A DNA stretch of 45,422 nucleotides from Chloroflexota bacterium (lineage in GTDB: Bacteria; Chloroflexota; Dormibacteria; CF-121): assembly GCA_005881175.1 (NCBI GenBank), contig VBEN01000014.1, forward strand, positions 1-45,422, in the 5' to 3' direction. This document shows positions 1 to 45,422 of the stretch, in pieces; positions within the stretch are counted from its first letter, which is position 1; every line of letters begins with the position of its first letter. Under the pieces are notes generated by a model. The model saw only the letters and a program-made list of their open reading frames with translations. It was not told the DNA's origin and did not search any database. A program made the position numbers and the translations under genes.

Positions 1-563
1 CGAAAGAGATGTGACCGGCGTTCGTAGATCCAGCCCTTGCCGTCGAAGCGATTCCAGAGCCGGTCGATCGTCCTGACCGCGGGCACCCGCTTGTCGTGCA
101 GGGTGGCGTCCTCAGCCTCGCGGTCGTCGGGTTCGCCGACCTCCGCCGAATAGACGATGGAGGCGCCATCGGGCGACCATTCCGGGTCGCCAACGCCGTA
201 CCTTGCCCAGGTCACCTGACGCGCCTCGCCACCGTCGGCCGGAAGCACCCACAGCTGCGGTTTCCCGACGCCACGGCCGCGCTCGTGCTCGTTCTTCGGT
301 TTGACTTCGCCGGCGGCCCCCCGAAGGAAGGCCAGCGACTGGCCATCGGGCGACCAGCGGGGCGTCGTGTCGTTGTCGCCGGCGCTGAAACGGCGCCCCG
401 GTGTTCCGCTCGCCGAGGTCACCCAGATGCTTCGGTGATATTCATAGGTGTTCCGATCGATCTCCGCCTTGACGTAGGCGATCCGCTCCCCGTCGGGCGT
501 GATCTGCGGATCTTCCACGAGCTGGATGGCGTACAGGTCCTGCGGTTCGAGTCGACGGCTCAT
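1..563 (-). CDS. S9 family (acylaminoacyl-peptidase-like) peptidase, N-terminal part; runs off window start
   Basis: Reverse-strand translation from ATG at 563: MSRRLEPQDLYAIQLVEDPQITPDGERIAYVKAEIDRNTYEYHRSIWVTSASGTPGRRFSAGDNDTTPRWSPDGQSLAFL...; WSPDG beta-propeller motifs; open to window edge. Confidence 0.85.
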   Translation of the reverse strand, partial: MSRRLEPQDLYAIQLVEDPQITPDGERIAYVKAEIDRNTYEYHRSIWVTSASGTPGRRFSAGDNDTTPRWSPDGQSLAFLRGAAGEVKPKNEHERGRGVGKPQLWVLPADGGEARQVTWARYGVGDPEWSPDGASIVYSAEVGEPDDREAEDATLHDKRVPAVRTIDRLWNRFDGKGWIYERRSHLF

Positions 564-642
564 GTACCCTCCCGATCTTGATGTTGGCGGTATCAGGCTA
601 GCAGGCCCGGAGAGGATCGCCCCGGGGTTTCGTTGTACCGGC

Positions 643-1935
643 GTGGCCTCGGTCGCGAGCGTCCCCGCGCGTCGTCCTGCCACCCGTGTCGTCTACCGCC
701 ACGCCGAGCCCATCCTGCTTTTGGGCCTCGCCATTCCCTCGGCGGCGATCGATTTGCGGATCGCGCAGACCTGGTCGTGGCCGGCCGGGCTGATCGCGCT
801 GTGGCTTGGCGCGACGGCGCTGGCGGTGGGGGCGGCTCTTTTCCGCGGTCAGCTGCGCGCGATCGGCTCGGCGCTGGTGATCGGCTCCCTGTACGCGGTC
901 CCAATCGTCGGCGCGATCATCCGCTGGCACACCGTCCCCTCCCCAACGGCGCTGATCGGTGATGGCGCCTACCAGACCCAGCTGGCCGGTGACTTCCTGC
1001 TGCGCGGGATCGATCCGTACGGCGCCGACTATGCGGCGGCGGGGCTTAGCGCGGCTCCCTGGGGCGAAACCTTTGCCAGCCCGGCTCTGCATCACCTGGT
1101 CACCTGGCCGGGCCAATTCCTCTGGCCCCTGCCGCTGCAGCTTGCGGCCCGGCCGCTTGGCTGGTGGGACGAGCGGGTCTTCCTGCTGCTCGCCGCCGGC
1201 GCTACCGGGTGGTTGCTGTTGCGACTCTTCCCCGGTTTGCCCGGCCGTCTGGCAGCCACCGCCTTCTTCCTCATCCCCGGCCACTCGCTGGTAGCGGTCC
1301 TCGGCGACAACGACCTGCCCATGCTGGCGCTGGTCCTGGCGGCGCTGCTGGCCGCCGACCGCCGGCGCTACCTGCTAATGGGCCTGCTGCTCGGGCTGGC
1401 GGTAGTGACCAAGCAGCACGCGCTGCTCGCGGTGCCACTCGTCGCGACCTGGGCCGTGGTGCGCGGCGCGGATTTTCGGGGGATGATCCGGGCGGCGGGC
1501 GTGGCGGCCATTGTCGGGGTGGCCGTCGTCGCGCCATTTGTGGTTTGGAATGCCGGCGCCTTTGTTCGCGACACGCTTGTCTTTTTGGCCGGCAGCGGGC
1601 TCGACGCCTATCCCATCAACGGCTTTGGCCTGTCGGCGTTGCTGCTTTCCAGTGGCGTCATCCTCGATCCGCGGGGCGCCTTTCCATTCGCCCTGATCGA
1701 GCTGATCGTTGGCACCGGCGTCTGGTTCCTTGGCTGGCGCTGGATTCGCGCCCGGGCGCGCCTGGCGGACGTGCTGCTCTTTGCCGGCCTGGCGATGCTC
1801 CTGGTGCTCTACGTGAGCCGCTATTTCCACGACTCACACCTCCTCCTGGGCGCGGAGCTGATCCTCGCGGGACTGGCGGCCCGAACGCGCCCGCTTGCCG
1901 TGCCGCCTCGGGGACGGGCGGTCCTGGCCGCGTGA
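643..1935 (+). CDS. Multi-pass membrane protein, GT-C/GT87-like glycosyltransferase (start uncertain, GTG 643 or ATG 562)
   Basis: Hydrophobic multi-TM protein with DGAYQTQLAGDFLLRGIDPYGADY and GDNDLP loops. Confidence 0.6.
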   Translation: MASVASVPARRPATRVVYRHAEPILLLGLAIPSAAIDLRIAQTWSWPAGLIALWLGATALAVGAALFRGQLRAIGSALVIGSLYAVPIVGAIIRWHTVPSPTALIGDGAYQTQLAGDFLLRGIDPYGADYAAAGLSAAPWGETFASPALHHLVTWPGQFLWPLPLQLAARPLGWWDERVFLLLAAGATGWLLLRLFPGLPGRLAATAFFLIPGHSLVAVLGDNDLPMLALVLAALLAADRRRYLLMGLLLGLAVVTKQHALLAVPLVATWAVVRGADFRGMIRAAGVAAIVGVAVVAPFVVWNAGAFVRDTLVFLAGSGLDAYPINGFGLSALLLSSGVILDPRGAFPFALIELIVGTGVWFLGWRWIRARARLADVLLFAGLAMLLVLYVSRYFHDSHLLLGAELILAGLAARTRPLAVPPRGRAVLAA

Positions 1936-3254
1936 TCCGTCGAGTCAGGCGCCTTCCTCGCCAGCTGCTCTTTCGCCCGCATCTCGCGCTTATGCTGTTC
2001 GGCAGCCTCTCGCTGATCTCCGGGTGGCTCTGGTTTGGGACCGGACTCTTTCTCGGGAACGGTTCGGGCCTGGCGGTGTGGGGACTCTCGTGCGCCGCGA
2101 CGGTGCTCGCAGCGCTGGCACTGCTCCGGCGGCGGCTGCAGCTGTTCGGTCTGGCAGCGCTCCTCCTGGCGACCGTAGTCGTGCCGACACTGGCGCTCAT
2201 GGCCCTGCGCTGGAAGACGGGCGCGCCCATCCTGATGCACGATGGCGCCTATCAAACCGAACAGGCGATGCGCCTGCTGCTTGGCGGGCTGGACCCCTAC
2301 GGCGTCGACTACACCACCACCAGCATGCGGCTCTGGCACTGGTACGTGAACACGCCGATCGATCCGAGCCTCTACCACTACGTCTATCCGCCGGCGGTCT
2401 TTCTCCTCCCCTTGCCCGTCTACGCGCTCGCGCAGTGGCTGGGAGCGCCGTTCGATATCCGGCTGGTCGAGCTGCTGGTCGAGGTAGTGACGGCGGTTGC
2501 GATTATCAAACTCCCCTGGCGATGGGAGTGGCGCTACCTGGTCCTGGCCGCGCTCTTTCTCGATCCCTTCTTCTACCTGGCCCAGGGCCGCAACGACATC
2601 CTCTTCCTTGCCCCGATCGTCCTCGCCGTGCTGGCCTGGGAGCGAGACCGTCCGTTGCTCGCATCCCTCGCATTCGGCGCGGCGGCGGCCTTCAAGCCGT
2701 TCGCGGTCTTCTTCCTCCCCCTCGTCGCCGTGCTGGTGTGGCGTCGTGCCCGCGCCGAGCAATGGTCAGCGGCCAGGTGGCTCACCGCCATGGCCGGCCT
2801 GGTCCTGCCCGGGCTGGTCACCATCGCCCCCTTCTTCCTGTGGAATCCGGGGGCCTACTGGGCGGACACCGTCTCGTTCGTCGCTGGAAGTGACGCGCAC
2901 CGCTATCCGATCCAGGGCTACGGTTTCTCGCAAGTCCTTCTCCTGCTGAAGATCGTTCCCAGCCCGGGCGCCTACTTTCCTTTCTCGATCCTGCAGGTCC
3001 TGGGGGCGCTTCCCGCCTTCGCCTTCGGCATCCGTCGCGTGGTTGCCCGGCCGACCCTTGCCAGGGCGCTCTGGTGGGCGACCGCGACACTGACGCTCTT
3101 TCTGTTCTTCAGCCGTTTCGTCAACGACAACTATCTCGCCGCCGTGCTCTTCCTCGCCGTCCTCGCCGGGGCCACCGGCCGGGGAGCCCGTGGATACGGG
3201 ATGGGCCATCAAGCCGATCGTGTTTTATCGACCGGGCCTGCCGCTGCGGCATAA
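1932..3254 (+). CDS. Multi-pass membrane protein, GT-C/GT87-like; paralogue of preceding gene
   Basis: GTGA overlap with upstream stop; DGAYQTEQAMRLLLGGLDPYGVDY and GRNDILFL parallel the upstream protein. Confidence 0.6.
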   Translation: MIRRVRRLPRQLLFRPHLALMLFGSLSLISGWLWFGTGLFLGNGSGLAVWGLSCAATVLAALALLRRRLQLFGLAALLLATVVVPTLALMALRWKTGAPILMHDGAYQTEQAMRLLLGGLDPYGVDYTTTSMRLWHWYVNTPIDPSLYHYVYPPAVFLLPLPVYALAQWLGAPFDIRLVELLVEVVTAVAIIKLPWRWEWRYLVLAALFLDPFFYLAQGRNDILFLAPIVLAVLAWERDRPLLASLAFGAAAAFKPFAVFFLPLVAVLVWRRARAEQWSAARWLTAMAGLVLPGLVTIAPFFLWNPGAYWADTVSFVAGSDAHRYPIQGYGFSQVLLLLKIVPSPGAYFPFSILQVLGALPAFAFGIRRVVARPTLARALWWATATLTLFLFFSRFVNDNYLAAVLFLAVLAGATGRGARGYGMGHQADRVLSTGPAAAA

Positions 3255-3269
3255 TCGGCCCAAGCCGAC

Positions 3270-3740
3270 ATGTCGTACGCGTGGCTCGTCTTCCTGCACG
3301 TCACCTCCGTGGTCGGCTTCGTGCTCGCCCACGGCGCCTCAGCCGCGATGGGGTTGCGCCTGCGCCGGGAGACATCCCCGGATTCCATCCGGGGGATGGT
3401 CGTGCTCTCGACACTCTCGACCCGGGTGATGTATCCCTTCCTGCTTCTGGTCCTGTTGACCGGGATTGCCGCGGGCTTTGCCCAGAACTGGTGGCGATTC
3501 AAGTGGATCTGGACGGCGATCATCGTCCTGGTGGTCACTACCATCGTGATGAACCTGCTGAGCCAGCAGTACAACCCGCTGCGCGGCGAAGCTCGGGAGC
3601 GGCGCCACCGCGGCCCCGTCGCGGAGACGCCCGATGTGATTCGCAAGGTGGCCGCGAGCACGCGGCCCGGCCCGATCAGCGCCCTGGGGGTGGTCGCCTT
3701 CGTCGTCCTGGTCTGGCTGATGATCGTCAAGCCCTTTTAG
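3270..3740 (+). CDS. Small integral membrane protein (DUF2269/CopD-like)
   Basis: 156 aa, about four TM segments: [31 protein letters not shown]... Confidence 0.5.
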
Positions 3741-3759
3741 GCGCCGCGGGGGGCCGCGT

Positions 3760-3789
3760 TTGACAGCCGAGTGGAATCGGCCGTACAAT
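3760..3789 (+). promoter_or_regulatory. Sigma70-type promoter for rpsL operon
   Basis: TTGACA (3760-3765), 18-nt spacer, TACAAT (3784-3789). Confidence 0.75.
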
Positions 3790-3798
3790 ACCCCTTCG

Positions 3799-3815
3799 CG
3801 CCCGAAAATCGGGCG
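3799..3815 (+). other. 5' leader hairpin of rpsL transcript
   Basis: CGCCCG-AAAAT-CGGGCG perfect inverted repeat just downstream of the -10. Confidence 0.6.
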
Positions 3816-3825
3816 AGGTCAAGGC

Positions 3826-4209
3826 ATGCCCACCATTTCACAGCTGATCCGATACGGCCGCAAGCCGCTGGTGAAGAAGACGAAGGCACCGGCGCTGCAG
3901 GGCTCACCGCAGCGGCGGGGCGTCTGCGTGCGTGTCTACACCACCACCCCGAAGAAGCCGAACTCGGCGCTCCGGAAGGTGGCCAGGGTGCGGCTGACCT
4001 CCCGCCAGGAGGTGACCGCCTACATCCCGGGCATCGGTCACAACCTGCAGGAGCACTCGGTGGTCCTGATCCGCGGCGGCCGCGTCAAAGACCTCCCCGG
4101 TGTCCGCTACCACGTGGTCCGCGGCACCCTCGACACGGCTGGCGCCAAGGGGCGCAAGCAGGGCCGCTCGAAGTACGGCGCCAAGCGCGAGAAGGCAAAG
4201 AAGGCCTGA
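3826..4209 (+). CDS. rpsL: 30S ribosomal protein S12
   Basis: [57 protein letters not shown]. Confidence 0.98.
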
Positions 4210-4210
4210 C

Positions 4211-4681
4211 ATGCCGCGGCGTCCACGGATTCAAAAACGCGTCATCCTGCCTGATCCAATCTACACACACGAGGGCGTAGCGAAGTTCGTCAACGTCGTG
4301 ATGCAGCGGGGCAAGCGCAGCACCGCCGAGCGGGTCGTCTACGGCTCGCTGGACCGCATCCGGAAGGTGGCGAAGAAGGACCCCATCGAGGTCTTTGACT
4401 CAGCCTTGAAGAACGCCACCCCTGTACTCGAGGTCAAGCCTCGCCGGATCGGGGGGGCCACCTACCAGGTGCCGGTGGAGATCCGGCCGGATCGCCGCTC
4501 GGCGCTGGCCCGGCGCTGGATCGTACGTTACGCGCGGGCCCGATCTGGGAAGAGTATGCAGGAGAAGCTCGCCGGAGAGCTCATGGACGCCGCTAACGGG
4601 GTGGGGGCCACGATCAAGCGGCGGGAAGAGACGCACAAGATGGCTGAGAGCAACAAGGCCTTCAGTCATTTCCGGTATTAG
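4211..4681 (+). CDS. rpsG: 30S ribosomal protein S7
   Basis: [18 protein letters not shown]...[18 protein letters not shown]. Confidence 0.98.
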
Positions 4682-4688
4682 GAGAGAC

Positions 4689-6779
<2,091 letters not shown>

Positions 6780-6803
6780 GGAGGATTCGAAGAAGGAGTA
6801 ACA

Positions 6804-7988
6804 ATGGCGAAGAAGAAGTACGAGCGCACCAAGCCGCACGTGAATGTAGGGACCATCGGTCACATCGACCATGGCAAGACCACCCTGACCGCGGCCATCA
6901 CGAAGGTTCTGTCAAAGAAGGGATTCGCTGAATTCCGCTCCTTCGACTCGATCGACAACGCCCCCGAGGAGAAGGCTCGCGGCATCACGATCGCGACCGC
7001 CCACGTCGAGTACGAGACCGACAAGCGCCACTACGCGCACGTCGACTGCCCCGGTCACGCGGACTACATCAAGAATATGATCACCGGCGCCGCCCAGATG
7101 GACGGCGCGATCCTGGTGGTGGCCGCGACCGACGGCCCCATGCCGCAGACCCGCGAGCACATCCTGCTGGCCCGCCAGGTCGGTGTGCCCCGGATCGTGG
7201 TCGCCCTCAACAAGGTCGACGCGGTCGACGACCCGGAGATCCTGGAGCTCGTGGAGCTCGAGGTCCGCGAACTGCTCTCGAAGTACGAGTTCCCCGGCGA
7301 CGACATCCCGGTGGTCAAGGTCTCGGCGCTCAAGGCGCTCGAGGGCGACGCCCAGTGGGAAGAGTCGATCATGAAGCTGATGGACGCTGTCGACAGCTAC
7401 ATCCCCGTCCCGGAGCGCGCTCTCGACAAGCCCTTCATGATGCCGATCGAGGACGTCTTCTCGATCGAAGGTCGCGGCACAGTGGTCACCGGCCGGATCG
7501 AGCGCGGCCAGGTCAAGGTCAACGAAGAGGTCGAGATGGTCGGCATCAACGACACCCGCAAGACCGTGGTCACGGGCGTCGAGATGTTCCACAAACTGCT
7601 CGATTCCGGCCAGGCGGGCGACAACGTCGGCTGCCTGCTGCGCGGCATCAAGCGCGAGGAGGTCGAGCGCGGCCAGGTGCTGGCCAAGCCCGGTTCGATC
7701 AAGCCGCACACCGAGTTCGATTCGCAGGTCTACGTCCTGACCAAGGAGGAGGGCGGTCGTCACACGCCGTTCTTCAAGGGCTACCGTCCGCAGTTCTACG
7801 TGCGGACCACCGACGTGACCGGCGAGGTCGAGCTGCCGGAAGCCACGGAGATGGTGATGCCGGGCGACAACATCAACATGAAGATCAAGCTCATCACCCC
7901 GATCGCGGTGGAGGAGGGGATGCGCTTCGCCATCCGTGAAGGCGGCCGCACGGTTGGTGCGGGCGTCGCCACCAAGGTCATCAAGTAA
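6804..7988 (+). CDS. tuf: Elongation factor Tu
   Basis: [22 protein letters not shown]; 394 aa. Confidence 0.98.
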
Positions 7989-7992
7989 ATAC

Positions 7993-8298
7993 GTGGCCCA
8001 GAAGATCCGTATCCGGCTGAAGGCCTACGATCACCGCGTCCTCGACCAGGCCGCGGACAAGATCGTGGATACGGCGCGGCGTACCAATGCAGCGACGGCC
8101 GGCCCCATCCCGCTGCCCACTGAGATCAATCGCTGGACGGTGATCCGCTCCCCGTTCATCGACAAGGACTCGCGCGAGCAGTTCGAAATGCGGACCCATA
8201 AGCGGATCATCGACATCCTGGACCCAAATCCAAAAGTGGTGGACGCGCTGATGCGGCTCAACCTGCCCTCCGGCGTAAACATCGAGATCAAGCTCTGA
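7993..8298 (+). CDS. rpsJ: 30S ribosomal protein S10
   Basis: [34 protein letters not shown] start. Confidence 0.97.
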
Positions 8299-8299
8299 G

Positions 8300-8947
8300 A
8301 TGGCGACCAAGGGGCTGCTGGCCAGGAAGATCGGCATGACCCAGGTATTCACCGAGAAGGGTGAGCTGCTGCCGGTCACCGTGCTCGAGGCTGGCCCCTG
8401 CACGGTCGTCGGGCTCCGCGCCATCCAGAAGGACGGCTACGGCGCGGTCCAGCTTGGCTTCGGCGAGATCAAGGACAAGAAGCTGACCAAGCCTGCCGCC
8501 GGCCACTTCAAGAAGGCGGGGGTCGCCGCCCATCGCCACCTCAAGGAGATCCGGCTCAAGGGCGACGGCAGCTTCGAAGTCGGGCAGGCGCTCAAGGCGG
8601 ACCTGTTCGCCGCGGGCGAGCTGGTCGACGTGACCGGCACCTCGAAGGGCAAGGGATTCTCCGGCCAGCACAAGCGGCACCATTTCGGCCGCGGCCCGGT
8701 GACGCACGGCTCGCACAACATCAAGCAACCCGGATCGATCGGCTCCTCCTCGACGCCATCCCGCGTCTACAAGGGGATGCGGATGGCGGGTCAGCTGGGC
8801 AATTCGCAGCGGACCACCACCCACCTCAAAGTGGTTCGGGTCGACCTCGACCGCAACCTGCTGCTGGTCAACGGGGACGTCCCCGGGCACAAGAACAGCG
8901 TGGTGCTGGTCCGCGACTCGGCCCGGCAACCGAAGGGGAAGAAGTAA
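8300..8947 (+). CDS. rplC: 50S ribosomal protein L3
   Basis: [51 protein letters not shown]. Confidence 0.98.
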
Positions 8948-9585
8948 TGGCGACCTCCAATCCCATGTCCGTCACGGTCTACGACCGTGAGGGGAAGGAG
9001 AGCGGCCAGGTCGAATTGCCGGCGGCGGTCTTCAACGCGCCGGTGAACGAGGCCGTGCTGCACCAGGCGGTCCTGCGGCAGAAGGCGAACGAGCGCCAGG
9101 GCACCCACCAGACGAAGACCCGCGGCGAGGTTTCCGGCGGCGGCAAGAAGCCCTGGAAACAGAAGGGGACCGGACGGGCCCGTCAGGGCAGCACCCGGGC
9201 GCCGCAATGGCGCCACGGCGGCGTGGTCTTCGGTCCGCACCCGCGTAGCTACGAGCAGAAGATGCCGCGCAAGCAGCGCCGGCTCGCGATTCGCGCCGCG
9301 CTTTCCGTGAAGTCGCAGGACGGCGCCGTGCGCGTCGTCGAAGAGATCGCCATGGACGCGCCCAAGACCCGGGTGGTGGCAGACCTCTTCGACCAGCTGG
9401 GTGGCGGCGGCCGCGTCCTGTTCGTGATCCCGGAGCACGACCTGATGCTGGAGAAATCTACCCGGAATCTCGCCGGGATCAAGACGATCCTGGGCGTAAA
9501 TCTCAACCCGAGCGACGTGCTGACCGCCGACACCGTGATCTTCACCCGCTCGGCGCTGACCCAGGTGGAGGAGTGGCTGTCATGA
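8947..9585 (+). CDS. rplD: 50S ribosomal protein L4
   Basis: RQGTHQTKTRGEVSGGGKKPWKQKGTGRARQGSTRAPQWRHGGVVFGPHPRSY. Confidence 0.97.
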   Translation: MATSNPMSVTVYDREGKESGQVELPAAVFNAPVNEAVLHQAVLRQKANERQGTHQTKTRGEVSGGGKKPWKQKGTGRARQGSTRAPQWRHGGVVFGPHPRSYEQKMPRKQRRLAIRAALSVKSQDGAVRVVEEIAMDAPKTRVVADLFDQLGGGGRVLFVIPEHDLMLEKSTRNLAGIKTILGVNLNPSDVLTADTVIFTRSALTQVEEWLS

Positions 9586-9872
9586 AAGAGGCGGTTCAGG
9601 TGGTGCAGCGCCCCCTGATCAGTGAGAAGAGCTACGCCGCGATGGCGACCGGCAAGTACCTGTTTCGGGTTCACCCGAAAGCGACCAAGACCGAGATCGC
9701 GCTGGCCATCGCCGACGCGTTCAAGGTGGAGGTCGTCAGCGTGAACACGATGCACGTGCGCGGCAAGGAGCGCCGGCGAGGCCGCACGCACGGCTTTCAG
9801 CCGAACTGGAAGAAGGCGGTCGTGACCCTGGCTGAAGGACAGAAGATCGAAAGCATGTTCCAGGGCGTCTGA
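9582..9872 (+). CDS. rplW: 50S ribosomal protein L23
   Basis: [57 protein letters not shown] overlap. Confidence 0.97.
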
Positions 9873-10717
9873 TGCCACTCAAGAAGTACCGCCCCACCTC
9901 GCCCGGCCGCCGCTTCATGTCGGTCAGCGCGTTCGAGGACCTGACCCGGGGCAAGAAGGCGGAAAAGCGGCTGCTGGTTTCGTTGAAGACGGACGCCGGT
10001 CGCAACGCCCAGGGGAAGATCACCGTCCGCCATCAAGGCGGCGGCCATCGCAAGCTGTATCGCATCATCGATTTCCGGCGCGACAAGCTGAACATCCCGG
10101 CGACCGTCAGCGCGGTCGAGTACGATCCGAACCGCAGTGCCCGGATCGCCCTGCTGACCTATGCCGACGGCGAGAAGCGCTACATCCTCGCCCCCGTCGG
10201 GCTGACGGTCGGCGATCGGGTGGCGAGCGGGCCGGAAGCCGACATCAAACCCGGCAATGCATTGCCGCTGGCCAACATTCCGGTCGGCAGCACGGTGCAT
10301 AACATCGAGCTCAAGCCGGGGCGCGGCGGACAGGTCGTTCGCTCGGCCGGCATGTCGGCACAGTTGCTGGCTCGCGAGGGCGACTACGCCCAGATCCGGA
10401 TGCCATCGGGCGAGGTCCGCCGGGTCGCGGTTGTCTGCTACGCGACCGTAGGCCAGATCGGCAATGTCGAGCACGAGAACGAAAACGTCGGCAAGGCCGG
10501 CAAGAGTCGCTGGCGGGGCAAGCGTCCCTCGGTGCGCGGCATGTCGATGAATCCATTCGACCATCCCCACGGCGGGGGGGAAGGCCGGTCCGGCGCCGGC
10601 GGCCATCCCCAGACGCCCTGGGGCAAGCCAACGCTCGGCTATCGGACGCGGCGCAACAAGAAGACGAAGAACATGATCGTGCGACGCAGACCACCAAAGC
10701 GGAAGAGTAAGGGCTAA
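9872..10717 (+). CDS. rplB: 50S ribosomal protein L2
   Basis: [18 protein letters not shown]...[20 protein letters not shown]. Confidence 0.98.
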
Positions 10718-10720
10718 GAC

Positions 10721-11005
10721 ATGTCACGTTCAACCAAGAAAGGACCGTTCGTGCATCCCTCGCTGATGAAGAAAGTGGCGGCGATGAATCAGCAGAAAGA
10801 GAAGAAAGTGATCAAGACCTGGTCGCGGGACTCGAGCGTCTTCCCCGAGATGGTGGGGCACACGCTCGCGATCCACGACGGGAAGAAGCACGTGCCCATC
10901 TTCATCACCGAGAACATGGTCGGGCACCTGCTGGGTGAGTTTGCTCCCACCCGGCGCTTCCGCGCCCACGGACATCACACGGAGAAATCCACCGCCGTCA
11001 AATAG
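10721..11005 (+). CDS. rpsS: 30S ribosomal protein S19
   Basis: [19 protein letters not shown]...[12 protein letters not shown]. Confidence 0.98.
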
Positions 11006-11007
11006 CC

Positions 11008-11664
11008 ATGGAAGTGCAAGCAAAGGCCAAGTGGGTCAGGACATCACCTCGGAAAGTGCGGCTGGTCGCGCGGACGCTGCGCAACCTGCCGGTCAGTGAG
11101 GCGCTGGTCGCCTGCTCGTTCATGCCCAAGGCGGCGGCGCGTGACGTCGCCAAGGTGATCCGCTCCGCCCAGGCGAATGCGGAGAACAACTTCAACCTGG
11201 TCAAGGATGACCTCGTGATCAAAGACATCCGGGTCGAGCCGGGTCCGATGCTGAAGCGCGGACAACCGCGCGCCATGGGGCGGCTGTACAGCATCTTCAA
11301 GCGGACCAGTCACATCACCGCCGTAGTCGAGGATCGACCGGGGGTGGTGAGGCGCCGCGCCGCCGCCCTGCCCCGCGCGCCCCAACCGACCGCCAGGCCC
11401 ACGCCCACGCCCGCGGCGGCCGCCGCCGCGCGCGCCGCCGCTGCCAGCCAGCCGGCCACGACCGAGTCCGACGAGGTGGAGGCGCCGGCGCGACCCAAGA
11501 AGGCAAAGGCGGAGAGTGTGACGACTGAGGCGGCGACGCCCGGGACCGACCTCAAGAAGGCTCAGGTCAAGAAGGGCGAGGCAAAGAAGGGCGAGCCAAA
11601 GAAAACCGAGAGCAAGAAGAAGGACGAGCCAAAGAAGGACACCAAGGAGAAGAAGTCAAAGTAG
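11008..11664 (+). CDS. rplV: 50S ribosomal protein L22 with about 100-aa Ala/Pro then Lys/Glu-rich C-terminal extension
   Basis: AKAKWVRTSPRKVRLVARTLRNLPVSEAL... core ends KRTSHITAVVED; remainder low complexity. Confidence 0.95.
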   Translation: MEVQAKAKWVRTSPRKVRLVARTLRNLPVSEALVACSFMPKAAARDVAKVIRSAQANAENNFNLVKDDLVIKDIRVEPGPMLKRGQPRAMGRLYSIFKRTSHITAVVEDRPGVVRRRAAALPRAPQPTARPTPTPAAAAAARAAAASQPATTESDEVEAPARPKKAKAESVTTEAATPGTDLKKAQVKKGEAKKGEPKKTESKKKDEPKKDTKEKKSK

Positions 11665-12633
11665 ATGGGGCATAAAGTTCACCCGAACGGGTTCCGGCTG
11701 GGCGTCTACCGCAACTGGGAAGCGAAGTGGTTCGCAACGGACAAGGAGTTCAAGCCGCTGTTGCTTGAAGATGTTCGCCTCCGGCGGATGCTGATGATCC
11801 GCCTGAAGAATGCCGGCCTTGCACGCATCGAGACCGAGCGCTCCTCGTCTGCGCTCACCATCACCCTTCACACCGCGAAGCCCGGTATCGTCATCGGCAA
11901 AGGCGGGACCAGCGTGGATCAGCTCCGCGACGAGCTGGAGAAGATCACCGGCAAGCGCGTTCGGGTGACGATCCAGGAGATCAAGAAGCCGGAGCTCAGC
12001 GCTCAACTGGTGGCGGAGAACGTCGCGGCCCAGCTGGAGAAGCGGATCGCCTTTCGGCGCGCCATCAAACAGTCGTTGATGAAGACCATGCGGGCTGGGG
12101 CGCAGGGCGTGAAGATCCGGGTTAAGGGTCGCCTGGGCGGCTCGGAGATGGCCCGCGTCGAATGGAACCGCGAGGGGCGCGTACCGCTCCATACGCTCAA
12201 GGCCGACATCGATTTCGGGCAGACTGAGGCCAGGACCACGTTCGGCCGGATCGGCGTGTCCGCCTGGGTCTATACCGGCAACTTCCCCACAGAAGCGCCG
12301 CCGAAGCCGCAGGCCGCGGTGGAGGAGCCGGTGGAAAGCGGTGTGCCGGTGGGCGCCGCGATCGCCGAGGCGCCCGCGCCGCTGGCCGAGCTGGTCCAGG
12401 CAACCGTCGCCGCGCCAGTCGCGCCGGAGTCCCCGGCCGCGCAGGTCACCGCCGCAGTCCCGGCCGAGGCCCCGGCAGCCAAACCGAAGCGCACCCGCAC
12501 CGCCAAGCCGACGGCGACCACCGCCGACGGTGGCGAGAAGCCGAAGCGCGCAACTCGCGCCCGGACTACCGCTGGCGAGAAAGCCACCACACCGAAGACG
12601 CCGCGTCCACGCGCGCCTAAGAAGAAGGAATAG
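11665..12633 (+). CDS. rpsC: 30S ribosomal protein S3 with about 110-aa disordered C-terminal extension
   Basis: [26 protein letters not shown] region [23 protein letters not shown]; low-complexity tail after WVYTGNFP. Confidence 0.97.
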
Positions 12634-12635
12634 GA

Positions 12636-13304
12636 ATGTTGCTTCCAGCCCGCGTCAAGTTTCGAAAGGTCCACCGGGGCCGCCGCACCGGGGTCGCCAC
12701 CCAGGGGAATGACCTGGCCTTTGGAGAGTTCGGCCTGCAGGCCTCCGAAGCCGCCTGGATGTCGAACCGGCAGATCGAGGCCGCCCGCCGCGTGATGACG
12801 CGCTTCGTGCGTCGCGGTGGCCAGGTGTTCATCCGCGTGTTTCCCGATAAGTCGGTCACGAAAAAGCCGGCCGAAACCCGCATGGGTAGCGGCAAGGGCG
12901 CGCCCGAAGGCTGGGTCGCGGTCATCAAGCCAGGCCGCGTCCTCTTCGAGATGGGCGGCGTCACGCCGGAGATGGCGAAGCGTGCCTTCCAGCTGGCGGC
13001 CTACAAGCTGCCCATGAAGACGCGCACGCTCGGGATCAAGTCCGGGGTGAAGGCCGCGGTCGATGTCAAGATCAAGGGGGCGGCCGAGGTGAAGCCCGGC
13101 GAGGGTGTCGAAGGCATCATCGGCGCGATCGCCGCGCCCACCGCTCCGGGCGCCGCGGCTGCTCCGGCTGCCAGGGGACCGAAGGCCGCCCCCGGTGCCG
13201 CGCCGACCATCAAAGCCGCGCCGGGCGCCGCCCCGAAGGCGGCTGCCGCGCCGAAGACGGCGGCGGCACCTGCAAAGCCGGCGAAGGGTGGTGGCAAGAA
13301 ATGA
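12636..13304 (+). CDS. rplP: 50S ribosomal protein L16 with Ala/Pro/Lys-rich C-terminal extension
   Basis: [19 protein letters not shown]...[20 protein letters not shown]; tail from about residue 137. Confidence 0.97.
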
Positions 13305-13573
13305 AGATGAAGGATCTCCAGGGGCTTTCCATGCCCGACCTGCAGAAGAAGCTGAAGGACTCCCGCCAGGAGCTCTTCAACCTCCGCTTCCAGATGGCGA
13401 CCGGTCAGCTGGCGAACCATCGCCAGATCCGGCACGTGCGCCATAACCTGGCTCAGATCCTGACCGAAATCCATATGAAGGAATTCAATGCGCCGAGCGG
13501 CCCGGCCCCGGTTGAACCGGAGATCAGGCCTCGGCGAGGGCGGGCGCCGGCAGCCACTGAGGGGACGGCATGA
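13301..13573 (+). CDS. rpmC: 50S ribosomal protein L29
   Basis: [52 protein letters not shown] overlap. Confidence 0.95.
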
Positions 13574-13845
13574 CGGAAAACCAACAACCGATAGAACGCG
13601 ACATGCGCAAAACGCGGACCGGCACGGTCATCAGCGACAAGATGGATAAGACCGTGGTGGTGCGGGTGCAGACGCTCAAGGAGCATCCGAAGTACAAGAA
13701 GCACATCCAGCAGTCCACCCGATTCAAGGCGCACGACGAACAGAACCAGTGCAAGGTCGGCGACCGGGTCCGCATCATGGAGACCCGGCCGCTGTCGCAC
13801 GACAAGCGCTGGCGGGTCGTCGCCATTGTGGAGAAGGCGAAATAG
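13570..13845 (+). CDS. rpsQ: 30S ribosomal protein S17
   Basis: [45 protein letters not shown]. Confidence 0.97.
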
Positions 13846-13853
13846 CCGTCGTT

Positions 13854-14222
13854 ATGGTCCAGCAAGAGTCGCGGTTGAAGGTGGCGGACAACACGGGAGC
13901 GCGCGAGATCCTGTTGATCCGGGTGATGGGCGGGCATTACCGCAAATACGCCTCCATCGGCGACGTCATCACCGCGGCCGTCACCGTGGCGACGCCGGGT
14001 GGCCAGGTGAAGAAGAGCGAAGTCGTCAAGGCCGTCGTGGTCCGCACCTCGCGCGAGTTCCGCCGTGTGGACGGCTCGACCATCCGTTTCGACGAGAACG
14101 CTGCCGTTATCCTCGGCCCGCAGAACAACCCCCGCGGCACGCGGATCTTCGGCCCGGTGGCGCGCGAGCTTCGCGACAAAAACTTCATGAAGATCGTTTC
14201 CCTGGCCCCGGAGGTGTTGTAG
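13854..14222 (+). CDS. rplN: 50S ribosomal protein L14
   Basis: [27 protein letters not shown]...[29 protein letters not shown]. Confidence 0.98.
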
Positions 14223-14227
14223 ATATC

Positions 14228-14587
14228 ATGAGCCGTTTGCACCTCGATATTCATAAGGACGACACAGTACAGGTCATGTCCGGTAAGGACCGTGGCAAGC
14301 GCGGTGTCGTCGTTCGCACCGTCCCGGAGCGGTCCAAGATCGTGGTCAAGGGCGTCAACCTACTGAAGCGCCATCAGCGGGCGAACCAGCAGAAGGGCGG
14401 CACCAAGGTGATGCAGGGCGGCATCGTGGATTTCGAGTCGCCACTCGACTACTCAAACGTGATGCTGGTCTGCAACAAATGCGACAAGCCGACCCGCATC
14501 CGCAAGACGGTGATGCCCAATGGCGACAAGGCGATCGTCTGCGTGAAGTGCGGCGAGATCTACGAACGGGTGAGGAACAAGGTATGA
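14228..14587 (+). CDS. rplX: 50S ribosomal protein L24 with Cys-ribbon
   Basis: [24 protein letters not shown]...; CNKCDKP and CVKCGE motifs. Confidence 0.95.
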
Positions 14588-15153
14588 GCGTCGTCGCCAG
14601 CCCGCCGCGGGTCGAGCTCCGTCTGAAGCAGCGCTACCAGGACAAGATCGTCCCGACGCTGATCCAGCGGTTTGCCTACACCAACGTCATGCAGGTGCCG
14701 CGCCTGGTCAAAGTGGTGGCGAACATCGGCGTCGGTGAGTCGATTCAAAATCCGAAGGCGATGGACGCCGCGCTCGCCGACCTCAAGAAGATCACCGGTC
14801 AGCAACCGGTGGTGCTGAAGTCGCGTAAGGCGATCGCGAACTTCAAGCTGCGCGCCGGCCTGCCCATCGGCGTGAAGGTGACGCTTCGCGGTGCCCGGAT
14901 GTACCAATTCGTCGACAAGCTGCTCTCGGTGGGGCTGCCCCGGATCCGTGACTTCCGCGGCATCTCACCGACCGGCTTCGATGGCAAGGGCAACTACACG
15001 CTGGGGCTGCGCGAGCAACTGATCTTCCCCGAGGTGGAGTACGACAAGATCGACAAATTGCGGGGTCTCGAGGTCACCTTCGTCACCACCGCGCGCACCG
15101 ACGATGAGGCGCGCGCGCTGTTGGCGGAGCTCGGGTTCCCGTTCAGGAAGTGA
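14584..15153 (+). CDS. rplE: 50S ribosomal protein L5
   Basis: [40 protein letters not shown]. Confidence 0.97.
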
Positions 15154-15168
15154 GGGTGACACAGAACA

Positions 15169-15354
15169 GTGGCTAAGAAATCGACCGTCAACCGTGGACT
15201 GCGCAAGCACAAGCATGCCGTCTCGCAACACAACCGCTGCAACCTCTGCGGCCGGCCACGAGCGTACATGCGCAAGTTCGGGATCTGCCGCATCTGCTTC
15301 CGGTCCCTGTCCTCGCAAGGACAGGTGCCCGGCGTGAAGAAGGCGTCGTGGTGA
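15169..15354 (+). CDS. rpsN: 30S ribosomal protein S14 type Z
   Basis: [64 protein letters not shown] start. Confidence 0.97.
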
Positions 15355-15363
15355 GGAGGGAAG

Positions 15364-15759
15364 ATGTCCACCGATAGCATCGCCGATATGCTGACGAGGA
15401 TCCGCAACGCGAACAGTGCCGGGCACCCACGGGTTGCCCTGCCCGCCTCGCGTGTCGGTGTGGAGATCGCCCGCGTCCTCAAGGACGAGGGCTACATCGC
15501 GTCCTACGACGTCGCCGCGGGTGAGCAGGGACAGAGGCTCGACATCACGCTCAAGCCAAAGACGCCCCGCGGGAAGTCGCTCGCCGGGCTTCGGCGGATC
15601 AGCAAGCCAGGACTTAGGGTCTACGCGCGCAAGACCGAGATCCCGCGGGTGCTCGGCGGTCTGGGGATCGTGATCCTCTCGACCTCGCACGGCGTCATGT
15701 CCGGACAGCAAGCGACCAGGGCCGGCCTCGGTGGCGAGGTCGTGTGCTACGTTTGGTGA
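15364..15759 (+). CDS. rpsH: 30S ribosomal protein S8
   Basis: MSTDSIADMLTRIRNANSAGHPRVALPASR...ILSTSHGVMSGQQATRAGLGGEVVCYVW. Confidence 0.97.
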   Translation: MSTDSIADMLTRIRNANSAGHPRVALPASRVGVEIARVLKDEGYIASYDVAAGEQGQRLDITLKPKTPRGKSLAGLRRISKPGLRVYARKTEIPRVLGGLGIVILSTSHGVMSGQQATRAGLGGEVVCYVW

Positions 15760-15762
15760 CCC

Positions 15763-16320
15763 ATGAGTAGGATTGGCAAGCTTCCGGTCAAGATCCCGAG
15801 CGGCGTGACGGTCACCGTCTCCGACCATACCGTCGTGGTGACCAGCGGCAAGTCCGAGCTCAGCCGCGACCTGAATCGGGAGATGCGAGTCTTCATCAAG
15901 GACGGTGCGGTCCTCGTCGAGCGCCCGAGCGAGTCGAAGCTGCACCGGTCGCTGCACGGGCTGACCCGAACCCTGGTCTGGAACATGATCGAGGGCGTCA
16001 GTAAAGGGTATGAGAAGCAGCTGGAGCTGGTGGGGGTCGGCTACCGGGCCAGCAGGCAGGGCGAGGCGCTGGTGTTGAACGTCGGCTACTCGCACCAGGT
16101 GCGCTACCCAGTGCCGAAGGGCATCACGATCGACGTTCCGGAGCCCACCCGAATCAACATCAAGGGCGCCAGCAAGGAAGAGGTCGGCCAGGTGGCGGCC
16201 GAGGTTCGAAAGATCCGCCCACCGGAGCCCTACAAAGGCAAAGGCATCCTGTACCGGGGCGAACGGGTCCGGCGCAAGGCGGGAAAGACGGGCAAGACCG
16301 GGACTGGAGCGGCCAAGTAA
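15763..16320 (+). CDS. rplF: 50S ribosomal protein L6
   Basis: [37 protein letters not shown]...[16 protein letters not shown]. Confidence 0.98.
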
Positions 16321-16688
16321 TGAACAAGCCCACCAATCGACGTACGACGCGGATCCGCCGGCACGTGCGCCTCCGCACCAGCCTGGAGGGTGGCCCCACC
16401 CGGCCGCGGCTCGCCATTTTCCGCAGCCTGCATCATGTCTACGCGCAGGTCATCGACGATGCCTCGGGGCGGACGCTAGCGGCCGCCTCCACGGCGGATG
16501 CCGAGCTGCGTAAGTCGCTCAAGTCGCCCTCGAACGCGGCCGGCGCGGCCGCGGTTGGAAAATCGATCGCCGAGCGCGCCCTGAAGTCGGGCATCGAGAC
16601 GGTGGTCTTCGATCGCGGCGGTTTCCCTTATCACGGTCGGGTCAAAGCGCTTGCTGAGGCGGCGCGCGGCGCTGGATTGAAGTTCTGA
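16320..16688 (+). CDS. rplR: 50S ribosomal protein L18
   Basis: [35 protein letters not shown]. Confidence 0.97.
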
Positions 16689-16700
16689 AGTGAGAAATAA

Positions 16701-17282
16701 ATGAGTTACCAGTACGGAAGAGGTCAGTCGGAATTCACAGAAAAGGTCGTCCACCTGAACCGTGTCGCAAAAGTCGTCAAAGGCGGCCGCCGGTTTTCTT
16801 TCAGCGCGCTGGTCGTCGTCGGCGACCAGAACGGCCGGGTCGGGGCCGGGCTGGGGAAGGCGGGCGAGGTTCCCGAGGCCATTCGCAAGGCGGTCGAGTC
16901 GGCCAAGAAGCATCTCATCACCGTGCCAATGGTGGGAACCACCATTCCGCACGAGATCCGGCTGAAGAAGGGGGCCGCCAAGGTGCTGCTCAAGCCGGCG
17001 GCGCCGGGAACCGGGATCCGCTCGGGCGGCGCCATGCGCGCGGTGGTGGAGCTCTCGGGCGTCAAGGACATGATCACGAAATCGCTTGGCACCAACAACC
17101 CGGTCAACACCGTCCGGGCGACGATCGCGGCCCTGCAGGCGCTGCAGACGGCGGACAGCGTCGCGCAGGCGCGCGGGAAGCCGACCGAGGAACTCGAGCG
17201 ACTGAGCCGGCGCGGTAAGAAACCGGAGGCGGAGGCCGCACCGGTTGCGCCCGCGGTTCCGGCCGAGGAGCCGGTCGGCTGA
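16701..17282 (+). CDS. rpsE: 30S ribosomal protein S5
   Basis: [55 protein letters not shown]. Confidence 0.98.
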
Positions 17283-17284
17283 CC

Positions 17285-17467
17285 ATGGCGCGGCTGAAGA
17301 TCACCTACGTGCGCAGTGTGATCGGGCAGAAGCCCGATCAGGAGCGCACCGTGCAGGCGCTCGGCTTCCGCCGTCTGAATCAAACTGTCGAGCACGAGGA
17401 CAGTCCGCAGCTGCGCGGTATGGTCCACAAGGTCCGCCACCTGGTCAAAGTGGAGGAGAGCTCGTGA
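17285..17467 (+). CDS. rpmD: 50S ribosomal protein L30
   Basis: [58 protein letters not shown]. Confidence 0.96.
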
Positions 17468-18147
17468 AGCTTCACGAGATCCAGCCGCCGCCCGGTTCGC
17501 ATCACACTCGCAAGCGGGTCGGCCGCGGTCCCGGCTCCGGCCACGGCAAAACCTCAACGCGCGGCCAGAAGGGCCAGGGGGCGCGCACGTCGGTGAACCT
17601 GCCCAAGACGTTCGAGGGCGGCCAGACCCGGTTGACCATGCGGACGCCCAAGCTGCGCGGCTTCCACAACAAGTGGCGCAAGCGCTTCGCCGTCCTCAAC
17701 CTGACGCGCCTGAACCGCTTCAAGGACGGCGCCGAGGTCCTCCCGGAATCCCTGCTGGAAGCGGGCATCATCAAGGACGTGGGCGCGGGCATCAAGGTGC
17801 TCGGCACCGGCGACCTCAACCGCCGGCTGACCATCCATGCCCACCGGTTCTCGGTCGAAGCGCGCCGAAAGATCGAGGCGGCCGGCGGAACCGCGGCCGT
17901 GATCGAGGTCCCGCGGCCCATCCGGGAGAAGACGAAGCGAGCCAAAAACCAGCCGAAGCCGGCCACGCCGGCGACGGCCGAGAAAACGGAGACCGCCGAG
18001 ATCCCGCAGGCGGCGGAGAAGCCTAAGAAAGGCAAGCAGAAGACGGCCGGGGAGAAGGGTCTGACCGCCCCAGAGGCGTCGAGCGCCCCGGAGGCGTCGA
18101 GCTCAGCCGATTCTCCGAAGCCACAAAAGGGTAAGAAGAAGGGCTAG
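17464..18147 (+). CDS. rplO: 50S ribosomal protein L15 with Lys/Ala/Ser-rich C-terminal extension
   Basis: [44 protein letters not shown] overlap. Confidence 0.96.
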
Positions 18148-18150
18148 GCC

Positions 18151-19455
18151 ATGTTAGAAGCGATTGGCAACGCGCTGCGCATTCCCGAGCTGCGCCGCAA
18201 GATCCTCTTCACACTCGGACTCTTTCTGGTGTTCCGGATCTTCGCGCACATCGCCGTGCCCGGCGCCGACAAGGCCGCGCTCGACAAGCTGTTCAACTCG
18301 AATGCGTTCCTCGGCTTGCTGGACCTGTTCTCCGGAGGTGGGCTGTCGACCTTCTCCATCATCGCCATGGGCGTCAATCCGTACATCAACGCCTCGATCA
18401 TCATGCAGCTGATGACGGTCGTGTCCACCCGGATCAAGGAGCTCAGCAAGGAAGGGGAGTACGGCCGCCGGAAGATCACCCGCTGGACCCGCTGGCTGAC
18501 CGTCGCCCTCGGGCTGCTCCAGGCCTGGGGTCTGACCCTGGTGTTCAGCCGCCAGGGCGTGCTGACGAACCTCGACTGGTTCGGGATCGTGGGGATCATG
18601 GTGACCCTGACGGCCGGCACCGTCATGCTGATGTGGTTCGGCGAGCTGATCACCGAGTATGGCATCGGCAATGGCATCTCGCTGGTGATCTTCGCCGGGA
18701 TCGTCGGCCGTATTCCGAACACCATCTACAACCTGCTCACGGGCGGCAGTGCCTCTCAGAACCTGGCGCCGTTGCTCCTGTTCGCGGCCCTCGCCATCGT
18801 GGTGACGGCGTTCATCATCGAGGTGCAGCAGGCCCAACGGAAGATCCCGATCCAGTCGGCGCAGCGGGTGGTAGGCCGCAAGGTTTACCAGGGGCGCAGT
18901 TCGCACCTGCCGCTCAGGGTGAACCAGGCGGGCGTTATCCCGATCATCTTTGCGATCTCGATCATGTTCTTCCCGGTCATCATCGGTAACTTCCTGGCCA
19001 CGGCGCCCGGCATCTGGGGCGAGATCTCGCGGGCGTTGCGCACCTACTGGGTGCCGGCCGGTCCAAATATTCCGACCGACATTCTCTACAACTTTGTCTA
19101 TTTCATTCTGATCTTCGGGTTCACCTACTTCTACACCGCCGTCACCTTCGATCCGGTCGACACCGCGGACTATCTCAAGAAGCACGCGGCCTTCATCCCC
19201 GGGATACGGCCTGGCGTCGCAACCGCGCAGTACCTCGACCGCACGATGACCCGGATTACGTTCGCGGGGGCGCTCTTCCTGGGAGGTGTGACGGTCCTCA
19301 TCCCGCTCCTCGCAACCGCGCTCACCCGAATACCAACGCAGAACATGTACCTGGGGGGGACGGCGATCCTGATCGTCGTCGGGGTGGCTCTCGACACCAT
19401 GAAACAGATTGAGACGCAGCTGATCATGCGTCAGTACAAGGGGTTCATCAAGTAG
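18151..19455 (+). CDS. secY: Preprotein translocase subunit SecY
   Basis: NALRIPELRRKILFTLGLFLVFRIFAHIAVPG; 10-TM architecture, 434 aa. Confidence 0.98.
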   Translation: MLEAIGNALRIPELRRKILFTLGLFLVFRIFAHIAVPGADKAALDKLFNSNAFLGLLDLFSGGGLSTFSIIAMGVNPYINASIIMQLMTVVSTRIKELSKEGEYGRRKITRWTRWLTVALGLLQAWGLTLVFSRQGVLTNLDWFGIVGIMVTLTAGTVMLMWFGELITEYGIGNGISLVIFAGIVGRIPNTIYNLLTGGSASQNLAPLLLFAALAIVVTAFIIEVQQAQRKIPIQSAQRVVGRKVYQGRSSHLPLRVNQAGVIPIIFAISIMFFPVIIGNFLATAPGIWGEISRALRTYWVPAGPNIPTDILYNFVYFILIFGFTYFYTAVTFDPVDTADYLKKHAAFIPGIRPGVATAQYLDRTMTRITFAGALFLGGVTVLIPLLATALTRIPTQNMYLGGTAILIVVGVALDTMKQIETQLIMRQYKGFIK

Positions 19456-19480
19456 GGACGTCAAGTCGCCTCTTGAGCCT

Positions 19481-20149
19481 ATGAATCTGATCATCTTCGG
19501 CGCGCCCGGCGCGGGAAAAGGCACGCAGAGCGCCCACCTGATCGAGACCTACCGGATTCCGGCGATCGCGACCGGCGACATCCTCCGCGCCCAACGGCGT
19601 GCCGGAACCGCACTGGGTGACCAGGTGAAGGGCTACATGGACCGAGGGGAGCTGGTGCCGGATCAATTGATGATCGACATCATCAAAGAGCGGCTGCAGA
19701 AACCGGATGCGCGCGACGGCTTCATCCTGGATGGGTTCCCACGGACGGTCGCCCAGGCGCGGGCGCTCGACGAGATGCTTACGCAGCTCGGACGCCGGAT
19801 CGACGCCGTCATCTACCTGCGGGTCAGCCGGCAGGTACTCATCGACCGGCTCTCCCACCGGTACAGCTGCCGGACGTGCGACGCGGTCTACAACTTCACC
19901 CCGGAGCAAGCCCGCAGCCTCCCCCGATGCACGGTGGACGGCGGCGAGCTCTATCAGCGCCCGGATGACAAGCCGGAGATCGTCGCCAACCGGATCGACG
20001 TGTTCCTGAAACACACGGCCCCACTGATCGACTACTACAACGCCCAGCACAAGTTGGAGAACCTCGACGGCCAGATGGTGATCGACGATGTCCGCGACGA
20101 CATCACCCACCGCCTCGCCGGGCTTCCCAAGGAGGCGGGCTCGCGGTGA
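19481..20149 (+). CDS. adk: Adenylate kinase
   Basis: NLIIFGAPGAGKGTQSAHLIETYRIPAIATGDILR; lid C-x2-C. Confidence 0.97.
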   Translation: MNLIIFGAPGAGKGTQSAHLIETYRIPAIATGDILRAQRRAGTALGDQVKGYMDRGELVPDQLMIDIIKERLQKPDARDGFILDGFPRTVAQARALDEMLTQLGRRIDAVIYLRVSRQVLIDRLSHRYSCRTCDAVYNFTPEQARSLPRCTVDGGELYQRPDDKPEIVANRIDVFLKHTAPLIDYYNAQHKLENLDGQMVIDDVRDDITHRLAGLPKEAGSR

Positions 20150-20961
20150 TCATCTACAAGACCGACGCCGAGATCGACTTGATGCGCGAGGCGGGCGCCA
20201 TTCTGGCAGAGGCGCTGGCCCGGCTGCAGGGCATTGCCCGACCCGGCATCACCTTGCTCGAGCTGGACCGCGAGGCCGATCGCTTTATCCGTGGGCGTGG
20301 CTGCATTCCCGGGTTCGTCGGCTACCAGGGCTATCAGAACGCCATCTGCACCTCCGTCAACGATCAGGTGGTGCACGGCATTCCGACCAATCGCAAGCTG
20401 CGCGAGGGTGACCTGCTCAGCCTCGACGCCGGCCTGATCCACCGCGGTTTCTGGGCGGACGCCGGCCTGACGGTCGGCATCGGCAAGATTTCGGCGGAGG
20501 CCCAGCGGCTGATGGACGCGACCCGGGAGTCGCTGGACATCGGGATCCGCGAGGCCCAGGCGGGAAACCGGATCGGCGACATCAGCGCCGCAATCCAGCG
20601 GCACGTGGAAGGCGCGGGCTTTTCCGTCGTCGAAAGCTTCGTCGGTCACGGCATTGGCCGCGACATGCACGAAGATCCGCAGGTGCCCAACTTCGGGGTC
20701 CCCGGCCAGGGTCCGTTGCTCAAACCGGGCATGGTGCTGGCGATCGAACCGATGGTCAACGCCGGGCACAAGGATGTCGCCCTGCTGGGAGACGGCTGGA
20801 CGGTGGTGACCGTCGACCACAGCCTCTCGGCGTACTTTGAACACTCGGTGGCGATCACGGCCGACGGTCCCGAGATCCTCACGTCAGTTCGCAAGTCCGT
20901 TGCCCCGCGTCGTATTCCTTCCCCGCTCGTGGGAGAGGGTCAGGGTGGAGGTCTCGAATGA
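20146..20961 (+). CDS. map: Methionine aminopeptidase type I, with repeat-derived C-terminal tail
   Basis: IIYKTDAEIDLMREAGAILAEAL...VGHGIGRDMHEDPQVPNFG; GTGA overlap. Confidence 0.97.
   Translation: MIIYKTDAEIDLMREAGAILAEALARLQGIARPGITLLELDREADRFIRGRGCIPGFVGYQGYQNAICTSVNDQVVHGIPTNRKLREGDLLSLDAGLIHRGFWADAGLTVGIGKISAEAQRLMDATRESLDIGIREAQAGNRIGDISAAIQRHVEGAGFSVVESFVGHGIGRDMHEDPQVPNFGVPGQGPLLKPGMVLAIEPMVNAGHKDVALLGDGWTVVTVDHSLSAYFEHSVAITADGPEILTSVRKSVAPRRIPSPLVGEGQGGGLE
20918..20957. repeat. Dispersed-repeat-like sequence (CTTCCCCGCTCGTGGGAGAGGGTCAGGGTGGAGG) fused to map 3' end
   Basis: Encodes IPSPLVGEGQGGG, a recurrent repeat-derived peptide in high-GC genomes. Confidence 0.5.
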
Positions 20962-20990
20962 TTGATCTGGGGCCTCTTGTGGTAAGCTAT
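20962..20990 (+). promoter_or_regulatory. Candidate promoter for infA transcription unit
   Basis: TTGATC (20962-20967) and TAAGCTAT (20983-20990) in a 76-bp intergenic gap. Confidence 0.4.
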
Positions 20991-20999
20991 TCGTTCGTG

Positions 21000-21015
21000 C
21001 GCCGGGAATCCGGCG
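21000..21015 (+). other. 5' leader hairpin of infA transcript
   Basis: CGCCGG-GAAT-CCGGCG perfect inverted repeat. Confidence 0.55.
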
Positions 21016-21037
21016 ATAACGCCATGGGCATTTGCTG

Positions 21038-21247
21038 ATGGCGAGTATTGTCGTCGGACGGGTGGTGGAGCCGATGCCCAACGCGCTCTACCGCGTCGAG
21101 CTCGAGACCGGCCACAGGATCGTGGCTCACGTGGCGCCGGCCGCGCGGCTTCGGTTTCTCCGGGTGATCCCGGGTGACCGCGTCCGCGTCGAGGTGTCAC
21201 CGCTCGATCCGGGGCGCGGTCGAATCACGCGAAAAGAAAGTAAGTGA
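21038..21247 (+). CDS. infA: Translation initiation factor IF-1, divergent
   Basis: VVGRVVEPMPNALYRVELETGHRIVAHVAPAARLRFLRVIPGDRVRVEVSPLDPGRGRI. Confidence 0.93.
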   Translation: MASIVVGRVVEPMPNALYRVELETGHRIVAHVAPAARLRFLRVIPGDRVRVEVSPLDPGRGRITRKESK

Positions 21248-21256
21248 GAAAGAAGC

Positions 21257-21370
21257 ATGAAAGTCCGTTCGTCGGTCAAGAAAATATGCGCGAAGTGCAA
21301 GGTCATCAAGCGCGGCGGCCAGGTGCGGGTCATCTGCGTCACGCCCAAACACAACCAGAGGCAGGGATAG
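21257..21370 (+). CDS. rpmJ: 50S ribosomal protein L36 (not in ORF track)
   Basis: [37 protein letters not shown]; CxxC...CxxxxH. Confidence 0.96.
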
Positions 21371-21378
21371 AAGGCTAG

Positions 21379-21762
21379 ATGGCAAGAATCGCCGGCGTTG
21401 ACATTCCGCGGGAAAAGCGTGTCGAAGTCGCGTTGACCTACATCTTTGGGGTCGGCCCGCGCACCGCGCAGCGGGTGCTGACGATCGCCAACATCGATCC
21501 GAATCTCCGAGTCAAGAACCTGAACGATGAGCAGGTCGGCCGTCTGCGCGACGTCATCGACAAGGAAGCTAAGGTCGAAGGCGAGCTGCGCCGAGAGATT
21601 GCCCTGAACATCAAGCGGCTGATGGAGATCGGCACCTACCGTGGCCTGCGCCACCGTCGTGGGTTGCCCGTCCGCGGCCAACGCACCCGGACGAACGCGC
21701 GCACCCGGCGTGGTCCGCGCAAGACCGTCGGCGTGCGCAAGAAGGCTGCCGAGAAGAAGTAA
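21379..21762 (+). CDS. rpsM: 30S ribosomal protein S13
   Basis: [34 protein letters not shown]...[25 protein letters not shown]. Confidence 0.98.
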
Positions 21763-21765
21763 ATC

Positions 21766-22158
21766 ATGCCCAAGAAGAAAGTCGTCCGCACCCGGCGTAG
21801 AGAAAAGAAGCACGTCACCGTCGGCCAGGCGCACATCCAGAGCACGTTCAACAACACCGTCGTCTCGCTCACCGACGCGCAGGGCAACGTGCTCGCCTGG
21901 GGCAGCGCGGGAAGCCAGGGCTTCAAGGGTTCGCGAAAGAGCACGCCCTTTGCGGCGCAGATCACGGCGGAGGCGACGGCGCGCCGCGCCATGGAGCACG
22001 GCCTGAAGCAGATCGAGATCTTCGTGAAGGGACCGGGTGCCGGCCGGGAGGCCGCGATCCGTTCTTTGCAGGCGGCGGGTCTCGAAGTCACGGCGATCAC
22101 GGACGTGACGCCCATCCCCCACAACGGCTGCCGGCCGCCGAAACGGAGGCGCGTCTAG
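21766..22158 (+). CDS. rpsK: 30S ribosomal protein S11
   Basis: [49 protein letters not shown]. Confidence 0.98.
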
Positions 22159-22785
22159 ATGGGCCGCTACGAGGGCGCCGTCTGCCGTCATTGCCGCCGA
22201 GAGGGCGTCAAGCTATTCCTGAAGGGCGAGAAGTGCTTCACCAAGTGCACGCTGGACCGGCGGGCGATGCCGCCCGGCATGCATACCCAGGTGCGGCGTC
22301 GGAAAGTCTCGGACTATGGCATCCAGCTGCGCGCGAAGCAGCGGGCGCGCCGGATCTATTTCCTGCTGGAAGGCCAGTTTCGACTCTACTTTGACCGCGC
22401 GGCCAAGATGGCCGGCGTCACCGGCTTGAATCTGTTGCGCTTGCTCGAAACCCGGCTGGACAACGTCGTTTATCGCGTCGGCTTTGCCGCATCACGTCGC
22501 GATGCCCGGCAGATCGTCTCCCACCGGCACATCACCGTCAACGGCCGGATCGTGAATATCCCGTCGTACGCCGTGCGGGTCGGCGACGTGATCGCGATCA
22601 AGGAGAAAAGCAAAGAAGTCGATCGAATCAAAAACGCGCTCGATGCCGGCGAGCAGCGGACCGTCGTCCCCTGGCTCAGCCTGGATAAAGACAATATGAC
22701 CGCGAAGATCGTCGCGCAGCCTGGGCGGGACGACATCGACCAGACCATCCAGGAGCAGTTGATCGTCGAGTTTTATTCGAGATAA
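22159..22785 (+). CDS. rpsD: 30S ribosomal protein S4 (Zn-ribbon type)
   Basis: MGRYEGAVCRHCRREGVKLFLKGEKCFTKCTLDRRAMPPGMH. Confidence 0.98.
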   Translation: MGRYEGAVCRHCRREGVKLFLKGEKCFTKCTLDRRAMPPGMHTQVRRRKVSDYGIQLRAKQRARRIYFLLEGQFRLYFDRAAKMAGVTGLNLLRLLETRLDNVVYRVGFAASRRDARQIVSHRHITVNGRIVNIPSYAVRVGDVIAIKEKSKEVDRIKNALDAGEQRTVVPWLSLDKDNMTAKIVAQPGRDDIDQTIQEQLIVEFYSR

Positions 22786-22805
22786 TTTTTCAGTCAAGGA
22801 GCACC

Positions 22806-23762
22806 ATGATCGATACCGCCCAACCCCAGGTCAAAAGCATCGAGAACTCGACTGCCTACGGGAAGTTCGAGATCGAGCCGCTCGAGCCCGGCTTCGGCAC
22901 CACGCTGGGCAACGCGCTCCGGCGCGTGCTGCTGAGCACGTTGAAGGGCGCCGCCGTGACGTCGGTGTCTATCGAGGGCGTCGCGCACGAGTTCTCATCG
23001 ATTCCGTACGTGAAAGAAGACGTGACAGAGATCATCCTGAACCTCAAGGGGCTCAACCTGATCTCCTACAGCGAGGATCCAGTTCGCCTCACGCTGGACG
23101 TGAGCGGCCCGAAGGAAGTCAGGGCGTCAGACATCCAGGCGCCCAGTGACGTCGAGATCGTCAATCCGGATCTCTATATCTGCACGCTTGACTCGAACAA
23201 GGGGCGGCTGCGGATGGAGCTCACCGTCGAGCGCGGCAAGGGCTACGTGCCCGCCGACCGCAATAAGAAAGAGGGCCAGCCGATCGGGGTCATCCCGATC
23301 GATGCGATCTTCAGCCCGGTCGTGAAGGCGAATTTCTTGATCGAGAAGACCCGCGTTGGCCAGGAGACCGACTGGGACAAGTTGATCCTCGAGGTCTGGA
23401 CCGACGGCACCATCCCGCCCGACCAGGCGATCAGCGAGGCCGCCAAGCAGTTCACGTCGCATCTGGGTCTGTTTACGAGGTTCACCGAGCGGATCAAGGA
23501 CGCCGACGTGCCGCCGCAGAAGGGTAATGATCTATCGTCCAGGCTCGCGGACGTGCCGATCGAGGATCTGGACCTCTCGGTGCGCGCGCTGAACTGCCTC
23601 AAGGCGAACGAGATCACGAAGGTGGGCCAGTTGGTGGCGCTGCGCGAGGAAGATCTGCTGAGCCTGCGCAACTTCGGCCGTAAGTCGCTCGATGAGATCA
23701 AAGAAAAGCTGGTGCAGCGCGGCTTCCTCACGCCGGACGAGCTGACCAAGGTCCTGGTCTAG
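22806..23762 (+). CDS. rpoA: DNA-directed RNA polymerase subunit alpha
   Basis: GKFEIEPLEPGFGTTLGNALRRVLLSTLKGAAVTSVSIEGV; alpha-CTD helix-hairpin. Confidence 0.98.
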   Translation: MIDTAQPQVKSIENSTAYGKFEIEPLEPGFGTTLGNALRRVLLSTLKGAAVTSVSIEGVAHEFSSIPYVKEDVTEIILNLKGLNLISYSEDPVRLTLDVSGPKEVRASDIQAPSDVEIVNPDLYICTLDSNKGRLRMELTVERGKGYVPADRNKKEGQPIGVIPIDAIFSPVVKANFLIEKTRVGQETDWDKLILEVWTDGTIPPDQAISEAAKQFTSHLGLFTRFTERIKDADVPPQKGNDLSSRLADVPIEDLDLSVRALNCLKANEITKVGQLVALREEDLLSLRNFGRKSLDEIKEKLVQRGFLTPDELTKVLV

Positions 23763-23779
23763 GGAGCGGCAGCACGCGC

Positions 23780-24136
23780 GTGCGGCACCAGAAAGCGGGT
23801 CGGAAGTTCGGTCGGTCGACGGCACATCGCAAAGCGATGAGCCGCAACCTGGTGACCTCGCTGCTGGACCACGGCCGCATCGAAACCACCGAGGCAAAAG
23901 GCAAGGAACTGCGGCGCTGGGTCGAACGCGTCATCACCACGGCCAAGAACGACAACGTCGCCGCCCGGCGCGCGGTCGACGCTGTCGTCGAAGACCGCGA
24001 GGTCACCGAGCGGCTCTTCACGAGGCTGTTGCCGCGCATGAAGGACCGCACCGGTGGATACACCCGCGTGCTCAAGATTGGTCCGCGCCAGGGCGATGGT
24101 GCCCTCATGGTGCTGATCGAGCTGGTCGATCGGTGA
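23780..24136 (+). CDS. rplQ: 50S ribosomal protein L17
   Basis: MRHQKAGRKFGRSTAHRKAMSRNLVTSLLDHGRIETTEAKGKELR. Confidence 0.98.
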   Translation: MRHQKAGRKFGRSTAHRKAMSRNLVTSLLDHGRIETTEAKGKELRRWVERVITTAKNDNVAARRAVDAVVEDREVTERLFTRLLPRMKDRTGGYTRVLKIGPRQGDGALMVLIELVDR

Positions 24137-24858
24137 ATATCAAGCTGATCGTCGAGTACGAAGGCACTCGCTATCACGGCTGGCAGGCCCAGACTGGCCG
24201 GCCCACGGTCGAGGCGGCGCTCCGCGACGCGATCCAGAGCCTGACCGGCGAGTCACCGCGACTCGCGGCGGCGGGCCGAACCGATGCCGGCGTCCACGCC
24301 CTCGGCCAGGTCGTCAACTTCAAGTTGGAACAGCCGTTCCCGGTGGACCAACTGCCTGGCGCCCTGAACGCCCGGCTGGATCCCGACATTGCGGTCCGGC
24401 ACGCGGAGCTGGTCGACGACGCGTTCGATGCCCGCTATTCGGCGCGTGCCCGACTCTATGCGTACCGGATCCGTCAGGCCCTACCCCGCGGCGCGTATCA
24501 ACGGCAATACGCCTGGGGCGTGCATGACGAACTGGATCTTGCCGCGATGCAGTTGGCCGGCGCGCGGCTCGAGGGGAGGCACGATTTCCGTGCCTTCGGT
24601 CGCAGCCCGCGTCCGGGTGGCCACACGATGCGTCGCATCTACGACATTACGGTCAGCGCTACCGGCGACTGGATCACGATCGCCGTGTCCGCGGACGCGT
24701 TTCTCTACGGCATGGTTCGCCGTATCGCCGGCGCGTTAGTCGACATCGGTCGGCGCAAGCGGCCGCTCGAGTGGATCGATGAGCTCATGAATGGTTCGAC
24801 GGTTGGATTGCGCCTGGCGCCGCCCCAGGGGTTGGTGCAGGTCGGCGTGGAGTACTGA
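24133..24858 (+). CDS. truA: tRNA pseudouridine(38-40) synthase TruA
   Basis: IKLIVEYEGTRYHGWQAQTGRPTVEAALRDA...AAGRTDAGVHALGQVVNF. Confidence 0.97.
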   Translation: MNIKLIVEYEGTRYHGWQAQTGRPTVEAALRDAIQSLTGESPRLAAAGRTDAGVHALGQVVNFKLEQPFPVDQLPGALNARLDPDIAVRHAELVDDAFDARYSARARLYAYRIRQALPRGAYQRQYAWGVHDELDLAAMQLAGARLEGRHDFRAFGRSPRPGGHTMRRIYDITVSATGDWITIAVSADAFLYGMVRRIAGALVDIGRRKRPLEWIDELMNGSTVGLRLAPPQGLVQVGVEY

Positions 24859-24860
24859 TC

Positions 24861-25334
24861 GTGGCACCCGTGATGAAGACGTACAGCGCGAAGCCCTCGG
24901 AATTGAAGGCAAGCTGGTACATCGTCGATGCCAGTGGGCAGACCCTGGGTCGGCTCGCTGCCAACGTGGCAAAGATCCTGCGCGGCAAGCACAAGCCGAT
25001 CTACACCCCGCACTTGAATACCGGCGACCATGTCATCGTCGTCAACGTCAAAGGCATTCGAGTAACGGGCAAGAAGCCGACGGATAAGATTTACACGTCC
25101 TACACGGGCTATCCTGGCGGTTTGCGCAAGCGGGCCTACGGCAGCATGGTCGAGCGACATCCGACGTTTCCGTTCAGGCACGCCGTCTCAGGGATGCTGC
25201 AACACGGCACGCTCGGGAAGGCGCAGCTGCGACGACTCAAAGTCTATTCAGGAGACGCGCATCCACACAAGGCGCAGCAGCCGATAGCAATAAAATTCTC
25301 TGAACGAGGGGAGATCGAAGTCATTGGCCGATAA
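24861..25334 (+). CDS. rplM: 50S ribosomal protein L13
   Basis: [45 protein letters not shown]. Confidence 0.97.
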
Positions 25335-25722
25335 CGCTACGTACTACTACGGGACCGGGCGCAGGAAGAACGCGATCGCGCGAGTGCGCCTCTACCCCGG
25401 TGAGGGCACCATCATGGTCAACAACAAGCCCCCCTTGCAATACTTCGGACGGCGGATGCTGGAGATGGTCGTTGTCGAGCCGCTGAAGCTGACCGAAAGT
25501 CAGAAACGCTTCAGTGTCAGCGCCATGGTGAACGGCGGCGGGATGTCTGGGCAGGCCGGAGCGGTTCAGCACGGCATCGCCCGGGCGCTCTGCGCGGCGG
25601 ACCTGGCGATGCGGCCGGTGCTGAAGAAACACGGCATGCTGACCCGCGACCCGCGCATGAAGGAGCGCAAGAAGCCCGGCCTCAAGCGCGCCCGCAAAGC
25701 ACCGCAGTACACCAAGCGCTAG
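25324..25722 (+). CDS. rpsI: 30S ribosomal protein S9 (TTG start)
   Basis: [30 protein letters not shown]...[17 protein letters not shown]. Confidence 0.97.
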
Positions 25723-25783
25723 CGAGCACGCGTTGTCCCGCGCTCTGCCCCACGAAGGCGGCTAGGTGAGGGACGTCCGGCTC

Positions 25784-26944
25784 TCAGCCCGATCGGATTC
25801 GCGCCGTAACCGTCCGTGCTGGCGGCGTCGCAATCCATCGGCCGTCCTTCTCGCGCCGCAACTTCCAGCCCTCTTCGTGGACTTTCCTGTGGTGCGTCCG
25901 ACACACTAGCCCCAGGTTTTCCAGCTTCGTCGGTCCGCCGTCGGCCCAGTGGACGAGGTGATGGCCGTCGCACCATGGGGTCGGCCGGTCGCAACCCGGG
26001 AATACGCAGCGATGATCACGGGCGACCATTGCTCGGCGGGTCGCTGGCGGAATACTGCGGCCGGCATGGGTGACCTCCTGCTCGAGCTCGCCCAATCCAG
26101 TGATCCGGGTTACGGCGGAGTCGCACGCAAGCCGCCGAACCGTTTCAGCGGGGAGCGTTCCGCCCCATTCGACCTCACCTGCCGGAGCGCCGCCGATACC
26201 AGCCAGCGTATCGCGGCTGGCCTTGATGATCAGCTGCGGGCGTGGACCGGCACCGTCCGGATGCCCAGGGCCGATTTCCGCCTGGCAGCGCTCGACCAGG
26301 CCATCGGCGAGCCGCTGTTCCGGAGTTCTCGTGTCGCCCTTGGCCGGCTTGGCAAACGGCTCGAGCGCAGTACGGACGATCGCCCCGCCCTCTGCGTCGA
26401 GCAGACCGTCGATTCGAACCAGGCCGTCCAACGGCTGCCCGATGCGCAGATACCGACGCTCATGGGCCCGATTCGCCTCGGCAAGGGCTGCCTGGGCGTC
26501 GACCCGGTGCTCGAAGTTCTTGGCGACGCCCACGAACTGACCAGGGTCCATTGTTTCGGCGGCCTTCAGGAGCGTCACTTCGGCCTTGCGGACCTGGGCG
26601 GCGCCGAGGTGCTCGGCGGTCCGGGCCATCGCCACGGCGTGCTGGTAACCGATCTGACCGCGAGCCAGGGCTTCTTCCGTCCGAGGCAGCTCTTTGAGCT
26701 GGTGGGCCACTTCGACGCGCTCGGCGGCGGCGCCACCGGACAGCTTGCCCTTCACTCGTAACCAGGGGACCATCCCGAGGAACCCGTCAGCCTTGTAGCC
26801 GCCGGCCTTCTCGAAACGGCGCGTGGCCTCCGCCGCCATCGCCTCAGTGCGGTCGATGATTTCGCGGCCTTTGATGATGACCTCGCCGAGTTGGCCGGCG
26901 GGTTGTTCGGCAAGCCAGCCGGGCAGCTCGTTGAAGCCCGACAT
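25784..26944 (-). CDS. DUF222 domain-containing HNH endonuclease
   Basis: DUF222-like helical region; C-terminal CVFPGCDRPTPWCDGHHLVHWADGGPTKLENLGLVCRTHHRKVHEEGW. Confidence 0.88.
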   Translation of the reverse strand: MSGFNELPGWLAEQPAGQLGEVIIKGREIIDRTEAMAAEATRRFEKAGGYKADGFLGMVPWLRVKGKLSGGAAAERVEVAHQLKELPRTEEALARGQIGYQHAVAMARTAEHLGAAQVRKAEVTLLKAAETMDPGQFVGVAKNFEHRVDAQAALAEANRAHERRYLRIGQPLDGLVRIDGLLDAEGGAIVRTALEPFAKPAKGDTRTPEQRLADGLVERCQAEIGPGHPDGAGPRPQLIIKASRDTLAGIGGAPAGEVEWGGTLPAETVRRLACDSAVTRITGLGELEQEVTHAGRSIPPATRRAMVARDHRCVFPGCDRPTPWCDGHHLVHWADGGPTKLENLGLVCRTHHRKVHEEGWKLRREKDGRWIATPPARTVTARIRSG

Positions 26945-27050
26945 GATCCGGTCGAGTGGCGTCTCGCTGGACCTGCACACCCTGCAATCCTGAGCTATGG
27001 TTGCGACAGCTGTCTGTCGTAACGAAGGCTGGTAAGCGAAAATCGAGATC

Positions 27051-27707
27051 GTGTGCGGCCGAATCGGCGCCTCCATGCCTCGTGCGGAGTTGCTCGACAC
27101 CTACTTCTGGCTCAGGGATGCGCCGGAAGACGAGCCGCGCTACAATATCGCCCCGACCGATCCGGTGCTGGCCGTTGGCCCCGATCGCGCCGAGGTCGTG
27201 CGCTGGGGCATCGAGGGGGCCAAGGGTGGGCTCTTCAACTTACGCGCCGAGACGGCGCTCAGCAAGCCGTACTACCGGTCGATGCTGTTGAGTCAGCGAG
27301 TTCTGGTGCCGGCCAGCCACTTCTATGAATGGCGAAAATTCGGTAAGCAGCGGCTGCCGGTCGCCGTCTCACGCGCGGACGGCAAGTTCCTCAATCTGGC
27401 CGCCCTTCGTGGCCGCTGGCAGGGTGAGCCTGCGGCGACGATCCTGACAACGACGCCCAACGCGGACATCGAGGCCCTCCACAACCGGATGCCGGTGGTA
27501 TTGAGCGACGAGGATGCCGCCACCTGGGCGCTGGAAGAGCTGTCCCTGCGTCATCTGGCCGAGTTCCTCAAGCCGTGTCCCGACGGATGGCTGCGCCTGG
27601 CGCCGGCGTCGCCGCTCGTGAACGATGTCCATAACGAGGGCCGCGAGCTGCTGGACCCGCAATCCCGGCCGCCTCAACACCAGCTGGAGCTCATGCCTCG
27701 CGACTGA
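27051..27707 (+). CDS. SRAP domain (HMCES/YedK-like) abasic-site DNA-protein crosslink protein
   Basis: Cys2 (MCGRIG), YNIAPTD, FNLRAETA, FYEW, HNRMPV. Confidence 0.93.
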   Translation: MCGRIGASMPRAELLDTYFWLRDAPEDEPRYNIAPTDPVLAVGPDRAEVVRWGIEGAKGGLFNLRAETALSKPYYRSMLLSQRVLVPASHFYEWRKFGKQRLPVAVSRADGKFLNLAALRGRWQGEPAATILTTTPNADIEALHNRMPVVLSDEDAATWALEELSLRHLAEFLKPCPDGWLRLAPASPLVNDVHNEGRELLDPQSRPPQHQLELMPRD

Positions 27708-27759
27708 ACACGACGGCGGACAATGTAGCGGCCCGGATTAGCGGATACTAGTCGCCGAA

Positions 27760-28614
27760 GTGGACGTCATTCTCCGCGACATCATGGTGTTTCTCCAGAG
27801 CGGAGACATCTGGCGCCATGTCCTCGACCTGATCGACATCGGCCTGGTGGCCTTCTTTCTCTACCGGATGTTTCTGCTCATCCGCGGCACGCAGGCGGTT
27901 CAGCTGATGTTCGGCGTGCTGTTGCTGGCCCTGATTGGCCTGCTTGCCAACCTGCTCGACCTGCGCCTGCTGTCCTGGATCTTCCGCAACGCCGCGCCCG
28001 CGATCTTGATCGGCATCATCGTGCTCTTCCAGCCCGAGATCCGCCGGGCGCTCGACCAGTTCGGCCGCATCGGCTTCATTGGCCGGCCGCTGGCGCATTA
28101 CAACCTGCAAATTTTCAATCGAATGATCGACGAGGTGATCCGGGCCACGACCAAGCTGACCCAGCGCTTCACGGGCGCGCTCATCGTCTTCGAGAAAGAG
28201 ACTGGCCTGGAAAACTACGCGAACAGCGGCATTCGGATCAACGGCGAGCTGACCGCCGAATTCCTGGAGGCGATCTTCTTTCCGAACTCACCGCTCCACG
28301 ATGGCGCGGTGATCGTGCGCGGGAACCAGATCCTGGCAGCCGGCTGCGTCCTGCCGCTGGCCGAGGAGGGGACGGTCCGCGAGCGGATGGGCACCCGGCA
28401 TCGTGCCGGACTCGGCCTCTCGATGCAGACGGATGCCGTCGTCCTGATCCTGAGCGAAGAGCTCGGCCAGATCGCCGTGGCGCATGAGGGCAAGCTCCTG
28501 CGCAATCTCGATCCGGACCGGCTCCGGCAAGTGCTCACGTCACTGTTGCAGCCCCGTACAGAGTTGCACCGGCCACCGCTGCCGGTATGGCGACGGGAGG
28601 ACCGGGCCCGATAA
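27760..28614 (+). CDS. cdaA: Diadenylate cyclase CdaA
   Basis: N-terminal TM helices; DAC domain NSPLHDGAVIVRG and GTRHRAGLG. Confidence 0.95.
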   Translation: MDVILRDIMVFLQSGDIWRHVLDLIDIGLVAFFLYRMFLLIRGTQAVQLMFGVLLLALIGLLANLLDLRLLSWIFRNAAPAILIGIIVLFQPEIRRALDQFGRIGFIGRPLAHYNLQIFNRMIDEVIRATTKLTQRFTGALIVFEKETGLENYANSGIRINGELTAEFLEAIFFPNSPLHDGAVIVRGNQILAAGCVLPLAEEGTVRERMGTRHRAGLGLSMQTDAVVLILSEELGQIAVAHEGKLLRNLDPDRLRQVLTSLLQPRTELHRPPLPVWRREDRAR

Positions 28615-28615
28615 A

Positions 28616-29563
28616 ATGACCACCCTGCTGAGCAACCTCCGACTCAAGCTGCTGGCGATCTTCTTCGCCGCCGCCCTCTGGAGCGTGGTCGCCTATACCT
28701 CCAACCCGACCCAGAGCCATAAGTGTGCCTTGACCCTTGAGCAGACGACGCTGCCGGCAGGGCTGGTCATCGCCGGTGACGTCCCGCGGGTGCCGGTCAC
28801 CGTGATCGGAACCGCCGAGAACCTTCGCGGTTTCGATTGCCGCAGCCTGCACGTTACCGGCAACTTCTCCAACGTCAAGGTTGGCCAGAACCGCATCCCC
28901 ATCTCGGCGGCCAACAGCGATCCGACCCTGCAGCTGGACGTCCCCAGGACGGTGGTGGTCACGGTCGATGAGCTCGGGAGCTCGACCCTGACGGTCTCGA
29001 TTCAGCGCGTCAAGGCGCTTCTCCCCGGCTTCCACGAGCAGACCAACGCCACGACGGTCACGCCCGCCAGCGTCCGGGTCGAGGGCCCAAAGAGCCAGCT
29101 CAACGGCATTCAAGCCGTGATCCAAATCGACCTGGGCGGGCTGCAGGCGCCGGGATTCAACCAGACGTACTCGGTCGTCATCTGGGATGCGAACAAGAAG
29201 CCGCTCTCGAAGGGCTTCACGGTGACGCCTCAGCAGGTCACGGTCAAGATGGTGATCCAGGCCGACGCCATCACCGTCGCCAAGCCGGTCGGTTGGACCC
29301 TAACCGGTCAGCCGGCCGCCGGCTACCGGGTCAGCAACGTGCAGATCGCGCCGCTGGAAGTCCAGGCGACCGGGCTTCAGAACACCCTCGGAACAATCGT
29401 CTTGCTGGGGACCGACCCGATTGACATCAGCGGCGCGACCGCGGACGTCGTCAGGACCGTAACCATCCGGCCGCCCGACGGTGTGACCGTCAACCAGAAG
29501 ACCGCCCAGGTCCATGTCTTCATCGCCAGGGCGGCTGGAGTTTCGCCATCACCGGGGCCGTAA
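28616..29563 (+). CDS. cdaR: YbbR-domain protein, CdaA regulator-like
   Basis: N-terminal TM anchor LRLKLLAIFFAAALWSVVAY followed by YbbR-like repeats; adjacent to cdaA. Confidence 0.85.
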   Translation: MTTLLSNLRLKLLAIFFAAALWSVVAYTSNPTQSHKCALTLEQTTLPAGLVIAGDVPRVPVTVIGTAENLRGFDCRSLHVTGNFSNVKVGQNRIPISAANSDPTLQLDVPRTVVVTVDELGSSTLTVSIQRVKALLPGFHEQTNATTVTPASVRVEGPKSQLNGIQAVIQIDLGGLQAPGFNQTYSVVIWDANKKPLSKGFTVTPQQVTVKMVIQADAITVAKPVGWTLTGQPAAGYRVSNVQIAPLEVQATGLQNTLGTIVLLGTDPIDISGATADVVRTVTIRPPDGVTVNQKTAQVHVFIARAAGVSPSPGP

Positions 29564-29652
29564 CCTTCGGCCGACCCTGCCGTTTAACTAAAACTACGAA
29601 CTGAGTTCGCTCGTTTGACCACGCCTTCGGTGGGAATATAGGAGGCCGCGAT

Positions 29653-31485
29653 ATGTGCGGGATCATCGGCTACCTGGGTGAGCGCTCGGCGGCACCCATC
29701 ATCATGGACAGCCTCAAGCGGCTCGAGTACCGTGGCTACGATTCCGCCGGGGTCGCCATCTTCAACGAAGCTGACGGCCAGACCTCCGTCGTGAAGAGCG
29801 CCGCAAAAGTCGACACCCTGGTCGAGCGGCTGACCGAAGAGATGCCCGAGGGCCGCCTCGGCATTGGCCACACCCGCTGGGCGACCCACGGACGGCCGAC
29901 GGTCATCAACGCGCATCCCCACACCGACTGCCACAAGCAGGTCATGGTGATTCACAACGGCATCATCGAAAACTTCGCCGAGCTGCGCAAAGATCTGCAG
30001 GCGCGCGGCCATGTCTTCATCTCCGAAACGGACACCGAAGTCGTGCCCCACCTGATCGAGGAGTTCGACAAGGGCGACCTTGTCGCGGCGGTACGGGAGG
30101 CGCTCGGCCGGCTTCGGGGAGCCTACGCCATGGCGATTTTTTCTCAGAAGGATCCTGATCTTTTGATCGGCGCCCGGCTCAATGCGCCGCTCGTGGTGGG
30201 CATCGGGGACAAGGAATGGTTCGTCGCCTCGGATATCACCGCGGTGATTCCGTACACCAAGAAAGTCCTGCTGCTGGGCGAGGGCGAGATGGTGGCCGTC
30301 ACGCGACTCGGTCCCGAAGTCAGCACGATTGGCGGCGTCGCCGTCAAGCCGAAAGTGATCGAGGTGAAGTGGGATATCAGCCAGGCGCAGAAAGGCGGCT
30401 TTCCGCACTTCATGGCGAAGGAGATCAACGAGGCCCCGGAAGCCGTCTCCAACGCCTTGCGCGGCCGGCTGAGTGACGAAGGTGAGGTGACCTTCGAAGA
30501 GTTCGGGCTGACCGATCGCCAGCTGCTCAAGGTGCGCGACATCAAGATGGTGGCGGCGGGCACGTCCTATTACGCGGCGCTGCTCGGTAAGTACATCATC
30601 GAGGAGCTGGCCCGTATACCGGTCGAGGTTGAGCCGGCATCGGAGTTCCGCTACCGGCAGCCGATCATCGACCAGGACACGCTGGTCATCGGCATCTCGC
30701 AGTCGGGCGAGACCGCCGACACGCTGGCGGCGATCCGCGAAGCCCGCCGCTGTAAGGCCCGAGTCGTGTCGGTTACGAACGTGGTGGGCAGTTCGATGGC
30801 CCTCGAAAGTGATGGGGTGATCTATCTCCACGCCGGACCGGAAATCGGCGTCGCATCGACGAAGACCTTCATCGCGCATATCACCTGCCTGTACCTGCTT
30901 GGCATTCGGCTGGCCGCCGTGCGGCACCGGCTCGATCCTGAGCGGCTGCGCGAGTTGACCGCTGAGCTGAAGGCGTTGCCCAGCGCGGTCCAGCTGGTCC
31001 TCGACCGTGCCGAGGCGCTGCAGGCCCTGGCCCGGAAGTACGCCGGCTATCGAAACTTCATGTATATGGGTCGTGGCATCAATTACCCGATCGCGCTGGA
31101 AGGGGCGTTAAAACTCAAAGAGATCTCGTATCTCCATGCCGAGGGATACGCGGCCGGCGAGCTCAAGCATGGACCGATCGCATTGCTGGATCGCAATTTC
31201 CCGGTATTTGCCATCGCGACCCAGGCGGCGACTCTCGAGAAGATGGTCAGCAACATCCAGGAAGTGATCGCTCGCGATGCGCCGGTGGTCGCCCTGATCA
31301 GCGAGGGCGACGACACCCTGGCCGAGGTGGAGCTCGACCGGATCGAGATCCCTCCGGTCTCCGAGTTCCTCTCGCCGATTCCGAACGTGGTGGCCCTGCA
31401 GCTCTTCGCGTACTTCGTGGCCAGCGAGCGGGGCTGCAACGTCGACCAGCCGCGGAACCTGGCGAAAAGCGTCACCGTAGAGTAG
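29653..31485 (+). CDS. glmS: Glutamine-fructose-6-phosphate aminotransferase (isomerizing)
   Basis: MCGIIGYLGERSAAPIIMDSLKRLEYRGYDSAGVA; C-terminal NLAKSVTVE. Confidence 0.98.
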   Translation: MCGIIGYLGERSAAPIIMDSLKRLEYRGYDSAGVAIFNEADGQTSVVKSAAKVDTLVERLTEEMPEGRLGIGHTRWATHGRPTVINAHPHTDCHKQVMVIHNGIIENFAELRKDLQARGHVFISETDTEVVPHLIEEFDKGDLVAAVREALGRLRGAYAMAIFSQKDPDLLIGARLNAPLVVGIGDKEWFVASDITAVIPYTKKVLLLGEGEMVAVTRLGPEVSTIGGVAVKPKVIEVKWDISQAQKGGFPHFMAKEINEAPEAVSNALRGRLSDEGEVTFEEFGLTDRQLLKVRDIKMVAAGTSYYAALLGKYIIEELARIPVEVEPASEFRYRQPIIDQDTLVIGISQSGETADTLAAIREARRCKARVVSVTNVVGSSMALESDGVIYLHAGPEIGVASTKTFIAHITCLYLLGIRLAAVRHRLDPERLRELTAELKALPSAVQLVLDRAEALQALARKYAGYRNFMYMGRGINYPIALEGALKLKEISYLHAEGYAAGELKHGPIALLDRNFPVFAIATQAATLEKMVSNIQEVIARDAPVVALISEGDDTLAEVELDRIEIPPVSEFLSPIPNVVALQLFAYFVASERGCNVDQPRNLAKSVTVE

Positions 31486-31489
31486 GCGC

Positions 31490-31703
31490 GTGACCCCTCG
31501 GGTCGGCGTGGATGTGGCGGCGATCCAAAGAGGCGATCGGAAAGGCAATGCCGAGCGGGATCCCTCGGCCGCGGATGCGCGACGTCGAGATCCTGCCGAG
31601 CGACGATGGCCGTCCGCACGTCCGAGTCGCCCCCGGCACCACGTTGACGGGCCGCGAAATCGACGTCAGCATCGCGCACGACGGCCACTTCGCCGTCGCC
31701 GTG
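31490..31703 (+). pseudogene. acpS: acpS (holo-ACP synthase) remnant: N-terminus in one frame, KEA-containing C-terminal half in another, middle missing
   Basis: Frame of 31490: MTPRVGVDVAAIQR; frame of 31512: SKEAIGKAMPSGIPRPRMRDVEILPSDDGRPHVRV...REIDVSIAHDGHFAVAVAV. Confidence 0.6.
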
Positions 31704-32621
31704 GCCGTGATCCCCGATGCAGTATCCCCGTCAACCGTCTCAGGGGAAGGTCGGATCGCACCGCGTGAGCTTCCGGATGGATTCCGCCTGCCGGCCCGTC
31801 CTCGCGATGGGCACAAGGGCACCTTCGGGACGGTCGTCGTGCTGGCGGGATCGCAGGGCTTTACCGGCGCCGCCTACCTCGCGAGCATGGGGGCCGCCCG
31901 GTCTGGGGCTGGCATCGTTCGCCTGCTGGTGGCCCAGTCGATCTACCCGATCCTGGCGGAAAAATGCACCGAGGTGATCGTGGGGCCGGTGCCCGAGATT
32001 GCGCCCGGGGTGGTCGGACGCGCGTCACTCAGCGGCGTGCTGCGTGGCTTCGCCGGCGCTGACGCCGGAGTCATCGGCCCGGGGATCGGCCGCGACATGT
32101 CGACCCGCCGGCTGGTCGAGGACCTCGTCCCGCGGGCGGCCGCGCCGCTGGTGCTGGACGCCGATGCCCTGAATCTTCTCTCGGAGCACCGAAGCATCCT
32201 GCCGCGGCTGTCGCCGCAGATCGTCCTGACGCCGCATCCGGCGGAGTTCGGACGGCTCGCCGGTCTCGAGACCAGCGTGGTGCAGCAGGACCGGCGCGGC
32301 ATCGCGTCGCGCTTCGCCAAACAATGGAACAAGGTCGTCGTGCTCAAGGGCGCCGGGACCGTCATCGCCGCCCCAGACGGGCGCGTGACGCAGAGTCCGG
32401 TCGCGACGCCGGCCCTGGCTTCTGGTGGCACCGGCGACGTGCTGGCCGGGTTGATCGGCGGGTTGATGGCCCAGAAGCTGCCGCCGTTCGAGGCCGCGGT
32501 GACCGGCGTGCACCTGCATGGTCTCGCCGGGATGACCCTCGAGGCCTCGCTCGGGCTGGCCGGCGTGCTCGCGTCCGATCTCTTGCCCGAGATTCCGCGC
32601 GTCATGGAGCGCCTGCGCTGA
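31512..32621 (+). CDS. nnrD: ADP-dependent NAD(P)H-hydrate dehydratase, N-terminally fused to AcpS C-terminal fragment (start uncertain)
   Basis: RDGHKGTFGTVVVLAGSQGFTGAAYLASMGAARSGAGIV...VLTPHPAEFGRL...ASGGTGDVLAGLIGG. Confidence 0.92.
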   Translation: MWRRSKEAIGKAMPSGIPRPRMRDVEILPSDDGRPHVRVAPGTTLTGREIDVSIAHDGHFAVAVAVIPDAVSPSTVSGEGRIAPRELPDGFRLPARPRDGHKGTFGTVVVLAGSQGFTGAAYLASMGAARSGAGIVRLLVAQSIYPILAEKCTEVIVGPVPEIAPGVVGRASLSGVLRGFAGADAGVIGPGIGRDMSTRRLVEDLVPRAAAPLVLDADALNLLSEHRSILPRLSPQIVLTPHPAEFGRLAGLETSVVQQDRRGIASRFAKQWNKVVVLKGAGTVIAAPDGRVTQSPVATPALASGGTGDVLAGLIGGLMAQKLPPFEAAVTGVHLHGLAGMTLEASLGLAGVLASDLLPEIPRVMERLR

Positions 32622-33724
32622 CCGAAGAGGGGGCCACCAAGTGGGCCGACGTCGACGCGTCGGCGATCAACCACAACACCAGCCTCGTCAAGCAGCTCGT
32701 CGGTCCGAAGACTGCGGTGATGGCCGTCGTCAAGGCCAATGGCTACGGGCATGGCGCCGTACCGGCCGCACGCGCCGCGCTCAAGGGCGGCGCGAGCTGG
32801 CTGGGTGTCTCATCCGTCCCGGAAGGCATCGAGCTCCGTAAGGCCGGCATCACCGAGCCGATCCTCAACCTCGGCTATACGCCTCCAGCCGCGTTGTCCG
32901 CGGCGGTAGCCTCGAAGCTTAGCCTCACCGTCTACGACCGAGACGGCCTTGACCTGGTGAAAATGGCGGCCACCGAGATCGGCGTCCATGTCAAGGTCGA
33001 CAGCGGCATGCATCGCCTCGGCGCAGCGCCCGAAGAGGCTGTCCAGCTCGCGATGGACGTCCACGCCGATCCCAACCTGCAGCTGGAAGGCTTTTGGACT
33101 CATTTCGCCGACGCCGATCGCGATCTCGCCTTCACGAAAGAGCAATTGCGGATCTTTCTCGACGCCCGCGCGGCGCTGGTGCGCGGTGGGGTGGCGAACT
33201 TCCTCAGTCACGCGGCCGGCTCCGCCGGGCTGTTGCGTCTTCCCGAAGCGCGACTGGACCTGGTGCGGGCTGGGCTGATCATCTACGGCGTTCGTCCGGT
33301 GCGCGGTTGGACGGACCTGCCCACCCTTCGACCCGCGCTCACATGGCAAACAATTGTGACCCATGTGATGACCGTGCCCACAGGCGGGAGCGTCGGCTAT
33401 GGGCGCCGGTTCAGGGCACAGGCGCCGGCACGGGTAGCGACGATCGCCCTCGGTTACGCCGATGGTCTGCATCGGTCCGCGTCCGAAGGCGGTCAGGCGA
33501 TCGTTCGAGGCATGGTGGTGCCGATGGCCGGCACCATCAGCATGGATCAGGCCGCGCTCGACGTGACGACCGTGCCTGGCGTCAAGGTCGGCGATGTCGT
33601 CACGTTGATTGGCCGTGACGGCGAGGCGACGCTCAGCGCCGACGACCTGGCCGAGGCCTCGGGAACGATCAGCTACGAGGTGCTCTGCGCCATCTCGGCT
33701 CGGGTGCCACGCCGGCACCTATAA
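32618..33724 (+). CDS. alr: Alanine racemase (probable CTG start, CTGA overlap with nnrD)
   Basis: TKWADVDASAINHNTSLVKQLVGPKTAVMAVVKANGYGHGA; GGAG at 32606-32609, 8 nt before CTG 32618. Confidence 0.9.
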   Translation: MTEEGATKWADVDASAINHNTSLVKQLVGPKTAVMAVVKANGYGHGAVPAARAALKGGASWLGVSSVPEGIELRKAGITEPILNLGYTPPAALSAAVASKLSLTVYDRDGLDLVKMAATEIGVHVKVDSGMHRLGAAPEEAVQLAMDVHADPNLQLEGFWTHFADADRDLAFTKEQLRIFLDARAALVRGGVANFLSHAAGSAGLLRLPEARLDLVRAGLIIYGVRPVRGWTDLPTLRPALTWQTIVTHVMTVPTGGSVGYGRRFRAQAPARVATIALGYADGLHRSASEGGQAIVRGMVVPMAGTISMDQAALDVTTVPGVKVGDVVTLIGRDGEATLSADDLAEASGTISYEVLCAISARVPRRHL

Positions 33725-33725
33725 T
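33720..33725 (+). promoter_or_regulatory. Perfect TATAAT -10 element for thi operon, overlapping alr stop codon
   Basis: TATAAT about 7 nt upstream of the riboswitch P1 5' strand; no good -35 seen. Confidence 0.5.
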
Positions 33726-33731
33726 CTATGC

Positions 33732-33820
33732 AGCCCTAGCGGAGCGGAATGCGCTGAGAAGTCGGTTCGCCGGCTGACGCTGGAACCTGATCAGGTTGAC
33801 ACCTGCGGAGGGAACGGGCT
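33732..33820 (+). ncRNA. TPP riboswitch (THI element)
   Basis: CTGAGA, GGAACCTGATCAGGTTGACACCTGCGGAGGGAA; P1 AGCCC (33732-33736)/GGGCT (33816-33820). Confidence 0.92.
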
Positions 33821-33852
33821 CTCGAGCATTCCGCAGCAGCCGGGACACTGTT

Positions 33853-34521
33853 ATGAAACGGGCCGAAGAACGACGAGAGAAGTTGTCGCGCATGCGCCTC
33901 TACGTGATCACCGGTGATCGTGGCGACGAGCTCGAGACTGCCCGGATTGTCGAAGCGGCGCTCGATGGCGGTGCGACGATCATTCAGCTCCGGAAGAAGT
34001 CGATGCCCATGGTCGAGCAATATCCGTTGGCGACGGCCCTGCGAACGCTGACCCTGGCGCACGAGGCGCTGCTCATCATCAACGATCATGCCGACCTGGC
34101 GATCGCGGCCGACGCCGACGGCGTCCACCTGGGGCAGGACGATCTCCCGCCCGACGCGGTGCGCGCCCTGCCGGGCTTCGAAGGACGCTTGATCGGCCGC
34201 TCAACGCACAGCCTGGGGCAGGCGCAGCTCGCGATGAATGAGGGCGCCGACTACATTGCCGTCGGCCCGGTCTATCCGACGCCGACGAAGGAAGGCAGGG
34301 CAGCGGTTGGAACAGCGCTGGTCTCGCGGGTTGCCGGGATCGTCGATCGGCCGTTCGTGGCGGTAGGTGGAATCGACCACGACAACGCCGCCGCCGTCGT
34401 TGAGGCTGGTGCGCACGCCATCGCGGTGGTTCGCGCGGTCTATGACGCCGTCGATCCGGCCGAGGCAGCCCGCCGGCTCCACGAACTGATCGTGACCCGG
34501 CTCGAGGTGGCTCGCCGATGA
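33853..34521 (+). CDS. thiE: Thiamine-phosphate synthase
   Basis: LYVITGDRGDELETARIVEAALDGGATIIQLRKKSM...LIINDHADLAIAADADGVHLGQDDLP. Confidence 0.96.
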   Translation: MKRAEERREKLSRMRLYVITGDRGDELETARIVEAALDGGATIIQLRKKSMPMVEQYPLATALRTLTLAHEALLIINDHADLAIAADADGVHLGQDDLPPDAVRALPGFEGRLIGRSTHSLGQAQLAMNEGADYIAVGPVYPTPTKEGRAAVGTALVSRVAGIVDRPFVAVGGIDHDNAAAVVEAGAHAIAVVRAVYDAVDPAEAARRLHELIVTRLEVARR

Positions 34522-35498
34522 CCGACGTGACGGTCACCCTCAACGGCAAGCCGCGTCGGGTCGTCGAGGGTGTGAGCCTGCTTGACTTGCTCGAGCAGCT
34601 GGATGTGCAGCCTTCCCGGGTGGTCGTCGAGCACAACCGCGAGATCCGGCGGCGCGACGATTTCGCGAAGACCGTCGTCCGCGCCGGCGACGAGCTGGAG
34701 CTCGTCTACTTTGTCGGCGGCGGATCACCTACGGACGATGCCTTCGTCGTCGGCGGGCGTCCGCTCCGGTCGCGACTGATCCACGGCACTGGCAAGTACG
34801 CCTCGAACGAGGTTCTCGCCCACTGTCTTACCGCCGCCCAGCCGGACATGATCACGGTAGCGATCCGCCGCTTGAACCTCGAGGGCGGCCGGTCGGAATT
34901 GGAGGGGATCGATCTTCGCCGCTACACGCTGCTGCCGAACACCGCCGGGGCGACGACGGCCGACGGGGCGATCCGCCTCGCCCGCCTCGCCCGCGCGGCG
35001 GGCTTTTCGGACTTCATTAAGGTCGAGGTCGTCGGCGACGAGGACACCTTGCTTCCCGATCCGCAGGCGACGCTCGAGGCAACCCGCCAGCTCGTCAAGG
35101 AAGGCTTCATCGTCATGCCCTACACCAGCGATGACGTCGTGCAGGCGATCAGGCTGTACGAAGCGGGAGCGGCCGCCGTGATGCCGGGGGCGGCGCCCAT
35201 CGGCACGACCCTCGGCCTCCAGAATCTCTTGAATCTCGAACTGATCGTGAGCAAGGTCAAGGTGCCGGTCATCGTCGATGCCGGCCTTGGGGTTCCGTCC
35301 GAAGCCGCCCGCTGCCTCGAGCTGGGCGCCGCGGGAGTGCTCGTGAACACGGCCATCGCGCGTGCGAAGAACCCGCCTGAGATGGCGCGCGCCTTTGCCG
35401 AGGCGGTGGTCGCGGGCCGTCGCGCCTTCAATGCCGGTCGGGCCCATATCGGGGTGAAGGCCGTCGCCAGCAGCCCGGTCGAGGGCATCCCCGTATAG
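34518..35498 (+). CDS. thiSG: ThiS-ThiG fusion: sulfur carrier protein/thiazole synthase
   Basis: N-terminal VTVTLNGKPRRVVEGVSLLDLLEQLD...LVYFVGGG, then ThiG: VGGRPLRSRLIHGTGKYAS...LPNTAGA...FIKVEVVGDEDTLLPDP. Confidence 0.95.
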   Translation: MTDVTVTLNGKPRRVVEGVSLLDLLEQLDVQPSRVVVEHNREIRRRDDFAKTVVRAGDELELVYFVGGGSPTDDAFVVGGRPLRSRLIHGTGKYASNEVLAHCLTAAQPDMITVAIRRLNLEGGRSELEGIDLRRYTLLPNTAGATTADGAIRLARLARAAGFSDFIKVEVVGDEDTLLPDPQATLEATRQLVKEGFIVMPYTSDDVVQAIRLYEAGAAAVMPGAAPIGTTLGLQNLLNLELIVSKVKVPVIVDAGLGVPSEAARCLELGAAGVLVNTAIARAKNPPEMARAFAEAVVAGRRAFNAGRAHIGVKAVASSPVEGIPV

Positions 35499-35551
35499 CC
35501 CAGCGCATCGCACGCCGGCCGCGAACGCTTGCGGACCTCGGCGAGCGTGGA

Positions 35552-36502
35552 GTGCTGCGGTCGATCGCGCGCTACCTCGATCCGCCATCTAAGGATCTGC
35601 TCGTCGCCGCGCCCAAGGATGACGCGGCGGTCTGGCGCGGTGATCCACTGGTCGTGGCGACCACCGACACGATGGTTGAGGAGATCGACTTCCGCCTGTC
35701 CTGGCCGGATTTCGACTTTCGAAGCCTCGGCCGGCGGCTGATCTCGATCAACCTCAGCGATCTGGCCGCGATGGGGGCGGAAGCGCGGCACGCGCTCGTC
35801 TCGCTGTCCCTGCGTGGAACTCTCGATATCGCTTCCGTGCGCCGCTTCTACCAGGGCATCGCCGAACAGGCCCATCGGTTCCACTGCACCGTCGCGGGAG
35901 GCGACCTGAGCGCAACGCCTGGCTTGCTGACGCTGACCGCGACGCTGGTCGGTCGGATTGGCGCGGCGAGGGCCATGCTGAGACGAACAGGCGCGCAACC
36001 CGGCTGGCAGATTGCCGTCACCGGATCGCTGGGCGCCGCAGCCGCCGGGCTACGGCTGCTCGAATCGGGCCGGCGGCCGGCCAACGAAATCGAACGGCGC
36101 TGGGTGTCGGCGCAGGTCGATCCGACGCCACGAATCGGCGCCGGGCGGGCGCTGGTCGAATCCGGAGTGCGGGTTGGCGGCGATATCAGCGATGGCCTCT
36201 ACCGCGAAGTCGAGCGACTGGTGGACGAGGCCGGCCTCGGAGCCACCATCGATGTCCAACGTCTTCCGTTGGCAAAAGGGCTTAATCGTGAACAATGGTC
36301 GCTGGCAGTGAAGGACTCCGAGGACTTCGAGCTTGTTTGTGCGGGATCGGCGCCGCGCCTCCTGCTCGCGCAGCGCGCGTTAGCCCGTCTCAATCTGCCC
36401 CTGACGGTGGTCGGGGCGATCGAGCGGCGGCCCGGAATTCGACTTCGCACCCGCACCGGGATCGAACGGCTTGAAGGTGCCGGCTACGAGCACTTCCGTT
36501 AG
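35552..36502 (+). CDS. thiL: Thiamine-monophosphate kinase (first canonical start GTG 35552; homology extends upstream)
   Basis: TDTMVEEIDFRLSWPDFDFRSLGRRLISINLSDLAAMGAEARHALVSLSL. Confidence 0.92.
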   Translation: MLRSIARYLDPPSKDLLVAAPKDDAAVWRGDPLVVATTDTMVEEIDFRLSWPDFDFRSLGRRLISINLSDLAAMGAEARHALVSLSLRGTLDIASVRRFYQGIAEQAHRFHCTVAGGDLSATPGLLTLTATLVGRIGAARAMLRRTGAQPGWQIAVTGSLGAAAAGLRLLESGRRPANEIERRWVSAQVDPTPRIGAGRALVESGVRVGGDISDGLYREVERLVDEAGLGATIDVQRLPLAKGLNREQWSLAVKDSEDFELVCAGSAPRLLLAQRALARLNLPLTVVGAIERRPGIRLRTRTGIERLEGAGYEHFR

Positions 36503-36941
36503 CACGGCGTCCGTGGATGAGACCTTTGAGCTTGGGCGCCGTCTGGGGCAGGTCCTGGAGCCGGGCGATGTCATCGCGCTCGAGGGCGAGCTCGGGAGCG
36601 GAAAGACCGAGCTGATCAAAGGGATCGCCGAGGCACTCGGCGTCAGCTCCGGTGTGCACAGCCCAACGTATGTCCTTCATCACCGCTACCGGGGGCGGCT
36701 GCCCATCGAGCACTACGACCTCTATCGGCTGGAAGGCATGGCGTGGGTCGACACGGGGCTGGATGAGCCAGCGCCGGATGCGGTCACGCTGATCGAGTGG
36801 CCGGAGCGCGCCACCGTGCTCGACGATTGGGCGACGACCCGGATCCGTCTGACCACGCAGGGCCCGACACGTCGCCAGCTCACATTCATCCGTGGCCCGG
36901 AACGGATTCGTGCCGTGTTCGACCATGCGCCTCGCGATTGA
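36471..36941 (+). CDS. tsaE: tRNA threonylcarbamoyladenosine biosynthesis ATPase TsaE (start could be GTG 36513)
   Basis: GDVIALEGELGSGKTELIKGIAEALG...SPTYVLHHRYRGRLPIEHYDLYRL. Confidence 0.93.
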   Translation: MKVPATSTSVSTASVDETFELGRRLGQVLEPGDVIALEGELGSGKTELIKGIAEALGVSSGVHSPTYVLHHRYRGRLPIEHYDLYRLEGMAWVDTGLDEPAPDAVTLIEWPERATVLDDWATTRIRLTTQGPTRRQLTFIRGPERIRAVFDHAPRD

Positions 36942-37569
36942 CACGTCGGGGGCCGACCAGGCCATGGTCGTGCTCGATGGCCGCCGCCTACTGGCGGCCG
37001 ATGATTGGGTCCGACGCCGCGACGATCCACCGGTCCTGGCGCGCATCGTGGCGCTGGTCAACCGGGGGGGCGGCGGGCCGGACGACGTGGACGGGGTGGC
37101 CGCCGCGCGTGGCCCCGGCTCGTTCACCGGCTTGCGGGTCGGACTGTCGCTGGCGGCCGGCCTCGCCTATGCGCGGCATGTTCCGCTGTACCTCATCGAC
37201 AGCCTCCCGATCCTGGCCCGCCGGGCCATCGGCGAACCAGCCACCGTGGCGCTCCGCGACGCCGGCCGGGCGGAGGTCTACGCCTGGCGGGAGGGGGAAC
37301 CGGTTCGGCGCATGCCTACCGATGAGCTTGCTGCCTGGCTGCCTTCCAGCGCTCGTGTGATGGCGGAGCCGGCCGGCATGCTGGCGACCTGGTCGTCCGG
37401 GCACGCTCATCTCGAAATTCCGCTCGCCGGACGCCGGCCATTGAGCGCGGCGCTCCTCGATTTCGCCATTTGGACCTTCGAATCCCAAAAACCACTGCGA
37501 TATGATGAGGTGCAGGCGCTCTACGTTCAGCCCGCGGCCGCCGAGGAGCGACGAAGGAAGGCCCCGTGA
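36925..37569 (+). CDS. tsaB: tRNA threonylcarbamoyladenosine biosynthesis protein TsaB
   Basis: MRLAIDTSGADQAMVVLDG...GVAAARGPGSFTGLRVGLSLAAGLA. Confidence 0.93.
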   Translation: MRLAIDTSGADQAMVVLDGRRLLAADDWVRRRDDPPVLARIVALVNRGGGGPDDVDGVAAARGPGSFTGLRVGLSLAAGLAYARHVPLYLIDSLPILARRAIGEPATVALRDAGRAEVYAWREGEPVRRMPTDELAAWLPSSARVMAEPAGMLATWSSGHAHLEIPLAGRRPLSAALLDFAIWTFESQKPLRYDEVQALYVQPAAAEERRRKAP

Positions 37570-38111
37570 TGATGCAACTGAAATCTCGTGTGCTCGTCGA
37601 CGCCATGCGCGAGGATGACATCCCCGAAGTGCAGGCCATCGAGCGCGAAATCTTCCCCACCCCGTGGCCACGCAACGCCTACTACCGCGAGCTGCATCAT
37701 AATCGGTCCGCCTATTACCTCGTGCTGCGCCGCGACGACGAGATCGTCGGCTACGCCGGGCTGTGGAAGATGAGCGACGAGGCCCACATCACTACCGTCG
37801 GCGTCCGGGCGAACCAGCAGGGGAAGGGATACGGTCACGCGCTGATGGCCGCCCTGATCCAGCGTGCCTATCATCTCGGGTCGCGCTGGCTGACGCTCGA
37901 GGTGCGGCCGTCGAACGACGTCGCCGTGCGTCTCTACGAGAAGTTCGGTTTCAAAGTGATCGGTCGCCGCCGTGGTTATTACACGGACAACAACGAGGAC
38001 GCGATCGTCATGTGGTCCGACTCCATCCAGGCCCCGAGCTTCAAGAAGCGCTTCAAAGACATCCTGCAAACGCTCGACTTCGAGGGGCTGGATAACAGCA
38101 CGCCGCAGTAG
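37566..38111 (+). CDS. rimI: Ribosomal protein S18 alanine N-acetyltransferase, GNAT family
   Basis: MREDDIPEVQAIEREIFPTPWPRNAYYREL...GVRANQQGKGYGHALMAALI. Confidence 0.93.
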   Translation: MMMQLKSRVLVDAMREDDIPEVQAIEREIFPTPWPRNAYYRELHHNRSAYYLVLRRDDEIVGYAGLWKMSDEAHITTVGVRANQQGKGYGHALMAALIQRAYHLGSRWLTLEVRPSNDVAVRLYEKFGFKVIGRRRGYYTDNNEDAIVMWSDSIQAPSFKKRFKDILQTLDFEGLDNSTPQ

Positions 38112-38131
38112 CCGCCACCGACCGGCGCGTC

Positions 38132-39115
38132 CTGGCGATCGAGACCTCTTGCGATGAAACGGCTGCGGCCGTTGTGGCGAGTGGACCGCGGCTTCTATCG
38201 AATGTGATCCGGTCGCAAGATGAGCTCCACGCGCCCTTCGGCGGCATCGTGCCGGAGATCGCCGCGCGCGCCCACCTGCAAACCCTGGTTCCCGTGATCG
38301 AACGAGCGCTCGAGACCGCTGGCACCCGCTGGGAGCAGGTCGATGGGGTGGCCGTGACCCGCGGCCCCGGCCTGGTGGGCTGCCTGCTGATCGGGGTGAA
38401 CGTGGCGCAGGCGATTGCCTGGGCCCGCAAACTGCCGGTTGTCGGCGTCAGTCACCTGGCCGCTCACGTCTTCGCCGCCCAGCTCGAAGAGCCTGAGCTG
38501 CGTCCACCGCTGCTCGGACTGGTGGTTTCGGGCGGGCACAGCGACTTGATCCGCTGGCAGAAGGACGGCGGCATCACGGTGATCGGGCGCACCAGGGACG
38601 ACGCGGCGGGGGAGGCGTTCGACAAGGGCGCGCGGATCCTGGGTTTGCCATTCCCCGGCGGTCCGGCGATTGACAAGCTGGCGGCGGCGGGCGATCCTCG
38701 GGCAGTCGCCTTCCCGCGGCCGCGCGCACCCGGCCTCGACTTCAGCTTCAGCGGCGTCAAGACTGCCTTGCTCTACGAGGTGCGGAAGCGGACGTCGCTG
38801 TCCGAGCAGCAGCGTGCGGATCTGGCGGCCAGCTATCAGGAGGCCATCGTCGATGCGCTGCTGCAGCGCGTTGAGGCGGCTCTGGCTCAACAGCCGACAC
38901 CGACGATCGTGCTCGGCGGTGGCGTCGCCCGCAACCGCCGGCTACGGGAGGCGGCGCAGCAGCGACTGGGCTCGCGAGCGCACCTCGTGATTCCGGCACC
39001 TGATCTCTGCACCGACAATGCGGCGATGATCGGGGCCGCCGCCCTGATCGAGTGGGATCGGCGAGGGCCCGATCCGGCGCCTTTCGACGCCGACCCCAGT
39101 TTCGGATTCGCGTAA
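38132..39115 (+). CDS. tsaD: tRNA N6-adenosine threonylcarbamoyltransferase TsaD (start unresolved; no ATG/GTG/TTG before 38174)
   Basis: LAIETSCDETAAAVVASGPRLLSNVIRSQDELHAPFGGIVPEIAARAHL; first canonical start (GTG 38174) would drop ETSCDET. Confidence 0.93.
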   Translation: MAIETSCDETAAAVVASGPRLLSNVIRSQDELHAPFGGIVPEIAARAHLQTLVPVIERALETAGTRWEQVDGVAVTRGPGLVGCLLIGVNVAQAIAWARKLPVVGVSHLAAHVFAAQLEEPELRPPLLGLVVSGGHSDLIRWQKDGGITVIGRTRDDAAGEAFDKGARILGLPFPGGPAIDKLAAAGDPRAVAFPRPRAPGLDFSFSGVKTALLYEVRKRTSLSEQQRADLAASYQEAIVDALLQRVEAALAQQPTPTIVLGGGVARNRRLREAAQQRLGSRAHLVIPAPDLCTDNAAMIGAAALIEWDRRGPDPAPFDADPSFGFA

Positions 39116-39181
39116 CCTGGGCTGCGACGGCGGCGTTGTGGTGCTATGTCCGAGTCGCGCCCGTAAGTAGAGGAGGGAATC

Positions 39182-40018
39182 ATGCGGTTTCGCCCCATTG
39201 CCATCATGGCGGCGATCGCGGCGTCGCTCGTCAGCTCGGCGTCGGTCAGCGCTGGACCCGCGAGCTTCAATCAACCAAAGCACTATTACCTGGCGCTGGG
39301 TGATTCGCTGGCGTTCGGTTATCAGCAGGCGAAGTTCAACGCGGAGGCAGCGGCCGGAGGTGTCGATGCCACCACGTTCAATACCGGATACGTGGATGAT
39401 TTCGGCGCGAAGCTGAGAGCCGTCAAGCACCCGACCCGGATGGTGAACTTCGGCTGTCCGGGCGAGACGACGGCATCCTATTTCACCGCCTGTTCCTGGC
39501 ATGCAGTCGGCGGGTTGCCGCTGCACGACACATATTCTGGGTCTCAGGAATCCGCCGCGCTTGCCTTTATCGGCGACCACCGTAACCAGGTGAGCCCGAT
39601 CACGCTGGATCTCGGCGCGAATGACACCACTCCGTGCTTCACGAGTCCGGACCCGGCTTGCGTGGCGAATGCCCTCGCGCGGGTTGGCGCCAACCTGGAT
39701 CGGGCGCTCGGCGAGCTTCGGGCAGCCGCCCCGAACGCCGAGATCATCGTGATGACCTACTACGATCCGTATGCCGCCGTCGCGCCGCAGAGCCTTGCCA
39801 TCACCCATGCGCTCAACAACGCGATCACGACGGCCGCCGCCGCCCACGGCGTCCGGGTGGCCGATGCCTTTACCCCAATCAACCTGGCGCAGCCTCAGCC
39901 GGCAACGCTTTGCGCCCTGACCCTCGTTTGTACGGCGCTGCACGATATTCACGCCAGTGACGCCGGCTACGCCGTGATCGCCCAGCAGTTCTGGGCAGCC
40001 TCGGACTATGGCCCTTGA
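39182..40018 (+). CDS. Secreted SGNH/GDSL-family hydrolase
   Basis: Signal peptide; ALGDSLAFGYQ (GDS), LDLGANDTTP (GxND-like), HDIHASDAGY (DxxH-like). Confidence 0.82.
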   Translation: MRFRPIAIMAAIAASLVSSASVSAGPASFNQPKHYYLALGDSLAFGYQQAKFNAEAAAGGVDATTFNTGYVDDFGAKLRAVKHPTRMVNFGCPGETTASYFTACSWHAVGGLPLHDTYSGSQESAALAFIGDHRNQVSPITLDLGANDTTPCFTSPDPACVANALARVGANLDRALGELRAAAPNAEIIVMTYYDPYAAVAPQSLAITHALNNAITTAAAAHGVRVADAFTPINLAQPQPATLCALTLVCTALHDIHASDAGYAVIAQQFWAASDYGP

Positions 40019-40043
40019 ACCTGCCCAGGCCATCAGGTATCAT
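40015..40043 (+). promoter_or_regulatory. Sigma70-type promoter for groES
   Basis: TTGAAC (40015-40020), 17-nt spacer, TATCAT (40038-40043). Confidence 0.7.
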
Positions 40044-40069
40044 TAGCACTCGGACTAACTGAGTGCTAA
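40043..40069 (+). promoter_or_regulatory. CIRCE element (HrcA operator)
   Basis: TTAGCACTC-N9-GAGTGCTAA perfect inverted repeat immediately upstream of groES. Confidence 0.97.
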
Positions 40070-40094
40070 TCACCGCCAGCAAGGAGGATCGCGT

Positions 40095-40397
40095 ATGAAC
40101 TTGAGGCCATTGGGAGACCGGGTCGTGATCAAGCCCGTCGAGCGGGAGGAGCGGACCAAGAGCGGCATCGTGCTGCCCGACACCGCCAAAGAGAAGCCCC
40201 AGGAGGGCATGGTCGAAGCCATCGGGAACGGCCGCTTCATCGAGGCGACCGGCAAGCGTGAGCCGCTCGACGTCAAGGTCGGCGACCGCGTCGTTTATGC
40301 GAAGTACGCCGGCAGCGAGATCAAGCTCGACGAGACCGAGTACCTGATCGTGTCCGAGAAGGATATCCTCGCCGTCGTCGCGAACGGCAAGAAATAA
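40095..40397 (+). CDS. groES: Co-chaperonin GroES
   Basis: [38 protein letters not shown]. Confidence 0.98.
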
Positions 40398-40416
40398 GCC
40401 GCCGAAAAATCAACGG

Positions 40417-40445
40417 AAGCCAGCCTACGGGCTGGCTTTCTTTAT
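40417..40445. terminator. Rho-independent, probably bidirectional terminator between convergent groES and peroxiredoxin
   Basis: AAGCCAGCC-TACG-GGCTGGCTT then TTCTTTATTT; A/T tract also on the other side. Confidence 0.9.
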
Positions 40446-40970
40446 TTGCGGGGGAGGCTCGGGGTGCGGGGTTTTCGCCCTCGGGATCATCGGTAGGCCG
40501 AGCATGGCCTCGGTCATCGCCGCATATTGCTCCTGGCTGCGCCAGTCGTAGTGCGGGTTGCGCCAGCGGACATAGCCGCGATAGTCGATGAGGAACAGCG
40601 ATCGCTGCGCGACGCCGCGCTCCTCGTTGAGGACCCCATAGCGGCGGGCAACAGCCTTGTCCCAGTCGGCGAGGAGCGGGAAGGGCAGGTCGCCCAGGCT
40701 CTTCGCGTAGGCCTTGTGCGCCCAGATGTGATCGACGCTGATGGCGAGCACCTGGGTCTCCCCTTTGACGATCTGGTCATGATCACCTCGCAAGGAGGTG
40801 AGCTCATTGGTTCAACCCGGACTGAAGTCGAAGACATAGAAGCAGATGAGGACATGCTTGCTTCCGCGGAACGATGAGAGCGCAACCGGGTCGCCGTCGG
40901 GCGTTCCGGGCAGGCTGAAGTCTGGTGCCTGGTCACCAATCCCCGGCATGCTGGCCGCGGCACTCGGCAT
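40425..40970 (-). CDS. AhpE/AhpC-TSA-like peroxiredoxin with in-frame TGA (40812-40814) at the peroxidatic Cys position; candidate selenoprotein
   Basis: Same-frame translation MPSAAASMPGIGDQAPDFSLPGTPDGDPVALSSFRGSKHVLICFYVFDFSPG[TGA]TNELTSLRGDHDQIVKGETQVLAISVDHIWAHKAYAKSLGDLPFPLLADWDKAVARRYGVLNEERGVAQRSLFLIDYRG... Confidence 0.8.
40779..40807 (-). ncRNA. Candidate bacterial SECIS-like stem-loop downstream of UGA
   Basis: RNA 5'-AUGA-gc-UCACCUC-CUUGC-GAGGUGA-UCAU-3': 7-bp upper stem, 4-bp lower stem, loop begins 17 nt after UGA. Confidence 0.55.
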
Positions 40971-40988
40971 CGACCTATTGTAAGTTGG

Positions 40989-41627
40989 GTGATTTTCCGC
41001 GATCGGGTGGATGCCGGTGAACGGCTGGCGGTAGCACTCCAGCGCTACCGCGACGCAGCGGACACGATTGTCCTGGGCATCCCTCGCGGCGGCGTGGTGG
41101 TAGCCAAAGCCATCGCGGTCGAGCTGCATCTGCCGCTCTCGATCTGTCCGGTGCGCAAGCTCGGCGCGCCTGGCAACCCGGAGTTGGCGATCGGGGCCGT
41201 CGACGACGACGCCGTGCTCGTCTTCGACCGCAAGCTCAGCCGGCACATCGGCCTGAGCGAGAATGACATCGCTCGCGCCGCCACACGCCAGCGCGAAGAA
41301 CTGCGCGCCTGGCTGTCGGCCCTGGCGGCGGGAGAGCTGCCGCCACTCGCCGGACGGACGGTGATCCTGACGGACGATGGGGTCGCCACCGGATACACGG
41401 CGCAGGCCGGCGTCGAGACCGTGCGCCGGCGCGGCGGCCGTCGGGTGGTGCTGGCCGTGCCGGTCGCTCCACCCGACACGGCCGGATGGTTGGCTCCACA
41501 GGTCGACGAATTCATCTGCCTGGCCACGCCGGAGCCCTTCTATGCCGTCGGCAACTTCTTCGAGGAATGGCCACAGGTCACCGACGACGAGGTTCGAGCG
41601 TTGCTGCTGGCTGGTAACACGTTGTAG
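40989..41627 (+). CDS. Phosphoribosyltransferase-family protein
   Basis: TIVLGIPRGGVVVAKAIAVELHLPLSICPVRKLGAPGNPELAIGAV; VILTDDGVATGYT. Confidence 0.9.
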   Translation: MIFRDRVDAGERLAVALQRYRDAADTIVLGIPRGGVVVAKAIAVELHLPLSICPVRKLGAPGNPELAIGAVDDDAVLVFDRKLSRHIGLSENDIARAATRQREELRAWLSALAAGELPPLAGRTVILTDDGVATGYTAQAGVETVRRRGGRRVVLAVPVAPPDTAGWLAPQVDEFICLATPEPFYAVGNFFEEWPQVTDDEVRALLLAGNTL

Positions 41628-41731
41628 CGAGGACCGATACACCGGCAAGGTCGGCGCCCTTCGCCCGGTTACAGAAGCGTGACGGGTTCTTTGGGTGGCA
41701 TTTGGACACCCGGTCATATAGTGGTGGGCGC

Positions 41732-43102
41732 ATGGCGCTCTTGAAGAAGGGAAAGGGGAATCAAGGCGCCGGCGCGCCCAAGGGCCCAGCCTTCAGTCCG
41801 ATCGACCGAGTCGGGCTGCTCGGCCTCCTCGACCAGGTGGTCAACGGCGGCCAGTCGGGGGTGCTGGAATTGCGAGAGCCTCGCGGGAACTGGGTTTACG
41901 CCTTCCAGGCCGGGGCCTTGACGCATGCCAGTGGTGGACGCGTCCGGGGAGCTCGACAGGCCTTCGACCTGCTGTGGGAGTTCCAGAGCGGCGAGTTTTC
42001 CTTCGCGCCCGGCCCGCATCCGGGCCTGGCAGGCAACCTGTACATCGACAAGGGCCGGCTGCTCGACCTGCTGCGTCGCAGCCAGACCGTTCTCCAGGGA
42101 CCATCCGCCCCCTACATCCCGCCGGACCAGCAGCGGGCGATCGCGCCCCCGAACCAGCCCTACCGGCCGCCGGTGCCAGGGCAAATGCCAACCTGGCAGC
42201 CACCAGCGCCGCCCGGCCAGTATCCCGTACCGCCGCCCCAGGGCTGGCCAGCTGCCGGCCAGCCCGGCATGCCACCGGCGCCCGCCTGGGGCTACCCGCC
42301 GCAGCAGGGATATCCGGGCGCCCCATATCCGGGTGCGCCATACCCGGGAGCCCCGGCAGCGGGTCAGCCGTATCCGCCCCAACCGTACCCACCGCAGGGC
42401 TATCCCCAGAATATGCCGCAGGGGATGCCTCCCCAAGGTATGCCCCCGCAGATGATGCCGCCCCATGCGATGCCACCGCAGGCGCCTCCCGCCAGGCCGC
42501 CGGCCCAAACCCGACCCGTGACACCCCAGAGCTTTTCGGTGCCACCGATGGCGATTCCGAAGAAGCGCGAGGCTATCCCGACCTATCAGCCGCCGGCGGC
42601 GGCGCCGGTGCCGCCCACGGTCGCCGAGCCGCCCCGGCAAGACGATCTGGCCGCCCTCCGGGCCAGCCTGGTGGGCCAGGCGCCGCCCGTCCGCCCAGTC
42701 CCCACCGGGGCCGCTTGGGGCGTGCGCACGGCGGAGGGCACGGTGACGCCACTTCCGGCTGCCCCCGTCAAGGGGAAAGGAAAGGAAAAGGGCAAGGCCA
42801 AGGCTGCCGCCAAGGGAGGCCCGAAGCCCAAGGGAGGCCCGAAGCCCGACTCGAGACTCATGGCAGCGATCAAGGTGAAGCTGATCACGTTTCTCCTCTG
42901 GGCCTGCGAGCGCCGTTACTCGCCCGATGATCACTGGACACTCAAGGATGCCTTCGAGGTCTCGACCATGGAGCTGCGCGACCAGTTCTTTAGCGCCTTC
43001 TCGCAATCGCTGAAGTCGGCCAACAGGCCGAACGCGAATGACGACGACGACATGGATAACATGGCCGCCGGTCGCATGCGCGGCCGCGGCCGTCGCCACT
43101 AA
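41732..43102 (+). CDS. DUF4388 (PatA-N-like) protein with long Pro/Gly/Met-rich region
   Basis: DRVGLLGLLDQVVNGGQSGVLELREPRGNWVYAFQAGALTHASGGRVRGARQAFDLLWEFQSGEFSF; PYPGAPYPGAP and MPPQGMPPQ repeats. Confidence 0.7.
   Translation: MALLKKGKGNQGAGAPKGPAFSPIDRVGLLGLLDQVVNGGQSGVLELREPRGNWVYAFQAGALTHASGGRVRGARQAFDLLWEFQSGEFSFAPGPHPGLAGNLYIDKGRLLDLLRRSQTVLQGPSAPYIPPDQQRAIAPPNQPYRPPVPGQMPTWQPPAPPGQYPVPPPQGWPAAGQPGMPPAPAWGYPPQQGYPGAPYPGAPYPGAPAAGQPYPPQPYPPQGYPQNMPQGMPPQGMPPQMMPPHAMPPQAPPARPPAQTRPVTPQSFSVPPMAIPKKREAIPTYQPPAAAPVPPTVAEPPRQDDLAALRASLVGQAPPVRPVPTGAAWGVRTAEGTVTPLPAAPVKGKGKEKGKAKAAAKGGPKPKGGPKPDSRLMAAIKVKLITFLLWACERRYSPDDHWTLKDAFEVSTMELRDQFFSAFSQSLKSANRPNANDDDDMDNMAAGRMRGRGRRH
42311..42355 (+). 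repeat. 15-nt tandem repeat encoding (PYPGA)n
   Basis: tatccgggcgcccca tatccgggtgcgcca tacccgggagccccg. Confidence 0.7.
42811..42847 (+). repeat. 18-nt direct repeat (aagggaggcccgaagccc x2) encoding KGGPKPKGGPKP
   Basis: Direct reading. Confidence 0.7.
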
Positions 43103-43115
43103 ACTTGCCTTTGCC

Positions 43116-45314
43116 TTGGCAACGTTCCCTGCCGCGACCGAACGCGGCGTCGATCTCTTAACCGGACTCAATCCGCCGCAGCGCGCTGCCGTGACGGCCG
43201 GCGATGGCCCGCTGCTGATCTTTGCTGGTGCGGGCAGCGGCAAGACGCGGGTCTTGACGCACCGGATTGCCTGGCTGATCCAGCAGGGGCGAGCCGAGCC
43301 TGGAGAAATCCTGGCCGTGACGTTTACGAATAAGGCCGCCCGCGAGATGCGCGGCCGGGTCGAGCATCTCCTCAATCTGACCGCCGGCGCGATCTGGATG
43401 GGAACCTTCCATGCGATCGGGGTTCGCATCCTGCGTCGGGACGGCAGCGCTGATGGAATCGACCGCCATTTCGTGATCTACGACGAGGCCGACCGGCTGT
43501 CGGTCGTCAAGCGGGTGATGAACGAGATGCGCCTCGATGAAAAGCGCTATCCGCCCGGCGGCATGGTAGCGCTGATCTCGCGCGCCAAGGACGAGGTCAT
43601 CAGCGCCGAAGATCAGCTAAGGGCGGCAGGCACGCACAACGAGGAGCTGGCCGCTCGGATCCGGTTGCGCTATGACCCGTTTCTCGAGCAGAACAACGCG
43701 CTCGACTTCGACGATCTGCTGATGCGGGCGGTCTGGCTGTTCGATCGCCACCCGGAGGTGCTCGAGAAGTACCAGAAACGGTTCAAATACATCATGGTCG
43801 ACGAGTACCAGGACACCAACCGGGCGCAGTACCTGATGGTGCGCCATCTTGCCAGCAAGCATCGCAACCTCTGCGTCGTGGGCGACGACGACCAGAGCAT
43901 CTACATGTTCCGTGGCGCGGACGTGCGCAACATTCTGTCCTTTGAGCACGACTATCCCGATGCGCAGATCGTCAAGCTGGAGCAAAACTATCGATCGACG
44001 CAGGTCATCCTCGACGCCGCGTACCACGTCATCAAGGCCAATCCGAACCGCGCCGAAAAACGGCTCTGGACCGATCGGCCGGGCGGGCCGAAGGTGGTGG
44101 TGGCGCAGACCTATGACGAGCAAGAGGAGGCACAGGCCGTCGCGCGAGAGGCCCTGCGCCTGGTCGCCGAAGGCGATTACCGGCTCGGCGATATCGCCAT
44201 CCTCTATCGCACCAACGCGCAGTCGCGGGCCCTTGAAGAAGTCCTGCTTCGGCGCGGCGTCCCCTACCGCCTGATCGGCGGGCTGCGGTTCTATGAGCGG
44301 CGGGAAGTCAAAGACGTCCTCGCGTACCTCCGGTTGATCGCCAATCCGCAGGAGACGCTGAGCTTCTCCCGCATCATCAACGTCCCCCGTCGCAAGCTGG
44401 GCGAAAAATCGCTCGCCCAGCTGGGCTACTGGGCCGACGCCCACGGCATGTCCGCCTGGGATTCCCTCACCCGCCTCGATGAGATGGATTTGACATCGGC
44501 GGCGAAGCTCGCCCTCGCGGACTTCCGTGATCTTGTGCTCGAAGTGCGGGCGGCCAGCGAGGAGCGGCGGCTGGTGGAGGTGATCGACCTCCTGCTCCTG
44601 CGCACGGCTTACGAGCGCTATGTCAAGGAAGGCAGCGCCGAGGGTGAGGAGCGTTGGGCGAATGTGCTCGAGCTGCGGGGCCTCGCGTCAGAGTACGATG
44701 GGCTGCCGCCGGGCGAGGGCCTGCAGGCCTTCCTCGAGGACGTCGCGCTCATGAGCGATGTCGACACCATGGACGACCGGGCGCAGGGGATGACGCTGAT
44801 CACCCTGCACATGGTCAAGGGCCTCGAGTTCCCTGTCGTCTTCATGCTCGGCATGGAGGAAGGCCTCTTTCCGCATAGCCGCAGCCTAGATTCGCCGGCC
44901 GGCCTGGAGGAGGAACGCCGGCTCGCCTACGTGGGAATGACGCGGGCGAAGGACCGGCTCTATTTGTTTCACGCCTTCCGCCGCCATCTCTGGGGCAGCG
45001 CGAACCTGAACCTGCCCTCGCGCTTTCTCAAGGACATTCCCCCCGACCTGGTTGATGGGTCCGCCGGACTTCCGGCTGGCATTCCCGACCCCAGCATGGC
45101 GCCCGCCCGCCTTGTCGAAGCCGCCCGCCCAGCCGCGCCGGTCGAACTGGTTCAGCGATTTGCGCCGGGCGATCACGTCGACCATCGGGCCTGGGGGCGG
45201 GGGACTGTGCTCAAGAGCACGATGACCAGGACGGACGAAGAAATCATCGTCAAGTTCGACAAGGTCGGCATGAAGATTCTGGCGGTCAGCCTGGCCCCGA
45301 TCGTCAAGGTTTGA
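43116..45314 (+). CDS. pcrA: ATP-dependent DNA helicase UvrD/PcrA
   Basis: LLTGLNPPQRAAVTAGDGPLLIFAGAGSGKTRVLTHRIAWLI; VDEYQDTN; YRSTQ; TLHMVKGLEFPVVFM; TTG start proposed. Confidence 0.95.
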   Translation: MATFPAATERGVDLLTGLNPPQRAAVTAGDGPLLIFAGAGSGKTRVLTHRIAWLIQQGRAEPGEILAVTFTNKAAREMRGRVEHLLNLTAGAIWMGTFHAIGVRILRRDGSADGIDRHFVIYDEADRLSVVKRVMNEMRLDEKRYPPGGMVALISRAKDEVISAEDQLRAAGTHNEELAARIRLRYDPFLEQNNALDFDDLLMRAVWLFDRHPEVLEKYQKRFKYIMVDEYQDTNRAQYLMVRHLASKHRNLCVVGDDDQSIYMFRGADVRNILSFEHDYPDAQIVKLEQNYRSTQVILDAAYHVIKANPNRAEKRLWTDRPGGPKVVVAQTYDEQEEAQAVAREALRLVAEGDYRLGDIAILYRTNAQSRALEEVLLRRGVPYRLIGGLRFYERREVKDVLAYLRLIANPQETLSFSRIINVPRRKLGEKSLAQLGYWADAHGMSAWDSLTRLDEMDLTSAAKLALADFRDLVLEVRAASEERRLVEVIDLLLLRTAYERYVKEGSAEGEERWANVLELRGLASEYDGLPPGEGLQAFLEDVALMSDVDTMDDRAQGMTLITLHMVKGLEFPVVFMLGMEEGLFPHSRSLDSPAGLEEERRLAYVGMTRAKDRLYLFHAFRRHLWGSANLNLPSRFLKDIPPDLVDGSAGLPAGIPDPSMAPARLVEAARPAAPVELVQRFAPGDHVDHRAWGRGTVLKSTMTRTDEEIIVKFDKVGMKILAVSLAPIVKV

Positions 45315-45422
45315 GCACCGCCCGCCGAACGCCTCAAACGCTCGCATCGCACGTTCCGCGCGGCTCGCGTGGGCCGGCGGGCCCGGAGGCGCAAGCGCGC
45401 GTCCTCGAGCTGCGGACGCTGA
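45311..45422 (+). CDS. Possible NAD-dependent DNA ligase N-terminus, truncated at window end
   Basis: TTGA overlap with pcrA; MSTARRTPQTLASHVPRGSRGPAGPEAQARVLELRTL resembles a LigA start; pcrA-ligA adjacency is common. Confidence 0.35.
   Translation, partial: MSTARRTPQTLASHVPRGSRGPAGPEAQARVLELRTL

Follow-up and report, generated by a model that had tools for sequence, protein, structure and literature searches.

The window analyzed here, a 45,422-nucleotide stretch of a Chloroflexota genome (contig VBEN01000014.1, positions 1 to 45,422), carries on its minus strand a predicted selenocysteine (Sec) peroxiredoxin gene at 40425..40970. The frame running from 40970 to 40425 consists of 181 codons and a final TAG (40427-40425), and its sole internal TGA (40814-40812) corresponds to residue 53 of the predicted 181-aa, one-Sec product, within the context ..LICFYVFDFSPG[U]TNELTSLRGD... 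Translation with table 11 breaks this frame into the two minus-strand ORFs from which the initial annotation had started, one ending at 40812 and the other starting at 40793, both of which are present. The gene is flanked by groES (Cpn10; 40095..40397, plus strand), a convergent neighbor that lies beside the peroxiredoxin in all examined loci of the window's own family (denoted f1), and by a divergent gene with a phosphoribosyltransferase domain (40989..41627, plus strand), which starts 18 bp from the peroxiredoxin start and is kept in those f1 loci that are long enough to show it. A TPP riboswitch (58 bits) is found elsewhere in the window, at 33728-33831 on the plus strand. Those close relatives that have public names are Chloroflexi MAGs with scaffold names that include depths in cm, and we take them to come from soil cores.

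When the two ORFs are joined they form, as previously proposed, a complete peroxiredoxin: the resulting product reaches 114 bits with the Pfam AhpC-TSA profile (PF00578; cut-off 26), with residues 11-136 matching profile positions 1-123 of 124, and 62 bits against the Redoxin profile. Comparison with solved structures using phmmer retrieved, among the best-scoring matches, the 2-Cys peroxiredoxin BAS1 (82 bits) and, behind it, AhpE of Mycobacterium tuberculosis (74 bits), a ranking by scores that does not single out AhpE. The UGA at 40812..40814 (minus strand) coincides with the peroxidatic Cys when the protein is aligned to solved peroxiredoxins, M. tuberculosis AhpE included, and based on this alignment and on its conservation we read it as Sec. 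The surrounding active site is also as the initial annotation described it. Ser50 (40821..40823, minus strand), at position -3 from the Sec, is the T/S of the active-site motif and is Ser or Thr in homologues; a Glu is found at +3; and Arg123 (40602..40604, minus strand), the presumed active-site Arg, is invariant. The catalytic Pro that occupies position -7 in Cys peroxiredoxins (PxxxT/SxxC) is missing, and its place is taken by Val46 (40833..40835, minus strand), with Val found there in all f1 orthologues examined and in all those examined of a second family of the same class (f3). The only further Cys in the protein, C43, is not conserved, in line with the suggestion of a one-Sec enzyme with no other Cys in its C-terminal part.

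With Ser50, position 53 and Arg123 all retained and a conserved second Cys lacking, the protein is most likely a one-Sec peroxidase that is reset by an external reductant. The loss of the Pro, a residue to which shielding of the active-site Cys from solvent has been attributed (PMC3337327), as well as a conserved C-terminal extension that f1 proteins have of their own, could alternatively point to a Sec protein that abandoned peroxidase activity upon loss of the catalytic Pro and became a reductase, a thiol-transfer protein or a sensor. However, the Ser/Thr at -3 and Arg123 were retained and the protein has no UxxC or CxxU redox pair, and we consider such a change of function unlikely.

To place the UGA in a broader context we assembled 116 homologues, drawn from the class relatives and from a survey of 399 genomes across the phylum; 11 UxxC redoxins, whose Sec lies three residues earlier, were excluded. 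The peroxidatic position is Sec in 59 of these homologues and Cys in 57. To explain this distribution the tree needs 10 Sec/Cys exchanges, of which well-supported branches force at least 4. The UGA/Cys alternation among orthologues that the initial annotation had suggested looking for is therefore seen across the phylum, on trees.

The genome to which the window belongs (an assembly of 2.88 Mb in 246 contigs, 89% complete) encodes selA (538 bits), selB (359 bits) and selD (395 bits), all above curated cut-offs, with selA and selB adjoining each other. The SelD gene itself has an in-frame TGA (..SHGAGUACKI..; G000:C49:69689-70618). The Sec machinery anticipated by the initial annotation was thus found as far as these three genes are concerned, but a complete tRNA-Sec gene (selC) was not found in this incomplete assembly, where the tRNA matches examined were tRNA-Ser, Cys, Leu, Gly and Phe genes; this counts against the Sec reading. 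A tRNA-Sec above the Rfam cut-off is present in 9 of 14 genomes of the same genus, including the nearest relative (G007), and its anticodon is TCA in all seven of the genes examined (7/7). The absence of selC from the window's own assembly is likely to reflect an assembly gap. In G007 the tRNA-Sec sits 39 bases from a contig end, and nothing in the window's assembly convincingly matches the 1 kb that precedes it. That assembly does contain two fragments (C122:3930-4039 and 3124-3172) that resemble the 3' part of the G007 tRNA-Sec with 94% identity, lack its 5' part and are not called as tRNAs. An integration event at selC may have left them behind; visual inspection of the ORFs near them revealed no integrase.

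The residue inserted at a UGA is not nameable from sequence alone, and in principle the codon might be read as another amino acid, for example as Trp through code reassignment or a suppressor tRNA. Several observations render this very improbable: the UGA falls on the catalytic Cys in alignments, and homologues have either UGA or a Cys codon there; selA, selB and selD are in the genome and tRNA-Sec is in the genus; and among the AhpC-TSA matches above the cut-off in the window's own genome, a TGA occurs only in the window gene and in a thioredoxin-NHL gene with a CUINC motif, in both cases at a redox Cys.

This thioredoxin-NHL gene (NHLRC2-like; G000:C63:938-2413) has its TGA at the first Cys of the CxxC motif (..FWTFCUINCMH..). 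Of the f1 matches extending over the N-terminal part, 10/10 contain one TGA, and the f2 homologues have no stop. Because a review of 119 selenoprotein families contains no NHL family, the gene may represent an undescribed selenoprotein family. The class also has UxxC redoxins of three other types that contain a TGA (L264-L274; FYRGDWUPYC, YE...UGAC and MREFGUMTC). In addition, a genome of the same genus encodes a second peroxiredoxin, a Sec paralogue with the motif FYVLDFTPGU and a strong consensus-type hairpin (L263; G003:C317:57-1052).

Within f1, the TGA is found at the identical codon in 17/17 genomes, from four genera, that have a contig covering this codon (16 full-length orthologues and one that is split over contigs). 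In f3, at 34-44% identity, the best match of each genome with a match contains a TGA, positioned at the peroxidatic codon wherever the alignment or codon was read. Such invariance in independently assembled relatives and in f3 orthologues indicates that the TGA is neither a chance event nor a sequencing error. Moreover, dN/dS is about 0.07 on either side of the TGA (0.066 upstream and 0.073 downstream; 13 orthologues, one genus), so that the downstream half, which the initial annotation had described as open and conserved, is under the same protein-level selection as the upstream half and shows no decay. A dead or split gene, in which a Cys codon mutated to TGA and left the downstream half as a remnant or as a separate short protein, would explain why table 11 yields two ORFs, but with a TGA at the matching codon in all covering orthologues, equally low dN/dS on its two sides, and an invariant Arg and conserved core in the downstream half, it is the least credible of the explanations we considered. 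Together with selA, selB and selD, these data support the original proposal that the UGA encodes Sec.

A SECIS-like hairpin, UCACCUC-CUUGC-GAGGUGA (40783..40801, minus strand), begins 10 nt downstream of the UGA. It has a 7-bp stem and a 5-nt loop located 17 nt after the UGA, and in this sequence the stem continues below with AUGA/UCAU pairing beyond a GC bulge. Fold energy relative to synonymous recoding is weakly negative (mean z of -0.9 in f1 and -0.45 in f3) and does not make the region after the TGA stand out, and the evidence for the hairpin therefore consists of synonymous constraint and compensatory change. Among orthologues, synonymous differences are fewest in the 12-codon window from +3 to +14 (0.067, as compared to about 0.42 elsewhere in the gene), and this window contains the hairpin.

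Hairpins occur at the corresponding place in three groups, namely f1, f3 and a neighboring Sec group. The f3 hairpin (UGACCG-AGUUC-CGGUCA, with the loop 16 nt after the UGA) differs in sequence from that of f1. In the neighboring group, represented by eight related Sec genes, the stem is 91% paired with compensatory change in 4/7 pairs, and the number of pairs changed on both sides was matched in 0/500 shuffles. The f3 stem is paired in 92% of cells, with compensatory change in 2/6 pairs and a covariation score reached by 0/500 shuffles, and the f1 stem is 95% paired, with compensatory change in 1/7 pairs and a score reached by 28/500 shuffles; in all of these the stem pairs were picked by looking at the sequences, which is somewhat in their favor, and slid controls were mostly much lower.

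The bacterial SECIS consensus is a coding-region hairpin just after the UGA, with a stem of 4-16 bp, a loop of 3-9 nt that lies 16-37 nt after the UGA, and a G within the first two loop positions (PMC13188914). The hairpin in the window agrees with this consensus in its position, stem, loop size and spacing, but not in its loop sequence, CUUGC, where neither of the first two bases is G; this counts against the Sec reading. The f3 hairpins fit: their spacing is 16, and G is found among the first two loop bases. When bSECIS criteria were applied strictly in a scan, f1 was not picked up, and Sec and Cys genes were separated only in part (16/59 vs 4/57 at E <= -7.5).

The Val at position -7 is the most unusual feature of the window's peroxiredoxin, the Pro found there in other peroxiredoxins being near-universal and generally regarded as essential. 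Across the 116 homologues in the phylum, Pro is found at this position in 54/57 Cys proteins as compared to 12/59 Sec proteins, in a set retrieved with a profile that was built from Val-type Sec proteins and may over-represent that type. A scan with a DNA pattern allowing TGA, TGC or TGT at the peroxidatic codon gave Val matches that all carry TGA (34/34). A four-state model of dependent evolution fits better than independence (LRT 25.7, p = 3.6e-5), a test that covers one phylum and one midpoint-rooted tree and uses a chi-square approximation with rates at bounds; dependence is still favored when f1 and f3 are cut to one member each (p = 9e-5) or removed (p = 1.5e-4). Selenocysteine thus seems to relax the need for the catalytic Pro. 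Since this Pro disappeared more than once, and nearly always in Sec enzymes, the interpretation with the best support is that the residue becomes dispensable in the presence of selenium. A broader scenario, in which Sec lifts the constraint on Pro, the Pro was replaced on repeated occasions (by Val, His, Leu, Tyr, Glu or Ser), and a VxxxS/TxxU class arose that has a variant SECIS loop in the window's clade, is one that we lean toward only slightly.

We also considered that Pro loss might be exclusive to Sec enzymes, and rejected this, as 3/57 Cys homologues have no Pro at -7. These three Cys peroxiredoxins (L226, L238 and L248, with Val, Phe and Thr at this position) could be former Sec enzymes that reverted to Cys.

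Taken together, our sequence analyses favor, with a probability of roughly 0.92, a one-Sec peroxiredoxin in which a hairpin drives the decoding of UGA as Sec. According to this model the hairpin would recruit SelB together with Sec-tRNA-Sec, and the UGA would be decoded as Sec; peroxide would then be reduced through the selenolate, yielding a selenenic acid, and, lacking a conserved second Cys, the enzyme would depend on an external thiol or a partner protein for its regeneration. The place of the catalytic Pro at -7 is taken by Val, and selenium is predicted to make this Pro dispensable.

Why selenium is used in some enzymes when sulfur works is a long-standing question. Here, Sec and Cys were exchanged several times within a single phylum, with an accompanying change at another active-site residue, providing a natural test case for whether the Pro protects or tunes the Cys enzyme in ways that the Sec enzyme does not need. 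On the practical side, gene calling with table 11 splits such Sec genes in uncultured Chloroflexi, and part of the SECIS elements of this lineage may lie outside the standard search model.

Peroxiredoxin-family selenoproteins are, as the initial annotation remarked, known in other bacteria: they had been described by 2005-2006 (PMC1088965, PMC1794560), including 43 Sargasso Sea Sec peroxiredoxin genes (PMC1088965), and a Sec-containing peroxiredoxin (PF00578, TxxU) is given as experimentally verified (PMC13188914). The window gene therefore represents a lineage-specific variant. We found no report of this peroxiredoxin family or of the Pro/Sec relation in the open-access literature, and as far as that literature shows, the lineage-wide VxxxS/TxxU family, the Pro loss tied to Sec and the non-consensus hairpin loop are new.

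The known Sec peroxiredoxins and the window protein have in common the AhpC/TSA profile, a peroxidatic Sec, the T/S at -3 and the conserved Arg. In the former, however, the PxxxTxxU motif is described as highly conserved (PMC13188914), whereas the window protein has Val at -7 and belongs to a soil Chloroflexi host; against the NCBIfam PrxU model (NF040737) it scores 79 bits, below the equivalog cut-off of 270. The Prx-SUH selenoprotein (NF045827) and the UxxC redoxins are Sec proteins of the same superfamily, but unlike the window protein they carry CxxU or UxxC motifs; the window protein scores 22 bits against the Prx-SUH model (cut-off 298), and UxxC redoxins are encoded by separate genes within the window's class. 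M. tuberculosis AhpE (1xvw and relatives) resembles the window protein in having a similar length and one catalytic chalcogen, and differs from it in that the window protein has Sec in place of Cys and Val in place of Pro.
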